The translations under genes and the position numbers were made by a program. Below the pieces are notes generated by a model. The model was not told the origin of the DNA, made no database searches, and was given only the letters and a program-made list of their open reading frames with translations. A stretch of 59,244 bases of DNA from positions 1 through 59,244 of the IMG/VR virus record IMGVR_UViG_3300042922_001463; one strand, 5' to 3'. Below, in pieces: positions 1 through 59,244 of the stretch. The DNA comes from a virus. Positions within the stretch are counted from its first letter, which is position 1; every line of letters starts with the position of its first letter.

Positions 1-342
1 TCATCCGCCGATCCGCAGCCAGTGGCGCACGGCATTCACCGCCGTGTCGCTGGCATAGGCCAGCATCGCGCCGAAGGAGATGCCGCCAAGTGCCAGCAGC
101 CCGGCGAAGCCAAGCCCGATGGTCTTCATCCGCTTCCACTCTTCGGTCTGCGGTTTGATCTCCTTGCTCAATGTGTTCTCGATCGCATCGAAGCGAGCAT
201 CGCTCATGTCCCGATGCTGGGCCGAGACCGCAACATCGACGGCGACGGCCGTCTTGAGCTCGGAGACCTCATCCTTGAGAGCATCCTGCCCCCGCAGCAC
301 ATCGCGGAGCAGGCCAAGGATCTGATCACTGCTGTCCGACAT
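1..342 (-). CDS. Small lysis-cassette membrane protein (coiled coil plus C-terminal TM)
   Basis: 113 residues. The N-terminal two thirds are charged and heptad-like (coiled-coil character). One hydrophobic segment follows at about residues 74-95, then a short basic tail. This layout resembles XhlA-type accessory holins and the small DUF1515-like proteins of rhizobial phages, but the family match is not secure. It is the last gene of the lysis cassette and its start overlaps the stop of the Rz1-like gene, so the two are probably translationally coupled. The stop codon is the first three bases of the window. Confidence 0.7.
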   Translation of the reverse strand: MSDSSDQILGLLRDVLRGQDALKDEVSELKTAVAVDVAVSAQHRDMSDARFDAIENTLSKEIKPQTEEWKRMKTIGLGFAGLLALGGISFGAMLAYASDTAVNAVRHWLRIGG

Positions 343-665
343 CAGCGGGCGCCCTCAGCCTGTCCGCTCTGCAGCAGTGCGTCATAGCTCCGCACCGCTG
401 CCATCTGCCGGCCCGTGGCGCAGCCATAGGCGCCGATTGCCCGCGTCGCCATCACGCTTGGGTCGCGCGCCGGCTCCAGCGGGCACGCTGCCCGCAGCGT
501 CGGGTCGATCGACTGCACCGTCTTAGCGAGGGGCTCGGTTGCCGGCGGCGGGGCGACGGGCGTGATCGATGAGCTCGCGCACGCGGCGATACTCATCGTC
601 AGAGAAATCGCAGCCAGCGCCCTTGCCAGCCGTGCGTAGATCCTCTTCGAGCTTGGAAACCTCAT
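342..665 (-). CDS. Rz1-like outer-membrane spanin lipoprotein
   Basis: 107 residues from the ATG at 665. The N-terminus is basic, followed by a hydrophobic stretch ending in the lipobox-like SIAAC (Cys near residue 29), so it is predicted to be lipidated and carried to the outer membrane. A short Pro-rich stretch (VAPPPATEP) follows, as is usual in Rz1 proteins. The first 143 bases lie in another frame inside the 3' part of the Rz-like gene, the classical nested Rz/Rz1 arrangement. Together the pair should fuse inner and outer membranes in the last step of lysis. An upstream ATG in the same frame (785) would remove the signal peptide from the N-terminus, so 665 is preferred. Confidence 0.75.
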   Translation of the reverse strand: MRFPSSKRIYARLARALAAISLTMSIAACASSSITPVAPPPATEPLAKTVQSIDPTLRAACPLEPARDPSVMATRAIGAYGCATGRQMAAVRSYDALLQSGQAEGAR

Positions 666-1032
666 GTCGCATATCCTCCGCGTCGTCATCGGCCTGCGCT
701 GCAATGTCGGAAAGCCGGGTGTTGAGCGCCTGCACCCGTCGGATCTGCTCGTTCTGTTCCTCGAGCAGGGCGTCGCGCTGAGCAATGGCGCGATCTCGCG
801 CGGCGACCTGCTCGCGCAACTTGTCGGCCTCGCACACGGCCTGTGCGGAGCCGACGCCGGCGAGATAGCAAGCTGCCGCGAGGCACACGATGCCGCCGGC
901 GGCGGCGAGACGTGGCAGTCTGACGAGCGGCAGCAGCGAATAGCCCAGCAGCCCGACGCCGAGCAGTGCCATGCCGCCGGCGCCGAAGCTCGGCGCCCAT
1001 GCTGGAAGGAAGGACAGGAGGGTCGCGATCAT
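523..1032 (-). CDS. Rz-like inner-membrane spanin
   Basis: 169 residues. Two hydrophobic segments lie in the N-terminal 65 residues. A long Glu/Gln/Arg-rich coiled coil follows (about residues 68-130), then the typical C-terminal end ...CDFSDDEYRRVRELIDHA. This ending is common in Rz-like proteins of alphaproteobacterial phages. The start overlaps the stop of the holin gene by ATGA. Its 3' third contains the Rz1-like gene in a different frame. Two N-terminal hydrophobic segments instead of one is slightly unusual. Confidence 0.75.
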   Translation of the reverse strand: MIATLLSFLPAWAPSFGAGGMALLGVGLLGYSLLPLVRLPRLAAAGGIVCLAAACYLAGVGSAQAVCEADKLREQVAARDRAIAQRDALLEEQNEQIRRVQALNTRLSDIAAQADDDAEDMRHEVSKLEEDLRTAGKGAGCDFSDDEYRRVRELIDHARRPAAGNRAPR

Positions 1033-1313
1033 TGCGCGAAGCCCTCCGGAGGCTGGTCGGCCGGCCGCTCGCCGTGCTTGTCGAACCAGCGGTTCGTGGC
1101 GTCCCGCTGGTTCTTGTCGTCCCAGGTCGCGCCGAAGATGTACGAGCCGAGCGTGCCGCCGGCGACCAGCGAAAGGTTGGTGACGATGACGCGGTTAAGC
1201 TCTGTGTCGGCTCCGAACACGGCGAGATAGGCGATCAGCCCCCCGCAGAAGAGCATGACCGCAAGCACGTACCGGCGGCGGATATTCCAAGGCGCCGTGA
1301 AGTCCTTCATCAC
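1029..1313 (-). CDS. Putative holin
   Basis: 94 residues with two hydrophobic segments (about 15-33 and 42-62) separated by a short polar turn, and a charged C-terminal tail. Size, topology and position between the endolysin and the spanins fit a class II holin that would permeabilise the inner membrane so that the endolysin can reach peptidoglycan. It overlaps the endolysin stop by four bases and the Rz start by four bases. The function is inferred from topology and context, not from a family motif. Confidence 0.65.
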   Translation of the reverse strand: MMKDFTAPWNIRRRYVLAVMLFCGGLIAYLAVFGADTELNRVIVTNLSLVAGGTLGSYIFGATWDDKNQRDATNRWFDKHGERPADQPPEGFAQ

Positions 1314-2110
1314 AGCCTCGCCGCCTGGACGTGCATCCAGTCATAGTTCCGGGCGCGCCCGAGGCTGAGCCAGCCTTCCGCCTCCCAGAACTTCCAGAAC
1401 GCCTCGGCATCGGGCCGCGCCAGGCGCGCGCGGTCGCGGCCCCATTCGAGCTGGTTGCGTTCCGGATCGAAGTCGATCGCGATGCCCCATGAATGCATGG
1501 AGTAGGACGAGCCGCCGCGCATCTTGCGCACGTTCAGCGAACCGCCGAAGAGATCCAGCCCGAGGTTCCTGATCTCGTCCATGCCGTAGTGATCAAGCAC
1601 CCTGGCCAGCACCCGGCCGGCGCTGTCGGCGACCTTGCGGTGCAGGCTGATCGACTTGACCTTCTGGCCCTTGTCCCACGCGATCCGCATCGGATACGGC
1701 AGCGCGAGCTTGACCTGATCTGTGCCCACATTGCCGTAGAACGCCGGCACGCCGCTCTGACGCGGCCACACGCCATCGGCAACCTTGGGCGGCACGGGCT
1801 CGCTGTCGCGCCAGGTCTCGACCTCCTTGTGGCCGCGGAGCCGCGCGTCCCAGACCTGGAGCGCGTAGCGGGTCTGCGGGCCGGTGAGGCCGTCGATGGC
1901 GCCGGTCTCGATGCCGTGCAGCTTCATCACGGCCTGCTTCGCCGCGAGCTCCTTGCGGGCAGGCGCCCAGGCGGTGAAGCCCTTCACGCCGGCCTCGGTG
2001 AGCAGCGCATTGATCGCCGTCTCGGTCTTGCTGCCCCAATCACCGTCGACGGCAAGCGGGGGCTTCCAGCCGCGCGCGTTCAGCGCGGACTGCAGGTCAC
2101 GCAGTTCCAT
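1310..2110 (-). CDS. Endolysin: peptidoglycan-binding domain plus M15 D-Ala-D-Ala carboxypeptidase-like peptidase
   Basis: 266 residues. The N-terminal about 95 residues contain two peptidoglycan-binding-like repeats (LQSALNARGW...VDGDWGSKT and ...GIETGAIDGLTGPQTRYAL). The C-terminal half is an M15 peptidase: the zinc motif SMHSWGIAIDFD (HxxxxxxD, about residue 205) and the downstream WMH carry the metal ligands. It should cleave peptide cross-links of the host wall. No signal peptide is visible, so release depends on the holin encoded just downstream. A strong minus-strand terminator lies directly upstream of the gene (2126-2153), so lysis expression may be controlled separately. Confidence 0.9.
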   Translation of the reverse strand: MELRDLQSALNARGWKPPLAVDGDWGSKTETAINALLTEAGVKGFTAWAPARKELAAKQAVMKLHGIETGAIDGLTGPQTRYALQVWDARLRGHKEVETWRDSEPVPPKVADGVWPRQSGVPAFYGNVGTDQVKLALPYPMRIAWDKGQKVKSISLHRKVADSAGRVLARVLDHYGMDEIRNLGLDLFGGSLNVRKMRGGSSYSMHSWGIAIDFDPERNQLEWGRDRARLARPDAEAFWKFWEAEGWLSLGRARNYDWMHVQAARL

Positions 2111-2125
2111 GGTGGGCTCCTAGAA

Positions 2126-2153
2126 ATTAAAAAGCCGCCCGAAGGGGCGGCTT
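2126..2153 (-). terminator. Rho-independent terminator upstream of the endolysin gene
   Basis: On the minus strand an 8-bp perfect stem AGCCGCCC / GGGCGGCT with a CTTC loop (2133-2152) is followed by a T run. It lies between the small cysteine-rich gene (2175-2354) and the endolysin, that is, inside the run of late genes rather than at its end. Confidence 0.75.
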
Positions 2154-2174
2154 GTGACGGAATGAGAGGAAGCG

Positions 2175-2354
2175 TTAGGCAGCCCAGCGGCGACGCTGGC
2201 AGCCGAAGCGGCGGACGATCACCGACGGATGCCCGGCCGCCCATTCATTCATGGCGGCGAAGCATTCCATGGGCAGCAGCGCCTGCGTCGGCACGCGCTC
2301 CTCCCGGCAGGCCGCCGGCTGCGCAAGCAGGCACACCCACAGCACCAGGTGCAT
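2175..2354 (-). CDS. Small exported Cys-containing phage protein, unknown function
   Basis: 59 residues from the ATG at 2354 to TAA. The N-terminus is a hydrophobic, signal-like stretch (MHLVLWVCLLAQPAAC) with Cys at 8 and 16. Then comes a conserved-looking core PMECFAAMNEWAAGHPS and a basic tail with another Cys. I recognise this as a class of tiny proteins common in rhizobial prophages, without a known function. A relative of the MEC-AAMNEW core is encoded at 30453-30548 beside the HNH gene. Its position before the endolysin suggests a late role. Confidence 0.55.
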   Translation of the reverse strand: MHLVLWVCLLAQPAACREERVPTQALLPMECFAAMNEWAAGHPSVIVRRFGCQRRRWAA

Positions 2355-2386
2355 GCTAGTCTCCAGATTGTCAGGGGGATCACGCG

Positions 2387-2584
2387 ATGCAGTTCAGCAC
2401 CGAGTGGTGGGCGGGCTTCGGCCTCGTCTTCGCGGCCATCGGCACGATCACCGTCATGTTCTGCTGGTGGATGGATCGGCGCATCGCGCGCTTCGCGGCT
2501 GACGACGCCGAGGTGCAGGAACGCCTGAGCCGCAGCGCGAGAAGCAACGCCGTCGAACGTGGCGCCAGAAAGGAAAAGCCGTGA
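2387..2584 (+). CDS. Small single-TM protein, unknown
   Basis: 65 residues. One hydrophobic segment at about residues 8-28 is followed by a positively charged cytoplasmic-type tail. No family recognised. It runs opposite to the lysis and tail genes and overlaps the next gene by GTGA, so the two form a small independent unit. A moron-type addition is the simplest reading. Confidence 0.6.
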   Translation: MQFSTEWWAGFGLVFAAIGTITVMFCWWMDRRIARFAADDAEVQERLSRSARSNAVERGARKEKP

Positions 2585-2778
2585 GCGACGAAAAGAGGCT
2601 GCTTGAGATGCTGTCCGAACTAGAAGGAGCGATCGAGGATCATTCCTACGCCCTCGCTGCGGCTCGCAAGCCGTCGCTGACGCGAGAGGAGCGGCTGGCA
2701 GTGGTCAGAGCCAGCAGAAGGTCCTGGCGGCAACTCGAGGAAGCTTGGCAGGCCGTCGACAAGTTGGCGGCTCAATAG
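2581..2778 (+). CDS. Small helical protein, unknown
   Basis: 65 residues starting at GTG in a GTGA overlap with the preceding gene. Highly charged (Glu/Arg/Lys), predicted all-helical with coiled-coil character, no membrane segment. Possibly a cytoplasmic partner of the preceding membrane peptide; no family recognised. Confidence 0.55.
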   Translation: MSDEKRLLEMLSELEGAIEDHSYALAAARKPSLTREERLAVVRASRRSWRQLEEAWQAVDKLAAQ

Positions 2779-2876
2779 AGTTGACCGGCGATGGGTCCCT
2801 AAGGGGACGGACCCTGAGAACTTGACCTAGTATCCGGCCATAAGCACGTATCTCGGCTAGATCTAGGCACTGACGC

Positions 2877-3275
2877 ATGACACTCGCCCCGCTACTCGAC
2901 GCTTCGGCAGCCATTCAACTACATGCCTTCAGCGCGATGGCGGCGCTCGCGCTCGGCGTCGCGCAGTTGGTAGCTCCCAAGGGCACTCTGCCGCACCGTA
3001 CAGTCGGATGGGCCTGGGCGGCGCTGATGCTGATCGTGGCGGTGAGCTCCTTCTGGATACATGAAATGCGCTGGATCGGCCCGTTTGGCCCGATTCATCT
3101 ACTCTCCCTCTACGTGCTGTGGGCACTGCCGACGGGTGTACTCAGCGCCCGCCGTCATGTCGTGCCGCGCCATGCCGCCGCCATGCGGGGGCTATTCTTC
3201 GGCGGATTGGTGCTCGCGGGGCTTTTCACGCTCTGGCCGGGACGGATTATGAACCAAGTCGTTTTCGGCCCCTGA
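2877..3275 (+). CDS. DUF2306-like four-TM membrane protein (moron)
   Basis: 132 residues with four hydrophobic segments (about 15-35, 43-62, 67-87 and 105-125). The histidines HAF near the N-terminus, PHRTVGW and RHAAAMRG match the DUF2306 pattern seen in chromosomal membrane proteins of rhizobia and relatives. It stands between the lysis and tail blocks on the opposite strand, ending a few bases before the DUF4376 gene. It is probably a lysogenic-conversion gene acquired from a host genome; its function is unknown. Confidence 0.65.
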   Translation: MTLAPLLDASAAIQLHAFSAMAALALGVAQLVAPKGTLPHRTVGWAWAALMLIVAVSSFWIHEMRWIGPFGPIHLLSLYVLWALPTGVLSARRHVVPRHAAAMRGLFFGGLVLAGLFTLWPGRIMNQVVFGP

Positions 3276-3282
3276 CGAGCGG

Positions 3283-3729
3283 TCAGTTCGGCCAGTGCAC
3301 GTCGTCGGTGATGTCGGCCGGCATCGGGTCCGCCGCCTGCAAGGCGAAGCTGGCCTGCCAGATCGGCTGGCGGAAGTTCGCCGAGGCGAGGAGCACCTGC
3401 TGCCACTCGGCCGCCGTGACAGAAACCGGGCCGGTGCTGGTCAGGATGAGGATCTCGGTCGCCGGCACGCCGGCATTGATGGCGGCATTGGCGAGCATGG
3501 TCACCTCGTCCCAGCCCTTCATGTCTTCAGGCGCGGTCGCAATGTGATGCACGCCGCGCTCGTCGCCGAAGTCGTAGTCGAAGCCCAGAGCGAGGCGGCG
3601 CTCACGCTCGGCAAGAACCTGGGCGACAGAGGGCGGCAGCGAGGCGTCGGCTTCATACTGCGCCACAGTCTCAGCATCGGCCTCGGTGATCTCGCCAGTT
3701 GTAGAATTGAGTATCAACATCTCACTCAC
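3283..3729 (-). CDS. DUF4376 tail-fibre-associated protein
   Basis: 148 residues. The N-terminus resembles short phage proteins that read back a fibre gene end (ILNSTTGEITEADAETVAQYEAD). The C-terminal ~100 residues match DUF4376, with RRLALGFDYDFGDERGVHHI, DMKGWDEVTMLANAAINAG and an ending in AxAWQAxF-like pattern (QPIWQASFAL). DUF4376 proteins are encoded next to tail fibres and are thought to take part in fibre assembly. It overlaps the fibre gene upstream by four bases. Confidence 0.7.
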   Translation of the reverse strand: MSEMLILNSTTGEITEADAETVAQYEADASLPPSVAQVLAERERRLALGFDYDFGDERGVHHIATAPEDMKGWDEVTMLANAAINAGVPATEILILTSTGPVSVTAAEWQQVLLASANFRQPIWQASFALQAADPMPADITDDVHWPN

Positions 3730-4907
3730 TCCGGATAGCCGACAAGAGTCAGCTTAGCGTTGTTAGCGGTGAAGTTAACCGTTGAAAGTAGACGAAGCGT
3801 GGTAACTCGACCCGTTTGCGTATAAACCTTGTTGGATCGCTGCACTAAACTCCATCCGGTAGTGAACGCATTTTCCGTGCTTAGTATACCAGCACGTTGA
3901 TTGACGCCGCCGGGGAAAATGCCGGCTTCAAGGTTAGCTTCCCACGACGAACTCAAAGTCATCTGAACCGCCAACTGATTGAACACCGACGCAAACGTTG
4001 CGGAGGACATCGCAACGGACGTGTTCGAATAACTGTCCGTGGCTGTTAGGAAAGTTGCTCCATTATCATAGCTAAAGCGGCCAAAGATAACCTGGTTTCC
4101 ACCGGTCGTAAGGTTCTGGACGAACAGTTTGAAGTGCGAATATCCGGCCGGCAGCACGACATCGATCGCCGCAACGGCCGCACTTACCGTCGTCACTGAT
4201 ACCACCCGCGCCGCCTTGCCTAAGCCGATATTGGCCTGAGCCTGCGCCTGCTGCGGCGTGGTGAGCGTCTGCGCGCCATAACGGAGCACGTCGGCTAGAC
4301 CCAACGTCGCGCGGGCCGTGGCCGCGTCGGCGTCGTCCATGACGGTCGCCATGTAGGCCGACGGCGGCACATAGACCTGCCACCCCGAAAGCCCCCTGAT
4401 GAACTGCTGGCCGGTCGCGATGTTGTAGACGAGCCAGCCGCCTTCCGTCGTCGTGAACTGCCAGGCGGAGCCGGTCCACTGCGCGAGGTTGTTGGCCTGC
4501 CCAACCCAGGCTCCGGTCGGTGCCGTCCACACCAGGTAAAAGTCGCCGGCGACCGGCGAGACTGGCGGCGCGTTGGGGATGCCCTGCACCCGATAGACGG
4601 GCGCCGCGGCCTTAATGATGCCGGCGCGGGCGATCATGCCCCGAACCTGCTCGGCGAGATATCCGGAGGTGAAGCGCTGCGGTGCGTCGAAGCGCAGCAC
4701 ATAGGGGACACCCACCTGATCGGCCGTCACCGCGACGGCCAGTTCCAGATGATTGGCATCGGTCGGCGAGGCGATCGTCTTCGCGGGAAGGTCGCCAATC
4801 TCGATCGTATCGCCGGGCAGAACGCCGCTCCAGAGCCCGCCGGTCAGCGTAACTGTCGTGCCGGCGCTGGCCACCGAGACGGTGCCGGTGCTGTAGAATT
4901 CGGGCAT
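3726..4907 (-). CDS. Tail fibre protein with DUF2793-like domain
   Basis: 393 residues. The middle (about 105-180) contains a DUF2793-like module: NAPPVSPVAGDFYLVW, GAWVGQANNLAQWTGSAW and GGWLVYNIATGQQFI. The C-terminal half is Ser/Thr/Asn-rich beta structure without cysteines and is lower in GC than the rest, as is common for receptor-binding parts. It lies downstream of the tail-tip gene and directly before the DUF4376 gene, so it is probably the distal receptor-binding fibre. Confidence 0.75.
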   Translation of the reverse strand: MPEFYSTGTVSVASAGTTVTLTGGLWSGVLPGDTIEIGDLPAKTIASPTDANHLELAVAVTADQVGVPYVLRFDAPQRFTSGYLAEQVRGMIARAGIIKAAAPVYRVQGIPNAPPVSPVAGDFYLVWTAPTGAWVGQANNLAQWTGSAWQFTTTEGGWLVYNIATGQQFIRGLSGWQVYVPPSAYMATVMDDADAATARATLGLADVLRYGAQTLTTPQQAQAQANIGLGKAARVVSVTTVSAAVAAIDVVLPAGYSHFKLFVQNLTTGGNQVIFGRFSYDNGATFLTATDSYSNTSVAMSSATFASVFNQLAVQMTLSSSWEANLEAGIFPGGVNQRAGILSTENAFTTGWSLVQRSNKVYTQTGRVTTLRLLSTVNFTANNAKLTLVGYPE

Positions 4908-4922
4908 GTTGTCCTCGAGGAA

Positions 4923-6272
4923 TTAGACGTCGGAAACGTTCAGCATCGACGCGAACCCGGGTGCCGTGACCGTGTAGCTGCTCGGGCGATCCCACCCATA
5001 GGTGGTGCGGCTGGAGACGTAGCCGCGCAGCCCCTCATAGGCGAGGTACACGCCGAGCCCGCTGTCGAACATCATCACGCCCTTGAATGAGACGCTGCCG
5101 TTCGCGCACCACCAGTAGTTCGCCTGCTGGTCGTAGAGCATGAAGAACGGGAATGGCGCGCCCGCTCCGGATGGTGGCGGGTCGGGAAGGAAGTAGCTCC
5201 CGGTCGGAGCGCTCGCATTGATGGCCGCAAAATCCTTGAAGCGGGCGAACATGCGCTTCGAACTGAAAATCAGGTCAGCCGGCGTCGAGACGTCGTAATC
5301 AACCCCAGCCCGAGTAACGGCCAGGCCTTCTGCCGCCGAGGCGAAGCACCGCGTGATGCCGGCACCCGGATCGGCGCCGCCCTCCCACGCGGGATCACCG
5401 CCGACGATGGCGTAGCGTATATTCGAGCCGGCACCGCTGCTCGTGATAAGGATCTGGTTGGCGCTGAGCCAGTAGATTTGGCACCCGGATTCGGTGTGGT
5501 TGGGCAATCCCATCCCGTATGCAATCACCGGAGGATAGTTCGGGTAGGACCGGGCGAGCGTCACCACGGAGGCCGCCCACAAGGTGGACGGCTGCTCCGG
5601 CTGGCCCAGCGGGTCGCTGGTGGTCGATCCCGTCACACCGACGGTCCCGGTCTCCGCGATCTGGAAGGCGTTCCTCCGCGTCGTGAAGAGCATGTCGTCG
5701 AGACCGGCTGTATCGACGTTGATGATGCCCGGGCGGGAAATATGCAGGCCCGGGCCGTGCAGCGGATGATTGCCGAAGAAGATGCCGTTGCCGCCGCCAC
5801 CTTCGGCCGCTGTGCCGTTGACCCCGAAGACGTAGAAGACGTAGTCGACGCCGGTTCGCTGCGGCGAAAGCAGGATGCTGTTGGTCTGCAGCGTCACCCC
5901 GCAGGTGCCGTAGCCGCGCTGATACGACACCGTCGTGGCGGCGCCGCTCGACGGCGTGTAGCTCATCGTCCCGGGACCGCGGCGAACCCAGGCCAGCGTC
6001 GGCCGCGTCTGATTGTTTCCCGCCGACGGCAGGATCTTGACGCGCCGCGTCGGCGTGTAGGCCCCTGCCGCCGGATAGGTGACGGTGAAGTCGGTCAGGC
6101 TGGCGGCTGTTCGCACCCCGTTCGAGAGCAGGCGCAATCCGTTGAGCCAGAAGCTGTCGAAGGTGAGGTAGCGCTCATCGAGGGCGAGGTTGGACGCGTC
6201 GTAGCCGATGAGGGCCGTTCGCAGCCGCTTGATCGTCCCGCCGAAGGAATCGATGAAGATATGGTCCGGCAC
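4923..6272 (-). CDS. Phage minor tail protein, unknown family
   Basis: 449 residues, mostly beta-type sequence rich in Gly, Ser, Thr and Tyr, with no signal peptide or membrane segment. It sits between the J-like tip protein and the fibre. Similar proteins in that place in rhizobial siphophages are annotated only as hypothetical. A tail-tip or baseplate role is inferred from position. No catalytic motif seen. Confidence 0.65.
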   Translation of the reverse strand: MPDHIFIDSFGGTIKRLRTALIGYDASNLALDERYLTFDSFWLNGLRLLSNGVRTAASLTDFTVTYPAAGAYTPTRRVKILPSAGNNQTRPTLAWVRRGPGTMSYTPSSGAATTVSYQRGYGTCGVTLQTNSILLSPQRTGVDYVFYVFGVNGTAAEGGGGNGIFFGNHPLHGPGLHISRPGIINVDTAGLDDMLFTTRRNAFQIAETGTVGVTGSTTSDPLGQPEQPSTLWAASVVTLARSYPNYPPVIAYGMGLPNHTESGCQIYWLSANQILITSSGAGSNIRYAIVGGDPAWEGGADPGAGITRCFASAAEGLAVTRAGVDYDVSTPADLIFSSKRMFARFKDFAAINASAPTGSYFLPDPPPSGAGAPFPFFMLYDQQANYWWCANGSVSFKGVMMFDSGLGVYLAYEGLRGYVSSRTTYGWDRPSSYTVTAPGFASMLNVSDV

Positions 6273-6274
6273 GG

Positions 6275-9200
6275 CTAGCTCGATATCCGGAAGGTGCCGG
6301 CATTCAGATCGAGAACCACCTTGCCGTCCGCCGACCGAATGATCCCGGCGGTGAGCGTTCCCACGTTGCCCGTGATCGCCGACAGGGCACCGACGTTGAA
6401 CTTCACCGCCGTGATCGACCCATCGACGATGAGGTCGCCCTGAATGAAGATGCCCGAGGCATTCGACACAAAGGGCGATACCCGCAGCCCGTTCGCCAAC
6501 CGCGTCAGCACGAACAGATCGGCCTCGGCCTCGAAGGTCGAAAAGGTGACGCCAGCGTTGCTGTAGGCCGCGATCATCATGGCGGCGCGCGTCGTGTAGA
6601 CGCCGTCGGTCACCTGCGCTGCCGCCTCATAGGCCGCCAGCGCCCCGGCCGGCAGAGAGACCGCCGCCACGGTGCGGAAGGTCACGTTGGCGTCGAGATT
6701 GTCGAGTTCGGCCTGCAGCTGCACGACCTGCGACGCGATGCCGGCGACGTCGTCGGCGACGACGGTGATCTTCTCCGTGTAGGAAGCCGTCACCCGCTCG
6801 GCAGAGGCGGTCAGCTGAAATCCCCATTCCTCCTTGTCGAGCCAGTTCTGGGAATCCTGTTCCGCGAGAAGCTCCGCCATCCGCTCATTGGCGAGATTGG
6901 TCGCAGCCAGAGCCTCGCCGATCTGCCGCTCGACATAGTCCCGCACCCCCTTCTCGAGGTTCTCCAGCGAGACCTGCACGTTGTCGGCGCGCGTCGTCGG
7001 CTGCGCCAGATCGTAATAGGCCCACGGCCCCTGCTTGCCGGCGGCGTTCACCGCGGCGACGCCGAGGCGCAGCGCCAGCGGCTCCACCTGCGCCGAGAGC
7101 TTGGGCATCCGCACGTCCGGCAGCGGCGTCCAGCTCTCGCCCTCGTCATAGGAGACGCGGGCGACGTAGAAGACCGCGCCGGGCACTGGCCCCCACTCGG
7201 CGACGATGCGGCAGGGCACCTCATTGGCGATGAAGCGGGCGGTCAGCAGAAGGGGCTGCGGAAAGGTCGGATTGCGCGGCGTGGTGGCTTCCGGCAGCGG
7301 CGGCGGCTCAGTCAGATCCTCGTCATGCACGCGGGCGTCGTCGACGAAGAGTTCCAGCGACACCCGGTCGCCCGCCGGCGCCGCCCGTGTGACGATGCAG
7401 CGGCGCTGCCAGGTCGTGCCCAGCCCGATGGCGAAGCTCGGAAGCTCGCCGCCCTCAGAGCGCGCCAGCGCGGCGTCCAGCGTGCCCTGTGCCGCTTCCA
7501 CGCTCGCCAGGTCGGCGCCGTCGAGGATGGCGATGCCGTCATTGGCGCCGCGCGCGCACTTGATCGGGCCGAAGGGCCGGCCGCGCTTGTCGCGGATCAG
7601 GATATAATGCTGGCCGGCCACCCACGCCGGGGCTTCGTGCAGATAGAGCGCATTGCCGACGCGGCGCGTCACCTTGCCGGAGGCACCCCATTGCTGCGGC
7701 AGATCCGATTGCAGCAGCACCGGCGCGCCGAGATAGAGCAGGCGGCCGTCATGCTCGGTCGTAAGCCGCACATTGATGCGGCGATAGAGGTTCTGCCGCA
7801 GCAGGAAATCGACCTCGCGCTGCGCCTGCGCCCGCTTCACGATGGGCAGCTGCAGCCTTGTCGCGCGGGCGATCTGCACTTCGCTGGCGGAGCGCGGCGC
7901 CACGGCCTCGGCCAACTGCCAGGTGCTCTCGTCGAGATATTCGAGCACGGCGCACTGCGCCTCGTCGGTCGGTCGCAGCAGATACTCGATCTCCAGCGAG
8001 CCGCGCACGATCTCCTGGTCGGTGATGAGCATGCGCGGCACGCTCGACCACTGCTCGCGCACCAGCGACAGCGTGCCGGCCATCCACACATGCTTGGCGC
8101 GGCAGGCCGAGAGCGCGGTATCGAGCGCCTGCGGCACCGGCACCGTGGCGGCGAAGTCATGGTCGAACGTGTCGCCCCGCGCGGCACAGGTGGCGGCGAG
8201 ATCGACGAAGGCCTGAAAGTCCAGCCGCGACAGCGGCAGGCTGCCGCCATAGGACGTGTTGGTGACGATATCGAGCGCCGCCCAGGCCGGCGAACGGGTC
8301 GGCTGCTCCACCCAGGCCGAGCCGTTCCAAACGGGCAGGATGCGCGTCGCCACCTCGGAAAGGCGGGACAGCGCGTCGCCGGAGAACTGGTCGGTGGCCT
8401 TGGCGCGGATGGCGATCGTCGAGACCGGGAAGCTCTGCGGCCCGGTCAGGAAGGCGCGCAGTTCGCCCCAAGTGATCTGGTCGACGATGTTGCTCTCGGT
8501 CGCCTTCGCCGTCGTGCGCCGAACCCGCACCTCATAGCGGCCGGCAGGGACATCTGCGGCGAGGCTGAAGCGGATCTGCGACTTCGAACAGAACGGCAGC
8601 GCCGGGCCGAAGCCGAGCGTGCTCCAAGAACCATCGCCCGTCGGCGCGCCGGCATCATTGACCGGGCGGTACTGCGCCAGCACCGGCACGTAGTGCGGGG
8701 TCAGCACGCCCTCATCGTTCTGAAGGCCGCAGCCCTGCGGCATGATCAGATCGACCACCAGGCGCGTCGCCTGCGTACCTGCGGCGTTGGCGATGAAGCC
8801 GCCGGTCCACGCCGGGAAGTCGAGTTCCTGCCCGCTCACCTCGGCCGAGGATTCGACGTTCACCGGGAACAGCGTCACCTGCTGGCCGGGATTGTAGAAA
8901 GCGATCTGCACTCCCTGAAATTGCGGGTTCACGCCGGTGCCGCTGGTCCACAGCGGCGTGTCCTCGATCAGGATCTGTTCGGGCTGGAGCCGGCCCTCGC
9001 CGCGCGACAGCAGCACATGGATGTACTGATCGTTCCCCTCATAGCTCGACCATTCCGGGGCGGCCTTGTCGAGCACGCGCTTGCGCCGTCCATAGCAGGA
9101 AGGAATCGGTTCCAGCGGGCGGGCGAGGTTGAGGCCGGTTCCCCAGCTGTAGATCGGGTCGGGCTCGGCCTGACTGCCCCCCGGCTTCACCGCCATCAGC

Positions 9201-9595
9201 GTGTTGATGAGGAAACCGCCGCCGACCATGATCGCGCCGGCGGCGACCTTGGCCGCCACCGTCCCGGCGCCGAACAGCGCGCCGCCCGCCCAGGGGGCGA
9301 AGGCGGACAGGGCGATGACTCCGACGAGCCCGGCAATGGAGTTCTGCGTCAGGCCGCCGCCACGCGGGCGGGACAGGAACTCGACCGCCGAACCCTTGCG
9401 GATGCGGCGGGAATTCCAGTTCGACCGCAGCACCGGCTGGCCGTCGACAAGGCAGATCGTCGGCAGGGTGGTGGTGTTCCAGCCGGTGCGGCGCAGGAAG
9501 CTGGAGATCGTCTCGTTGCGCCTAGGCAGAGCGCGCGCGAGTTCGATCCCCGGCAGCGCGATATGCAGCACCGGCAGGTAGGCAACAGCGGCCAT
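6275..9595 (-). CDS. Host-specificity / tail tip attachment protein (GpJ-like)
   Basis: 1106 residues from the ATG at 9595; an earlier in-frame ATG at 9727 would overlap the NlpC/P60 gene and its product is Arg-rich and unlike the family. Order: an N-terminal ubiquitin-like segment, an Ala/Gly-rich hydrophobic stretch near 100-150, a central GpJ tip domain (about 190-700), fibronectin-type III-like sequence near 770-860, and a C-terminal DUF1983-like coiled coil and beta region. This is the lambda J layout. J forms the tail tip and contacts the receptor. It follows the L-, M- and K-like genes as in lambda. Confidence 0.88.
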   Translation of the reverse strand: MAAVAYLPVLHIALPGIELARALPRRNETISSFLRRTGWNTTTLPTICLVDGQPVLRSNWNSRRIRKGSAVEFLSRPRGGGLTQNSIAGLVGVIALSAFAPWAGGALFGAGTVAAKVAAGAIMVGGGFLINTLMAVKPGGSQAEPDPIYSWGTGLNLARPLEPIPSCYGRRKRVLDKAAPEWSSYEGNDQYIHVLLSRGEGRLQPEQILIEDTPLWTSGTGVNPQFQGVQIAFYNPGQQVTLFPVNVESSAEVSGQELDFPAWTGGFIANAAGTQATRLVVDLIMPQGCGLQNDEGVLTPHYVPVLAQYRPVNDAGAPTGDGSWSTLGFGPALPFCSKSQIRFSLAADVPAGRYEVRVRRTTAKATESNIVDQITWGELRAFLTGPQSFPVSTIAIRAKATDQFSGDALSRLSEVATRILPVWNGSAWVEQPTRSPAWAALDIVTNTSYGGSLPLSRLDFQAFVDLAATCAARGDTFDHDFAATVPVPQALDTALSACRAKHVWMAGTLSLVREQWSSVPRMLITDQEIVRGSLEIEYLLRPTDEAQCAVLEYLDESTWQLAEAVAPRSASEVQIARATRLQLPIVKRAQAQREVDFLLRQNLYRRINVRLTTEHDGRLLYLGAPVLLQSDLPQQWGASGKVTRRVGNALYLHEAPAWVAGQHYILIRDKRGRPFGPIKCARGANDGIAILDGADLASVEAAQGTLDAALARSEGGELPSFAIGLGTTWQRRCIVTRAAPAGDRVSLELFVDDARVHDEDLTEPPPLPEATTPRNPTFPQPLLLTARFIANEVPCRIVAEWGPVPGAVFYVARVSYDEGESWTPLPDVRMPKLSAQVEPLALRLGVAAVNAAGKQGPWAYYDLAQPTTRADNVQVSLENLEKGVRDYVERQIGEALAATNLANERMAELLAEQDSQNWLDKEEWGFQLTASAERVTASYTEKITVVADDVAGIASQVVQLQAELDNLDANVTFRTVAAVSLPAGALAAYEAAAQVTDGVYTTRAAMMIAAYSNAGVTFSTFEAEADLFVLTRLANGLRVSPFVSNASGIFIQGDLIVDGSITAVKFNVGALSAITGNVGTLTAGIIRSADGKVVLDLNAGTFRISS

Positions 9596-9600
9596 GAAGA

Positions 9601-10017
9601 TCAGTCCGTTACGGGCTCGAAGAAGCGGATGCGCCCCCAGCCCTGCATGCGCAGGGCGGCGACCGGATCGAGGCGAGAGCCGGAGCCCTCGTCGCAATGG
9701 GAGACGAGGCGTTCGGGGGCGAGCCAAACGCCGATATGAGCGGCGCGATCAGCGCGCCCCATGGCGACCAGCGCGCCGTCGGCGGCACTGATCAAGCCCG
9801 GCGCCGGCGGCACGGCCTCATGCCACCTCTGGCGCTCCGGATGGCCTTCTATGGTCTCGATCATCCAGCGCCAGCCGGGATGCTCCGGCAGAACGACGTC
9901 CGGAAGGTCGCGGCCGAACAGCTCGCGCTCGACAAGCTTCGCGTGATGCCAGCAAGAATAGTCCGGCGACCAGCGCCGACCGATCAGGCCGGCGAGGAAG
10001 GCGCTGCGATCCGTCAT
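9601..10017 (-). CDS. NlpC/P60-family tail peptidase (lambda GpK-like)
   Basis: 138 residues. YSCWHHAKLVERELFG carries the likely nucleophile Cys, and AHIGVWL holds the second catalytic His, the signatures of the phage NlpC/P60 peptidase group. It would be part of the tail tip and could locally hydrolyse peptidoglycan during DNA entry. It overlaps the DUF1833 gene by four bases and precedes the J-like gene by five bases. Confidence 0.8.
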   Translation of the reverse strand: MTDRSAFLAGLIGRRWSPDYSCWHHAKLVERELFGRDLPDVVLPEHPGWRWMIETIEGHPERQRWHEAVPPAPGLISAADGALVAMGRADRAAHIGVWLAPERLVSHCDEGSGSRLDPVAALRMQGWGRIRFFEPVTD

Positions 10018-10550
10018 CGCACCAGCCCCGCGAAAGCGGCGCGGGTGTAGACGTTGCGCGGGAATTTCTTGTTGCCGAGGTTCGACAGAGAGGCCGCTCC
10101 GGTCACGGAGCTGCCGACCACCTTCGCCTTGGAGATCAGGAACTCCACCGGTCCATAGATCGGCTCGGAAGGGTCGTCGTCGCGATACTCGCGGTAGATC
10201 GCCTTGAGGTCGGCATTGTAGCCGACGGCCGCCTCGAGATAGGCGGTCAGCTCGCGCGCGACGTTGTCGATGGCGATCGGCGCCTGCGGAATCTGCCCCT
10301 GCGAGAGCTCGGCGAAGGGCGAGGTGAAGGCCGCCGGCTCGAAGATCGCCATCTGGCCGGGATTGAACAGCCCGCCCGGCTCAATGCCGAGCGAGCGGGG
10401 CATGACGTCATGCACTAGGCGTGCCGGCACTTCATTGCCCTCTTCGTCCTGAATCGCCGGGTGCTGCAGCTCCAGCGTGACGAAGACGTCGAAGTCCGTG
10501 GTGCTGGAAGCCTCCGCCTCTTCCCACGCGGCGTTGTGGGGCACGCTCAT
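10014..10550 (-). CDS. DUF1833 minor tail protein (lambda GpL-like)
   Basis: 178 residues from the ATG at 10550, chosen because upstream residues in this frame are Arg-rich noise over the preceding gene. Features: VFVTLELQHPAI near the N-terminus, IDNVARELTAYLEA in the middle and GAASLSNLGNKKFPRNVYTR at the end, all usual for DUF1833. Tail-tip structural protein; it overlaps both neighbours by four bases, as expected for tightly coupled M-L-K genes. Confidence 0.8.
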   Translation of the reverse strand: MSVPHNAAWEEAEASSTTDFDVFVTLELQHPAIQDEEGNEVPARLVHDVMPRSLGIEPGGLFNPGQMAIFEPAAFTSPFAELSQGQIPQAPIAIDNVARELTAYLEAAVGYNADLKAIYREYRDDDPSEPIYGPVEFLISKAKVVGSSVTGAASLSNLGNKKFPRNVYTRAAFAGLVR

Positions 10551-10939
10551 GGCGACACCGGCACGAGCTCGGCCGGCAGCACGAGCAGCGAGAACGACAC
10601 CATGGTCTCGGCGCCGATCGAGCCATACTGGATGCCGCCGGCGCCACCGATGATCTGCACGACGCGAGTCGTATAGGTCTGGCCGTCCAGCGACACCGGC
10701 ATGAGGAAGCGCGTCGCGCCGCCGCCGATCGTCGCGAGGAAGGCCGTGAAGCTGGCCATCTGCGCGCCGGTCAGGCCGCGACCCCACCTGCCTGTGCCGA
10801 CGCCGTCACCGGGACGGCGCCGCTGACGCGTGTCCCCGCCTTCCATCTCGGTGGAGATCACCTCCCGACCCGGAACATAGCCCCATGCGGATCGCTCCGG
10901 GCGGAATGGGACCGCGCTCGGCCATTCAGCGTATGCCAT
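10547..10939 (-). CDS. Minor tail protein (lambda GpM-like position)
   Basis: 130 residues, beta-rich, with PFRPERSAWGYVPGREVISTEMEGG at the N-terminus and repeated hydrophobic strands. It lies exactly between the tape measure and the DUF1833 gene, where lambda has gpM. It touches the tape-measure stop by one base. Function is inferred from order; no enzymatic motif. Confidence 0.7.
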   Translation of the reverse strand: MAYAEWPSAVPFRPERSAWGYVPGREVISTEMEGGDTRQRRRPGDGVGTGRWGRGLTGAQMASFTAFLATIGGGATRFLMPVSLDGQTYTTRVVQIIGGAGGIQYGSIGAETMVSFSLLVLPAELVPVSP

Positions 10940-13900
10940 TAGCCCAGATCCCCACGGCGCAGGCCGTAACGGCGTTCGACTGCCGTAGCGACGTCTCCGC
11001 CATCTTCGAATTGCCGGCTCACCTCGTCAGCGGCGACACGGCGCATCATCAGCTCGATGTCGATTCCGCCATCAGCTCCCATCGTCGCCCGCGTCCGTGC
11101 GGTGTAACCCGCCGGGGCATTGCTGACGTGTACCGAGATGCGCGGCGGCGCCATGGGCCGGCTGTTGTCATTCGCCGTGCCGCGGAACGCCCGCAGCGCA
11201 TCGGCGACACCGACGGCGCCACCGGCGTCATAGCCCCTGAGACCGCGATGCAGCGCGTCGAGGTTGCCGACGCCGGCGCTCCGGACCGCCTCCTGCGAGA
11301 ACACGAACTCGCCGCGATGCACGAGACCGGCGGCGTCGTACTTGCCGCCGGCGCCGGTGTACCCGCCGGTCGCGTAGATCGAGCCGGAGGCCGCCGCGAA
11401 ACCAGAAGAAGCCCCGGTAGATGGCGCCCCGAAGTTGAGAAATCCGGCCACGATGCTGCCCAGCGTGTTGCTACCGCTCGTGCCCGGCCCGAAGAGGCTC
11501 GCCGCCAGGTTCTGCATCGCGATGTCGAGAACGACGTTCAGTGCGCGCTTGGCGGCGTTCTCCAGCGCCTCCATGGCATCCGCGCCGTCGAGGATGTCGC
11601 TGACGAAGCCGGAGAGGAAATCGCCGGCTATGTCCCGGGTGGTGCTGAGGATGGCGTTCAGCCGCAGCGCCTGTGCCTCGAAGGAATCCAGGTCGACGGC
11701 GAGGCCGGCGGAGCGCAGCGTCGAGGCGATCTGCTGATCGATCGGGCCGCGGCCCAGCTGATCGCGCTCAAACTGGATATCCGCCATCAGGTTCAGGCGC
11801 GCCGTCAGCTCCGCCTTGCGGCCGAGCTCGGCGTTCTGCTGCTTCAGCAGTTCAAGCTGGCGTTCATCTACGGCGGTGCCGTTGGCTTCGGCCTCACGCT
11901 TCAGTTCCCAATAGCTCTGGAAGTTGGCCCGGAGCTCGGCGACCTCGCCAGCCGTCTTCCCGATGAGATCGGCTTCAAGTTCCTGCGCTGCGACGCTCTG
12001 CTGCGCGCCGAGCAGACGATCCCGACCGGCCTGGTCAAGTGCCACCGTCGCCTGCGTCAGTTCGCGCGTAGCCGCCGCCTCGGCGCGCGCGGCCGCGGTC
12101 TTGCCGTCGGCCCCTTCGGTCTCTGCCCGGTAGCGCTCAAGTGCCGCCGACGCGGCCGCACGCTGTTCCGGCGTGATCGCCTTCAGCAGGGCGATCTCAA
12201 GTTCCTGCTCACGGCGAACGACCTCGGCCTGCGGAACAAGGTTCCCATAGGCGTCGGTCATCGACCGGATTTGGTTCGTGACGCCTTCGAGGGCCCTTTG
12301 CTGCCCAGCCGTATCACCAAGACCGTGATCGAGGGCGCGCTGCAAATCAGCCTGCTGCTCCTGAAGACGGAGCAGATCCCCGTAGCGGCTGTCCCAAGAA
12401 CGAAGCGCGTCGCCGCCCGCTGTCGAGTATCGGTTGAGCTGAGCTTCGTTGGCGCGCAGCGCGGATAGTCGCCGCTGCTGCTCCATGTAATCCTCGACCA
12501 CGGCCATCTCGGCCTCGATCGCGGACTTCCTCCATCCCGCCCACGACGGAGTTTCCTCGAGATTGCGCTGCAAGTCCGCCAAGCGCTGCTGCGTCAGCGG
12601 AATCTCGAAGCTCTCACTAATGATTTTGCCAGTATTAGCAAAGCCTTCGGAGATCGAGTTCGAGACGGACTTCCACGCGCGCCCGAGGGCGGTCAACCGG
12701 CTTTCCGCCTGAGGCAGCACGCGAACCAAGCGGTCGAGCAGCACTGCCTGTGCTTCGGTGGTACGGTTCGCCGCCTCAAGCCCCTTTACGTATTGAAGCG
12801 TTGTATCATCGAGAAAATTCAGCTTGAGGTTCAGATCATCGGCACCCTTTGCCGGATCTGCGAATGCTTCTGCCAATTCTTGCCCGGCCTGCACGACGTC
12901 GCCCGTCGTGATGCTTGCATAGTTCGCAGCAGCTTCGGTTAGTCCGATAAAGAACTGCGTCCCGATACGACCGGTCGCCGCGAACGCGCCAGCAATATCG
13001 CGCGCCGCCCCTTGGGAGATGTCGGCGGCATCAGCGGCCGCGGATGCAATAGCCATAATATCTTGCACCGAGGCGCCAGTTTCACGCCCTCGGCCGGCTA
13101 GTGCGGCTTGCAGTTCCTTTTCCGCCAAGATCCAGCTGGCATAGGCGGCGGTTGCCGTCACCCCTACCGCCGCGATAGCCGTGACCGCCGCGCCCATTGG
13201 CGTGACTAGACCGGCCATCGAATTTCCCAGCGCGCGCACGCCAGCGACCACACCGCCCTCGCGGGTGGAGAGGATCTGGTAGATCTGGCCCGCCTGCGAC
13301 GCGAAGACCTGCATGGGGTTGGCCCCCATCGCCAGCATCGTGACGATGTCGTTGATTTGAAAGGACAAATTCGACAGGTCGAAGGTGCTCAGCGTGCGGC
13401 GCGTTTGCTCAAAGCCGCGAAGCATGACGATCTGCTGCGCGAAGGCGTCCTTGGTCCGCTGGATCGAAGCGGCACGCTCGGTCTCGGTCAGGATGCCGAG
13501 TTTGGCCGCCTGATTGATCTCTTGGAGATTATCGAGGTAAACGCGCTGCACCTGCGCGAGCGGCAGGTATTTCTCCCGCAGGCGCTGGATTTCGTTGCCG
13601 ACCGCGGCGATGTCGGCCGCACGCGTGTCAGTGCCGAAATCATCGCGCACGCCGAGGCGCTGATTGATGCCCGCCTGCGCCGCGGCCGATCGCGCACGTG
13701 CGAGTTCCGCTTCAGCATCCCGGGCCTTCACCACCTCGGCGATGTAGCGCTCATATTCTCGGCGCACCGAGGCGACCGCGTCCGCCTCGGCCTTCGCGCT
13801 CGCGGCACCGAGACTTCCGAAGAGCCCATTGGCCCGCTCGTTGGCGGACTGGCGAGCGGAAAACGGAGCCGACGCCCGACCAAGCCCGCTGAGCGCGCGC

Positions 13901-14655
13901 TCCGCCGCAAAGATCCGACTGCGAAGCGCCTCTTCCTGTTCAAGCTGGCGATTGATCGCGGCCTGCGCCTCGCTGACACCCCGCAAGGAGACGATTTGGT
14001 CCGCAAACGCCTGCTTGACGCGAGAGATAGCCGCGGCGCGCTCACCTTCGGTCAGGGCGCCTGTGCGCGCCGCTTCGTTGATCTCGGCGAGCGTCTCTCG
14101 GTAACGCCGCTGCTCGGCGGTGAGCGGAACATATTTCTCTCGGAGACGCTGGATCTGCTCGCCGAAGGCGGCGATGTCGGCGGCGCGGGCTTCAGTGCTG
14201 AAGTCGTTGCGAACGCCGAGCACAGCGTTGTAGCTCTGCTGCGCTGCTGCGGCCGCCGCGATGGCCTGCGTCTCCTCTTGGACGCGGCGCGTCATCTCTT
14301 GCTGCGCGGCCGAAACGATCCGATGCTTGGCATGCATCAGGTCGAGCGTCCGGGCGTATTCCTCTGCGGTCATCCGCCCGGTTTGAAGGGCACGATCCAG
14401 CTTCTGGTGCTCGCGAGCGAGCATCTGAAGGACGCGGTATTCATCATCGTAACGTCGGCGCACCGTGTCCGCCGCACGGCCGGCGTCGAGTTGGCGCTTC
14501 GTCACCGTGTCGGTGGTGAGAGCCATGGTCTCACCGGTGCGCGCGACATTGCCCTGCGCCGCCGCGACGCCCAGCAAATCGCGCTCAACCTTATCGAGAC
14601 CACGGCTCTCGCCTTGAACGACAAGGCGCCGGATCTGTTCGACGGTGGTGGCCAT
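10939..14655 (-). CDS. Tail tape-measure protein
   Basis: 1238 residues from the ATG at 14655, which has an AAGGA site a few bases upstream; an earlier in-frame start at 14700 is less likely. The N-terminal 450 residues are Ala/Arg/Glu-rich helices with internal near-repeats (two segments containing 'RxDFxTxxRAADIAAxGxxIQRLREKY'). Hydrophobic helices follow around 450-540, including MLAMGANPMQVFASQAG, typical of lambda H-like proteins. The C-terminus has the Gly-rich YATGGYTGAGGKYDAAGLVHRGEFV pattern. It sets tail length; by the usual rule of about 0.15 nm per residue the tail would be roughly 185 nm (inference). Confidence 0.92.
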   Translation of the reverse strand: MATTVEQIRRLVVQGESRGLDKVERDLLGVAAAQGNVARTGETMALTTDTVTKRQLDAGRAADTVRRRYDDEYRVLQMLAREHQKLDRALQTGRMTAEEYARTLDLMHAKHRIVSAAQQEMTRRVQEETQAIAAAAAAQQSYNAVLGVRNDFSTEARAADIAAFGEQIQRLREKYVPLTAEQRRYRETLAEINEAARTGALTEGERAAAISRVKQAFADQIVSLRGVSEAQAAINRQLEQEEALRSRIFAAERALSGLGRASAPFSARQSANERANGLFGSLGAASAKAEADAVASVRREYERYIAEVVKARDAEAELARARSAAAQAGINQRLGVRDDFGTDTRAADIAAVGNEIQRLREKYLPLAQVQRVYLDNLQEINQAAKLGILTETERAASIQRTKDAFAQQIVMLRGFEQTRRTLSTFDLSNLSFQINDIVTMLAMGANPMQVFASQAGQIYQILSTREGGVVAGVRALGNSMAGLVTPMGAAVTAIAAVGVTATAAYASWILAEKELQAALAGRGRETGASVQDIMAIASAAADAADISQGAARDIAGAFAATGRIGTQFFIGLTEAAANYASITTGDVVQAGQELAEAFADPAKGADDLNLKLNFLDDTTLQYVKGLEAANRTTEAQAVLLDRLVRVLPQAESRLTALGRAWKSVSNSISEGFANTGKIISESFEIPLTQQRLADLQRNLEETPSWAGWRKSAIEAEMAVVEDYMEQQRRLSALRANEAQLNRYSTAGGDALRSWDSRYGDLLRLQEQQADLQRALDHGLGDTAGQQRALEGVTNQIRSMTDAYGNLVPQAEVVRREQELEIALLKAITPEQRAAASAALERYRAETEGADGKTAAARAEAAATRELTQATVALDQAGRDRLLGAQQSVAAQELEADLIGKTAGEVAELRANFQSYWELKREAEANGTAVDERQLELLKQQNAELGRKAELTARLNLMADIQFERDQLGRGPIDQQIASTLRSAGLAVDLDSFEAQALRLNAILSTTRDIAGDFLSGFVSDILDGADAMEALENAAKRALNVVLDIAMQNLAASLFGPGTSGSNTLGSIVAGFLNFGAPSTGASSGFAAASGSIYATGGYTGAGGKYDAAGLVHRGEFVFSQEAVRSAGVGNLDALHRGLRGYDAGGAVGVADALRAFRGTANDNSRPMAPPRISVHVSNAPAGYTARTRATMGADGGIDIELMMRRVAADEVSRQFEDGGDVATAVERRYGLRRGDLG

Positions 14656-14722
14656 GGAGGATCCTTGCCGCGACGAAAGCGGGACAGCTAATCTCGTCAT
14701 CGTCGACCCTGGGGGAACAGCG

Positions 14723-15037
14723 ATGCGGATCTTTCTCGTCGTCTTGTTGATCGCCGTGATTGCTACAGGCGCAATTGCCTATACGCAGCTGTCTTTCTTC
14801 TCTGTTCAACCTATTGGCGCCGTGCCGGAAGGTCGAACAGTTTTGTTGCTACGAAACGGCCCGATGGAATTCATCGACAGCGCCGATGCGATATGCATGA
14901 GAACCACAGGTAGTGTGACACTACTATGTCGCGGCGCCGTATTGGGCCGCGTGTCTTCGTCACCGATATTGCTGCGACTGCCTTATCAACGATGGCTTTA
15001 CCTTATGTCGACAGATGGTCGAGAGTTTGGAGGATAG
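14723..15037 (+). CDS. Small membrane-anchored protein, unknown (moron)
   Basis: 104 residues from the ATG at 14723, preceded by GGGGGA. A hydrophobic N-terminal helix (MRIFLVVLLIAVIATGAIAYT) is either an anchor or a signal peptide; the rest is beta-type with two Cys. It is plus-strand and visibly less GC-rich than the tape-measure gene whose 5' flank it leaves. No family recognised. Position and composition suggest an acquired lysogenic gene. Confidence 0.6.
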   Translation: MRIFLVVLLIAVIATGAIAYTQLSFFSVQPIGAVPEGRTVLLLRNGPMEFIDSADAICMRTTGSVTLLCRGAVLGRVSSSPILLRLPYQRWLYLMSTDGREFGG

Positions 15038-15117
15038 AAAGCGGGCACAGGGAGACGATCTTGCGCATCGACCTCCCTGTGCCTGACAGCGCACGCCGCG
15101 CCTAGTCAAACCGCGAC

Positions 15118-15318
15118 TTCTCTCGTCCCGCCTCGCCACACACAGCCCTGCCGCGCCGGCCTCGACTGGACAAGCCTTGCCCTGCCAAACCTCTCCACGT
15201 CAAACCTGGCCCCGCCTCGCCGTGCCTGCCATGCCAGAACAAGCCGTATCTAGGCTTGCCTTGCCGTGCCGCAACTCTCCTTGCCTGCCCTGCCGAGATC
15301 CCTGCCAGACCGATGGGC
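15118..15318. repeat. Degenerate TGCC/CTTGCC-rich low-complexity tract
   Basis: At least 13 TGCC motifs in about 200 bases, often as CTTGCC, CCTGCC or GTGCC with 3-8 bases between. No convincing protein is encoded on either strand. It fills the gap between the convergent genes at 14723-15037 (+) and 15333-15839 (-). On the minus strand it reads as GGCAAGGC-type units. Confidence 0.7.
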
Positions 15319-15332
15319 CATCGGCCTTCGCA

Positions 15333-15839
15333 CTACTCCGCCGCGATCTGCGGCTGTTCCACGCCGCCGAGGCTCTCGATAGCCGCAGCGAAAACACCGG
15401 GGTCACGGCCGACATGGATCAGCGCGGCCTGATACCGCGTGAGCCAGGCGCGCAGCGCGAGAGCCGCCTGCCGGCAATGCTCCGTCATATGCGCCGGGTC
15501 ATCCGGATCGACGAGGACATATCCTCCCCCATCCCGCCTTCCACCGATGGGAGATAGCACCATCGGCATCGGCGCTTCGCGTACCAATATTGTGCCCTTT
15601 CGGCCGATCTCCTCGACCTTGAACGACACGCGCAGGTCGCGGGCGAAGTCGCGCGCCTGTTCGACCTGATAGGCGTGCGCAGCCTTGTCCCGATCCCATT
15701 CGAACCATTCGTAGGCGGGATGTTCGACGCCCTTCTCGCGGACCTCGTCGAGAAAGAGGCCTGGGTTGAACTGGCCGTTATGACGAAGAGCGAACTCGCG
15801 GACGATCTCCTGACGGCGTTCTTTGGTGAAGCGGCTCAT
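15333..15839 (-). CDS. Phage protein of unknown function
   Basis: 168 residues. The N-terminus is basic and helix-turn-helix-like (MSRFTKERRQEIVREFALRHNGQFNPGLFLDEVREKG...HPAYEWFEWDRDKAAHAYQ). The pattern 'HPAYEWFEWDxxxAAxxYxxxQARxF' recurs in many phage proteins of this size. No catalytic motif. It overlaps the next upstream gene by one base, so the two are co-expressed; a joint role of the pair is inferred. Confidence 0.65.
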   Translation of the reverse strand: MSRFTKERRQEIVREFALRHNGQFNPGLFLDEVREKGVEHPAYEWFEWDRDKAAHAYQVEQARDFARDLRVSFKVEEIGRKGTILVREAPMPMVLSPIGGRRDGGGYVLVDPDDPAHMTEHCRQAALALRAWLTRYQAALIHVGRDPGVFAAAIESLGGVEQPQIAAE

Positions 15840-16594
15840 CAGGCAGCCCTCCGCCTTACTTCGCCATGGAAGAACTCCATCAGGTCGGTCGTGTCGCGGT
15901 CGGCATATCCCGGCGCGTTCAGCGCCTCGATCTGCGCCGGCCGGCCATGGTCGGCGATGAGTTCATCCCATTCGGCGTCTTCCTCGCCCTCGCCGAGGAC
16001 CCGGAAGCTGCCGTATGCGCCCTTGCCCTTCTCCTGCCGGTAGTCGCCGACGCCGACCAGAACGCCCGCGTTGCAGAGAAGCGCCACGACCGAGGCGACT
16101 GAGAGCTGAGGCGTGATGAACTGGATCTCAACCTCCGCGCCCCATTTCGGCAGGAAGGCACGGGTCCGGACGTCCGGCGTCTTGTTGATGTCGGCCGAGC
16201 GGACGACGTCCATGCGCAGCTGCGGCACGCCATAGAGCGGCGCGAAGTCGCCCGGCATGAACAGCAGGCGCTGTGCCGACGTCTTCGTGAGGCCGGGCGT
16301 CTCCAGAGCGGCCGTGGACATGGCCGCTTTGATCGCGACAACGCGCAGGCCGAGAGCAGTCGGTCCGGCGGGGAGGATCTCGGCGCTGTCGCGAAATTCC
16401 TGCAGAGGGTCGTGCTTGATCTGCGCTCGGTCCGCCCGCCCCTTCTTCTGGCCACCGACGAGCAGCTGCTGCTTCGCCTTGTTGGCCATGCGGTTCTGGA
16501 ACAGCGGCGTGACGCCGATGACCCGCAGCTTCACCGATCCGCGGCGAAGCGGCTGCACTGTGACTTCTTCGATGTCCGAAGGCTTCTTGGCCAT
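15839..16594 (-). CDS. Phage protein of unknown function (possible RAMP-like fold)
   Basis: 251 residues from the ATG at 16594. The N-terminus has VKLRVIGVTPLFQNRM, the middle WGAEVEIQFITPQLSVASVVALL, then a Gly-rich GVGDYRQEKGKGAYGSFRV. A beta-strand, helix, Gly-rich loop and strand order with GxG..YGSF is reminiscent of RAMP-type ferredoxin folds (Cas5/Cas7-like), but I would not call it that without a profile search. Often paired with the downstream gene in alphaproteobacterial phages. An earlier in-frame Met at 16690 gives an implausible extension. Confidence 0.6.
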   Translation of the reverse strand: MAKKPSDIEEVTVQPLRRGSVKLRVIGVTPLFQNRMANKAKQQLLVGGQKKGRADRAQIKHDPLQEFRDSAEILPAGPTALGLRVVAIKAAMSTAALETPGLTKTSAQRLLFMPGDFAPLYGVPQLRMDVVRSADINKTPDVRTRAFLPKWGAEVEIQFITPQLSVASVVALLCNAGVLVGVGDYRQEKGKGAYGSFRVLGEGEEDAEWDELIADHGRPAQIEALNAPGYADRDTTDLMEFFHGEVRRRAA

Positions 16595-16729
16595 TGTCAG
16601 TCTCCATGGGCATCCGGCCCGCCAAGACCTGGATGCGTACAGGTGGTCGCTCACGACCGCCGGAGCCCATGAAGCTCGCGGTCGCATCAAATCCCCATGG
16701 CGGCGGGGAATTCGTGATGTCGGGTGTTC

Positions 16730-17392
16730 TCAGCTCGCCAGAGCGAGCCGCTCGATGTCGTTGATCAGGGCGATGGTCGCGTTGCAGTCGTCGCCGGTCC
16801 AGTTGCTGGCATCTTGCCGGCGGACGACGGCGACCTTCACCGCGAGATCGGAGAGAGAGGTCGCCGGCGTGGTGAGGATTTCGTCCTCGATCGCGCAGAG
16901 CGCCTCGTACGCGGTGATGGAGGTTTCCTCGGCGGCGTCTAGGCCGATCTCATCGCGCAGCCGCTTGAGGTCGCTCTCCCACCGACGGACGGCATCTGCC
17001 CTCGCCTGCGCCTTGTCAGCGAGCTCGTGCCAGTTCCTCTTTCGGTACTTGGCGGCCAGGCCTTCCCATTGGGCGATGGTGCCAACGGTACGATACCGGC
17101 CATCAGGCTGACGCTCTTCCGACCAGCGGGCAGAGAACATGAAGCCGTTCGGCACGTATGCCTCTCCCGGCCTTATGGGCTTCAGGTCGGCGTAGAGCCG
17201 CCCTACCCTCTCTGCCTCGTCGCTGGTGCTCTCGTAAGCGGCCAACGCCGCATCGAACTGCGGCTTCAGCATCGCGATAGCGCTGCTGGCCATCGCTGGC
17301 AGCGGGATCGTCAGTCCAGCCGCCACCCCGGCGCCAAGGCCGGTGAGGAACCGGCGCCGGGATGTGTTAGTCCTTGTCGTAGCTTCGACCAT
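16730..17392 (-). CDS. Tat-exported protein, unknown function
   Basis: 220 residues. The N-terminus has a twin-arginine signal (SRRRFLTGLGAG, hydrophobic core, AMASS cleavage region), so the folded protein should be exported to the periplasm. The mature part is mostly helical and Trp/Arg/Glu-rich with no recognised domain. It has its own promoter (-35 TTGACA at 17486-17481, -10 TATCAC at 17464-17459) overlapped by an operator of the divergently encoded RHH protein. Probably a lysogenic gene with tight regulation rather than a tail component. Confidence 0.7.
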   Translation of the reverse strand: MVEATTRTNTSRRRFLTGLGAGVAAGLTIPLPAMASSAIAMLKPQFDAALAAYESTSDEAERVGRLYADLKPIRPGEAYVPNGFMFSARWSEERQPDGRYRTVGTIAQWEGLAAKYRKRNWHELADKAQARADAVRRWESDLKRLRDEIGLDAAEETSITAYEALCAIEDEILTTPATSLSDLAVKVAVVRRQDASNWTGDDCNATIALINDIERLALAS

Positions 17393-17451
17393 CGGACTGA
17401 ACTCCGTGGTTGGGGTTAGGGCCGGGAGGAAGTTGCCGCTTCCTGCCGGCC

Positions 17452-17507
17452 TGCTTTCGTGATAACACGATTACACTGATTGTCAACTCATGTTATCACG
17501 ATAACAC
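17452..17507. promoter_or_regulatory. Divergent promoters with two operator sites for the RHH regulator
   Basis: A perfect 16-bp palindrome TGTTATCACGATAACA lies at 17491-17506, and a half-degenerate copy (TGCTTTCGTGATAACA) at 17452-17467. The minus-strand promoter (TTGACA 17486-17481, TATCAC 17464-17459, spacing 16) has its -10 inside the left copy. The plus-strand promoter (TTGTCA 17480-17485, TAACAC 17502-17507, spacing 16) has its -10 inside the right copy. Both transcripts would therefore be shut off by one bound regulator. Confidence 0.75.
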
Positions 17508-17510
17508 CAA

Positions 17511-17792
17511 ATGCGCGCACCCGAGACTGGAACGCTAGTCGGAGTCCGGCTTCAGGCTGACGACCTCACAACCCTCGATGGCTGGCGGCGTCAGCAGGAC
17601 GATCTTCCTTCGCGCCCTGAAGCGATCCGCAGGCTGACCGCGTTCGCGCTCGCCCTCGCGCCTCACTTTGAAGAGGTCAAGGGCGTCATAGGCGACGCCA
17701 TCTCCACGGACGAAGGCGACCTCATCGACCCGGCACATCGAGCGCTGTTGGATGCACTTGTCGAGGCCAATGAAGCTGTGCGCAGCTCATGA
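17511..17792 (+). CDS. Ribbon-helix-helix (CopG-like) regulator
   Basis: 93 residues. VGVRLQADDLTTLDGW gives the beta strand and first helix, and LPSRPEAIRRLTAFALALA the second helix, the RHH pattern. RHH dimers bind short inverted repeats, and a perfect 16-bp palindrome ends five bases before the start codon, so autoregulation plus repression of the divergent Tat-protein gene is likely. The ATG is within a few bases of the predicted transcription start, so the mRNA may be leaderless; no ribosome-binding site is seen. Candidate lysogenic switch for one exported protein. Confidence 0.75.
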   Translation: MRAPETGTLVGVRLQADDLTTLDGWRRQQDDLPSRPEAIRRLTAFALALAPHFEEVKGVIGDAISTDEGDLIDPAHRALLDALVEANEAVRSS

Positions 17793-17843
17793 CCCTCGGG
17801 CCCCTGCGGAATCGCTGCGGGCAGCACAAGTCGGTCACGAAAA

Positions 17844-17870
17844 CGCCCGCGAACCTAGCGGCCGCGGGCG
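17844..17870 (-). terminator. Bidirectional-looking hairpin terminator
   Basis: An 8-bp perfect stem CGCCCGCG / CGCGGGCG with an 11-base loop. On the minus strand it is followed by a T run (TTTT), so it should end minus-strand transcripts coming from the tail genes above 17931. It also lies downstream of the plus-strand RHH gene. Confidence 0.7.
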
Positions 17871-17930
17871 TCTATCGCTGACAAACATGGCCCCACCTGC
17901 TCCCGCGGGACAGGGCGCCCGAAGATCAAT

Positions 17931-18494
17931 CTAATGGGCGGCGACCACCCGAAGCGGGGCCGGCTTCGACGCCGACTGCGAACGATACTGGACCGTGGCC
18001 GCGCGTGCGATCGCTGCCTCCACGCCCCGATTGGTCAGCTTCGCAGCGTATCTTGGCATGAGTTCGGCCGTCTCGGGCCACCGCAGGAACAGCGCGACCA
18101 ATCCGCTCGCCAGCGCCGTCTCGAACGCATCGCCGAGATCTGGCCGGGCGGTCCGCATCTGCGTCAGGTCGTCGAAGAACCTCTGATCCTCCGCGCTGGT
18201 CGCTCGCAGCTTCGCGGTCGGCTTGCACAGCTTTTCCGCCAGGATAGTCGCCTGCTTCCTGTCCGCTGAGATGTCGCTGATGGCGAGCAGCATCTCGACC
18301 GCGCTGGGAACCGCGGCCGGATCGGTGACGAACTTCTCCATTGCCTCGTAGTGCTGGCGGAGGTTGTCGGCGGCTGCCTTGTAGCGGACGGCAGCGGCGC
18401 GCGCGTGCTCACGTCGCGTGGTGATCACGTGCCAGCCCAGCGAGATGATGGCGGCTACGAAGACATAGGCCCACATATCATCCATTTGCGGCAT
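17931..18494 (-). CDS. Membrane-anchored protein of unknown function
   Basis: 187 residues from the ATG at 18494; alternative starts are Met4 and Met7. One N-terminal TM helix (WAYVFVAAIISLGWHVI) followed by a charged helical domain, so it is bound to the membrane and facing the cytoplasm or periplasm. No family recognised. It overlaps the preceding frameshifted membrane gene by 17 bases and is followed by a terminator, so it ends this transcription unit. Confidence 0.55.
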   Translation of the reverse strand: MPQMDDMWAYVFVAAIISLGWHVITTRREHARAAAVRYKAAADNLRQHYEAMEKFVTDPAAVPSAVEMLLAISDISADRKQATILAEKLCKPTAKLRATSAEDQRFFDDLTQMRTARPDLGDAFETALASGLVALFLRWPETAELMPRYAAKLTNRGVEAAIARAATVQYRSQSASKPAPLRVVAAH

Positions 18495-18844
18495 CGTTTT
18501 CGTCTCGTCTTTCGAGGGCCCTATTGCCAGAACCCTGTGTCCGCGACAACCTTTTCCGAGCCTTCTCGCGCACGGCGGCGCCGCGTTCGCGTTCAATCTT
18601 CTCAACTTCGAGGGCCGCCAGCCGTTCCTTATAGGCGTCCGACCGGTCCCTTCTCCAGAAATAGGCCCCGCCGAGGAAGACGACAATCGTCACCGCGAGA
18701 TATTGATCCAGCCCGGCGCGGATTAGCACGCCAGTGAAGACCAACAGTGATCACGACAAACGCGTCTAGGCCATCCAGTCCGAGCTTGAGCATCGGGCCT
18801 AGGATGCTCTTCAGTAGGTCCACGTCGGCCCTCGGCTCCGGCAT
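18478..18844 (-). pseudogene. Small membrane protein gene with an apparent +1 frameshift
   Basis: The ATG at 18844 opens a frame giving MPEPRADVDLLKSIL...LDAFVVIT. After about position 18755 that frame becomes Arg-rich and unlike a protein. The neighbouring frame then continues with LVFTGVLIRAGLDQYLAVTIVVFLGGAYFWRR and a charged coiled tail to 18478. Joined by skipping one base (around ACT-G-TTG), the two give one sensible protein of about 121 residues with two TM segments. Alternatively, the second part could start alone at TTG 18744. It is either a real inactivating indel, a programmed shift or a sequence error. Confidence 0.5.
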
Positions 18845-18960
18845 CGTGACGCAAGGATGCGGCCTTCGCGCAAAAATTGCAATGCCTCATGATACCTACG
18901 CCAATCGGAGGATGTCAGAGGAGCGCGGGGCTCATACGCCTTGGCGTCGCGGCGCCTGAC
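18811..18960 (-). other. Possible -1 frameshift extension of the tail assembly chaperone (G/GT type)
   Basis: The frame that lies -1 to the chaperone gene is open across its stop (18960) to 18811. It encodes a protein-like tail, RDAKAYEPRAPLTSSDW then RRYHEALQFLREGRILAS. In lambda and many siphophages the tail chaperone gene is extended by a -1 shift at exactly this place. I could not find a clean X-XXY-YYZ slippery heptamer near the stop, which weakens the case. Confidence 0.4.
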
Positions 18961-19691
18961 TAGGCGGGATTGGACGGGCTGAGATTCGTGCCGGCGACGG
19001 CCTCGGTGAGTGCCGCCGACATCTTCGAGATCAGCGTATGGAAGCGCTCGAAGGCGTCCGGCCCCGTGATCCCGAGCCGCTCCGCATAGCGGTCGATAGC
19101 AGTGAATGGGATGCCGCCATGCGGGCCGGGCGTCCGGTCCGACAGCAGCGTCCAGAACGCCTTCCATTCGAGCTCGAGGTGATCCGCCAGCGCCGGCCGC
19201 TCGGCGAGCGCCTTCGGCGTCACCCCCTCCTCGCGGCCGAGGTCTTCCAGCCACTGCAGCTGGTCGCCCCATGCCACCATCCAGCGCAGCATGGCGGTCA
19301 GGTTGCTCGCATCGGCTTCCAGCGAGGCAACGCCGCGATCGGCGACGATCCCGCCGGCCGCGACGCAGGCGCCGGCCAGATACTCGCCGATCTCCGGATC
19401 GGTCAGCAGGTCGACGGTGCAGGGTTCGTCCAGGCTCCAGTCGACGACGACAGTGCGGACGAGCACCTCCGCGAGGATCCTCGCCGAGACTTCCGGCGGC
19501 ATCTTCTCCTTGTGCTCGTCCGGGAGCTCCCGAACGAGTTCGCCGCGCAGCTTCGCCGCCTCGGTATTGCGCAGGCTGCGGGCCTTGACGTCGAGGCTGA
19601 TGCCGAGCTCGTCGAGAACGATGCCCTTCACCCACGCCCCACCGGCGGCCTTGACCTTTGCCGCCCTGAGATCACCGACCTTCAGTTTCAC
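18960..19691 (-). CDS. Tail assembly chaperone (GpG-like)
   Basis: 243 residues, mostly helical and acidic. The end of the protein, LEWKAFWTLLSDRTPGPHGG through YAERLGITGPDAFERFH, resembles tail assembly chaperones of alphaproteobacterial siphophages. It lies between the tail tube gene and the tape measure as expected, although unusually several accessory genes intervene. It should bind the tape measure during tail assembly. See the separate entry for the possible -1 extension. It overlaps the small gene upstream by four bases. Confidence 0.65.
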   Translation of the reverse strand: MKLKVGDLRAAKVKAAGGAWVKGIVLDELGISLDVKARSLRNTEAAKLRGELVRELPDEHKEKMPPEVSARILAEVLVRTVVVDWSLDEPCTVDLLTDPEIGEYLAGACVAAGGIVADRGVASLEADASNLTAMLRWMVAWGDQLQWLEDLGREEGVTPKALAERPALADHLELEWKAFWTLLSDRTPGPHGGIPFTAIDRYAERLGITGPDAFERFHTLISKMSAALTEAVAGTNLSPSNPA

Positions 19692-19870
19692 GAGGTCTTC
19701 TCCTGCTTAGCGGCGGGCTTGGCCCAGCGCGCGTGCTTCTTGGCGACGATGAGCTCGGCGTAATCCGCCGGCACATCGTCGGGAACGGAGAGGGTCTCGC
19801 CGGCGGCGAAGTCGCGCCGGCGACCCTCGGGGTAGCCCGTGAAGGGCTCCACGATTTCGACCGTCTTCAT
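19688..19870 (-). CDS. Small phage protein, unknown
   Basis: 60 residues from the ATG at 19870 (MKTVEIVEPFTGYPEGRRR...FAAGETLSVPDDVPADYAELIVAKKHA). This short beta-type protein is a familiar neighbour of tail tube or capsid genes in phages. Its pattern 'FxxGExxxVPxxxAxxLVxKGxA' is common, but no function is known. It overlaps the chaperone gene by four bases. Confidence 0.65.
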   Translation of the reverse strand: MKTVEIVEPFTGYPEGRRRDFAAGETLSVPDDVPADYAELIVAKKHARWAKPAAKQEKTS

Positions 19871-19896
19871 GGGGATGTCCTGTTGGGCGCGGTCCA

Positions 19897-20823
19897 TCAG
19901 GCGACGGCGCGCGTGATCTTCACCGAGCAGGCCTCGGTGGCGTCGAGGACGGCGCGGTACGGAATCGACATCATTACGTCGTCGTTGTTGCCGCCGATCT
20001 GCTTGGCGCCGTCGAGGAAAATGATCTTGGGCAGCAGGACCGTGTATTTCTTGCCGCTGTCCTTGCCGATGTTGAAGCTCAGTGCGCCGCCGCCGTGGTC
20101 GAGCACCGCCTGGTAGAGCGCCTGGCTCTCGAAATAGGCCTCAAGGGTGCCGGTGCTGTCGAAGCGGCCCGCGCCGAACTCCTCCGTATACAGCGAGCCG
20201 ACCACGGGCCGTTCGCGGAGGTTGTTGTTGAACTCGAGGTTGAGGCTCCGCACCTTCGGCACCGGATTGAGACCGGCGACGGCCAGGGCCGCGACATGAG
20301 CGGAAGACGTCAGGATCGGCTCGGTCGTCGCCGCCGTATAGGTGGCGCCGGTGACGATCGCCGAGGCGAGCGTCTCCTTCTGGCCGACCAGTCCGACCGA
20401 ACCGGTGACCTTCGCGCGCGCCGCGATGGCGAGGGAGAAGGTGTTGACGGTGCAGCCGGTATAGCGGTGGAAGCTGTCGGTGGCGCCGAGCTCCAGCGTC
20501 TCTTCCACGGTGAAATACTTCGGGGTGATGCCGTTCTTCAGGACGTTGGTGGTCCAGGTGCCGCGCAGCGCCGCCTCGAGCATGTCGTCGAAGGTGCTGT
20601 AGGAGAATTCGAACGGATAGGCGCCGCTGACGCCGAGGCCCAGCAGACCTTCGTCGGGCACGTTGCGGTCAGCCCGGAGCTCGTCGCTGGTCTGCGTCGT
20701 CTTGTTGGTGCGCGGCCCGCCGCCGGTGGTGCGGAAGGTCTTGAAGGTCGGGGTGGCCGGCGTGGCGCCATACGTCGCCTCGGCGACATAGGCGATCCGC
20801 GCCTCGCTCGAATTGGCAGGCAT
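19897..20823 (-). CDS. Major tail tube protein
   Basis: 308 residues. The N-terminus SSEARIAYVAEATYGATPATPTFKTFRTT, the middle LGVSGAYPFEFSYSTFDDMLEAAL and the C-terminal IPYRAVLDATEACSVKITR are characteristic of phage tail tube proteins of the lambda V-like group. It polymerises into the hexameric rings of the tail tube around the tape measure. The preceding gene is the DUF4128 tail terminator, giving the canonical terminator - tube - chaperone order. Confidence 0.85.
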   Translation of the reverse strand: MPANSSEARIAYVAEATYGATPATPTFKTFRTTGGGPRTNKTTQTSDELRADRNVPDEGLLGLGVSGAYPFEFSYSTFDDMLEAALRGTWTTNVLKNGITPKYFTVEETLELGATDSFHRYTGCTVNTFSLAIAARAKVTGSVGLVGQKETLASAIVTGATYTAATTEPILTSSAHVAALAVAGLNPVPKVRSLNLEFNNNLRERPVVGSLYTEEFGAGRFDSTGTLEAYFESQALYQAVLDHGGGALSFNIGKDSGKKYTVLLPKIIFLDGAKQIGGNNDDVMMSIPYRAVLDATEACSVKITRAVA

Positions 20824-20847
20824 GGCAGTTCTCCGATGTGAGGAAAG

Positions 20848-21258
20848 TCAGCCGAGGAAGTCGGCGTCGTAGGCAATGGCGCAGCTCAGCGCCCAATAGT
20901 TGCCGTCGTCGTTCCGGTCATCGAGGACGGCGGGCGAAGCCCCCGAGGTGCGGACCGGACCGAAGTTCCGATGCCGGAAATGAGCGCGCAACTCGTCGAG
21001 CCAGGCGGTCCAGTCGATGACGCCGGCGCCGCGCGGGATCATCAGCACGAAGCGGATCGCACCTTCCTCGCGCTGTAGGTTTTCACCCGGCGCGCCGATG
21101 CTGGCGGCGCTCTCCTGTGCCAGTGGATACTGCACGGCGAGGAAAGGATCGCCGCCGGCCGGCGGCTGGAAGGTCTCGTTGGGATACTCGATCGGGGTGC
21201 GCGTCCAGAAGGCGTCCACCCTCTCCTTCACCGCGATCATCACCGCTGCCGAGGCCAT
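20848..21258 (-). CDS. DUF4128 tail terminator-like protein
   Basis: 136 residues. AAVMIAVKERVDAFWTRTPIEYPNE at the N-terminus, the strand FLAVQYPLAQESAASIGAPG and the C-terminal WALSCAIAYDADFLG match DUF4128 proteins. These cap the tail tube and join it to the head, like lambda gpU. It lies between the gp10-like completion protein and the tube protein. Confidence 0.8.
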   Translation of the reverse strand: MASAAVMIAVKERVDAFWTRTPIEYPNETFQPPAGGDPFLAVQYPLAQESAASIGAPGENLQREEGAIRFVLMIPRGAGVIDWTAWLDELRAHFRHRNFGPVRTSGASPAVLDDRNDDGNYWALSCAIAYDADFLG

Positions 21259-21260
21259 GA

Positions 21261-21935
21261 CTACCTCACCCTGATCACAATTGCGGGCTGGCGGCTTTCG
21301 CGTTCCATCCGAATGGCTGACTGCCGAGCGGGTTGATTTCGCATCGCCCGGCGCTCGGCGCGGTTGGCCGCACCGGGCACATAGCCGAGCAGCGGCGAGC
21401 GATAAGTGAACCGGATGCTGGCGACATTGTTGAACCGCCGGCGCGCCAGCACGGTGACCGCTTCATAGACGCCGTCCGGCGCCTGCTTCGAGAGACCGCG
21501 TTCGATCTTGCGTGCGTAGGGCTGCAGGTTGAGGAAGACGTACTCCTCCGCCGGCGGCACCTCGGCGCCGGGAGCGATCTCGACGCCGTCGGCATAGAAG
21601 GCGTGGCTATCCTGATATCGGCCGGTGAGCACCGGGGAGTGCTTCACCAGCATCTCGCCGACCCATTCGAACAGGTCGTTCAGCAGGTCGAACTCGAAGA
21701 CGATGACGCCATCGGGCTTCACGCTTTCCAGTGGTGCGCCGAGGCGGCCATCGACATAGGTCTCATGTGGCGGCACCAAGCCGGTGGCGCGGCGGTTGAT
21801 CTCCTGCGCCTCGGCGAGCGCCTGTCGGGCATAACCAGCCAGCCGCTTGCCGCGCTCCGCCGGCGGCTCGCCCTCACGGATCGCCAGCATGATGCTGCGC
21901 TCGATCGGCTCGATCCGCGTGGTGACCTTGGCCAC
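21261..21935 (-). CDS. HK97 gp10-like tail completion/connector protein
   Basis: 224 residues. A helical N-terminal half is followed by HSPVLTGRYQDSHAFYADG, matching the tail completion (gp10/gpZ-like) pattern 'SPVxTGxxxxS'. The C-terminus is strongly basic. It joins the tail end to the head connector. It abuts the head-closure gene with a one-base overlap and precedes the DUF4128 gene by two bases. Confidence 0.75.
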   Translation of the reverse strand: MAKVTTRIEPIERSIMLAIREGEPPAERGKRLAGYARQALAEAQEINRRATGLVPPHETYVDGRLGAPLESVKPDGVIVFEFDLLNDLFEWVGEMLVKHSPVLTGRYQDSHAFYADGVEIAPGAEVPPAEEYVFLNLQPYARKIERGLSKQAPDGVYEAVTVLARRRFNNVASIRFTYRSPLLGYVPGAANRAERRAMRNQPARQSAIRMERESRQPAIVIRVR

Positions 21936-22294
21936 TATCCGCGGACCTGCAGGTCGATGCGGACCAGCTCGCCGCCGAGATAGATCGGCTCGGCAGCGAT
22001 CACGGCGCGGGCCCGGCCGGCCGACACCAGCGTATCGCCAGCTTTCGGCGGCTCCGGAGCGCCGGAAGGCCAGCCGGCCGCATTGATCTGCGTCGGCGAC
22101 ATCACAACCTCGCTGTCCCCTTGGGTGATGCCCCCCACAAGCTCGTCCGGCGCATAGCCGCGGAGCGTGATGCGAACGGTGACGTCGACGCTGTTTTTCG
22201 TCGTTCCCGACCAGGTGGAGCGACGCAGAACGGCGTCTTGGCCGTGACGTCGGAGTTGCTTGTCGAGCGCGGCGATGGCGGCGGCCGGCGTCAT
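21935..22294 (-). CDS. Head-tail joining (head closure-like) protein
   Basis: 119 residues, beta-type, with VTVRITLRGYAPDELVGGITQGDSEVVMSP in the middle and a strand-rich C-terminus. Size and order (gp6-like adaptor, then this, then gp10-like) fit the head-closure/stopper protein. Family identity is inferred from position rather than a sharp motif. Confidence 0.65.
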   Translation of the reverse strand: MTPAAAIAALDKQLRRHGQDAVLRRSTWSGTTKNSVDVTVRITLRGYAPDELVGGITQGDSEVVMSPTQINAAGWPSGAPEPPKAGDTLVSAGRARAVIAAEPIYLGGELVRIDLQVRG

Positions 22295-22298
22295 CGCG

Positions 22299-22898
22299 TT
22301 AACCCATCAACGGGGCCACGTAGGGCCGGAGCAGTTGAGCCGCCGTCGGGCTGGTCAGCCGGTCATCGCCCCCAGGCACGCGATAGGAGAAAGACCCGAC
22401 GTCTTCGACCGTTTCGGACTTCAGGAGTTCGTCCCTGTCGCGTGCGGTGTGGTAGGCGGCGGCCTCCAAGGCGACGGCCCGCTCAACAGGAAGTGGCAGC
22501 GTGCGAGAGCCGTCCGGCGAAAGGACAAACCCCGCCTTGTAGGTAACGTCGATGGCCTCGCGCCAAGCTCGGCAGCAGCCGGCGCGTCGAAACCACTGCC
22601 CGTCTGCCTCGTAGTCGGCCGGGGACAGGGCTGCACCGCCCAAATTGAACGTCACGACCTCGGTTATCGGCCCGCGAGACAGCATGAACTCCGCGCCGCG
22701 GATGTCGCAGCGCTCGAACGTCTCCCGATAGGTCTGCGAGGGAAAGATTCGGCGGCAAAAATCGGCCACGGCGGCCGAAGCGTGGTCGATGAGGAGCACG
22801 ATCTGCGGATCTGTCAGCGATCCGAAGTCGGCAAGGACCTTGGCGCGCTCGATCGTCGTCAGCGCCATCGATTCCGCAGGCGTGACGACGATCAGCAT
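22299..22898 (-). CDS. Head-tail connector adaptor (gp6-like)
   Basis: 199 residues. LTDPQIVLLIDHASAAVADFCRR near the N-terminus and VERAVALEAAAYHTARDRDEL...SYRVPGGD near the C-terminus are the helical bundle pattern of HK97 gp6-like connectors that dock onto the portal. Met11 (22868) is an equally reasonable start. It follows the capsid-side genes and precedes the head-closure gene. Confidence 0.75.
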   Translation of the reverse strand: MLIVVTPAESMALTTIERAKVLADFGSLTDPQIVLLIDHASAAVADFCRRIFPSQTYRETFERCDIRGAEFMLSRGPITEVVTFNLGGAALSPADYEADGQWFRRAGCCRAWREAIDVTYKAGFVLSPDGSRTLPLPVERAVALEAAAYHTARDRDELLKSETVEDVGSFSYRVPGGDDRLTSPTAAQLLRPYVAPLMG

Positions 22899-22904
22899 GG
22901 TGCC

Positions 22905-23573
22905 TCAGTCCTTCTTGGCGCGCTTGGCGAGGAATTCAGCCTTGCCGTCGGCATCGAGGCCGTTGAACGCCTCGGCTTCGGCCTTCGAGAGCTTCTCGGC
23001 GACCTCTTTGCCGTCGGTGTCGAGCACCGAATAGCTGCCGCCACCGCGGTGAGAGGCTTTCAGGCCGATCGGGGCTGAATTCGCCGTCTTTCCGCCTTCC
23101 TCGCCGGCCTGACCCGCCTGCGCAGCGGCGATAGCGGCCGGCGCAGATGACGGCATCGGCGCTCCAGGAGCCGCAAGCGGCTGTTCCGTCACGCCGGATG
23201 CAGGATCGACACCGAAAACGGCTTCGGCGCCTTCCATTTCACGGACCAACTGCTCCTTGGCAGCGGCAACCATCTCGGCATGGACGAGATTGCCGCTCCA
23301 CGGAGTGCCAGAGCGCGCAATCATCGCCTTCAGTTCTTCATCCGAGGCGGCGGCAAGCTTGCGGTCGAACGCCGCGATCATGCGGCCGTCGAGCGCGGCC
23401 TTTGCCGCCGCCTCAGCATCGTCATTCTTGCTCGGCTTGACGTAGCCGGCTTCGACAAGGCCGTCGAAATGAGCATCCACAAAGGGATATTCGCGATCGA
23501 CGGCCAGTATTTCGGTGCTCATGCCGTCCACCGCATAGGGGAACGACTTCACCACGATGCCATGGCGTGCCAT
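22905..23573 (-). CDS. Phage structural protein, unknown
   Basis: 222 residues. N-terminal beta-type stretch (GIVVKSFPYAVDGMSTEIL), a helical centre, an Ala/Pro/Gly-rich linker (about 130-165), and a C-terminal Lys/Glu-rich segment ending SKAEAEAFNGLDADGKAEFLAKRAK. Proteins with this plan lie between capsid and connectors in several alphaproteobacterial phages. A minor head role is inferred from place only. Confidence 0.6.
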   Translation of the reverse strand: MARHGIVVKSFPYAVDGMSTEILAVDREYPFVDAHFDGLVEAGYVKPSKNDDAEAAAKAALDGRMIAAFDRKLAAASDEELKAMIARSGTPWSGNLVHAEMVAAAKEQLVREMEGAEAVFGVDPASGVTEQPLAAPGAPMPSSAPAAIAAAQAGQAGEEGGKTANSAPIGLKASHRGGGSYSVLDTDGKEVAEKLSKAEAEAFNGLDADGKAEFLAKRAKKD

Positions 23574-23632
23574 GGGGCGAACTCCTCTGCTTCCGGGCGG
23601 ACTAGACGGCGCCGCTCAGGGCGCCGTCGTCG

Positions 23633-24058
23633 TCACACAGGCGGGTTGGGGGTCGGGCGGAGGTTGTTGCGACCGAGAAGCCAGACGGCCGCAATGGAGG
23701 CATTGCCCGCGTTGCCGCTCGGCGTGATCGTCGCGCGGATATACTGCTTGCCGCCGACATAACCGATCTTCCGGACCGTATCGTCGGCCGCGAAGGTGAA
23801 GCCGGCGTTCGCCAGCGTGCCGTTCAGCTGATCGGCCGGTACCGGAGTGGCGTCGGACAGGTTCGCCTGGTCGCCATGCTCGAAAGTCACGGCGAAGGTC
23901 GCGTCGGCATCGGCAAGACCGCCGATGAGAAGGGCCAGCGCGGCGGATTCAGCGCCGAGCCGGTTCAGGATCTGCGTGACGATCGGGGTGTTGTCCGCCA
24001 CCGCGGCTCCCGGAGAGATCGCTCGCTTCAGGTCGATATTAGAGATCAGGTCCCGCAT
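23633..24058 (-). CDS. Putative head decoration/stabilising protein
   Basis: 141 residues from the ATG at 24058, with GGAGG eight bases upstream. MRDLISNIDLKRAISPG opens the protein, then NTPIVTQILNRLGAESAALALLIG and a beta-rich rest. Proteins with this start are found directly downstream of HK97-type major capsid genes in this phage group. A decoration function is likely but inferred from position. Confidence 0.65.
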   Translation of the reverse strand: MRDLISNIDLKRAISPGAAVADNTPIVTQILNRLGAESAALALLIGGLADADATFAVTFEHGDQANLSDATPVPADQLNGTLANAGFTFAADDTVRKIGYVGGKQYIRATITPSGNAGNASIAAVWLLGRNNLRPTPNPPV

Positions 24059-24139
24059 CGCAGGAGCCTCCATGAGCAAAACGGAGCCAGACGCGCCGGG
24101 AGAGCCGGCGCGCTGGTCATTCCCGTCGATGAGAAAGGG

Positions 24140-25519
24140 TCAGCCCGCCGAGACGGCCTGAAGGGCGAAGGCCTCGAAGTCGACGACGTCGCCGCCGACG
24201 CGAGCACGGGTGTAGAACTCCACGAAGGGCTTCGAGGAGTAGGGATCGCGCAGCACGCGGATTCCGAGGCGGTCCACGACGGTGTAACCGGCGCGGAAGT
24301 CGCCGAAGGCCACCGGCAGCGCACCCGCCGCAACGGCCGGCATGTCGTCAGCGCGGCGGATGGAGTGGCCGAGCAGCATGGACGGCTGGCCCTCCTGCAG
24401 ACCGGGGCGCCAGATGTACTGGCCCTGCTCGTCCTTGAAGAGCATCACCGAGGCGACGGTGCCGCGCTTCATCAGCCAGTTGGCATTGGCGAGGTAACGG
24501 TCCTTCAGGCTGAACATCAGCCGGATGAGGCCGTCCGGCGTGAGGCTGGTGGCATTGCCAGACGCGACCTGAAGGATGGTGCCGCGGGCACCGTCCGCCC
24601 CTGCCGGGTAGGTCAGGATGCCGCGCGGCTTCTTGATGCCGTTGCCCGAGATGAAGGCCGTCGCACGCATGCGCGCGAACTTCTCCGACACCTTGCGCGC
24701 CAGCCAGGCTTCGATGTCGATGCCGGCATCTTCCAGCAGCTGCTGGGTGACCTTCGGCTTCGCATAGATCTCGAAGACGGGGATGCGCTGGACGCCGACC
24801 TGCGGGGTGCTGGTCTCCGGCCGGGCATCGGTCTCGCCGACCCAACCGGCACCGGCTTCGTCGGTGTCGATCGCGACTTCGAGCGCATCGGTGGAGACGG
24901 TCTCGTGGGTCGCGAGTTCGTCGATGGGCGACGTCTCATAGACCTTGGCGATGATGCGGGAGGAAACGGAGGTCGGCACAAGATAGCCGCCGTCCGGGTC
25001 CGAGCCCACCAACATCGCCTTCTGCTCGTCCTGCGAGAGGAAATTGACCTCGCGCCGGAGCGAATTGCCGAACGCCGCCTCATATGCCTTGTATTCGTCG
25101 ACGCTGACGCTTTCCGGCGTGAGGACCGTGGTCGACTTCAGCTCGCCGCGCCGGGAAAGCGCGACGCGCTTGAACTGAAGGGCATCTTCGATGCGCTTCT
25201 GGCCGGCGTCGCCGCCAGCGCCGGGACGATTCAGGCGCTTCTCGAAGCCATCGAGACGCTCGGCACCCGCCTTGGCGTCGTCGATGATCTTCTTCACGCG
25301 CTCTTCGATGGCATCGTGCTTCGCAGCGATGCCGTTGGTGAGAGCTTCGAGGTCCTTCTTGAACTGCGGGCTCTCCAGCAGCTTGGCGCCGGCCTTCTCG
25401 GCAAGGTCGCGGACCTCCTTGAGGTCCTTCTCCATCGTCGATTTCAGGCCGGCGACATCGTCGCCAAATTTCTTCACTTCGCGCTGCACATCCTGCAGCA
25501 CGTCATCGATCTCGGGCAT
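24140..25519 (-). CDS. HK97-fold major capsid protein
   Basis: 459 residues. The first ~130 residues are a charged coiled coil, the delta/scaffold domain that the prohead protease removes. The capsid fold follows: SDPDGGYLVPTSVSSRIIAKVYE, FEIYAKPKVTQQLLEDAGIDIEAWL, FISGNGIKKPRGIL, and the C-terminal VAFGDFRAGYTVVDRLGIRVLRDPYS. These are hallmark stretches of the family. It follows the protease gene by 23 bases. Confidence 0.95.
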   Translation of the reverse strand: MPEIDDVLQDVQREVKKFGDDVAGLKSTMEKDLKEVRDLAEKAGAKLLESPQFKKDLEALTNGIAAKHDAIEERVKKIIDDAKAGAERLDGFEKRLNRPGAGGDAGQKRIEDALQFKRVALSRRGELKSTTVLTPESVSVDEYKAYEAAFGNSLRREVNFLSQDEQKAMLVGSDPDGGYLVPTSVSSRIIAKVYETSPIDELATHETVSTDALEVAIDTDEAGAGWVGETDARPETSTPQVGVQRIPVFEIYAKPKVTQQLLEDAGIDIEAWLARKVSEKFARMRATAFISGNGIKKPRGILTYPAGADGARGTILQVASGNATSLTPDGLIRLMFSLKDRYLANANWLMKRGTVASVMLFKDEQGQYIWRPGLQEGQPSMLLGHSIRRADDMPAVAAGALPVAFGDFRAGYTVVDRLGIRVLRDPYSSKPFVEFYTRARVGGDVVDFEAFALQAVSAG

Positions 25520-25542
25520 GTCGCCCTCCGTAGTGAGGTGGG

Positions 25543-26268
25543 TTACCGGATCTGGTTGCCAGTCGAGCGGAGCTGCTCGAGCAGGGCATCCAGGCTCTTG
25601 CTCGCCCCAGCCTCACGCTGTGCGATGCGCGCCACCCGCGACACGAGCGCGGTGGCGGTTTTCCGAGAGAAGCCGCCTGCCTCGCGCAGGAACTTCTCCA
25701 CGTCGGAAAGGGTGTGGATGTCGTCGACCGACTTCACGCCGTCGACGAGCGCTTCCGGGTTCATGCCGAACAGCACGACGCTGACCTCCATGAGGTCGAG
25801 CTTCTTGATCGTGCGGTAGGGTTCCTCCGGCTTGGTGCCGATGGTGTAGTCCTTGGCGCGGTAGCCGATAGACAGGCCGTCGAGCTCGCCCTCGCGCATC
25901 GCGGCGTGGATCATCTTGCCGCGCTCGCTCTCGACGAAGAGGCGGCCTTCGACGCGGAGGCCGACGCTGTCCTCGCTCATCTTGGTCCACTTGCCGATGG
26001 GAACCATGTCCTCGGCGGAGCCGCCCCAGCCGCCACCATGCTGCAGCAGCATCTTGGGCAGCTTGCTCTTGGTGCCCCACTCCTTCAGCGTGGCCTTGAA
26101 GGCGCCCGGCTTGATGACGTCGCCGCCATAATCCTCGATGTTGAACACCGAGCCGTAACCTTCGAAGGTTCCGTCGGCCGCGTTGTCGGCGAACTTGACC
26201 TCGAAGCTGATGTTCAGGCGGCCGTCGTCCTTCTCCGCCGCCTTGAACTGCATAGGTTCACGGTTCAT
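25543..26268 (-). CDS. HK97-family prohead protease
   Basis: 241 residues; Met6 (26253) is an alternative start. FEGYGSVFNIEDYGGDVIKPGAF is the signature N-terminal strand, the catalytic His is in PKMLLQHGG and the Ser in LDGLSIGYRAKD, with YRTIKKLDLMEVSVVLFGMNP after it. It cleaves the capsid delta domain during maturation. It overlaps the portal gene end by 11 bases. Confidence 0.93.
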   Translation of the reverse strand: MNREPMQFKAAEKDDGRLNISFEVKFADNAADGTFEGYGSVFNIEDYGGDVIKPGAFKATLKEWGTKSKLPKMLLQHGGGWGGSAEDMVPIGKWTKMSEDSVGLRVEGRLFVESERGKMIHAAMREGELDGLSIGYRAKDYTIGTKPEEPYRTIKKLDLMEVSVVLFGMNPEALVDGVKSVDDIHTLSDVEKFLREAGGFSRKTATALVSRVARIAQREAGASKSLDALLEQLRSTGNQIR

Positions 26269-27538
26269 CGCTCGGTCGCTCCGGCTTCGGCGGCGTCGCC
26301 ATCAATGGGGTTCCGTCTTCCTGCACGATCGCGGAATTGGCGGGCATGCGGGGCCGGTTAATCCCGGCCACATACGGCATGTCTTCGAACTCGCGCGGCT
26401 CCTCCGGGAGCATCCAGCCGGCGTCGATGCCGGACTTGTAGAATTCGGCCCGGGTCTTGTGGTCGCCGCGCAGCATCTCGGTGTCGACGAAGCGCATGTA
26501 GAGGCCGCGGCGCCGCTCTTCCTTGGTGAGCAGCCAGCGGTCAGCGCTTGATTCCAGCCGGCGGTGTAACGGGCGGACGGTGTGATCGTGATGCATGAGC
26601 TTCATCTGCTCGGACGAAGCAAAGGTGGCGTTCTTGTCGCCGGTGTAGCCGACCATGATCGGCAGCACGCCCATGGCTCGGCAGATTTCCTCGATCTGGA
26701 AGCCGCGGGTTTGGAGATGTTGAGCGTCGACGCCTGACATTTGCTGCGACTGCCACTTGGCGGCTCGATCAAGGATCATCGTCCGGCCGGTGTTGTGGAC
26801 GCCGCGATAGTGAGCCTCGATCCACTTCCGGTAGAATTTGAAGCCAGTTTCATCGATCGTGCCGTCGATCGACACGATGCCGCCAGGTCGGGCGCCGTTG
26901 GCATGCATGCGGGCGTGGCTTGCTTCGGTCGCGATTGCGAGGCCCAAAGCTTCCCGGGCCAGCTTGATCGTCTCCAGCCCCATGAACCCGTTCCACGAGC
27001 CACCGCGGATGTGCCAGATCTCCCTTGAGGTGAAGGTCTGGCGTGCGCCGTCGGGCGCCGTAACTGTGTACGAGAGGGTCCAATCGGGGTTCTGTGTCAC
27101 CTCGACGTGGCCCGGCTGGAAGGGGATCAACTCCGCCACCTCGCCGCGCACCCGATTCACGAACACATAGGCGTTGCGGCAGATCGCCAGGTGAAGACCG
27201 ATGGTCTCGCGGAATTCGAAGCCGGACTGAAACTCGTTGGGCTCGGTCGACATGATGTCGGTGAGCGGATGTTCCGGTTCCTCCCGACGCTCGACACGGC
27301 TGACGACCGGTACCTTCCGGTACGGCTTGAACGGCACCGAGCAAATGCATTCCGCGATGATGGACGCGCAACGCAGGGCGGTGGTGACCTCGAGCGCCCG
27401 CTTCCACGTCACCGCGATGCCCGAGGCGGATTGGTGTCCTCCGAAGAGATCGCTCCAGATTTCCTCCGCAGCGCCGTATCGCGTGCCGGAATCGTCCTTG
27501 GCCTCAACTCCCAGCACACTCGACAGAAAGCCGCGCAT
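26258..27538 (-). CDS. Portal protein (HK97 family)
   Basis: 426 residues from the ATG at 27538; upstream residues in frame are Arg-rich and overlap the small membrane gene. Motifs: VTTALRCASIIAECICSVPF, AELIPFQPGHVEV, IWHIRGGSWNGFMGLETIKLAREALG and GVLPIMVGYTGDKNATFASSEQ, typical for HK97-type portals. It forms the dodecameric DNA gate and binds terminase. Its start codon overlaps the stop of the preceding gene by one base. Confidence 0.92.
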   Translation of the reverse strand: MRGFLSSVLGVEAKDDSGTRYGAAEEIWSDLFGGHQSASGIAVTWKRALEVTTALRCASIIAECICSVPFKPYRKVPVVSRVERREEPEHPLTDIMSTEPNEFQSGFEFRETIGLHLAICRNAYVFVNRVRGEVAELIPFQPGHVEVTQNPDWTLSYTVTAPDGARQTFTSREIWHIRGGSWNGFMGLETIKLAREALGLAIATEASHARMHANGARPGGIVSIDGTIDETGFKFYRKWIEAHYRGVHNTGRTMILDRAAKWQSQQMSGVDAQHLQTRGFQIEEICRAMGVLPIMVGYTGDKNATFASSEQMKLMHHDHTVRPLHRRLESSADRWLLTKEERRRGLYMRFVDTEMLRGDHKTRAEFYKSGIDAGWMLPEEPREFEDMPYVAGINRPRMPANSAIVQEDGTPLMATPPKPERPSDEP

Positions 27539-27723
27539 CAGCTGCGCCTCGCGCCAAGCACGGCCACGACGATGAACGCCATGCCCGCCGCGATTAACGC
27601 CGACGGCACGTGCATCATCGAGATGCCGGCCACGACGAGAGCCACACCGAGCACGGCAAGCGCGTCCCACACAATCGTGCGGGCTCCCACCGCGGCGGGA
27701 GCGCCCTCAGCATCATCCGCCAT
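27538..27723 (-). CDS. Small two-TM membrane protein
   Basis: 61 residues from the ATG at 27723, four bases beyond the terminase stop. Two hydrophobic segments (about 17-35 and 40-58), no recognised family. A tiny membrane gene between terminase and portal is common in this phage group; its role is unknown. Confidence 0.65.
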   Translation of the reverse strand: MADDAEGAPAAVGARTIVWDALAVLGVALVVAGISMMHVPSALIAAGMAFIVVAVLGARRS

Positions 27724-27725
27724 GC

Positions 27726-29600
27726 TCAATCTCCCAGGAGGCGCTCGACGGCGTCTTCCGCTTCCCAGAACGAGCGCCCCTTGGGCTTCACGTTCTTGAT
27801 GGCAAAGCCGGTGGCCATGGCGATGGTGACCATTCCGTCGATACGGCCACGCGACCGCTTTTTGTCGAAGGCTCTGTTGTTCATGCCGTCCGAGGTGACA
27901 TGCGCGTTCGCAGCGCAGGAATAGGTCACCGGCGAAGCGTCAATGAGGATCGTCTTGTTCAGGATCCTGTCCTCGAGCGTCTCGGTGGATCGGGGCATGC
28001 AAAGTCGCTCGATCGGCTTCTTCTGCTCGTCGAGCTGCTTATAGAACAACACCCTCGTGCCCTGGCCGTGCGGCACCAGCATCAATCCGGTTCCGCGGAT
28101 GGTCTCGGGACCTTCATAAAGCCAGGCGACAAGCCCGACCTGCTCGCACGCATCCATGAATTCGCCGATGCCGGCAGGATCGAATGCGAGCCCTTGAACG
28201 TCATGGCTGGCGCAGAGCTTCGCCACCAAGGCGGCAACGAAGGTCTTATCGATCACGGCTCCATCGACGGCGGTGAGATGATCTTCCAGCACCCACCGGT
28301 CGTAAGGTGCCTGATCCGCCTTGACCCGCTCCGCTAGGCCGTTCTTCGTCGTCCAGTACCAGGTCTTCGCGTAGAGTTTCCCGTCCTTCAGCCAGACCGC
28401 GGTCAGGGCGGTGAGGTCATTTTTCTGCGACAGGTCGAGAGACAGCCAGCAGGGGCAGCCCTTGAATTCATCCGGATTGACCTTGCCCTGAACGGCCGAC
28501 CAAGCCTCCTCTGCAATCCAGAACTCCGTCGCGCCGATCGGAATGCCAAAGTACAGGCGCTTTACTGATAGCGACGTCGACAGGAGGACCTTGGCGGTCT
28601 TCACCTGGCCACGGATGTTCTCGATTGGAAAGGTGATACCAAGAGCAGGGAGCGCCTTCGGCCAGCACTTTTCGTTCTCGAAGACCGTTTCCCTATCCTT
28701 CGTGTCGACCCGCGCAACGAAGGCGAACGCCTCGTCGTCGTCGACCTCCCCTTTTGCGACCTTCTGGTAGAACTCCGAGTATTCGGTGCCGACCAGCTGC
28801 GTCGAGGATGGCGTATTGGTGCCGAGCAGCATGAGAGCGTCACCCGGCATCTTGCCGATAGCGCCCTTCCACACCTCGATCGACGTGTTGTTCTTGAACT
28901 CGTGGATTTCGTCGGCCAGTACCGCCGCCGGACGCGGGCCGGATATGGCCTCGCCGTTCGCCAGCGACTGGAATTTCGAGCTCGTTTCCGGATGCTCGAT
29001 CTTCCAGGCGTTGTCGAGCTCGCCACGGATGATGACCTCGCCGCGTTGCTCGAGGGTGTCGGTCTCGTCGTCGCCGGGTGGAATCGGCGCTCGGCACATC
29101 GCCACGGCGTCCTTGAACAGGACGTTTGCGGTCGCGCGGTCCTGACCGATTGAATAGACCTCCGAACGCTGGATGCCGTACCAGCCCATGAGGTAGAGGC
29201 CGATCGCCGCCATGAAGGGGCTCTTGGCCTGCCCCTTCCCCGTTTCGAACCACCCGTGCCGAAATCTCATGCGGCCCGTCGCCAGCCGCCAGCCGAACAG
29301 AGAGCCTCCGCAGAAGACGTGCCACGGCAGCGGGTGAAACGGTTTGCCCTGCAGCGACCCAGCCGTGATGCTCAGAACCGCCGGCATGAAGCGGAGAGGG
29401 ACCGCCGCCTTCTCCGGCCGCCAGAAGAGGCCCCGGCGCTCACCATCGCGGATGTCGCGGAGATGGCGCTCCGCCGCGTGACAGACCAACTCCCCTGCTA
29501 CGATACGACCGGCGACAACTTGCCTAGCCCAATCGGTCGTCGGGTCACTTGGATACTGGCCGGAGGAACTCGTCCGCGGCGCGCTGGGCTTTCTTGCCAC
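27726..29600 (-). CDS. Terminase large subunit
   Basis: 624 residues of the Terminase_1 (HK97/P27-type) group. An ATPase domain comes first: Walker A-like ETGKGQAKSPF (about residue 118), Walker B VLADEIHEF, and the coupling motif LLGTN. The C-terminal nuclease has acidic residues in LSLDLSQKNDLTAL and AFDPAGIG. It packages DNA into proheads and cuts it at cos or pac. The residue before the Walker Lys is Ala where this group usually has Gly. It overlaps the small-subunit gene by 56 bases. Confidence 0.93.
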   Translation of the reverse strand: MARKPSAPRTSSSGQYPSDPTTDWARQVVAGRIVAGELVCHAAERHLRDIRDGERRGLFWRPEKAAVPLRFMPAVLSITAGSLQGKPFHPLPWHVFCGGSLFGWRLATGRMRFRHGWFETGKGQAKSPFMAAIGLYLMGWYGIQRSEVYSIGQDRATANVLFKDAVAMCRAPIPPGDDETDTLEQRGEVIIRGELDNAWKIEHPETSSKFQSLANGEAISGPRPAAVLADEIHEFKNNTSIEVWKGAIGKMPGDALMLLGTNTPSSTQLVGTEYSEFYQKVAKGEVDDDEAFAFVARVDTKDRETVFENEKCWPKALPALGITFPIENIRGQVKTAKVLLSTSLSVKRLYFGIPIGATEFWIAEEAWSAVQGKVNPDEFKGCPCWLSLDLSQKNDLTALTAVWLKDGKLYAKTWYWTTKNGLAERVKADQAPYDRWVLEDHLTAVDGAVIDKTFVAALVAKLCASHDVQGLAFDPAGIGEFMDACEQVGLVAWLYEGPETIRGTGLMLVPHGQGTRVLFYKQLDEQKKPIERLCMPRSTETLEDRILNKTILIDASPVTYSCAANAHVTSDGMNNRAFDKKRSRGRIDGMVTIAMATGFAIKNVKPKGRSFWEAEDAVERLLGD

Positions 29601-29976
29601 GTTGCACCTTTCCGGCCTTGGCGCGACGAACAGGCGCTATGCCGAGCTCCGCCTCGAGCACCCGGATATGCTCATCCGCCTGGCGCATGATGGTCCAGTA
29701 GGGGCTGACCTGAGGGACCTTCGTCCGGCGTGCTTTGAGGATGGTTCCGTGCTCGGCGATCTGCCGTGCCGCCCGCCGATACTCGACGTAGAACTCGACG
29801 AGACGCTGCATCGCGTGGCCGTTGACGATCGCCAGCGTGCTCGCCCCCTTCATCTCGCGTTCGATGATGCCCCATCGCTCGTGAGCTTCGGCGATGTCGA
29901 GCTCGTCGGCGAACTGGGAGGTCCAATCCGGCTCCGGAGGAATCCCGTCGCCACCGTCGACGGAGGTAAGTTGCAT
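29545..29976 (-). CDS. Terminase small subunit (P27 family)
   Basis: 143 residues from the ATG at 29976, preceded by AGGGGA; an ATG six bases earlier is in the same frame. The sequence AHERWGIIEREMKGASTLAIVNGHAMQRLVEFYVEYRRAARQIAEHG followed by a Pro-rich hinge and EAELGIAP matches P27-type small terminases. It recognises the packaging site on phage DNA. It lies just downstream of the HNH gene, the usual HNH - TerS - TerL order of cos-type phages. Confidence 0.85.
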   Translation of the reverse strand: MQLTSVDGGDGIPPEPDWTSQFADELDIAEAHERWGIIEREMKGASTLAIVNGHAMQRLVEFYVEYRRAARQIAEHGTILKARRTKVPQVSPYWTIMRQADEHIRVLEAELGIAPVRRAKAGKVQRGKKAQRAADEFLRPVSK

Positions 29977-30081
29977 CGTCATCCCCTACGGGGATGGCCG
30001 AAACCCCCCTTCCAAAATCTGCGAGCAGTGCGAATGCTTGACCCCATGCGGTCCGGGCCCCGGTCGCTCTAGAGATTTAGC

Positions 30082-30095
30082 ACCCCCCCGGGGGT
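30082..30095. other. Candidate cos site core between HNH and terminase small-subunit genes
   Basis: ACCCCCCCGGGGGT, a near-palindromic GC block, is the most distinctive element in the 118-base gap (29983-30100) between the HNH and TerS genes. HNH-type phages have cos sites with GC-rich single-strand ends in just this interval. A separate small inverted repeat CATCCCC-TAC-GGGGATG (29980-29996) overlaps the TerS ribosome-binding region. Confidence 0.35.
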
Positions 30096-30100
30096 ACTGC

Positions 30101-30478
30101 TCAGCCTCTTCGGTTCCAAGGGTGGTTCGGGTCGAGTGGCCGACCGTCGACCGTGCAGCCGCGCATCCCGCCATCGCCGCGTTCTTCGCGCTGCTTTGAG
30201 CTTGAGTGATGCTCGACGCAGAGTGGCTGCCAGTTGTGCTTGTCCCAGAACAGGGCTCGCGCCTTCGCCAGTTCATCGGGCGTGCGGGCCTCGGCAAGGC
30301 GATGCGGCACGATGTGATCGACGATCGTTGCTTTCGTCCGGCTGCCCTGCAGCGCACATCGACAGCACCATTCGTGAGTGCGCAGGAACTCCCTGCGCAC
30401 CTTGTCCCACTTGCTGTCGTAGCCGCGCTGGCGAGCTCCAGGTCGCACGCCGTCAGGTCTCCTGCTCGGCAATGCCAC
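30101..30478 (-). CDS. HNH endonuclease (packaging-associated)
   Basis: 125 residues. RGYDSKWDKVRREFLRTHEWCCRCA with a CxxC zinc pair, then ATIVDHIVPHR holding the catalytic D-H, and NWQPLCVEHHSSSK with the final N and H and a further Cys. This is the HNH group adjacent to terminases in HK97-like phages, where it is needed for cos cleavage. The order HNH - TerS - TerL is conserved here. Confidence 0.88.
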   Translation of the reverse strand: MALPSRRPDGVRPGARQRGYDSKWDKVRREFLRTHEWCCRCALQGSRTKATIVDHIVPHRLAEARTPDELAKARALFWDKHNWQPLCVEHHSSSKQREERGDGGMRGCTVDGRPLDPNHPWNRRG

Positions 30479-30548
30479 GCCGACACCTCACCACGCGCCA
30501 GGCCCGGTGCTGCGTCGCCCATTCGTTCATGGCGGCAGTGCATTCCAT
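30453..30548 (-). CDS. Tiny protein related to the small Cys protein at 2175-2354
   Basis: 31 residues from the ATG at 30548. It reads MECTAAMNEWATQHRAWRV, which parallels MECFAAMNEWAAGHPSVIV at 2175-2354. The upstream part of the family (hydrophobic N-terminus, Cys) is not present behind an ATG, though the frame stays open upstream as ...SCIFGRTQPRGQS. It overlaps the HNH gene start by 26 bases. It may be a truncated copy or a short member with a non-ATG start. Confidence 0.35.
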   Translation of the reverse strand: MECTAAMNEWATQHRAWRVVRCRRGIAEQET

Positions 30549-30614
30549 CGACTGACCTCTTGGCTGGGTTCTGCCGAAGATGCAGGATCGGCGGGTTGTC
30601 AGGTGGGGCGCACC

Positions 30615-30815
30615 ATGGCCAAACATGAGAAGTCGCCGAGGGAGCGCGCTGCTCGCGCGCTATGTCGTCTATCCGGCAACCCTGAGAACGCGATGTTCGA
30701 AGGGGAGCCAATGTGGAAGAGCTTCCTCGATGAAGTCGACACGGTCTTGATCGCGGCACTCAGCGAGGAAGAATGGCGCAGGATCCGCGCCATCGATCCC
30801 CCAGATCCCGAATAA
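30615..30815 (+). CDS. Small phage protein, unknown
   Basis: 66 residues from the ATG at 30615. Charged N-terminus (MAKHEKSPRERAARALCRLSG), then GEPMWKSFLDEVDTVLIAAL, which resembles short rhizobial proteins of the 'MWxSFxxEVDxVL' type that occur in genomes and prophages. It is transcribed away from the HNH gene. Function unknown. Confidence 0.55.
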   Translation: MAKHEKSPRERAARALCRLSGNPENAMFEGEPMWKSFLDEVDTVLIAALSEEEWRRIRAIDPPDPE

Positions 30816-30888
30816 GGTTCCTGCCGCCAGGCGGGAACTGCCCTGCTCACGGACGGGTTGAGATGGCACACCATTAGGAGTGCCAATC

Positions 30889-31203
30889 ATGGACCACGCC
30901 AATCACGTTCGCCTTCTGCCCTCGGAACTCACCTCCGACGTTCTCGAGAGCGCACCCATCTATGGCCCGGACGACGAGAAGATCGGGTCGGTCTCTCATC
31001 TGCACGGCAGTGGGCCCGATTCCAGCGTAGTGGTGGACGTCGGCGGCTTCCTCGGAATCGGTGCCAAGCCGGTTGCTCTGCCGATCCAAGATCTGGACTT
31101 CATGCGCGATGAAAGCGGTGAGGTCCATGCCGTCACCCGCTGGACAAAGGAACAGCTAAACGATCTGCCAGAACACACGGACGACTCCAAGTTCTCTGCC
31201 TGA
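30889..31203 (+). CDS. PRC-barrel domain protein
   Basis: 104 residues from the ATG at 30889, with AGGAG eight bases upstream. LTSDVLESAPIYGPDDEKIGSVSHLHG, VVVDVGGFLGIGAKPVALPIQDLDFM and the end matching VHAVTRWTKEQLNDLPE are the PRC-barrel pattern of rhizobial stress-associated proteins. The fold binds proteins or RNA; the specific role is unknown. It is followed by a hairpin terminator and faces the PhnA-like gene. A host-derived cargo gene is likely. Confidence 0.8.
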   Translation: MDHANHVRLLPSELTSDVLESAPIYGPDDEKIGSVSHLHGSGPDSSVVVDVGGFLGIGAKPVALPIQDLDFMRDESGEVHAVTRWTKEQLNDLPEHTDDSKFSA

Positions 31204-31238
31204 CTTTAACTCCCGCGCTCTTTCCCGCGCAGTGAACA

Positions 31239-31270
31239 CGCCCGCTGCTTCTTGTACAGCGGGCGTTCGT
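31239..31270. terminator. Hairpin terminator between convergent genes
   Basis: A 9-bp perfect stem CGCCCGCTG (31239-31247) / CAGCGGGCG (31257-31265) is followed on the plus strand by TTCGTTTCTC. It separates the PRC-barrel gene (+) from the PhnA-like gene (-) and may serve both. Confidence 0.65.
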
Positions 31271-31294
31271 TTCTCAGTTGGACACTTCGATCCT

Positions 31295-32209
31295 CTACCG
31301 CGCTCTCACATACAGATTGTCGTCATCGCGCTGATAACCGCCAATGGCAGCGGCGACGGCAGCGATGAATGCCCCGACCATCATAGAGAGTGCGGCAAGA
31401 AGGGCGAAGGTCGCGCTCGCCCTGCGGGCCGTATCCGCCGCCTGCTGCGCCTTCACCTTGGCGTCGTTCACCTGCTTCAGCACCGCATCAACCCGCGCCG
31501 TGGCGTCAGCCTGGGAAAGTCCTGTCCGCGCCGCTACCAACTGGCCAAGATAGGCCTTGTCGCCGGCCGAAACCTCGCCCGCCGCCGCACTGGCCAAGAG
31601 GATCCGGGAGGCCTGCGCCGCCGCTGCAGCGTCGCCCTCGGGTCCGGGTGCCGCTGTTTGAGCAGGATCGCTTGGGCGGAACAACGCATCCACGAAATAG
31701 GCAGTCGCGTTTGAACCCTCCTCAGACCCAGCGTTGGACGTCGCACCGGCCGAAGCGCCCACCGCAGCGCCGGAGGCGATCGTCGATGCAGCCTGCACGC
31801 CGGTGCTGACAGTCGACGAAATAGCGGAGCCTAGAACGGACACGACGAGCAGAGTGGCGAGCGCCCAGGCCAGAAAGCCATGGGCGGTATCGCGAAACAT
31901 CGCCTCGCCTGTCTTGGGTCCCGTCCACTTCGTCCGTAGGCGGCCGGTGAGATAGCCTCCTAGCCCCGACGAAAGCCACTGGACGACGACCAGCCAGATG
32001 GCCGTGGAGACAGCGAATGTTGTGACGCTGGCGCTCTCGTTGGCCCAAGGGGAAACCATCGTTAGCCCGATGCCCGAGCCAACCAGCATCAAAACCAGCG
32101 TCAAAGCCGAGGCGGCAACGGCGCCTGCGATGACTGGTCCCCAGCTTACAGCGGATGAAGACGATTCAACCGTCGCTGCGGTCGTCGTCGCTGAATATGT
32201 CTCGGCCAT
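31295..32209 (-). CDS. PhnA-like four-TM membrane protein
   Basis: 304 residues from the ATG at 32209. Hydrophobic segments at about 20-45, 55-85 and 108-135, a long Ala/Gly-rich region, and a last TM near 270-295. SAVSWGPVIAGAVAASALTLVL and QWLSSGLGGYLTGRLRTKW are typical for the rhizobial family annotated 'PhnA-like' (no link to phosphonate use). Not a phage structural gene; probably cargo acquired together with the PRC-barrel gene, which lies convergent to it. Confidence 0.65.
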   Translation of the reverse strand: MAETYSATTTAATVESSSSAVSWGPVIAGAVAASALTLVLMLVGSGIGLTMVSPWANESASVTTFAVSTAIWLVVVQWLSSGLGGYLTGRLRTKWTGPKTGEAMFRDTAHGFLAWALATLLVVSVLGSAISSTVSTGVQAASTIASGAAVGASAGATSNAGSEEGSNATAYFVDALFRPSDPAQTAAPGPEGDAAAAAQASRILLASAAAGEVSAGDKAYLGQLVAARTGLSQADATARVDAVLKQVNDAKVKAQQAADTARRASATFALLAALSMMVGAFIAAVAAAIGGYQRDDDNLYVRAR

Positions 32210-32357
32210 GGATTTCCTCCTGACTGAACAGCGCGAGAGCGTGTCATGGAGGGCCCAGGATCGCCGTCGTGCCGGCGGTTTCACGGCTCGTGAGTTCCGC
32301 GCCTGATAACAGGAGGATGGTTACGAAGGTTCCTTGGCGAGAGCGCGTCTCGGGCAC

Positions 32358-32388
32358 AAAAAAACGCCCGCAGCGGGAGCAGCGGGCG
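32358..32388 (-). terminator. Rho-independent terminator of the leftward early operon
   Basis: On the minus strand the stem CGCCCGC / GCGGGCG is followed by seven T. It lies downstream of the last early gene (32472-33167) and upstream of the PhnA-like gene, whose own promoter should lie in 32210-32357, where nothing else was seen. Confidence 0.8.
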
Positions 32389-32471
32389 CATTTCGTTCCG
32401 ATCATGAATTTCGTCGGCAATTAGGACTGATTTGCTCGATCTACGCAAGAGGGTGCCCTCGGCTTGCGCAC

Positions 32472-33167
32472 CTATTTGTACGTGATGTCGAGCTCCCTTT
32501 CCTCGTGGCCCCACAATGGCCTATCCGCCCGCTGTGCTCGCACTCTCGGCTTCGGCCCGTGCTTCTCCTCCATCGGATCGTGCGGCCGCTCCATTCGCCA
32601 CAGGCGGGCAAGCTGACCGAGGCCGGCTTTCAGGACCTGGAGGAGCGCGAAGTCGATCTCGGCATCGCGAAGTACGACGCTCTCCATCACCGCGAACACC
32701 TGTCGCTTGTCCGACAGGCGCCGTATGGCATTCATGGCCGCGCTGTGCTGCACGAGCACGCGCTCCCGGCGTTCCTCGTCCGTCTCGCGCTCCGCCGCCG
32801 TCCCCGACCTCTCCGAACGATTGCGGCTGTCGCTGTCGACTTCATCGGCCACCATCTGGCCCATGGCCGAACCGGGCATCACCGGTGCGGCGAGCACCTG
32901 GTGAAACTCGCCGACCAGCTTGCGCCAGCGGTCGCCGGCCCAATACTCGGATTCCGTGATCTTGCCGGCGAGCAGCAGGCGGCCAAGGGCGTTCTCTGCC
33001 AGTTGGTCGCTGCGGCGCCCCTTGCCGAGCCAGGCGCGGTGCGGCTGCGAGAGCGCCACGTCCATGACGCCCCGAAGCCCACGGGCCGCGCGCTCGGCGT
33101 TCGCCTCGGAGAGCTTCCCCGACCGAGTGCGTCGCCCTTCTTTCCTCTTCCGTCCCTTGCGTGCCAT
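32472..33167 (-). CDS. Phage protein of unknown function
   Basis: 231 residues with a very basic N-terminus (MARKGRKRKEGRRTRSGKLSEANAERAARGL), a helical middle and a long acidic/basic helix (about 105-160). The pattern 'LGRLLLAGKITESEYWAGDRW' recurs in proteins of alphaproteobacterial phages near the replication module, without known function. Last gene of the leftward early operon, before the terminator at 32358-32388. Confidence 0.6.
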   Translation of the reverse strand: MARKGRKRKEGRRTRSGKLSEANAERAARGLRGVMDVALSQPHRAWLGKGRRSDQLAENALGRLLLAGKITESEYWAGDRWRKLVGEFHQVLAAPVMPGSAMGQMVADEVDSDSRNRSERSGTAAERETDEERRERVLVQHSAAMNAIRRLSDKRQVFAVMESVVLRDAEIDFALLQVLKAGLGQLARLWRMERPHDPMEEKHGPKPRVRAQRADRPLWGHEERELDITYK

Positions 33168-33182
33168 CGTCCCTCTCCGCCG

Positions 33183-34202
33183 CTACCGTTCGCCTGCCGC
33201 TTGCTGTCGCCAGTCCGGCCCGTCTCGGCTCGGTGGCCACTCGCTGGGAAGCCGCCTCCCGGTCATCTTGTTCGGACGGCCAGCAAATGGGCGCGCCGGA
33301 TAAACCTCCGCCCTCAGCGGGAGCCCGGCTTCATCGGCGACGGTCTGCCAAGCATCCCACTGAGGTGTGCCGAGCTCGACGATGACGCCGCCGGGGAAGT
33401 TCGGCTGGAATGACCTCCGCAGTGCGGCCACGCCGGGGCTGTCTGGCGCCCTCGGCTTCAGCGAGACGGCGAAGTTTTTGAACGTGCCGCGGAGATAGGC
33501 CGACGGGTCGGTCATTTTCCGGTGTTCCTTGGCACAGACTGCGCGGTAGGCCGGGATTGCTGCCACCGCGGCCTTGCACTCGTCCTCGGTCAGCTTGAGC
33601 CATTGGCGATGGCCGCGGTGCTTGGGCCATGCCTGCGAGGGGCCGTACTCAGCCAGGAAGGCGAGATAGGCCGGATCGGCCTCCCATCCCGCTTCCCCTG
33701 ACGAAGTCCCCTCGCCCACCGCCCCCTTGGGGGCTATGGGGGTATTTGTTCTCTTTTCCGTATTTGGTTCTTCTATATGCACAGCCTGAATAGCCGCGCG
33801 CGGCAAAGCCGGTTGTGGGTGGTGTTTAGGTGTGTCGAGAGCCACAACCGGATTTTCAGGCTGTGGCTCAACGCCGTCAGCATCGTCAGAGGCGCTATCC
33901 ATAGTGTCGGCTGGCTCGTCGTACACAACATAGTCGATGCCGTTGAATGCACGGGTGACCGGATCGCGGGTCCGTTCCCGTTTTATCCAGCCCGCGTCGA
34001 CTAGCTCGGCAACGACGCGCTGCGTCTTGTCTCGGCCGATCTTGAAGCGCTCAGAAAGATGGGCGAGTTCGACGTTCCAGTCCCCCGGCCGGGAGCGCAG
34101 ATAGCAGAGCACGCCCATGGCTTCCGCTGACAGACGCTCATCGTCCAGGACGGCATTCGGTAGGACCGTGAAGTTGCGGTTGTAGCGGCGACGGATGATC
34201 AC
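33183..34202 (-). CDS. Winged-helix replication-type protein
   Basis: 339 residues. The N-terminal ~95 residues form a helix-turn-helix of the phage replication protein type: RNFTVLPNAVLDDERLSAEAMGVLCYLRSRP and LAHLSERFKIGRDKTQRVVAELVDAGWIKRERTRD. A low-complexity Pro-rich linker (100-180) and a C-terminal domain with Trp/Lys-rich sequence follow, as in lambda O-like initiators. With the DnaA paralogue in the same operon it may help start phage replication. The stop overlaps nothing; the start overlaps the TSCPD gene by four bases. Confidence 0.65.
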   Translation of the reverse strand: MIIRRRYNRNFTVLPNAVLDDERLSAEAMGVLCYLRSRPGDWNVELAHLSERFKIGRDKTQRVVAELVDAGWIKRERTRDPVTRAFNGIDYVVYDEPADTMDSASDDADGVEPQPENPVVALDTPKHHPQPALPRAAIQAVHIEEPNTEKRTNTPIAPKGAVGEGTSSGEAGWEADPAYLAFLAEYGPSQAWPKHRGHRQWLKLTEDECKAAVAAIPAYRAVCAKEHRKMTDPSAYLRGTFKNFAVSLKPRAPDSPGVAALRRSFQPNFPGGVIVELGTPQWDAWQTVADEAGLPLRAEVYPARPFAGRPNKMTGRRLPSEWPPSRDGPDWRQQAAGER

Positions 34203-34522
34203 GGATCTGTCTCCGCAACCTTTCCGGCTGCCAGCAAGTCGAGGACCGTGCCGATCGGGGAAAGCGCCCTGCCCTGCTCGTCACGCGATAGGCCGTGTCT
34301 CAGCACATCGGGGCTGGCGCCGTGCTGCAGAGCGATGGACGTCACCACCGCGGCGTCTCGGGCATTCACCTCGACATCGGTCCCGGCCTTCGGGCCACAG
34401 AGGAAGATCTCGCCCAGGCGGCCGTCGTCGTAATAACCGAACGTGGCCGTGTAGCTGATGCCCTTCACTTCGATCTCGAAGCTCTCGGCGGCGCGGCGGT
34501 CGGGGAGCAGTTCGCGCGTCAT
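34199..34522 (-). CDS. TSCPD-domain protein (ribonucleotide reductase C-terminal-like)
   Basis: 107 residues. FEIEVKGISYTATFGYYDDGRLGEIFLCGPKAG, then VNARDAAVVTSIALQHGAS and LRHGLSRDEQGRALSPIG match the TSCPD domain that ends B12-dependent ribonucleotide reductases. Free-standing copies are found in rhizobial genomes and phages; the catalytic part is absent here. It may modify host reductase or dNTP supply, but this is inference. Confidence 0.75.
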   Translation of the reverse strand: MTRELLPDRRAAESFEIEVKGISYTATFGYYDDGRLGEIFLCGPKAGTDVEVNARDAAVVTSIALQHGASPDVLRHGLSRDEQGRALSPIGTVLDLLAAGKVAETDP

Positions 34523-34668
34523 GGACGCCCCCCGACCGAGAACAGACGAGTTTGCTTCGAATTTTCGCGGAACCTTACGGCATGTGGGGCGTTCGCCGCT
34601 GGATCAAGGGTGACGCCTAAAGCGTGGGGACGACGGTGGAAATTCTCCGCAGACTGACGGGGACGGGC

Positions 34669-34929
34669 ATGTTGCGCCCGCCCGGCATGGCAGCTGCCAA
34701 AGCTGAGTACTGGATCTCCGTAAGGCGCCGAAAGACCGGCCCAAAAGCCGGCGAGGTGATCATTGGCGGGCAGGTCGAGACCAATATGGCCGCGCTTCTC
34801 AGCGCTCGCGACGGTCGCGCCTGGCTGACGCTGGAGACCGGTGCGATCTACGAGGTGGAACTGCACCACCTCACCACCACGACGGCCGAGTTCCGCGTAT
34901 TGCCTCCCTTCGATAACCTGCTCGACTAA
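34669..34929 (+). CDS. Small protein, unknown (moron)
   Basis: 86 residues from the ATG at 34669; GTG 34624 and ATG 34687 are possible alternatives. Beta-rich, with EVIIGGQVETNMAALLSARDGRAWLTLETGAIYEVELHHL. No family recognised. The first of three plus-strand genes that interrupt the minus-strand early operon. Confidence 0.5.
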   Translation: MLRPPGMAAAKAEYWISVRRRKTGPKAGEVIIGGQVETNMAALLSARDGRAWLTLETGAIYEVELHHLTTTTAEFRVLPPFDNLLD

Positions 34930-35001
34930 AGCGCACTTGTGCACATTTGAGCCCGGGCCTGCGTCCGATAGAGTATCGTGCTGGGTAGGGAGTTCGCCGT
35001 T

Positions 35002-35244
35002 ATGCCCCATGGGCTGCAACTGCCACTTGCCAGACCGATCGTGTTGCAGGGTGATCCACCCCGCACGATCGACACTTTCTTGGCAGCTGTTGAGTTTCTG
35101 GCTTCGAGCGAGGGGCCGCGCTCCCCGGAGGTCGAGGCCACCATCGATCAGCTCATCGCCGCCGGGCAGAGCGGAGAGCCCTCGGCCGTAGACGACGTAA
35201 CTGACCGGCTCGTGCTGTTGCTGCGTCAGCGCGGGCAGTTGTGA
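35002..35244 (+). CDS. DUF982-like protein
   Basis: 80 residues from the ATG at 35002, with GGGAG upstream; a GTG at 34978 is an alternative. Strand-type N-terminus (LQLPLARPIVLQGDPPRTIDTFLAAVEFLAS) then PRSPEVEATIDQLIAAG and a C-terminal helix, the DUF982 plan common on rhizobial plasmids and genomes. Clearly related to the next gene. Function unknown. Confidence 0.6.
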   Translation: MPHGLQLPLARPIVLQGDPPRTIDTFLAAVEFLASSEGPRSPEVEATIDQLIAAGQSGEPSAVDDVTDRLVLLLRQRGQL

Positions 35245-35289
35245 GGTGACGGCTCGGCCCTGCGCTTCTCGCGCCGAGCCTGCTGTCAG

Positions 35290-35565
35290 ATGAAACCAGT
35301 GAGCGGCTTCGCGCTTATTGGCTCGATGGCACCGCACTGGCACACACCTCTGCCCGAGCCGATAGCGCTCACGTCCGGAACGTCGCTGCACACGCTGCTC
35401 GACGTCGGTGCTTTCCTGCGCGCGAACTACGAAGGCCGGCGCACGCCTCCGGTTGAGGCCACTATTTCTGCCCTGCTGCGCGCTGCGGACACCGGTGATG
35501 AAGCAGACCGGCACCTCGCCTACGAGCGCGTGGCGCGCCTCCTTCGCTTCAACCGCCTGATCTGA
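35290..35565 (+). CDS. DUF982-like protein, tandem paralogue
   Basis: 91 residues; an internal ATG at 35326 lines up with the start of the paralogue at 35002. Shared pattern: PLPEPIAL..., LLDVGAFLRANYEGRRTPPVEATISALLRAADTG against PLARPIVL..., FLASSEGPRSPEVEATIDQLIAAGQSG. The two probably arose by duplication. Function unknown. Confidence 0.6.
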   Translation: MKPVSGFALIGSMAPHWHTPLPEPIALTSGTSLHTLLDVGAFLRANYEGRRTPPVEATISALLRAADTGDEADRHLAYERVARLLRFNRLI

Positions 35566-35576
35566 CGTCCACGCTG

Positions 35577-36185
35577 TCATCCGGCCGCCTCCGTGGCGTC
35601 GAACTTCGTCGCTTCGTTGCCCCAGGTATCCCAGCCGGCGCGCGACTGCCGGGAGAAGACGGACACACGCCGCGCCTCCGGCCACGCCTTCTCAACGGCC
35701 GCGTAGAACTCGTCGGGCTTGCGGGAATGCTCCCTGGCAACGCCGTCGATCGCATCGGCTTCGAGCGTCTCGACGAGATTGGGGAAGCCGGCTCCCTTCC
35801 ATGACGACCCGGGCAGCCGCGCGATGATGTACGGCTCGTGGAGCGACCGGGCGACATAGCCCGTGCCCCAACGCGCCTTGCCTGACGGGTATCGCTTGGT
35901 CCATCCGCCGCCGGTCACCGGCAGCAGGCCCCAACCACGGATCACCTCGACATGGGCGCCGATCGCCACGAGCGGCCAGGTGCACCACATGATGCACACG
36001 CCGCCGGGCGCTATCAGATTGCCGACCGGCAGAGCCTTGATGTCCTCCAGCGACATCGTCTGGTACTGCGCCTGGGCGGACTTCTTCTCCCCCTTGGCCG
36101 AACGAAGGGCGAAGGTCCACGCGGGGTCGAGCTCGACCACGTCATAGGCAAACATCGACAGAGGGAAGAACGGCCAGCCGGTCAC
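35577..36185 (-). CDS. MT-A70 family adenine-N6 DNA methyltransferase
   Basis: 202 residues from GTG 36185, in a GTGA overlap with the DnaA-like gene. VVELDPAWTFALRS carries the catalytic DPPW-type motif as DPAW. AQYQTMSLEDIKALPV, MWCTWPLVAIGAHVEVIRGWGL and KPDEFYAAVEKAWP complete the MT-A70 pattern. It would methylate adenines, protecting phage DNA from restriction or altering methylation signals that control host replication (CcrM-like effect, inferred). It is the last gene of the block that starts at the Cro-like gene. Confidence 0.85.
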   Translation of the reverse strand: MTGWPFFPLSMFAYDVVELDPAWTFALRSAKGEKKSAQAQYQTMSLEDIKALPVGNLIAPGGVCIMWCTWPLVAIGAHVEVIRGWGLLPVTGGGWTKRYPSGKARWGTGYVARSLHEPYIIARLPGSSWKGAGFPNLVETLEADAIDGVAREHSRKPDEFYAAVEKAWPEARRVSVFSRQSRAGWDTWGNEATKFDATEAAG

Positions 36186-37585
36186 GCTGCGTTCTCCTGC
36201 AGCATGGCCTCGAGCGCCTTCACCTCCGCAGCCACATCGGCGCCGGACGTCACCAGCCCGTCGATCTTGCGCACGGCGTGCAGCACGGTCGTATGGTCGC
36301 GCCCGCCGAAGCGCCGGCCGATCTCCGGCAGCGAGCGCAGGGTCAGCGTCTTGGCGAGGTACATCGCGATCTGACGCGGCTTCACCACGTTCGCGGTGCG
36401 ACGCTGGGAGAGGATGTCGGCGCGGCTGACGCTGTAGCGCTTCGTCACCGCGCGCATGATGTCGTCGATCCGGATCCTCTTCGGCTCGGCCGTGCGGATG
36501 AGGTCCCGCAACGCCGATTCCGCCACCTCTGGCGTGATCTCACGGCCGGTCAGCTGGTTGTGCGCCAGTAGACGGTTGAGCGCGCCGTCGAGGTCCCTCC
36601 CCGTGCGTCCGCAGTGGCGGGCGACATATCGGAGAATGTCCGGCTCGATGCCGAATCCCGGATACTGCTGGGTGAGCACGCTGAGGCGGGATGTCAGGAT
36701 GCCGAGCTTGAGCTCTTCCTCCAGCGGGGCGATCTCGACGACAAGCCCGCCCGCCATACGAGACCGCGCACGCTCGTCCATGGCGTCGAACTCGGCGGGT
36801 GAGCGGTCGGCGGCGAGCACCACCTGGCGGCGGCACGCGATCACGGTGTTGAGCGTGTAGGCGAACTCCTGAAGGACGCTCTTGCCCTGCAGGAACTGCA
36901 CGTCATCGATGATGAGCACGTCTGCGGCGCGCAGGGCCTCCTGGAACGCCGCGGCCGACTGGCTCTTCAGCGCGGCCACGAAGCCGAACATGAAGCGCTC
37001 GGCGGTCAGGTACAGGACGCGGCGCCCACCTTCGGCGCTGGCGGCAGCGATGGCCTGAAGCAGGTGCGTCTTGCCCAGCCCGACGCCACCATGAAGGAAC
37101 AGCGGGTTGAACACCGGATCGCTGATGAGCGGGCCGCCTGCGACCCTCTTGGCCGCGGCGTGGGCGAGGCGGTTGGAATCGCCCAGCCTGAAGGCGTCGA
37201 AGGTCAGCCGAGGATCGAGCGGCGATGAGAGCGGCGCGTCTTCGACATGAACCGGCGGCGTAGCGGGCGCCAGCCGCGGCGCCGGCATGCTCACCGGAAC
37301 GGGACGGGCGGGCCGGGATGGCGGGTTCAGCTTCGCCTGGCGGACGTTGATGACGAGGCGAACGCCCGGCTCGACGGTCTGCCAGATCTCGGTCAGCACC
37401 GCCTCATAGTGCTGCGCGATCCAGACCTTAAGGAATCGCGTCGGGACCGAGAGCACGACGACGTCATCGGCGCAGCTCTCGAACTCCAGCCGGATGAACC
37501 AGCTCGCGTAGACCTCCTCGCCCACGCGCGCCCTCAGGATGGTGCGGAGGCGGGTCCAGGTCTCGGCATCGACGGTCGTTTCCAT
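36182..37585 (-). CDS. DnaA-like replication initiator (phage-encoded paralogue)
   Basis: 467 residues from the ATG at 37585, the full DnaA size. Domain I: TWTRLRTILRARVGEEVYASWF. A Pro-rich domain II linker (90-120). AAA+ domain III with Walker A GGVGLGKTHLL and Walker B VLIIDDVQFLQGK, and RSRMAGGLVVEI near the arginine-finger region. Domain IV has VKPRQIAMYLAKTLT and the DnaA signature GGRDHTTVLHA. It should bind DnaA boxes and load DnaB, at a phage origin or at host oriC. No phage helicase or loader is encoded nearby, so it probably recruits host DnaB. Confidence 0.93.
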   Translation of the reverse strand: METTVDAETWTRLRTILRARVGEEVYASWFIRLEFESCADDVVVLSVPTRFLKVWIAQHYEAVLTEIWQTVEPGVRLVINVRQAKLNPPSRPARPVPVSMPAPRLAPATPPVHVEDAPLSSPLDPRLTFDAFRLGDSNRLAHAAAKRVAGGPLISDPVFNPLFLHGGVGLGKTHLLQAIAAASAEGGRRVLYLTAERFMFGFVAALKSQSAAAFQEALRAADVLIIDDVQFLQGKSVLQEFAYTLNTVIACRRQVVLAADRSPAEFDAMDERARSRMAGGLVVEIAPLEEELKLGILTSRLSVLTQQYPGFGIEPDILRYVARHCGRTGRDLDGALNRLLAHNQLTGREITPEVAESALRDLIRTAEPKRIRIDDIMRAVTKRYSVSRADILSQRRTANVVKPRQIAMYLAKTLTLRSLPEIGRRFGGRDHTTVLHAVRKIDGLVTSGADVAAEVKALEAMLQENAA

Positions 37586-37596
37586 CGCGGCCACCC

Positions 37597-38556
37597 TCAA
37601 TGTTGGAGAAAGGCGACGCGCCGGCGGCTCTGCCAGCACAGCGCGCAGGTGGAGCAGGATTCCGTCTTGCCGATCTGCTGCGGACAGAGCACGGCGTCGG
37701 GCGGAAGCTGCCGGGGATGCTCGATCGTCACCGTCGAGCATTCGTCGATCAGCGCGTTCGAGAAGCGGATGGCGAAGCGGTCCCAGCGCGCCATGACCAG
37801 GCGCACGAGCGCACGCGCAACGGGATCGTCGATGCCGTCGATGCGGGCGGTGAAGCCGAAGACATGCAGGGCAGGATATCGGTCGAGGAACCCGGCCCAC
37901 AGGGCGACATAGTCCGGCGAGTAGAAGTCGCCGAGCACATGGAGCCGAACGGCGAAACCACGAGGGTGCCGCGATTGCAGGATGGCGAGCTCATGCCCGA
38001 GCCTCTCTTCCAGCGCAGCGCCGTGCTGCACGCGCTTGGCCCAGCGCATATGATTGCCGTAACAGGAGCGCCAATGCCGGCAGGAGACCTGGCACGTCGC
38101 CCGCTCCTCCAGCGTCAGCGTGTAGACCGGGAAGCCCGTCCAGGCGCCCTTGCGGATTTCGCCGCCGATCTTCCAGTGGTTCACGCCCGAGACGAGGATG
38201 TTAAGCAGCCCGTCGACCGGGACAACCGTCGAGGGATAGAGGGTGCGGTCCTCGACCAGGGCGACATGATCGACCGGCGGCATGTTCGCCGCTCGTTCAG
38301 TAGCCACCTTGGGAGCGTGACGGCTGACGCTCTGCTTGGACCGTCGCCGCTTGCCGACGGCGAGGCCAAGCGCCTTCCGTCGGCTGTGGACGAGTTGCTT
38401 GGAGCAGCCGAAGCGATCCGCGATCTCGGAATCCGTCAGTTCCTCCGCCACCGCCGCGCGCAGAGCATCCTCCGGCAGCTTGGGGCGCCGGCCGGGCCGC
38501 ACCGGGAACGGCACGACCTGCTGCTGGAGAAGGTTCGGGAGGATCCGGCCGGTCAC
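37597..38556 (-). CDS. GP88-family protein with N-terminal HTH
   Basis: 319 residues from GTG 38556, in a GTGA overlap with the upstream gene. An N-terminal homeodomain-like helix-turn-helix (PKLPEDALRAAVAEEL, DSEIADRFGCSKQLVHSRRKALGL) precedes the GP88 domain, whose hallmark is TCQVSCRHWRSCYGNHMRWAKR. It ends in a second Cys cluster SCSTCALCW. Six or more conserved Cys suggest a metal or Fe-S centre; a radical-SAM relationship has been suspected for such phage proteins but is not established here. Located between the DnaA-like and CtrA-like genes. Confidence 0.75.
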   Translation of the reverse strand: MTGRILPNLLQQQVVPFPVRPGRRPKLPEDALRAAVAEELTDSEIADRFGCSKQLVHSRRKALGLAVGKRRRSKQSVSRHAPKVATERAANMPPVDHVALVEDRTLYPSTVVPVDGLLNILVSGVNHWKIGGEIRKGAWTGFPVYTLTLEERATCQVSCRHWRSCYGNHMRWAKRVQHGAALEERLGHELAILQSRHPRGFAVRLHVLGDFYSPDYVALWAGFLDRYPALHVFGFTARIDGIDDPVARALVRLVMARWDRFAIRFSNALIDECSTVTIEHPRQLPPDAVLCPQQIGKTESCSTCALCWQSRRRVAFLQH

Positions 38557-38927
38557 GTCGCCGCTCCCAAGCGGGCCGCCAAGGCGGTCCGATCCTCGAG
38601 CGAATATCCCGTACCCCACCGCGTGATGATGGTGATTCCGAAGGGTCTCAGCTTCTTGCGCATCTTGCAGATGAAGACGTCGACGATCTTGAGCTCAGCT
38701 TCGTCCTTCGCTGTCGAGCGATACAGCGCGGCCATCACGGCGTCCTTCGTCGCGATCTCCCGACGAAGAAGCACGCCAAAGACGCAGGCCTCGCTGCGTG
38801 TCAGGCGCCATTCGATTGGCACGAGAGCATCGATGCTCATGCCCATCAGACCTTCGAGTTGTTCGACGCGGAGTTGGAGACGCTCGTTCTCCGCCTCAAG
38901 CGCCTCAATTCGCGCGCTTTCGTCCAC
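38553..38927 (-). CDS. CtrA-type winged-helix DNA-binding protein without receiver domain
   Basis: 124 residues from GTG 38927 (an ATG at 39023 adds an Arg-rich stretch inside the upstream gene). A short coiled coil (IEALEAENERLQLRVEQLEGLMG) is followed by an OmpR/PhoB-type wHTH: LTRSEACVFGVLLRRE, DEAELKIVDVFICKMRKKL and RWGTGYSL. The recognition helix region is nearly the same as that of CtrA (DEPELKIIDVFICKLRKKL, from memory). There is no phospho-receiver domain, so binding would escape the host phosphorelay. It may act on CtrA sites of the host or the phage. Confidence 0.85.
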   Translation of the reverse strand: MDESARIEALEAENERLQLRVEQLEGLMGMSIDALVPIEWRLTRSEACVFGVLLRREIATKDAVMAALYRSTAKDEAELKIVDVFICKMRKKLRPFGITIITRWGTGYSLEDRTALAARLGAAT

Positions 38928-39756
38928 GTGGGCGTCCCTTGAACCAGATGATGCCGAGCGCGCGCCAAAGCGGCACGTTGTGTGCGGCGGCGAACACCTT
39001 CGCCTCCTGCTCGGCGCGTTCACCCATCATGAGGATGGTGGTTGAGAGATCCTCGGCGGTGATTTCTCCGGAATACTCCGGGTCGTTCAGGAGCATCTCG
39101 ACGGCCCGCACTCCGGCCGCGGGAATGGGCGCCATTTTCGCCTTGACGAGAATTTCGAGCATCTGACGTGCCCGCATTGCGCCGCGACGGTTGATCAGCG
39201 CCATGATTGCCGCCACCGCCATGGTGTCGCCGGCCTTGAAGCCGCTATTGCCGGGCGAGACCCGCAACACACGCACGCCGGCCCTATCGCAAACCTGCTG
39301 GAGGGTGACTGCGTCCGGATCGCCGGCGGCGACAGCGGCGACATGCAGTTGAGTGGCCGTAACAGCTATGCGGTCCTTGTTATGACCGATGAACGCCCGA
39401 GCTCGCGCCTCCCGATCGCTCGCCTCCACCACCATCACGGGGATTTCGTCCACCGAGGGATGTGAGGCAGCCGCGATGGCCGTGTGTTGGCCGTCGATCA
39501 CCTCCAAACCGTCATCGGTCTCCACGACCACCGGCGGCTTGAAGCGCCGCCAATCCCAGTCCGCCACGATGCGCCGGATCAGTGAAACCGACCGCTCGGA
39601 CAGATTTCGTTGGTAGCCCTCATCGACAATGAGGGCGTCCGGGGCCACCCAACGGAAGCCGGGCCGCGCCGAGGCGTCGCCGCCGGGCTCGATACCCGGC
39701 ATGCCCATCGCCCGTATCGCTCGACGACTGTTCTGCTGACCCGCTCCGGTGGACAT
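38905..39756 (-). CDS. ParB/Srx-like nuclease-domain protein
   Basis: 283 residues. The ParB/sulfiredoxin-like fold is seen in VDEGYQRNLSERSVSLIRRIVADWDWRRFKPPVVV, the key motif VIDGQHTAIAA and ARARAFIGHNKDR. The C-terminal half is helical. Phage members of this group act as DNA-binding or nicking proteins; a CTPase-based ParB clamp is also possible. It overlaps the CtrA-like gene by 23 bases, indicating coupled expression. Confidence 0.78.
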   Translation of the reverse strand: MSTGAGQQNSRRAIRAMGMPGIEPGGDASARPGFRWVAPDALIVDEGYQRNLSERSVSLIRRIVADWDWRRFKPPVVVETDDGLEVIDGQHTAIAAASHPSVDEIPVMVVEASDREARARAFIGHNKDRIAVTATQLHVAAVAAGDPDAVTLQQVCDRAGVRVLRVSPGNSGFKAGDTMAVAAIMALINRRGAMRARQMLEILVKAKMAPIPAAGVRAVEMLLNDPEYSGEITAEDLSTTILMMGERAEQEAKVFAAAHNVPLWRALGIIWFKGRPRGRKRAN

Positions 39757-39776
39757 CGCGCTCTCCCGCCGGCCGC

Positions 39777-40046
39777 TCAGCCGACCATCCCGAGCGAGGC
39801 GAGGTAGAGGTCGACGATCGCCTCGTGCTCGGCGCGCTGGTCGGCGTCCTGCCGCCGGATCTTCAGGATCTCCTTCAGCGCCTTGACGTCGAAGCCGGTG
39901 CCCTTGGCCTCAGCGAAGACGTCCTTGATGTCGTCGGAAACGGTCTTCTTCTCCTCCTCCAGGCGCTCAATGCGCTCGATGAAGGAGATCAACTGCTCCT
40001 TGGCGAAGTCGGCGGCAGACGGCTCGTCGTTCGGTATTTCGGGCAT
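39777..40046 (-). CDS. GapR-family (DUF2312) nucleoid-associated protein
   Basis: 89 residues, the size of Caulobacter Gap[54 protein letters not shown]...[15 protein letters not shown] follows the DUF2312/GapR pattern throughout. GapR binds overtwisted DNA ahead of forks and stimulates topoisomerases in alphaproteobacteria. A phage copy could help phage replication or compact its DNA. It lies directly upstream of the ParB-like gene. Confidence 0.92.
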
Positions 40047-40078
40047 GGCTAGGCCTCGGTGTTTAGGCGCGCCGGGGA

Positions 40079-40327
40079 TCAGCGCGCGAAAAGGTCCGCC
40101 ACCGGCGCGGGCGGCCGCGCGGCGGGCTTGGGTTGCTTGAGCTCGGTAGCGATGAGCGCGGAGGTGATCTCGACGAGCTCTTTGCTGGTCTTGGCGCGGC
40201 GGTCGTGTGCCTGCTTCAGCCGCTGGTATTCAGCGATCTTGTCAGCGCGGGCGGCGGCCAGCTTGCGCCGACGTATCTCCGTCGGTGTCGGCTTCGGGTC
40301 GGCCGTCTTGAGGTAGGTGCGCGACAT
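40079..40327 (-). CDS. Small basic helical protein, unknown
   Basis: 82 residues, rich in Lys, Arg and Ala, one long helix ([44 protein letters not shown]). No family recognised. Between the GapR gene and two small early genes; a nucleic-acid-binding role is possible from charge. Confidence 0.6.
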
Positions 40328-40342
40328 GGCGATTGATCCTCG

Positions 40343-40498
40343 TCACTTGGCGAAGAGCGTGGCGAGCAGGTTCGCCGCCAAGTCGATGAGGTCTTTGGTG
40401 AAGTGCTGCCGCTCGCGCCGGCGGCGAGCAGCGGGCCGCTCGAAGGAGAGGTGCTCGCCGCGAGGCCGACTGGCCTTGAACGTTGTTCGCTTCGTCAC
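40343..40498 (-). CDS. Tiny basic protein, unknown
   Basis: 51 residues from GTG 40498, in a GTGA overlap with the CII-like gene, which supports translation by coupling. Strongly basic first half (many Arg) and amphipathic end FTKDLIDLAANLLATLFAK. No family recognised. Confidence 0.45.
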   Translation of the reverse strand: MTKRTTFKASRPRGEHLSFERPAARRRRERQHFTKDLIDLAANLLATLFAK

Positions 40499-41037
40499 CG
40501 CCCGCCTCCCTGTTTGGGAAGCCGGCTCACATTGCTGGCGGCTGCCGCTTTGACCTCGGCGCAGTCCTCCCGCAGATCGTCGACGGCGCGAGCGAGGTCG
40601 GCCGCTGCGCGTTCGATCCGTTCGGCATCGGTGACGGAATAGCGGCCGTCCGCCCTCGCCTCGGCAACGGCGTGGGCGACGTCGGCGAACTCCCGCAGCA
40701 CGGCGTTGTGCCGAGCGTCGATATTGACCCCTTTGTCAGGGTCATCGTCTTCCGCGCGGGTGAGCTGGTGGCCGCTGTAGTCGGCCATGACCTTGGTGAC
40801 GTATGGGCGTCCGCAATCCGCTTCCAGCACCATGGCCGACAGAAGCGGGATCAGGTCCTTGTCCTGCTGGTAGCGATAGACACTGCCAGGGTGAACACCG
40901 AGGAGCTCGGCGCTGCGTTCCGCGCCGCCGCATTCGGTGATCAGGTCCCGGGTGGCTGCAACGATGCGCAAACGCCAGGCGCGCGGCAAAGGGTGTTCAG
41001 CCAAGATGCCCCTCCCCTGCGAAATTCCCCCGTTCAT
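40495..41037 (-). CDS. CII-like phage regulatory protein
   Basis: 180 residues from the ATG at 41037. ITECGGAERSAELLGVHPGSVYRYQQD is a helix-turn-helix and PLLSAMVLEADCGRPYVTKVMADYSGHQ continues in the pattern of P2-type CII (CP76) regulators. The C-terminus is a long acidic helix. Placed right after the Cro-like gene, like cII in lambda. It probably activates repressor or integrase promoters; this is inferred. Confidence 0.65.
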   Translation of the reverse strand: MNGGISQGRGILAEHPLPRAWRLRIVAATRDLITECGGAERSAELLGVHPGSVYRYQQDKDLIPLLSAMVLEADCGRPYVTKVMADYSGHQLTRAEDDDPDKGVNIDARHNAVLREFADVAHAVAEARADGRYSVTDAERIERAAADLARAVDDLREDCAEVKAAAASNVSRLPKQGGGR

Positions 41038-41139
41038 TAGCGGAGGTATTGGGAGACACGGCGTGCGAGAACGTTGTCCAGACGACACGCGACTTGAACG
41101 TGGAGGCCGGACCGCCGGCGGGGAGAAGCAGTAGACCAA

Positions 41140-41379
41140 TCATGCGGCCTCCCCGTCGTTGGTGGCGGCCACACCGGGCATCTCGAAGAACCAGGCATCA
41201 TCCCAAGCCAACCCGCGGCTCTTGGCGGCCTCGCGGATGCGCGCCAGTTGAGCCCTGTCCGGCTGAAGGTCGCCCTTCTCCCAGCGAGACACCGTCGCCT
41301 GCGTGGTGCCCGCGATAGCGGCAAGCTCCGCCTGGGAGATATCGAGGACCGATTTGCGGATGATGGGCATCGGGTTCAT
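41140..41379 (-). CDS. Cro-like repressor (XRE family HTH)
   Basis: 79 residues from the ATG at 41379. RKSVLDISQAELAAIAGTTQATVSRWEKGDLQPDRAQLARI is the classical XRE helix-turn-helix. It is divergent from the CI-like gene across a set of palindromes. A promoter with -35 TTGCCA (41414-41409) and -10 TATGTT (41392-41387) would start transcription at about 41380, so the mRNA appears leaderless. Longer Met-rich starts up to 41436 are in frame but run across the operators. Confidence 0.85.
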   Translation of the reverse strand: MNPMPIIRKSVLDISQAELAAIAGTTQATVSRWEKGDLQPDRAQLARIREAAKSRGLAWDDAWFFEMPGVAATNDGEAA

Positions 41380-41440
41380 ATACATGAACATACTCATATG
41401 CATGACCATGGCAAGGCAAATCATGCACTCGTGCATTAGA
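41375..41440. promoter_or_regulatory. OR-like operator/promoter region of the genetic switch
   Basis: Three palindromes stand in a row: TTCATATACATGAA (41375-41388), TCATATGCATGA (41394-41405) and ATGCACTCGTGCAT (41423-41436). The minus-strand Cro promoter (TTGCCA 41414-41409, TATGTT 41392-41387) is overlapped by the first two; the third lies toward the repressor gene. The TCAT-N4-ATGA half-site pattern recurs at 45293-45350. Confidence 0.75.
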
Positions 41441-41471
41441 TTTGCTTTATGCGTTCGCGTATGAGGTTGTC

Positions 41472-42146
41472 ATGGATGTCGTGGGAACGGTCGACGCGAT
41501 CCTGAAGGCTAGGAACTGGACGCACGAGGAACTCGCTGCGGCCATTGGCGTGACACAGCCGGCTGTGTCGCGCTGGGCATCAGGGAAGGTCATTCCGCGC
41601 GGCGAGAGCTACTTGAAGCTCATGGCCCTTCGGGAAGAGGTGGAGGGTGGAGCGCCGCTTGATGCTGCCCGCCCCGTTCGCGCGCAAATCGTGCCGACGC
41701 CCATTTCTGGAAAGGCCAGCGCCGGCGTCTTCCAAGAGATTGATGACTTCGAGAACCAGGATCCCGCCGAAGTTCTTGTAGCTCGCGACCCGCGGTTCCC
41801 GCACGCCCGCGTCGTCGTCTTCGATGTCGACGGCAATTCCATGAATGCATTCGACCCACCGATCCCGGACGGCTCTCGCGTCAGCGGCCCCGTCTTTGAG
41901 GACATCCGCGAGGTTCCGCGAAACGGCATGGCCGTGGTCATCCAGCGATCAACTGCTGACGGGCAGATGCTCGAGTGGTCGGTGAAGGAGATCGAGGTGC
42001 GGGAGGACGGCTACACGTTCCATCCCCGCTCCACGGATGCCCGCTACAAGCCAATCGTCGTCGATACCGACCTCAATGCCGATGACGGGAAAAAGGTCGA
42101 GATCATTGCGCTGGTGACGGATGTTACGCGGCCGGTGAGGTGGTAA
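41472..42146 (+). CDS. CI-like phage repressor with S24 (LexA-like) peptidase domain
   Basis: 224 residues from the ATG at 41472, with GAGG five bases upstream. An N-terminal XRE helix-turn-helix (WTHEELAAAIGVTQPAVSRWASGK) is followed by an S24 peptidase: DVDGNSMNAFDPPIPDGSRV carries the catalytic Ser (GNSM) and RNGMAVVIQRS lies at the Lys position, although the usual Lys is not obvious there. It keeps the prophage silent and should be cleaved or inactivated in the SOS response. It heads an operon with two further genes up to the terminator at 43873-43903. Confidence 0.87.
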   Translation: MDVVGTVDAILKARNWTHEELAAAIGVTQPAVSRWASGKVIPRGESYLKLMALREEVEGGAPLDAARPVRAQIVPTPISGKASAGVFQEIDDFENQDPAEVLVARDPRFPHARVVVFDVDGNSMNAFDPPIPDGSRVSGPVFEDIREVPRNGMAVVIQRSTADGQMLEWSVKEIEVREDGYTFHPRSTDARYKPIVVDTDLNADDGKKVEIIALVTDVTRPVRW

Positions 42147-42172
42147 GGAACTCATCGCCAGGGGGCTTGCCA

Positions 42173-42676
42173 ATGGTCGGAGATGACCCTGTTTTGCCGC
42201 GCACATTGCGGCAGGAAAGCTTGTCGAAAGTCTATGTGCGCGCCGTAGCGGCAGCTGCCGGCTATGATGTCGCCACCACCGAGTTCGACATGGAAGGGAT
42301 CGACCTCACAGTCGTCGCTGGCGGCCATATGCGGCCTCGCTTGGATATACAACTGAAAGCAACGACAACCCTGCCACTCAGTATAGGCCCCATCCAATTC
42401 CCTCTGAAGCGCCGCAACTACGACTTATTGCGCGAGCCAAGCCTGACACCTCGAATATTGGTTGTATTGGACTTGCCTAGCAACGAGGACGACTGGCTTT
42501 CAATTGAACCTAATGCCCTTATCATGCGCAAATGCGCCTTTTGGGCCAACCTCCGCTCTTATCCATCGACCACCAATACAGACTCTGTTACAATCTCGTT
42601 AGACACAGGACGTCGCTTTGACGTTGAGGGCCTCCAAGGCCTTATGGAGCAAGCACGCAAAGGGGCGATCACGTGA
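42173..42676 (+). CDS. DUF4365-like nuclease-fold protein (rex-position cassette, gene 1)
   Basis: 167 residues from the ATG at 42173. FDMEGIDLTVVAGGHMRPRLDIQLKATTTL gives the D...D-x-Q-x-K core of the PD-(D/E)XK-type DUF4365 domain. This domain is found in proteins of defence and mobile regions; the activity is presumed nuclease. It lies 26 bases after the repressor gene and overlaps the next gene by GTGA. Expected to be made in the lysogen with the repressor. Base composition is more A/T-rich than the flanks, suggesting recent arrival. Confidence 0.68.
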   Translation: MVGDDPVLPRTLRQESLSKVYVRAVAAAAGYDVATTEFDMEGIDLTVVAGGHMRPRLDIQLKATTTLPLSIGPIQFPLKRRNYDLLREPSLTPRILVVLDLPSNEDDWLSIEPNALIMRKCAFWANLRSYPSTTNTDSVTISLDTGRRFDVEGLQGLMEQARKGAIT

Positions 42677-43809
42677 AGGCGGTCATTCTAGATCCCGACG
42701 CCTTGCGGGCTATATCGCCGGCCGCCCTCGCCGCCTTTGCCAGAGGCGAGGGATGGAGAAAGCTTGAGCCTTATGGCGCCCATGCGGATGTCTATGTTGG
42801 TGTAGATCGCCCCGAGATCGTATTGCCTCGCACAGATCGTTTGGCGGACTACGCTTCTACGGTTTCAAGGCTTATCGAAGCGTTCTCAAGCGCGGCAGAG
42901 CGGGACGAATTAGCCACCTATCGGGATTTAGTTGGCGCCGATCGCGACGTCGTGAGGGTTCGCTCGTTCGGCGCGGATGATGATGGCTCCGTATCGCTTG
43001 ATGCCGGCGTAAAGATTGTAGCTCAGGCACGCGAAATGCTTCTTGCTGCTGCCTGCGCTGTTCACTCTCCGCAACCTCTGTATCGCGCCGGCGCGAACAA
43101 AGAAGCCGCAGAGTATATGCGTCGCGTGAGGCTTGGTCAGACGGAGCACGGAAGCTTCGTCGTGACCCTTCTGGCTCCCGTCCCTCCGCAACTACAGCCT
43201 CAACTTTCGCTCGACGACAACTGGATCGCTTTTGAAGACGAGCCGATGGAGCGAATGGTGACGAGGCGCCTAATCGAAGCGCTTGAGGCCTCACGCAGCG
43301 CAGCCGAAATGGCGCTGTCTGGAGAGGTCAGCGCCTTCGATAAGGTCATATCATCAGGCGTAAGCGCAAACCTTTGCGAGGCTGTTGCTGGATTGATAGA
43401 TCAATCAGCAGGACTCGACATTAGTGTGACTTGGGCAAGAACGCGCCCCGCTCCAGAGACCTTTCGAAGGATCAGCTTTTCCCAAAACGACGCAGAGATC
43501 CTCAAGGAAGTAGCGCGCATATTCAGATTAAAGCAGCCGAAACCGGACGTCACCTTGTATGGAACAGTACATAAGTTAAAGCGCGATCAGGATGAATTCG
43601 ACGGCGTAGTCACACTGAAGGCAATCATCGAAGATAAGCTCCAATCGGTACAAGCCGTACTTGATCAGGCAAACTACCGTGCTGCGATAAAAGCGCATGA
43701 CGAGCAAAAGTCTATTATAATCACTGGAGACCTTGAGCGCGTGGGGCAGAGGTGGCAACTCACGAATGGCAACATTCGAGAGTTGCTTGCCGAGGACGAG
43801 GATAGCTAG
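42673..43809 (+). CDS. Unknown 378-residue protein (rex-position cassette, gene 2)
   Basis: Starts at GTG 42673 in a GTGA overlap, so translation is coupled to the DUF4365 gene. No membrane segment, no signal peptide, no recognised domain. Mixed alpha/beta throughout; the C-terminal ~90 residues (VTLYGTVHKLKRDQDEFDGVVTLKAII, then KSIIITGDLERVGQRWQLTN) look like a small beta-barrel domain. Its 3' half is clearly lower in GC than the phage average. Followed by a terminator. Together with gene 1 a candidate superinfection-exclusion pair. Confidence 0.65.
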   Translation: MKAVILDPDALRAISPAALAAFARGEGWRKLEPYGAHADVYVGVDRPEIVLPRTDRLADYASTVSRLIEAFSSAAERDELATYRDLVGADRDVVRVRSFGADDDGSVSLDAGVKIVAQAREMLLAAACAVHSPQPLYRAGANKEAAEYMRRVRLGQTEHGSFVVTLLAPVPPQLQPQLSLDDNWIAFEDEPMERMVTRRLIEALEASRSAAEMALSGEVSAFDKVISSGVSANLCEAVAGLIDQSAGLDISVTWARTRPAPETFRRISFSQNDAEILKEVARIFRLKQPKPDVTLYGTVHKLKRDQDEFDGVVTLKAIIEDKLQSVQAVLDQANYRAAIKAHDEQKSIIITGDLERVGQRWQLTNGNIRELLAEDEDS

Positions 43810-43814
43810 AAGCC

Positions 43815-43865
43815 CTACCCCGCCTCCAACACCCCCTCCGGCACTTCGCCATAGCTGGCGATCAG
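43815..43865 (-). pseudogene. Fragment: duplicated 3' end of the gene at 44392-44640
   Basis: The minus strand encodes LIASYGEVPEGVLEAG and a stop, matching the last residues of the 44392-44640 product (LIASYGEVPEGMLEPG). The 51 bases align without gaps to 44392-44442 (42 of 51 identical by eye). No start or upstream part of the gene remains. Confidence 0.75.
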
Positions 43866-43872
43866 ATCAAGC

Positions 43873-43903
43873 GCCCGCCCTCCTCGTGAGCGGCGGGCTT
43901 TTT
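43873..43903 (+). terminator. Rho-independent terminator of the repressor operon
   Basis: Stem GCCCGCC (43873-43879) / GGCGGGC (43892-43898) followed by five T. It closes the unit repressor - DUF4365 - unknown gene (41472-43809). Confidence 0.85.
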
Positions 43904-44016
43904 CGTAGCTGCTCCCGCCCGGCCTTGAATGGCGCGGCAGCCCGGTTCAGCCATCGTTCATGTCACTCCTGCTTTCCTCTAAACAAGGGGCGGAAGACCC
44001 GGACGTGGAGGAAGCG

Positions 44017-44376
44017 ATGGACAGACGTTCATTCCTCACTGGCCTGTTGGGACTTTCTGGCGCCGCCGCTACGGCGAGCTGGCTTGTCCCGGCGGCTGAA
44101 GCCACACCGCTAGAGCAGCTTCGAAATCTGCCATCCACGTCCGACGGTGAACTCGCCGATACCGTTGGCGAAACGCCGGACGGGACAGCGGTCGAAGATG
44201 TTCAGTGGGATCGCCGCCGCCGCCGCTATCGCCGTCGCCGTGGATATCGCTATCGGAACAGGCGTCGCTACTGGGCCCGCCGTCGATATTGGCGCGGCCG
44301 CCGTCGCCGCTTCTGCCGCACGCGCTGGAATCGGTGGGGCAGACCCTACCGGCGGTGCTATTGGCGCAGGTGGTGA
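44017..44376 (+). CDS. Tat-exported Arg/Tyr-rich basic protein
   Basis: 119 residues from the ATG at 44017. MDRRSFLTGLLGLSGAAATASWLVPAAEA is a twin-arginine signal with an AEA cleavage site. The mature protein begins acidic and ends in an extremely basic tail of Arg, Tyr and Trp (RRRRRYRRRRGYRYRNRRRYWARRR...). This family is widespread in rhizobia, where it is annotated as protamine-like; function unknown. It lies between two copies of the same 51-base sequence, so it looks inserted. Confidence 0.7.
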   Translation: MDRRSFLTGLLGLSGAAATASWLVPAAEATPLEQLRNLPSTSDGELADTVGETPDGTAVEDVQWDRRRRRYRRRRGYRYRNRRRYWARRRYWRGRRRRFCRTRWNRWGRPYRRCYWRRW

Positions 44377-44391
44377 TGGGTGTAGCTGAAG

Positions 44392-44640
44392 CTATCCGGG
44401 CTCCAGCATTCCCTCGGGAACTTCGCCATAGCTCGCGATCAGCACTGGCGGTTCGGCGTCGCCGCTCTCCGGTTCCACTTCGGTTGAGAACGCGATAGCG
44501 CCAGCCTTCACCAGGCTTAGGCGCTTCGCCACCCGCTCCGCGTCCTCAGCGCTGCGGACTTCCATCGGAATCCCCGCCTTGATCCGACCGCGCTTGCCAG
44601 CTTCAAAGGGCTGGACGACATAGAACGTCTTCTTGGTCAT
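44392..44640 (-). CDS. Small protein, unknown
   Basis: 82 residues from the ATG at 44640. MTKKTFYVVQPFEAGKRGRIKAGIPMEVRSAEDAERVAKRLSLVKAGAIAFSTEV... ends LIASYGEVPEGMLEPG. This short beta-type protein family is known from rhizobial genomes and prophages without function. Last gene of a three-gene minus-strand set with the DUF3572-like and zinc-ribbon genes. Confidence 0.6.
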   Translation of the reverse strand: MTKKTFYVVQPFEAGKRGRIKAGIPMEVRSAEDAERVAKRLSLVKAGAIAFSTEVEPESGDAEPPVLIASYGEVPEGMLEPG

Positions 44641-44972
44641 TGGATCCTCCTGGGCGGCAAGGGAAGCCGATCCGGCCGCTCTTCGCGCCGAGGCTTCGAA
44701 TTGCGTAGGGCGTATTGCGCCATGCTGAGATCGGCGGGATGCAGCGCCAGCTCGGACATGATGATCGCCGCTAGGGATGGATTCTCGGCGACATAGTCGA
44801 CCACGCCGGCTAGGAAGCGAGGATCCTCGGCGAGCACCCTGATCGCCATCGGCTCGATTCCCGTCAGCGTCAGAAATTGGGTCAGCCTGTCCGGCTGCTT
44901 CGCGATTGTCCCAAGTACCGCTATCGCGATCCATTCCGCTCGGTCGCGGCTCACTGGCGGCGCGTCATGCAT
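44637..44972 (-). CDS. DUF3572-like protein
   Basis: 111 residues from the ATG at 44972. The sequence AIAVLGTIAKQPDRLTQFLTLTGIEPMAIRVLAEDPRFLAGVVDYVAENPSL follows the DUF3572 pattern (helical, 'FLxLTGxxPxxxRxxAxDPxFL'), a family of alphaproteobacterial genomes. The C-terminal part is basic and Pro-rich. It overlaps the downstream gene by ATGA and the upstream one by eight bases. Confidence 0.7.
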   Translation of the reverse strand: MHDAPPVSRDRAEWIAIAVLGTIAKQPDRLTQFLTLTGIEPMAIRVLAEDPRFLAGVVDYVAENPSLAAIIMSELALHPADLSMAQYALRNSKPRREERPDRLPLPPRRIQ

Positions 44973-45198
44973 AAGACGGCTCCGTGATATCTGCGGCGCC
45001 CACGATGATGCCAATCGGCATCTCGCATGCCTTGCAGGCGAACTTCTGCTCCGCAAGGAACTGGCTCTCTAGCAACTCGTCCAGACAGGTCGGGGCATCC
45101 TCGACGGCCGGCACGTCGAGACGGTGTGCCGTATCTACCTTGCAGTTGAAGCACCGGATTTTCAGTTGAAAGCGGGCTGCGACTCGTTCCTTTGGCAT
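44965..45198 (-). CDS. Zinc-ribbon-like small protein
   Basis: 77 residues from the ATG at 45198. Two Cys pairs, RCFNCKVD and KFACKACEM, form a probable zinc ribbon around a linker with CLDELLESQ. First gene of the minus-strand triplet. Its promoter is likely in the 45200-45323 region, which also holds the OL-like operators (TTGACA at 45323-45318 on the minus strand). Confidence 0.6.
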   Translation of the reverse strand: MPKERVAARFQLKIRCFNCKVDTAHRLDVPAVEDAPTCLDELLESQFLAEQKFACKACEMPIGIIVGAADITEPSYA

Positions 45199-45292
45199 AT
45201 CCACGCACCCTGAATGTTCTGCTTATGTTCTCATTCTGTTAACGATTGAGCGGCGAGTCGAGTCGATTCGCCATACTTCCGCGCATATTTTT

Positions 45293-45350
45293 TCATGCAC
45301 CAATGCATGATCCCTATTGTCAACGATCATGCACATAAGTATGTTCATGT
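45293..45350. promoter_or_regulatory. OL-like operator/promoter region for the rightward early operon
   Basis: The palindrome TCATGCACCAATGCATGA (45293-45310, 7-bp arms) resembles the site at 41421-41436, and ACATAAGTATGT (45333-45344) is a second inverted repeat. A plus-strand promoter with -35 TTGTCA (45317-45322), 17-base spacer and -10 TATGTT (45340-45345) is overlapped by the second. The 13-mer AGTATGTTCATGT (45338-45350) is identical to one at the Cro promoter (41394-41382, minus strand). The rest of 45199-45440 shows no gene. Confidence 0.75.
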
Positions 45351-45440
45351 CATCGGCGCTCCTGCTGATGCGTGCCCGGCGGTGAGCCACTGCCCCCCGG
45401 TTAGCCGCCGGGCACGTCAACCGCTGATGGGATTTCCGCC

Positions 45441-45692
45441 ATGTGCGATTGCATCGAGCAGATCGACGCGAAGCTCGCCGAGCACAACAGCAAGCTCCAG
45501 ATCGGCTTCACTTTCGGAACGCCGGATCGCCCCGGCTTCACCTTTCCTGCGCTGACGACCGACAAGATCGACAAGCGCAATCGCGACAAGATGGGCGCGA
45601 TCCCGACCTTCTGCCCGTTCTGCGGCGAGAGGTACGTCGCCATTCCGGAGGCGCCGCAGCGCCCCGAGGCCGATCGCGCGCCGGCCCACTGA
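45441..45692 (+). CDS. Small zinc-finger-like phage protein
   Basis: 83 residues. IEQIDAKLAEHNSKLQIGFTFG at the start and PTFCPFCGERY near the end, a knuckle-type CxxC. Short proteins with this CPFCGxRY ending are frequent at the head of early operons in rhizobial phages. First gene after the OL-like promoter. Function unknown. Confidence 0.65.
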   Translation: MCDCIEQIDAKLAEHNSKLQIGFTFGTPDRPGFTFPALTTDKIDKRNRDKMGAIPTFCPFCGERYVAIPEAPQRPEADRAPAH

Positions 45693-45785
45693 ACTCTGGC
45701 AGGTGCCAAGCACCGCCCGGCCGGATCGCTCCTCCCTGAAAACCCAAGTCGATCCGGCCGCCCTCCCCTTCGAAGGACGATGATC

Positions 45786-46151
45786 ATGTCCGACAAGAGC
45801 ATCGCGACAGAGCTCTCATCCATCTCGACCGCCGCTGCAGATGTGCTCGCCGAGCGCCGTCGGCAGGTCGAGGTCGAGGGATGGACTGCCGAGCACGACG
45901 ACCAGCACAGGCGCGGCCAGCTGGCGAGCGCTGGGGCGGCATATGCGATGGGTGTCACGGGGGTAGAAAGCTTTTTGACCCGCCCCGGACAGCCCACCGA
46001 ACGCGTCGCGAGTAGATTTTGGCCTTGGTCCGATGACTGGTGGAAGCCAAAGGACCGCCGCCACAACCTGGTGCGCGCCGCCGCCCTGCTCATCGCCGAG
46101 ATCGAGCGGCTGGATCGCGCAGCCGAGCGTGCCGGAGGCGAGCATGGCTAA
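45786..46151 (+). CDS. Conserved early phage protein, unknown
   Basis: 121 residues from the ATG at 45786, with AAGGA eight bases upstream; another ATG lies six bases earlier. DVLAERRRQVEVEGWTAEHDDQHRRGQLASAGAAYA and WPWSDDWWKPKDRRHNLVRAAALLIAEIERLDR form a pattern shared by many phage early proteins. No function known; the all-helical fold with 'ERxRQxxxEGWTxxHDD' is sometimes compared to MazG-type proteins, which I cannot confirm. Confidence 0.7.
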   Translation: MSDKSIATELSSISTAAADVLAERRRQVEVEGWTAEHDDQHRRGQLASAGAAYAMGVTGVESFLTRPGQPTERVASRFWPWSDDWWKPKDRRHNLVRAAALLIAEIERLDRAAERAGGEHG

Positions 46152-46353
46152 GCTCCGTCCCGCCACCAACGAACAGCGCATTCGCGCCAAGGCCGCCGAA
46201 TTCCGGTTGCGCGCCGCGCTTGAAGACGCCGAGGCAGCCGACTGCCCGAAGCTCGCCCATCACATTCGCAGCGCTCTCAAGTCCGCTGACGGCGCCCGCC
46301 GCCACATGGAGCGTCGGCGCGCCGCAACCTCTCAGCGGAGTGATCAGCCGTGA
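46144..46353 (+). CDS. Small helical protein, unknown
   Basis: 69 residues, basic and helical, overlapping its neighbours by eight and four bases. No family recognised. Confidence 0.55.
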   Translation: MAKLRPATNEQRIRAKAAEFRLRAALEDAEAADCPKLAHHIRSALKSADGARRHMERRRAATSQRSDQP

Positions 46354-46598
46354 TCGCCTCATCTGTCGTGACCGCACCGTCGGCCATTCGTAAGCGCTCC
46401 ATCGTCATCGCCGGCCACAAGACAAGCGTTTCCATGGAAGACGCGTTCTGGTCGGCCCTTCGCGACATTGCGGCGGCATCCAAGCGGACGCTCTCCGACT
46501 TGGTCGCCGAGGTGGATGCAACTCGCGACAACGGCAACCTGTCCTCGGCGCTCCGCCTGCGCGTGCTGGCCTATTACCAGAACGGGAGGCCGCAGTGA
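46350..46598 (+). CDS. Ribbon-helix-helix domain protein
   Basis: 82 residues from GTG 46350. RKRSIVIAGHKTSVSMEDAFWSALRDIAAASKRTLSDLVAEVD...NLSSALRLRVLAYY is the RHH_4-type pattern found in alphaproteobacterial phages and genomes. Probable transcriptional regulator; target unknown. Overlapping starts and stops on both sides show a tightly packed operon. Confidence 0.78.
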   Translation: MIASSVVTAPSAIRKRSIVIAGHKTSVSMEDAFWSALRDIAAASKRTLSDLVAEVDATRDNGNLSSALRLRVLAYYQNGRPQ

Positions 46599-46804
46599 TC
46601 GCGCCCTCGGCCGCTCCGAGCGAGTTGCAGCAGACACCTGCCTACCTCGCCAGAGAGCCCCTCGCCCTGGTGATCAGCCAAGTGGAGACGATGCTGGCGC
46701 AAAGCCAGGACACGACCGCTGTCCTTCAGGAGCAGCTCCGAAACCTGAAGGCGTTCGACCGTCGGCTCCGTGACATGCCGCTGGATGAGGTGCGCCATGG
46801 GTAG
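46595..46804 (+). CDS. Small helical protein, unknown
   Basis: 69 residues from GTG 46595 in a four-base overlap. Contains ALVISQVETMLAQSQDTTAVLQEQLRNLKAFDRRLRDMP, predicted coiled coil. No family recognised. Confidence 0.5.
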   Translation: MIAPSAAPSELQQTPAYLAREPLALVISQVETMLAQSQDTTAVLQEQLRNLKAFDRRLRDMPLDEVRHG

Positions 46805-47174
46805 CACCATTTTCAGCGCCAAGCGGCGGACCGAAATTGCGGCGACCCGCAGGCTGTTCGTTCAGCGCTTTCCGCGCTGCTTCCGCGCCCCCGGCATGAC
46901 CAAACTGCCGCTCGCACGAACTATCTACCAAGACCTCCGCCAGGAGTTGCCCGAGGTGCGCGGCCGGCTGCTCCGCGACGCGCTGCACGACTACACCACC
47001 GGCCGCTCGTACCTCCGAGTTCTGATCGAAGACGCCTCGCGCGTCGACCTCGACGGCTGGCCGGTGAGCGTCGTCTCCGAGGCCGAGGCCCGCAATGCCC
47101 GACGCCAGTTGCGCGACCTCCTCACCCAGTTCGCCCCGAAGGAAAAGGACCATGTTGCACACCCTGCTGCATGA
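46797..47174 (+). CDS. FinO/ProQ-family RNA-binding protein
   Basis: 125 residues from the ATG at 46797. LFVQRFPRCFRAPGMTKLPLARTIYQDL, LRDALHDYTTGRSYLRVLIEDASRVDLDGWPVSVV and the EAxxARxQL end match the ProQ/FinO domain. Such proteins bind structured 3' ends of RNAs and act as RNA chaperones. A phage copy could alter sRNA regulation or protect phage transcripts; no partner sRNA was identified here. Confidence 0.78.
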   Translation: MGSTIFSAKRRTEIAATRRLFVQRFPRCFRAPGMTKLPLARTIYQDLRQELPEVRGRLLRDALHDYTTGRSYLRVLIEDASRVDLDGWPVSVVSEAEARNARRQLRDLLTQFAPKEKDHVAHPAA

Positions 47175-47253
47175 AGCGGCGGCCTTGGCCGCGCTCGGGC
47201 TCTTCGTCGCCGCTGTCGGCCTCTGGTCCGGCATTCTGACAGGAGCGGTCTGA
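47152..47253 (+). CDS. Tiny single-TM peptide
   Basis: 33 residues: MLHTLLHEAAALAALGLFVAAVGLWSGILTGAV, essentially one TM helix. It overlaps the FinO-like gene end and its stop overlaps the next start (TGATG), which supports coupled translation. Too short for most gene callers. Confidence 0.45.
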   Translation: MLHTLLHEAAALAALGLFVAAVGLWSGILTGAV

Positions 47254-47453
47254 TGGAATCCGCTGCCCTCGCCTCCGAGGTCGCCAGCGCCAACCGGCAG
47301 TTCTGGTACGCCCTGACGATGGGAGCCACGCTCATGTTCCCCTTCGTCGTGCTCGCCTTCGTCCTCGGCCTTCGCTTCGCCGATCAGGACGATTTCCCCG
47401 ACCCGCACGCCCACCCCTATGGCGACGATCCCGGACAGGTGCCGCATGGCTGA
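47253..47453 (+). CDS. Small single-TM protein
   Basis: 66 residues with one strong TM (WYALTMGATLMFPFVVLAFVLGL) and an acidic, His/Pro-containing tail. It follows the tiny TM peptide directly; the two may work together at the membrane. No family recognised. Confidence 0.55.
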   Translation: MESAALASEVASANRQFWYALTMGATLMFPFVVLAFVLGLRFADQDDFPDPHAHPYGDDPGQVPHG

Positions 47454-47652
47454 CATCGTCGACGCCATGGCGATCACGCTCGCCCAATCCTCCGTCGACC
47501 TCTCCGACGAAGCGGAGACGGCCATCCTCCTGCTGGAGGCGGGCTACGACGAGCATGAGATCACAGACGTTCGCCACCTCGCCGTCCGCGAGGCGCGCCA
47601 CCGCCGGCATGTGAACGCCATCTGCGCCGGCATGGAGGTCGCCCATGGGTGA
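47446..47652 (+). CDS. Small acidic protein, unknown
   Basis: 68 residues from the ATG at 47446, helical, ending in a His-rich stretch (HLAVREARHRRHVNAI). Overlaps both neighbours by eight bases. No family recognised. Confidence 0.5.
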   Translation: MADIVDAMAITLAQSSVDLSDEAETAILLLEAGYDEHEITDVRHLAVREARHRRHVNAICAGMEVAHG

Positions 47653-48265
47653 CGTGACCTATGTCGCCAAGGGCGCCGAGATCTCCGCTTGCGGCACCTA
47701 TCGCTACCGCCTCTGGCGCGAGTGGCGTCTCCATCCCTTGCCGGCGCAATGGGATATGTGGGCGGAGAACGACGGCACCCCGATCGTCGACGGCGCCGGC
47801 GCGCAGCTCGGCGAGCCCAAAGCCTGCGTCTTCGTCATGCTCAACCCGTCGACAGCCGACGGCGAGGAAGACGACCCGACCATTCGCCGCTGCGTCGGCT
47901 TCGCTCGGGCATGGGGCTATGACCGCCTCGAAGCTATCAACCTCTTCGCCCACCGCTCCACCGACCCCAAGGCGCTGTTGGCGCTCAAACATGATCAGGA
48001 CCCGGTTGGCGTCTTCAATCAGCGGGCCTTCCATGGAGTTCTGTTCGGCGGATATCCCCTCGGCGTCATCGTCTGCGCATGGGGCTCCCACGGCGCCCAT
48101 CTTGGCCAGGACGAGACGGCCCTCGGCTGGCTTGGCAATCACGAACGGTATGCGCTCGGGTTGACCAAGGACGGCCACCCCCGCCATCCCCTCTACGTCA
48201 AAGCAGACGCGTCGCCGGTGGAGTTTCGACCCGCGCGCGGCACGCGGAGCTATGCCCATGGCTGA
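47645..48265 (+). CDS. DUF1643 protein
   Basis: 206 residues. CVFVMLNPSTADGEEDDPTIRRCVGFARAWGYDRLEAINLFAHRSTDP, VIVCAWGSHG and LGLTKDGHPRHPLYVKAD are the defining DUF1643 stretches. These proteins are frequent in phages and genomic islands; the fold is uncharacterised and no reaction is known. Confidence 0.88.
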   Translation: MGDVTYVAKGAEISACGTYRYRLWREWRLHPLPAQWDMWAENDGTPIVDGAGAQLGEPKACVFVMLNPSTADGEEDDPTIRRCVGFARAWGYDRLEAINLFAHRSTDPKALLALKHDQDPVGVFNQRAFHGVLFGGYPLGVIVCAWGSHGAHLGQDETALGWLGNHERYALGLTKDGHPRHPLYVKADASPVEFRPARGTRSYAHG

Positions 48266-49304
48266 CCCTCGCAAGCTCGACGTCCGCCTGCACGACACTC
48301 GGGTCGGCATATGGCAGGAGGATCCGAACGATCCGACCTTCAAGAGCCAGATCTTCGACGGCATCATTCGCCTGCTGCGGCGGCGTGGCTGGACGGTCAC
48401 CCACGATCCGCACACCCTCAAGCACTACCGCTGCATTTCCAAGTACACCCGGCTGGCACGTAAGGGAAACCTGCACGCATCGCTGCAGGTCCACGGCCGC
48501 TCGATCGAGTTCGAATGCTGGGCTGAGACCTGGCAGAAGGTGAACGTCAACGGGCACCGCTACGACTTCGATAAGCGCCAGCGGTTCGATTACATCGATC
48601 GGCTCCGGCTCGAGCTCGAAGAGCGGGCGATCATCGTGTGGCTGTCCGATCGCGCCGCGGTGTCGGTCGATCGACACAAGCCGATGCCGAGCACCGGGGC
48701 GATCACCGCTCTCGACTTCCTCAAGGCTGGCTATGCCAAGTCCTGGCACACCGACAAGGCGCTCGGTCGCCCGACATGGGGACAGGATTACAACCGCAAG
48801 AGCGCCGATGGCTTCCTGCTGGAGCACGGGGCAACGGTCTGGACGACGGACGGCAAGGGCCGGCTCATCCGCGGCGTCGCCTACTACCACAACAACAATA
48901 TGTGGTGGGTCGTTGCCGGGCCGCACACGCTGCTCAATCAGGCATGCCGGGAGATCTATGCCGAGCAGCCGGACGACCTTCGCCGTAAGCGCAATGGGCG
49001 TGCGCGTCGAAACCGGCTTGAGCGGGAACTCGCGAAGGCGGTCTCGGTTCACGACTATCGCCGCGCCGAGATCCTGAAGCGCATCATCTTCGGCGATGAG
49101 CCGGTCTACCGCATCTGGTCCCGCAAGAACGACTGCTTCTATGCGCCTCAGTACTGCGGCTACACGACCGATGAGAACCGCGCCGGCCGCTACACGCGAG
49201 CGGAAGCCGAGCGTGAGGTGCGCCGCGTTCCCCATCATCTGCACGCCATAGGGCCGGACGGCCGGCGGGAAGACTTCGGCATGGCGGGGGCGGCCCATGG
49301 CTGA
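48258..49304 (+). CDS. Phage protein of unknown function
   Basis: 348 residues from the ATG at 48258, which has GGAG at a suitable distance. N-terminal part with DGIIRLLRRRGWTVTHDPHTLKHYRCISKYTRLARKG and HASLQVHGRSIEFECW reads like a small alpha/beta fold; the C-terminal third holds Tyr/Arg-rich repeats such as YRIWSRKNDCFYAPQYCGYT. Seen in rhizobial prophages next to DUF5131. No catalytic motif recognised. Confidence 0.65.
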   Translation: MADPRKLDVRLHDTRVGIWQEDPNDPTFKSQIFDGIIRLLRRRGWTVTHDPHTLKHYRCISKYTRLARKGNLHASLQVHGRSIEFECWAETWQKVNVNGHRYDFDKRQRFDYIDRLRLELEERAIIVWLSDRAAVSVDRHKPMPSTGAITALDFLKAGYAKSWHTDKALGRPTWGQDYNRKSADGFLLEHGATVWTTDGKGRLIRGVAYYHNNNMWWVVAGPHTLLNQACREIYAEQPDDLRRKRNGRARRNRLERELAKAVSVHDYRRAEILKRIIFGDEPVYRIWSRKNDCFYAPQYCGYTTDENRAGRYTRAEAEREVRRVPHHLHAIGPDGRREDFGMAGAAHG

Positions 49305-50247
49305 CCGCTCCGCCATCGAATGGACCGACGCGACGTGGAATCCCATCGTCGGCTGTTCGGTCGTCTCTGCCGGCTGCACCAACTGCTACGCCATGAAGAT
49401 GGGCGGCCGACTTCAATCGATTGCGGAAGCGGAGCGTGCCGCGAACATCATCGGAATCACGCAGTACGTTGGGCTGACCGAAAAGAGTAAGGCCGGGCCG
49501 GTGTGGACCGGCAAGGTCACGCTCGCGCCCGAGCACATCATCGCCCAGCCGCTTCGCTGGCGCCGGCCGCGGCGCATCTTCGTCAATTCGATGGGCGATC
49601 TCTTCCATGAGAGCGTGCCCGACGAGTGGATCGACCGCGCTTTCGCCGTCATGGCGCTGACCCAGCAGCACACCTATCAGGTGTTGACGAAGCGCTCGGC
49701 GCGGATGCGGGAATACGTCGGCCAGTGGTTCGAGCGGCTCGCTCGCTACGATGTTCCCGTCGAGCATCCGACCGGCCGCGCCAACTTCCGTGACCTCGTC
49801 GACTGGCATGTCCTGCCGGCGGTTCTTCCGAACGTCTGGCTCGGCGTCTCGACCGAGGATCAGCGACGCGCCGACGAGCGCGTGCCCGATCTGCTTGCCA
49901 CGCCGGCGGCGATCCGCTTCGTCTCGGCCGAGCCGCTGCTCGGGCCGATCGACTTTCGACGCATCAGGATCGCCAGTGGCTGGTACGACGCACTCGCCAG
50001 CTGGCGCGATGTGGAAGAGCAGTTCCCGGGCATCGACGAAACGCTCGACCTCGTCATAGCCGGCGGCGAGAGCGGCATAGGGGCCCGGGTTTGGGATGGC
50101 TTCTATGCTGCCGCCCGATCGTTGCGGGTCCAGTGCAAGTCAGCTGGCACAGCCTTCTTCATGAAGCAGACACAAGGCGCGCTGAAGTCGCGCATGCCGG
50201 CGATCCCTGAGGACCTCATGATCAGGGAGATGCCCCATGCGCGGTAA
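49297..50247 (+). CDS. DUF5131 (phage Gp37/Gp68 family) protein
   Basis: 316 residues. IEWTDATWNPIVGCSVVSAGCTNCYAMKM holds a conserved Cys triad (C-x6-C-x2-C), then IFVNSMGDLFHESVP, YQVLTKRSARM, NVWLGVSTEDQ, VSAEPLLGPI and IAGGESG. The barrel-like order and Cys triad are compatible with a radical-SAM-type enzyme, as proposed for the family, but the substrate is unknown. Common in phages of Gram-negative hosts. Confidence 0.88.
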   Translation: MADRSAIEWTDATWNPIVGCSVVSAGCTNCYAMKMGGRLQSIAEAERAANIIGITQYVGLTEKSKAGPVWTGKVTLAPEHIIAQPLRWRRPRRIFVNSMGDLFHESVPDEWIDRAFAVMALTQQHTYQVLTKRSARMREYVGQWFERLARYDVPVEHPTGRANFRDLVDWHVLPAVLPNVWLGVSTEDQRRADERVPDLLATPAAIRFVSAEPLLGPIDFRRIRIASGWYDALASWRDVEEQFPGIDETLDLVIAGGESGIGARVWDGFYAAARSLRVQCKSAGTAFFMKQTQGALKSRMPAIPEDLMIREMPHAR

Positions 50248-50599
50248 GCACGGGCATCATGTAAAGGCCTCGCGTCAACACCGCTGGAAGCCCGGAAGCC
50301 GGGTCGGCTCGACAGGGCATGTAAAGGTGCGGGTAGGACGTGGCCATCCGCTCGCTGACCCGAATGGGTGGGCCTACGAGCATCTTGTTGTTTGGTGCGC
50401 TGCCGGTCGCCCGCGGCCCGGCCGTGGTGAAGTGTTGCACCACCTCAATGAGGATAAGACCGACAATCGCATCGAAAACCTGCATCTCATGACGAAGTCG
50501 GAGCACAACGCGCTCCACTTGCAGGCTCGGCCTCGCTGTCCGGAAACCGGCCGCCTCCTCGACGGCGTCGAGCACAACGCCATGCCGGAGGTGCGCTGA
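50237..50599 (+). CDS. HNH homing-type endonuclease
   Basis: 120 residues. YEHLVVWCAAGRPRPGRGEVLHHLNEDKTDNRIENLHLMTKSEHNALH is the HNH_3-type motif (H-H-N-N-H). A free-standing nuclease between DUF5131 and the LexA-like gene, overlapping the former by 11 bases. Likely a homing or nicking enzyme; unlike the HNH at 30.1 kb it is not near terminase. Confidence 0.8.
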   Translation: MRGKHGHHVKASRQHRWKPGSRVGSTGHVKVRVGRGHPLADPNGWAYEHLVVWCAAGRPRPGRGEVLHHLNEDKTDNRIENLHLMTKSEHNALHLQARPRCPETGRLLDGVEHNAMPEVR

Positions 50600-50601
50600 C
50601 C

Positions 50602-51045
50602 ATGCTCACCTCTCGCCAGCACGAGCTCCTTCGGTTCATCGACGGCTACGTCAAGCAGCGCGGATCCTCCCCGAACCTCGGCGAGATGGCCGAGGCGATG
50701 AACCTCAAGTCCAAGACCGGAATCAATCGGATGCTGAACGTGCTCGAGGATCGGGGCTTCGTCCGCCGCCTGCCGAACCGGGCGCGTTCGGTCGAGATCC
50801 TGCGCCTACACGATACGGCCACTACGGCCGCCCTCGACGACTTCCACAATCGCCTCCGGATCATGGTCGGCATCGACATGCACGAGCTCGTCGAAGCCGG
50901 CGCCATCGCGGCGAACGACCGGAACGCGTGGGAATCCTTCCGGCTCGATCCCTACCGGTTCTTCATCCGTGCCGATGACGACACCGCCGCGAAGATCTGG
51001 TCGGTGATCGAGCGGCGCGCGAACAAGCGAGGCTTCCATGTTTGA
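50602..51045 (+). CDS. LexA-type HTH protein without peptidase domain
   Basis: 147 residues. LTSRQHELLRFIDGYVKQRGSSPNLGEMAEAMNLKSKTGINRMLNVLEDRGFVRRLPNRARSVEIL is the LexA N-terminal DNA-binding domain with the usual RAR ending. The rest (about 75-147) lacks the Ala-Gly cleavage site and Ser/Lys dyad, so it cannot self-cleave. It could compete with host LexA at SOS boxes (inference). Confidence 0.8.
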   Translation: MLTSRQHELLRFIDGYVKQRGSSPNLGEMAEAMNLKSKTGINRMLNVLEDRGFVRRLPNRARSVEILRLHDTATTAALDDFHNRLRIMVGIDMHELVEAGAIAANDRNAWESFRLDPYRFFIRADDDTAAKIWSVIERRANKRGFHV

Positions 51046-51340
51046 GGCGCGCCCCGCTCGCGGAGGGAATGCAAATAGGAGCAGCCAGCCAGAGGTAAGA
51101 AATCCCGTACTGGCGCTGCCGGCCGCTCAACGCATCGCTGAGCTCTCGCCGGAGGCACGCGCACTGCTCGGTGACCTTCTCGGTGAGCTCGCTGCCGACG
51201 CGCGGAGCCGCGCTCAAAGGAGCTGGCTCCAGAATAAGGGGCCGATGGCTCTCTACTGGAAGGCGTTGAGCGTCTATGCCGCCCACCTGCGCCGAGCGCT
51301 GCGGAACATCAACACGATGCCGGCAGGTGACGGCCGATGA
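51038..51340 (+). CDS. Small phage protein, unknown
   Basis: 100 residues with ALPAAQRIAELSPEARALLGDLLGELAADARSRAQRSW and KGPMALYWKALSVYAAHLRRAL. Helical and basic. Frequently seen in early regions of rhizobial phages; no function known. Overlaps the LexA-like gene by eight bases. Confidence 0.55.
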   Translation: MFEARPARGGNANRSSQPEVRNPVLALPAAQRIAELSPEARALLGDLLGELAADARSRAQRSWLQNKGPMALYWKALSVYAAHLRRALRNINTMPAGDGR

Positions 51341-51345
51341 CGCGA

Positions 51346-51624
51346 TCAGCACAGCGGTCTGCGCGGGTCCTCCCCCTCGCCTTCAGCGACATGCACCGCC
51401 AGTCCTGCGGGCGAGCAGCGCAACACGTCCACGCGCACCGACAGGCCAGATTCCAGCACGAGCGTCGCGTGTCGCGCGCCAGCCGCCTCAATCATGGTCG
51501 CCAGTTCAGCGAGGACCTCGCCGTCGATGCCCGCTGCGGTACGCGTCAGGTGGTAGCAAGCCGTGGAGGCCCCGAGGCCGGCCGTGCGCAGCCAGCCATG
51601 GCCCGAAATGACGGTCGTCGACAT
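51346..51624 (-). CDS. Small protein, unknown, opposite strand
   Basis: 92 residues from the ATG at 51624, with GGGGGA a few bases upstream. STTVISGHGWLRTAGLGASTACYHLTRTAAGIDGEVLAELATMI...ATLVLESGLSVRVDVLRC looks like a natural alpha/beta protein, better than the Arg/Ser-rich product of the opposite frame. It points against the surrounding operon. No family recognised. Confidence 0.5.
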   Translation of the reverse strand: MSTTVISGHGWLRTAGLGASTACYHLTRTAAGIDGEVLAELATMIEAAGARHATLVLESGLSVRVDVLRCSPAGLAVHVAEGEGEDPRRPLC

Positions 51625-51779
51625 GTTCTCCCCCATGGTCCGACAACTCTGCGGACCAACGGGGGGCCGGGAACCACGTTCCAGGCGGTCACGCGCCTTC
51701 GAGGATCGCAGTTAACCCTTGGTTTCGATGGTGGCGAGGCATGAGCGCGCCCCTGTCCTACCGCGGGCACCACGAAGCT

Positions 51780-52256
51780 TCACCCAACTCGGCGCAGGAT
51801 GCGCAAAGGACTTGGGGTGACGATCTCCCAACAATCGAGATGCTCGTGCGCCTCAATCCGGAACGGCTGTGCGCCGGACCAATAACGCCGAGCGACCTCG
51901 GCCATGGAAAGACCGGCGACGGGTTGCACGCAATTGAAGTCGCCGCGGTGTTCGCCCGCCGATGCGTCTTCCTTCGTGACCTCGTAGATCACCGCGCGCG
52001 GGCTGCCCGTCCTTACGGCGTGCTGCACATAAAACTCGGCCACGGGGAGGCAGTCGCACGCGAAACAGGCGAAAAGCCGACTCGGCTTCTCAGGTGCGTG
52101 GGTAGCTCTCCATTCCTCCAATGCCATCTCGCGGTTCCAGTGCGAGTGCTGGTCGGCTCGGTCGCGCAAAAGGCGCCCCCAGTTCCCGGGCATCACCACG
52201 CTGCCAGGCGCCAGGAGGATCGGCGCCGAGTGGAAGAGCGGTCGCGTCGTAATCAT
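51780..52256 (-). CDS. DUF2441-like protein
   Basis: 158 residues. LFACFACDCLPVAEFYVQHAV near the middle, VTKEDASAGEHRGDFNCVQP, EVARRYWSGAQPFRIEAHEHLDCWEIVTPSPLRIL at the end. The 'ARRYWxG...E.L..SPL' pattern matches DUF2441, related in layout to ADP-ribosyltransferase-like proteins; activity unknown. Divergent from the cytosine methyltransferase, with 74 bases between them for promoters. Confidence 0.6.
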   Translation of the reverse strand: MITTRPLFHSAPILLAPGSVVMPGNWGRLLRDRADQHSHWNREMALEEWRATHAPEKPSRLFACFACDCLPVAEFYVQHAVRTGSPRAVIYEVTKEDASAGEHRGDFNCVQPVAGLSMAEVARRYWSGAQPFRIEAHEHLDCWEIVTPSPLRILRRVG

Positions 52257-52330
52257 GGCGGCGTTTCCTGCTGGATAGGAGCATCCACCACGATTGAACG
52301 GAGCGCGGACCCTGTCGAGAGGATCGCGGC

Positions 52331-54307
52331 ATGACGCGCAAGATCCTCGTCGCCGATCTTCTCTGCGGTGCCGGCGGCTCGTCGACCGGCGCGCAGCGCG
52401 CGCTTGCCGAGCTCGGGCTCGAGATGGAACTCGTCTGCGTCAACCACTGGCCGGTGGCGATCGACACCCATAGCCGCAACCATCCCGAGGCCCGGTACTA
52501 TGTGCAGGACATCTCGACGGTGCGACCGCACATCCTGGTGCCGGAGGGCTATCTCGACCTCCTGATGGCCTCGCCGACCTGCACACACCATTCGGTGGCG
52601 CGCGGCGGGAAGCCAACCAGCGACCAGCAGCGCAGCGATCCCTGGCACATCATCACCTGGCTCACCGAGCTCAGGGTGAAGCGCATCATCATCGAAAACG
52701 TGTGGGAGTTCATCGGCTGGGGGCCGGTCGACCCGAAGACGGGCAAGCCCATTCTCTCCCGCAAGGGCGAGTACTTCCACGCATGGATCGAGACCATCAA
52801 GCGGCTCGGCTTCGAGCCGGAGTGGCGCAAGCTGAACGCCGCCGACTATGGCGACGCCACCACGCGCCAGCGCTTCATCTTGATGGCGCGCTCCGACGGG
52901 CGGCGGGTGCACTGGCCCATGCCGACGCACCGCAAGCGCGACCAGATCTCCGATGACCTGTTTGGCGGCGCCAAGCCGTGGCGCCCGGCACGGGACATCA
53001 TCGACTGGCAGATCAAGGGCAAGTCGATCTTCAACCGGAAGAAGGCGCTCGCACCGAAGACGCTGGCGCGCATCTATGCCGGCGCGGTGAAATTCGGCTG
53101 GCCGGAGCCCTTTCTCGTCATCCTGCGAAACCACATGGCGGCGCAGGGCCTTGACCGGCCATTGCCGACCATAGCGGCGAACGCGACGCATATCGGGCTG
53201 GCGCAGCCGGTGATCGTCCGCAGCAACATGCATGGGCGGAAATCGCCGGGTGCGCGCGGTGCGCAGGATCCTTTGCCGACGATCACGACTGACGGCGACC
53301 TCGCCTTCGCCGAGCCCATCGTCCTGTCGCAGCACAACAGCGGCGCCGCGCGTTCGGCCGATGATCCCTTGCCCACCATCACCACGGGTGGGGCGGCGAC
53401 CGAGGACCATCCCGGCTGCGCGCGACCGATGCTGGTCGAGCCGTTCGTCATATCGCCACGGCATGGCAAGGACGATGCCGGTCCTCGGCCGCGCGCCGTA
53501 GGCGAGCCACTCCCGACGATTACGGCCGGCGGAAGCCAGGTCGCCATGGTTGAGCCTTTCGTGCTCTCCCGCCATGCGGAGGGCGCCGCCCGCTCTGTCG
53601 ACGAGCCAGTGCCTACTCAGGTCGCGAAGCACAGCCATCTGTTGATCACGTCTTACTACGGGCACGGCTGGCAAGAGAAAGCCGGCGCACCGCCGCCGTG
53701 CCAGAGCGCCGATGACCCGCTGCCGACCGTCACGGCCAAGGGCCGCTTCGGCATGGTGGTTCCCGTCACCCACTCGAAGGGCGGGAACGGAGCACGCGAC
53801 GTAGCGGAGCCGATTCCGACGCTGACGACGACCAAGGGCGGCGAATTCGCCGTCGTGATGCCGGTCACCCATCAGGACGGCAGCGACCGCGTGCGTGACG
53901 CTTCCGAGCCGCTCCCGACCATCACGGGCGCCAATCGCGGCGAGCTTGCCTTCATCGCCGCGCAGTTCGGCGAGCGCGAGGGCCAGGCGCCGCGCGTGCA
54001 TGACATCGGCGAGCCGATGCCGACCATCTGCGCCACCGGCGGCAGCACGACGCTCGTCGAGCCGGGGGACGGACAGCACTTCGACATCCTGTTCCGGATG
54101 CTGGAGCCGCACGAGCTCGCCGCTGCCATGGGCTTCAACACCGAGGAAGCAACCTATGAGTTCGCAGGCACCAAGACGGAACAGGTCAAGCAGATCGGCA
54201 ATGCCGTCGCCGTTCGGATGATGAAGGCGTGCGTCGGCGCGGTTATGGCCGATGCGGCGCCGAAGCGGCGTCAGAACGCCTCCGAGTTTCGGGATGCGGC
54301 CGAATGA
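52331..54307 (+). CDS. DNA (cytosine-5) methyltransferase with nine-repeat target region
   Basis: 658 residues, longer than usual for phage C5 methylases. Motif I ADLLCGAGGSSTG, motif IV with catalytic Cys84 in ASPTCTHHS, ENV motif IIENVW (about 122), motif VIII DATTRQRF (about 175) and motif X KQIGNAVAV near 620. Between VIII and X, where the target recognition domain lies, the unit (D/E)P(L/I/V/M)PTxT recurs nine times at about 276, 313, 345, 393, 425, 462, 493, 526 and 561, each followed by a hydrophobic strand. It should mark phage DNA against restriction; no cognate nuclease is adjacent. Confidence 0.92.
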   Translation: MTRKILVADLLCGAGGSSTGAQRALAELGLEMELVCVNHWPVAIDTHSRNHPEARYYVQDISTVRPHILVPEGYLDLLMASPTCTHHSVARGGKPTSDQQRSDPWHIITWLTELRVKRIIIENVWEFIGWGPVDPKTGKPILSRKGEYFHAWIETIKRLGFEPEWRKLNAADYGDATTRQRFILMARSDGRRVHWPMPTHRKRDQISDDLFGGAKPWRPARDIIDWQIKGKSIFNRKKALAPKTLARIYAGAVKFGWPEPFLVILRNHMAAQGLDRPLPTIAANATHIGLAQPVIVRSNMHGRKSPGARGAQDPLPTITTDGDLAFAEPIVLSQHNSGAARSADDPLPTITTGGAATEDHPGCARPMLVEPFVISPRHGKDDAGPRPRAVGEPLPTITAGGSQVAMVEPFVLSRHAEGAARSVDEPVPTQVAKHSHLLITSYYGHGWQEKAGAPPPCQSADDPLPTVTAKGRFGMVVPVTHSKGGNGARDVAEPIPTLTTTKGGEFAVVMPVTHQDGSDRVRDASEPLPTITGANRGELAFIAAQFGEREGQAPRVHDIGEPMPTICATGGSTTLVEPGDGQHFDILFRMLEPHELAAAMGFNTEEATYEFAGTKTEQVKQIGNAVAVRMMKACVGAVMADAAPKRRQNASEFRDAAE

Positions 54308-55038
54308 ATATCGCCACTCGATATGCGCATTTCTATTTCGCTAACGCGCGTCATTATGCGGGCGATGCGTTGTTCTATCGAATTACGATGTTCAACAAGA
54401 CCCAAATGCACAACGAACACACTGGTCTCCGCCTCAGCTATATGTTTATTGAATCTATCGATATCCCTCTTAGTAGGAATTTTGATCGCCGCCCGTTTTA
54501 CTTCCTCAGTAAGCACCAGCAGTTCTGCTTCAAGCGTCCTCACTGCGTCGAGTGTTTCCTCGCGGGACTTCGCGTCGTCGCCTGTATCAAGCCGCGCTCG
54601 CCAGACGATAGCGTGACTGAAGATCGGAGATGCGCGCCCGCGAAAAGTGGAGAGCTTGCCTTCCGCCTCAACGATCCATGCCAAGGACGATTGAAGTCCA
54701 AAGACTTCCGGCGCCAGTCGAATTTGGGAGATGATCACGTCAAGGCTGGTAAGGCATTCGTCGACCGTAAGATGTTCGGCATCGTATTCTCTTTTGGTAG
54801 AGAGCAACACGTCGCGCTCTGCAAGAAGCATCTGCACTCTGGCGAGGTCGGCTGTTGGTTTGGTCACCCGCCACGCAACGCCTGCAGCAAGGAGGGTCAT
54901 AAGCCCGCCGAGTATGCTTCCTGCAAAGCCGATCCAGGGATCGCCGAAGTTTCGCATCCAAAGGGCAAAGCCCACGGCCACCAGTGCTCCAACAGCACTG
55001 GAGCCGGACCATATGGCGACGTTGGCGAACCTGCTCAT
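54271..55038 (-). CDS. Two-TM membrane protein with cytoplasmic coiled coil
   Basis: 255 residues from the ATG at 55038. Two TM helices (about 12-30 and 38-60) are followed by about 190 residues of charged helix without cysteines. No family recognised. Its GC content is visibly lower than the surrounding genes and it runs against the operon, overlapping the methylase 3' end by 37 bases. It is probably expressed in the lysogen; a role in superinfection exclusion is possible. Confidence 0.6.
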   Translation of the reverse strand: MSRFANVAIWSGSSAVGALVAVGFALWMRNFGDPWIGFAGSILGGLMTLLAAGVAWRVTKPTADLARVQMLLAERDVLLSTKREYDAEHLTVDECLTSLDVIISQIRLAPEVFGLQSSLAWIVEAEGKLSTFRGRASPIFSHAIVWRARLDTGDDAKSREETLDAVRTLEAELLVLTEEVKRAAIKIPTKRDIDRFNKHIAEAETSVFVVHLGLVEHRNSIEQRIARIMTRVSEIEMRISSGDIHSAASRNSEAF

Positions 55039-55135
55039 CTTCCGACGCTCTCCTCTCACCGCGCACTTGTCGAGATGGTGGCGGCATGATTGCACCGCTT
55101 TCTGTCACAGCTGGTTCTGAAGCGGGGTGCAGGCC

Positions 55136-55342
55136 ATGATATCCGCCTCCGCCCTCGACGATCTGCGCCGCAAGCATCTGGTGACCACGGCCGCCGGCAA
55201 ATGGGTGGTGCTGCGCCGCAGCAGCAAGAGCGGCGGCATGGTCGGCCCCTGCCCGGTCCATTCCCTCAAGACCGGCGCCACGGCCTTCGAATGCTGGTCG
55301 GCCAGCCAAATCTGCCCCCGCTGCGAGACGCACCATGGCTGA
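55136..55342 (+). CDS. Small zinc-binding protein (CHC2/zinc-ribbon-like)
   Basis: 68 residues from the ATG at 55136; a GTG at 55127 is possible. VLRRSSKSGGMVGPCPVHSLKTGATAFECWSASQICPRC spaces C, H, C and C as in the zinc finger of primase-type CHC2 domains. Without any primase domain it may bind nucleic acid or be an accessory. Overlaps the DUF4326 gene. Confidence 0.55.
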   Translation: MISASALDDLRRKHLVTTAAGKWVVLRRSSKSGGMVGPCPVHSLKTGATAFECWSASQICPRCETHHG

Positions 55343-55823
55343 GCCGAAACGCGTCCAGCTGACGAAGGTGGATGGCCGCACTGTCGTTCCGCCAGGGGCG
55401 ATAAGGGTCGACAGTGCGAGCCGTTGGTGGCCGCCGTTCGACGTTGACCATCCATTCCTCGCCAAGAGCCGCTCGACCTACATCGACGACCGCCAGCATC
55501 GACTGTGGCTACTCTCCAAGATGTACCGGCAGTGGATCACGGGCGAGCTAGTCAACAATTCCAGCTGGTGGCTCCTCACCGATGAGGAGGTGCGCCATCA
55601 ACTGCGGGTGCCCCCTGGTGTTGCAGAGATCCGAGCGGTGCTCGGCGGGAAAGTCCTCGCCGACTGGCCACCCATCGGCTGGCCCTGCATCGGTGACGTG
55701 CTGCTCTCGATCGCCAACCAGGCCGGGGATGGCACTCCCTACCCGACGGCTTCGGACAATTTCCGCCCTCGGTATCGAGCCGCCGCACGGCGCCCCGGTG
55801 AGAGCTGGAAGTACGGAGCCTGA
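55335..55823 (+). CDS. DUF4326-like protein lacking the usual cysteines
   Basis: 162 residues. The C-terminal AEIRAVLGGKVLADWPPIGWPCIGDVLLSIAN parallels the DUF4326 core 'LRGKxLACWCxPxxCHxDVLLxLAN', but the WC and CH residues are replaced by DW and CI. The N-terminal half also departs from the family. Probably a diverged member with lost or changed activity; function of the family is unknown. Confidence 0.6.
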   Translation: MAEPKRVQLTKVDGRTVVPPGAIRVDSASRWWPPFDVDHPFLAKSRSTYIDDRQHRLWLLSKMYRQWITGELVNNSSWWLLTDEEVRHQLRVPPGVAEIRAVLGGKVLADWPPIGWPCIGDVLLSIANQAGDGTPYPTASDNFRPRYRAAARRPGESWKYGA

Positions 55824-55825
55824 CC

Positions 55826-56311
55826 ATGGCCGCCCGCATCGATTCCGGCATTCGCCCCAAGCTGAAGACCGCCCGCCCGAAACCCGGCCGCCGGCCGAAG
55901 CCGCCGCGCACGCGGCTTGAGGATCCGGAGCACCTGAAGATCATTCGGCAGCTGCCATGCCTTGTCAGCGGCAAGATGCCGGCCGGCGAGGCCGCCCACA
56001 TCCGCTATGCCAGCGCGATGCACGGCAAGCCGGTCACCGGCATAGGCACAAAGCCTGACGATAAGTGGTCCGTACCGCTCTGCGCCTGGTTCCACACCAT
56101 CAGTTCAGAGGCCCAGCATCGCTTTGGCGAGGAGTGGTGGTGGGAGCAGCGGAACATCGATCCGCTGTTCGTCGCCTCGAAGCTCTATGCAGTGTCGGTG
56201 ACGATGCGCGATGCCGGGATGGCCGAAGCAGAGATCGTCCAAGCTCTCGGCAAGATCGTATTGGCAGCCCACCACCTGTCGATGCCGCTCGCGGCCGGAG
56301 ATCAGGGATGA
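55826..56311 (+). CDS. DUF968/Ref-like HNH nuclease
   Basis: 161 residues. LPCLVSGKMPAGEAAHIRYAS, GIGTKPDDKWSVPLCAWFHTISSEAQHRFGEEWWWE carry the AH / KPDD / PLC..FH pattern of lambdoid DUF968 and Ref-type nucleases that cut at recombination intermediates. The residue before H in the last motif is Phe instead of His/Cys. Preceded by a basic, Pro-rich N-terminal tail. It likely helps phage recombination. Confidence 0.68.
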   Translation: MAARIDSGIRPKLKTARPKPGRRPKPPRTRLEDPEHLKIIRQLPCLVSGKMPAGEAAHIRYASAMHGKPVTGIGTKPDDKWSVPLCAWFHTISSEAQHRFGEEWWWEQRNIDPLFVASKLYAVSVTMRDAGMAEAEIVQALGKIVLAAHHLSMPLAAGDQG

Positions 56312-56557
56312 TCGGCCGCGCCCCATCCGTCAGGTTCCCGGTCGAGCCGCGGGACGTCCCACCTGCCAAGGCGGCACGACGTCTGCACCTCACACCGGCG
56401 GAATTCGCCGCCAAACTGCCGGAGCTGCAACGCCGTGGATTCCCCGCCGCGGACCCAACAACGGGGATGTACGACCTCAAGGCCATAGATGGCTGGATGG
56501 ATCGCCGCTCGGGCTTGACCACGGCCGCCAGCGCACGCGACGCTAGGGAGGTAGCCC

Positions 56558-56580
<23 letters not shown>
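56308..56580 (+). CDS. Excisionase-like wHTH protein
   Basis: 90 residues from the ATG at 56308, in an ATGA overlap. PPAKAARRLHLTPAEFAAKLPELQRRGFPAADPTTGMYDLKAIDGWMDRR is the MerR/AlpA-like wHTH pattern of phage excisionases. Its 3' end overlaps the integrase start by 23 bases, the expected xis-int coupling. Confidence 0.72.
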
Positions 56581-57914
<1,334 letters not shown>

Positions 57915-57953
57915 AACGACGGGCCGCAGCGGGCCGCGCGTCGAGTGCGGCGG

Positions 57954-57982
57954 GTGTTAAGGCAGCCCCCGCCGGGTGTCAA
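57954..57982 (-). promoter_or_regulatory. Promoter of the tRNA-Asp gene
   Basis: -35 TTGACA (57982-57977), 17-base spacer, -10 TAACAC (57959-57954), minus strand, about 33 bases of leader before the tRNA 5' end at 57914. This and the rest of 57915-58059 belong to the host side of the junction. Confidence 0.8.
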
Positions 57983-58059
57983 GCATGTCCGGCGGGCTTT
58001 CCAAGGCTTAACCTCGCCGAGGCATTATCAGCCACACTATAACTCGCCGGGGCTCGACC

Positions 58060-59244
58060 TCAGCCGGGAAGCTGCGGGCGCCGCTTGATGAGCAGCGCGT
58101 CGGCCAGCGCCATCGCCGCGATCAGCAGCGGCACCGAGAGGAAGGTGCCCGCCGGCCCCCACAGCCAGGTCCAGAACGCCATGGACAGGAAGACCGCGAA
58201 GGGATTGAGCGCCACCCGCCGCCCGATGATGAGCGGGGTGAGGAACTGCCCCTCTATGCTGGTGATCATCAGGAAGAACGCCGCCGGCAGGATCGCCTCG
58301 AGCAGGTCGGGGAAGGTGACGATGCCGGCCATCAGCAGAATCAGCGTCATCACCGCTGGCCCGACATAGGGGATGTAGTTCAGCACGCCGGCCGCCGCGC
58401 CCCAGAGCGGCGGGTTGGGCAGTCCGAGCGCCCAGGTCATCAGCGTGGTGGCGAGGCCGAGGCCGATATTGATGAAGGTCGCGGTCACGAGATAGGCGCC
58501 GAGCCGGTCCTCGATCTCGCGGAACACGCGCAGCGCGGTCAGCCGTGCCGAGCGCGGCCCCATCACCTGCACCACGCGCCGCTTGATCTGCACCCGCCCC
58601 GCCAGGAAGAACAGCAGCGAGCCGATGAACAGGATGAACTCGCCGATCACCGGCGTGACCAGCGTCACCATGCTCTCGATCATGCGCGAATTGGCGATCT
58701 CCACCACCATGGGCGGCTCGGCGACGCGGCCGATGGACTGGATCGATTCGATCAGCGTGCTGACGGTCTCCAGGCTCGGCTTCAGCACCGCGAAGCGCTG
58801 CTGGAGGATGGCGCCCACCTCCGGTGCTCGGCCCATCCAGTCCGCCACCGGCCCGGCCAGCGCCACCGCGGCGCCGTAAAGGCCGGCGATGAGGCCGACG
58901 ACGATCAGCAGCGAGCCGAGGGCGGTGGGCACGCCGCGCTTCGCCAGCCCCTCGATGGCGGGGCCGATGACGCTGCCGATGATGACCGCCGCGACGATGG
59001 GTATCAGCACCGCGCGGGCGACGAACAGCGCGGCGGCGAGGATGACGATGGCGGTGGCGATGATGGCGATCTGGGTGAGGCGGCGCCACTGACGCTCGCT
59101 GCGCCGCTCGGCGGGATCGATGCGGGCCGGCCCCGGCTCTCCCTCTACCCGGTCCGCCGCCTGGCCCGCCGTGCCCCGCCACATGTCCATGTCTGCCGCC
59201 TCGCCCCCGCCGCCGATGCTGCGTGAGGTGAGAACGTGCGCCAT
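58060..59244 (-). CDS. AI-2E family transporter (host gene)
   Basis: 394 residues; the ATG coincides with the window end. A cytoplasmic N-terminal tail of about 55 residues is followed by paired TM helices (about 56-90 and 105-130), a long extracellular/cytoplasmic segment (135-205), and further TM helices from about 205 to the end. GAAAGVLNYIPYVGPAV and the ending SVPLLIAAMALADAL are usual for AI-2E/PerM permeases, which export ions or signals. Chromosomal gene flanking the prophage. Confidence 0.88.
   Translation of the reverse strand: MAHVLTSRSIGGGGEAADMDMWRGTAGQAADRVEGEPGPARIDPAERRSERQWRRLTQIAIIATAIVILAAALFVARAVLIPIVAAVIIGSVIGPAIEGLAKRGVPTALGSLLIVVGLIAGLYGAAVALAGPVADWMGRAPEVGAILQQRFAVLKPSLETVSTLIESIQSIGRVAEPPMVVEIANSRMIESMVTLVTPVIGEFILFIGSLLFFLAGRVQIKRRVVQVMGPRSARLTALRVFREIEDRLGAYLVTATFINIGLGLATTLMTWALGLPNPPLWGAAAGVLNYIPYVGPAVMTLILLMAGIVTFPDLLEAILPAAFFLMITSIEGQFLTPLIIGRRVALNPFAVFLSMAFWTWLWGPAGTFLSVPLLIAAMALADALLIKRRPQLPG

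Follow-up and report, generated by a model that had tools for sequence, protein, structure and literature searches.

The DNA analysed here, which we call the window, comprises positions 1 to 59,244 (59,244 nucleotides) of IMG/VR virus record IMGVR_UViG_3300042922_001463. The record is classed as a virus and, judged by its gene content, is an integrated prophage, with a large terminase, an integrase-like ORF that runs into a tRNA-Asp gene, and host-like sequence beyond. Behind its CI-like repressor gene (cI) lie two further genes, A and B, in the following setting.

27726-29600: large terminase
41143-41370, minus strand: Cro-like HTH gene (HTH_3, E 4e-8), divergent from cI
41376-41437: OR-like operator region with sites near 41376, 41394 and 41421 (inverted match to OL, and repeats)
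41472-42146, plus strand: CI-like repressor, HTH and S24 peptidase-like, 224 aa (HTH_3, 8e-9; Peptidase_S24, 2.8e-5; phrog_4 repressor)
42173-42676, plus strand: gene A (PDC-M02A), predicted stand-alone DREN/DUF4365 PD-(D/E)XK nuclease, 167 aa
42673-43809, plus strand: gene B (PDC-M02B), 378 aa
43815-43865, no strand assigned: relic of the 3' end of the right-flank gene, about 50 bp
43866-44391, plus strand: extra segment of 526 bp between the relic and the intact flank gene, absent from relatives L027 and L028
about 43873-43903, plus strand: predicted intrinsic terminator, a GC stem followed by TTTTT (terminator scan and folding)
44392-44640, minus strand: right-flank gene bounding the slot, 82 aa (MTKKTFYV...), 88-89% identical in L029, L030 and L031
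44968-45204, minus strand: small Cys-pair gene, upstream of the right-flank gene, 38% identical to genes of phi3LM21 and RHph_TM3_3_3
45293-45346: OL-like operator region (repeats, and inverted match to OR)
56558-57895: integrase-like ORF, running into the tRNA gene
57838-57914: tRNA-Asp, with host-like sequence beyond

The start codon of the Cro-like gene is uncertain, as its ORF stays open to 41436. The CI-like repressor is 37.5% identical to CI of phi3LM21, and a search of 385 Alphaproteobacteria with it gave no match at E 1e-25. Gene A has its best start at the ATG at 42173, leaving a gap of 26 nt to the cI stop. Gene B begins with the GTG at 42673 (ATCACGTGA), producing a 4-nt GTGA overlap with gene A. 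Shine-Dalgarno-like runs, found by direct reading of the sequence, precede both starts. The predicted terminator, with a folding energy of -19.6 kcal/mol (z -1.8), is located after B and is the only one in the cI-A-B stretch. No RNA was found in the region with Rfam, so nothing points to a guide RNA or to a control element of known type. A preliminary description of this DNA had claimed the order cI-A-B on one strand, the GTGA overlap and the terminator at 43873-43903; the first two are correct at the coordinates listed, and the terminator was recovered both by scanning and by folding.

That description had also framed the unit with OR-like and OL-like operators, as in lambda, which our comparison bears out. 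The two regions hold a common 24-bp inverted word (ACATGAACATACTCATATGCATGA / ACATGAACATACTTATGTGCATGA) with 22/24 matches, a score reached by none of 300 shuffles. L027 and L028 have their own, different common word at both operator places. The DNA match between these relatives and the window is lost over cro, OR and the HTH part of cI, and returns inside cI at 41694. The different words and the break in the match therefore indicate that repressor specificity and operators were exchanged together. The block replaced relative to L027 and L028 spans 41050-41693 (cro, OR and the HTH half of cI), with a matching change at OL.

Elsewhere in the window, the prophage encodes a full DnaA-like initiator (36182-37900, minus strand) with DnaA_N, ATPase and C-terminal HTH domains, in a region conserved in L027, L028 and L032. 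Upstream of the integrase, a large ORF (52331-54307, plus strand) looks like a cytosine-C5 DNA methyltransferase gene and contains a repetitive stretch in its interior. The extra segment at 43866-44391 holds an Arg-rich ORF (43960-44376) with a weak Tat-like signal (TAT_signal, below cut-off), and its match to TniQ was discarded as a composition effect.

Cargo exchange behind the repressor

The place occupied by A and B reads as an exchanged cargo position, since close relatives carry differing genes between the conserved repressor and the right flank. The flanks of the window are 80-95% identical at the DNA level to those of L027 and L028. On the left this match stops where cI ends (42147-42156), and it resumes on the right at 43809-43815 and again at 44392. 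The L027 slot (9877-10941) holds one gene on the strand opposite to cI, matching PDC-S42 at E 2e-47, and the L028 slot (9683-10757) holds two unnamed genes on the cI strand. In L029 the slot (2381-3298) is filled by a gene of 305 aa that runs against cI and has no match in PADLOC; this gene was considered as a PDC-S42 relative and rejected, as the two are not related.

Rhizobium phages repeat the pattern. The repressors of RHph_TM3_3_3 and RHph_N28_2 are 97% identical and their cargo differs: a DUF3800 gene in the first (L036 5492-6319), and in the second (L037 5511-6805) an overlapping pair that includes a PDC-M24B-like DUF1828 protein (E 3.5e-16, residues 16-145 only). In phi3LM21 the slot appears empty, CI being followed directly by the small minus-strand genes. 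Because the Cys-pair gene is homologous in the window, phi3LM21 and RHph_TM3_3_3, the locus can be recognised as the same one in Rhizobium and Sinorhizobium phages. A cI-adjacent immunity region acting as a mosaic hotspot with exclusion genes is known from lambdoid phages (PMC8585504) and from Pseudomonas putida P1 (PMC12894663).

Base composition and a recombination relic also point to exchange. The GC content is 0.547 for A (GC3 0.605) and 0.554 for B (GC3 0.566), versus a GC3 of 0.74-0.83 in eight other prophage genes. The relic at 43815-43865 is closer to the L027, L028 and L029 copies of the right-flank gene than to the window's own intact copy (44392-44442). This resemblance to the copies of other phages suggests that the relic is a footprint of acquisition from a related phage and was brought in with the cassette. 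The earlier claims of a two-gene cassette in the position of lambda rexAB, present as swapped cargo and richer in A/T than its flanks, thus agree with the slot comparison and with GC and GC3. When ten further genes of this region were run against PADLOC, a single weak match (3e-4, DnaA as ATPase) was the strongest result.

Genes A and B as PDC-M02

By profile match the cassette is a prophage-borne PDC-M02, a phage-defence candidate already catalogued in PADLOC. Gene A matches PDC-M02A at E 7.4e-55 (residues 11-165 of 167), and gene B matches PDC-M02B at E 4.2e-140 (residues 2-375 of 378) and phrog_27927 in PHROGs. The PDC entries of PADLOC come from a 'guilt-by-embedding' survey and are putative candidates, most of which have yet to be validated (PMC12988326). 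The survey itself, as cited in PMC13092281, is a preprint (doi 10.1101/2024.01.29.577857). Our literature search found neither the name PDC-M02 nor an experiment on it; the PADLOC version used dates from 2023, and later names or tests are possible. Two earlier statements need revision. The pair is not a new system, being PDC-M02, and phage records already deposited (Leptospira phage LE1, M. abscessus prophages) contain homologues. Gene B lacks a family in Pfam and NCBIfam, and the view that it belongs to no recognised family is true of those two libraries only.

Gene A belongs to DUF4365 (PF14280, E 4.3e-21 in Pfam). Its catalytic core is D44...D58-x-Q60-x-K62, in which D44, Q60 and K62 are invariant in 28/28 relatives and D58 varies; the DUF4365 assignment and the D...D-x-Q-x-K core thus stand as first described. 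In a fold search with the predicted structure (pLDDT 82), the only PDB matches at E<1e-3 were SPARDA chains, and EcoRV came next. The match to a SPARDA DREN domain had a Foldseek E of 1.5e-5 and a probability of 1.00. PDB sequence searches, by single sequence and by profile, found no real relative of A or of B. On its modelled structure, A is a stand-alone DREN nuclease with the fold of SPARDA effectors and a complete catalytic triad.

Gene A is further diverged from its relatives than gene B, with identities to L001 of 0.55 and 0.78, respectively. The A gene of the window is 51-55% identical to those of L001, L002 and L003, which are 58-70% identical among themselves; B shows no such gap. The divergent A in the prophage lineage may reflect either faster change or a replaced A. 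The A gene of L002 (7505-7963, an Acetobacteraceae MAG) is without its C-terminal end, probably through a frameshift.

Modelling of gene B was less certain, with an AlphaFold model of moderate quality (pLDDT 76, pTM 0.59). The model predicts a C-terminal OB fold at about residues 290-370, like those of DNA-binding proteins and DNA sensors. The top PDB matches of this fold were nucleic-acid binders, namely SSB, RPA, RecG and HIN-200 DNA sensors, at E about 0.01 over ~95 residues. A Pfam OB-fold match (E 0.023) was retained only once the structure model agreed with it, and a match to ABC_trans_aux (0.0045), given by one alignment member only, was discarded as chance. No match identified the N-terminal region (residues 1-290). 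No similarity of B to Argonaute or PIWI was seen in Pfam, PADLOC or the PDB fold search. A viral scan with the B sequence alone found no relatives; broad B alignments were too diverse for scanning, and a narrower alignment served. Among viral models, the full-length match of B was a protein of the temperate Leptospira phage LE1 (E 1.5e-19).

The distribution of B is sparse. Relatives were found in 6/385 sampled Alphaproteobacteria with the family model, counting one centre genome chosen for having the gene, one marginal match and one genome with a split match. The profile found them in 10/399 sampled Pseudomonadota, again counting a centre genome chosen for having the gene. Co-occurrence of the two genes elsewhere had been set in advance as a test of the pair, and the pair passes it. 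In records with complete upstream sequence, a DUF4365 gene precedes B almost always, directly upstream on the same strand and in the same order as in the window. The linked pair occurs in Pseudomonadota, Bacillota, Actinomycetota, Spirochaetota, Leptospira and Mycobacterium hosts or phages. In phage LE1 an A gene precedes the B homologue, and in two M. abscessus prophages the pair makes up genes 1 and 2. The L007 locus, with B and no DUF4365 gene, is an exception; some other B hits lie at contig ends or are truncated, and at L057 the profile matched no A gene. Two phage contigs (L069 1438-2433 and L070 967-1962) carry a short B of 331 aa beside a pentapeptide-repeat ORF, without a DUF4365 partner.

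Over 16 pairs, divergence in A goes along with divergence in B (Mantel r 0.87, 0/2000 permutations), a pattern that the shared descent of two linked genes also gives. Our reading of neighbouring ORFs places type III restriction-modification genes beside the pair in L001 and type I restriction-modification genes beside it in L003, L052 and L054. Abi and DUF262 genes, or cas3, adjoin it at further individual loci.

Proposed function and alternatives

The cassette is an ordinary member of a catalogued family of defence candidates, located where exclusion genes are expected. Both proteins match PDC-M02 over nearly their full length, in the same order and with the overlap, and the genes themselves do not differ from it; the window copy differs in its place, behind a prophage repressor and not in a restriction-modification or defence island. 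Gene A shares the DREN fold and catalytic D/Q/K with SPARDA. Unlike the SPARDA effector, its product (167 aa) ends after the nuclease domain, without APAZ, and its partner has no Argonaute similarity and ends in a predicted OB fold. As with lambda RexAB and the RexAB-type genes of the P. putida prophage P1, two genes lie downstream of a CI-like repressor on the same strand; the RexAB-type genes are presumed to be read in the lysogen (PMC12894663). However, RexB is a membrane protein and RexA binds DNA, whereas the window appears to encode a nuclease and an OB-fold protein. No match to the Rex families was found in four profile libraries, which may lack Rex models. BstA of the Salmonella prophage BTP1 is encoded by a defence gene that directly follows cI in the immunity region (PMC8585504), but it is one protein, unrelated to A and B, and comes with a DNA self-immunity element (aba).

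We consider it fairly probable that the locus is an exchangeable anti-phage PDC-M02 cassette in the post-repressor slot of a lambdoid-organised prophage of alphaproteobacterial type. In the silent prophage, cI, A and B would form one transcript from the cI promoter. B may keep A inactive or monomeric until the OB fold of B encounters an invading phage's nucleic acid, such as replication intermediates, whereupon A would be assembled or released. Cleavage of nucleic acid by activated A would probably be indifferent to sequence, and the infected cell would die or stall ahead of maturation of the invader, probably as abortive infection. Induction of the prophage itself would switch the system off, because A and B would depend on the repressor transcript.

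The sensing step is suggested by the combination of a DREN fold and triad in A with the modelled OB fold in B. There is precedent for the effector. Collateral cleavage by NbaSPARDA is driven by the DREN triad D41/Q60/K62 upon DREN tetramerisation, and DREN by itself is inactive; cleavage is lost with D41A or Q60A and impaired with K62A, and defence is lost with D41A as well (PMC12205087). The counterparts of these residues in A are D44/Q60/K62. A related DUF4365-APAZ/short-Ago complex degrades DNA non-specifically (PMC10810196).

Several observations weigh against the anti-phage reading. PADLOC candidates rest on gene neighbourhood, and for B we have a moderate model and OB-fold matches at weak E values only. 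We rejected the notion that slot cargo is always co-transcribed with cI, as the L027 and L029 cargo lies on the opposite strand; co-transcription is no general rule of the slot.

Two overlapping genes, a nuclease and a larger partner, found on plasmids and prophages and here in a position that guarantees expression, could also form a toxin-antitoxin or addiction module, with A as toxin and B as antitoxin, that stabilises the prophage or plasmid and has no anti-phage role. We consider this unlikely, given that small labile antitoxins look quite different from this large (378 aa), highly conserved partner, that the nuclease gene comes first, and that restriction-modification, Abi or cas genes often adjoin the pair. 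Many toxin-antitoxin modules double as abortive infection systems, so this reading and the defence reading overlap.

It is less likely still that the pair serves the prophage's own biology through DNA processing, repair or the tuning of induction. An OB fold with a nuclease is also a repair-like combination, and RexAB has been reported to aid the passage of lambda from lysogeny to lytic growth (work cited in PMC12894663). However, the pair is also found outside prophages in restriction-modification settings, and close prophage relatives do without it, with unrelated genes in its place. That A and B are passenger DNA, recently captured and silent or non-functional in this phage, seems very improbable. 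The low GC3 and the relic do show recent capture, and A is the more diverged gene, but both frames are open, with starts and overlap preserved and no residue of the catalytic triad lost.

The swap of slot contents among close relatives and the DREN/OB interpretation are the new points of this analysis, and they give an otherwise ordinary cassette its added interest. PDC-M02 is catalogued and widespread, and the fold evidence offers a concrete, testable mechanism in which a known collateral-nuclease effector is joined to a possible DNA sensor. It is tempting to go further, and we do so tentatively. PDC-M02 might be an Argonaute-free counterpart of SPARDA, its DREN nuclease switched on by an OB-fold sensor of phage DNA, and lambdoid-like prophages of Alphaproteobacteria might keep a dedicated post-repressor slot that exchanges PDC-M02, PDC-S42, PDC-M24-like systems and others; we doubt that both are true together. 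The natural swaps, with the same repressor C-terminus and flanks and other cargo between them, are ready comparisons for whether the slot is a defence slot. The unannotated cargo of L028, L029 and RHph_TM3_3_3 offers further candidates.
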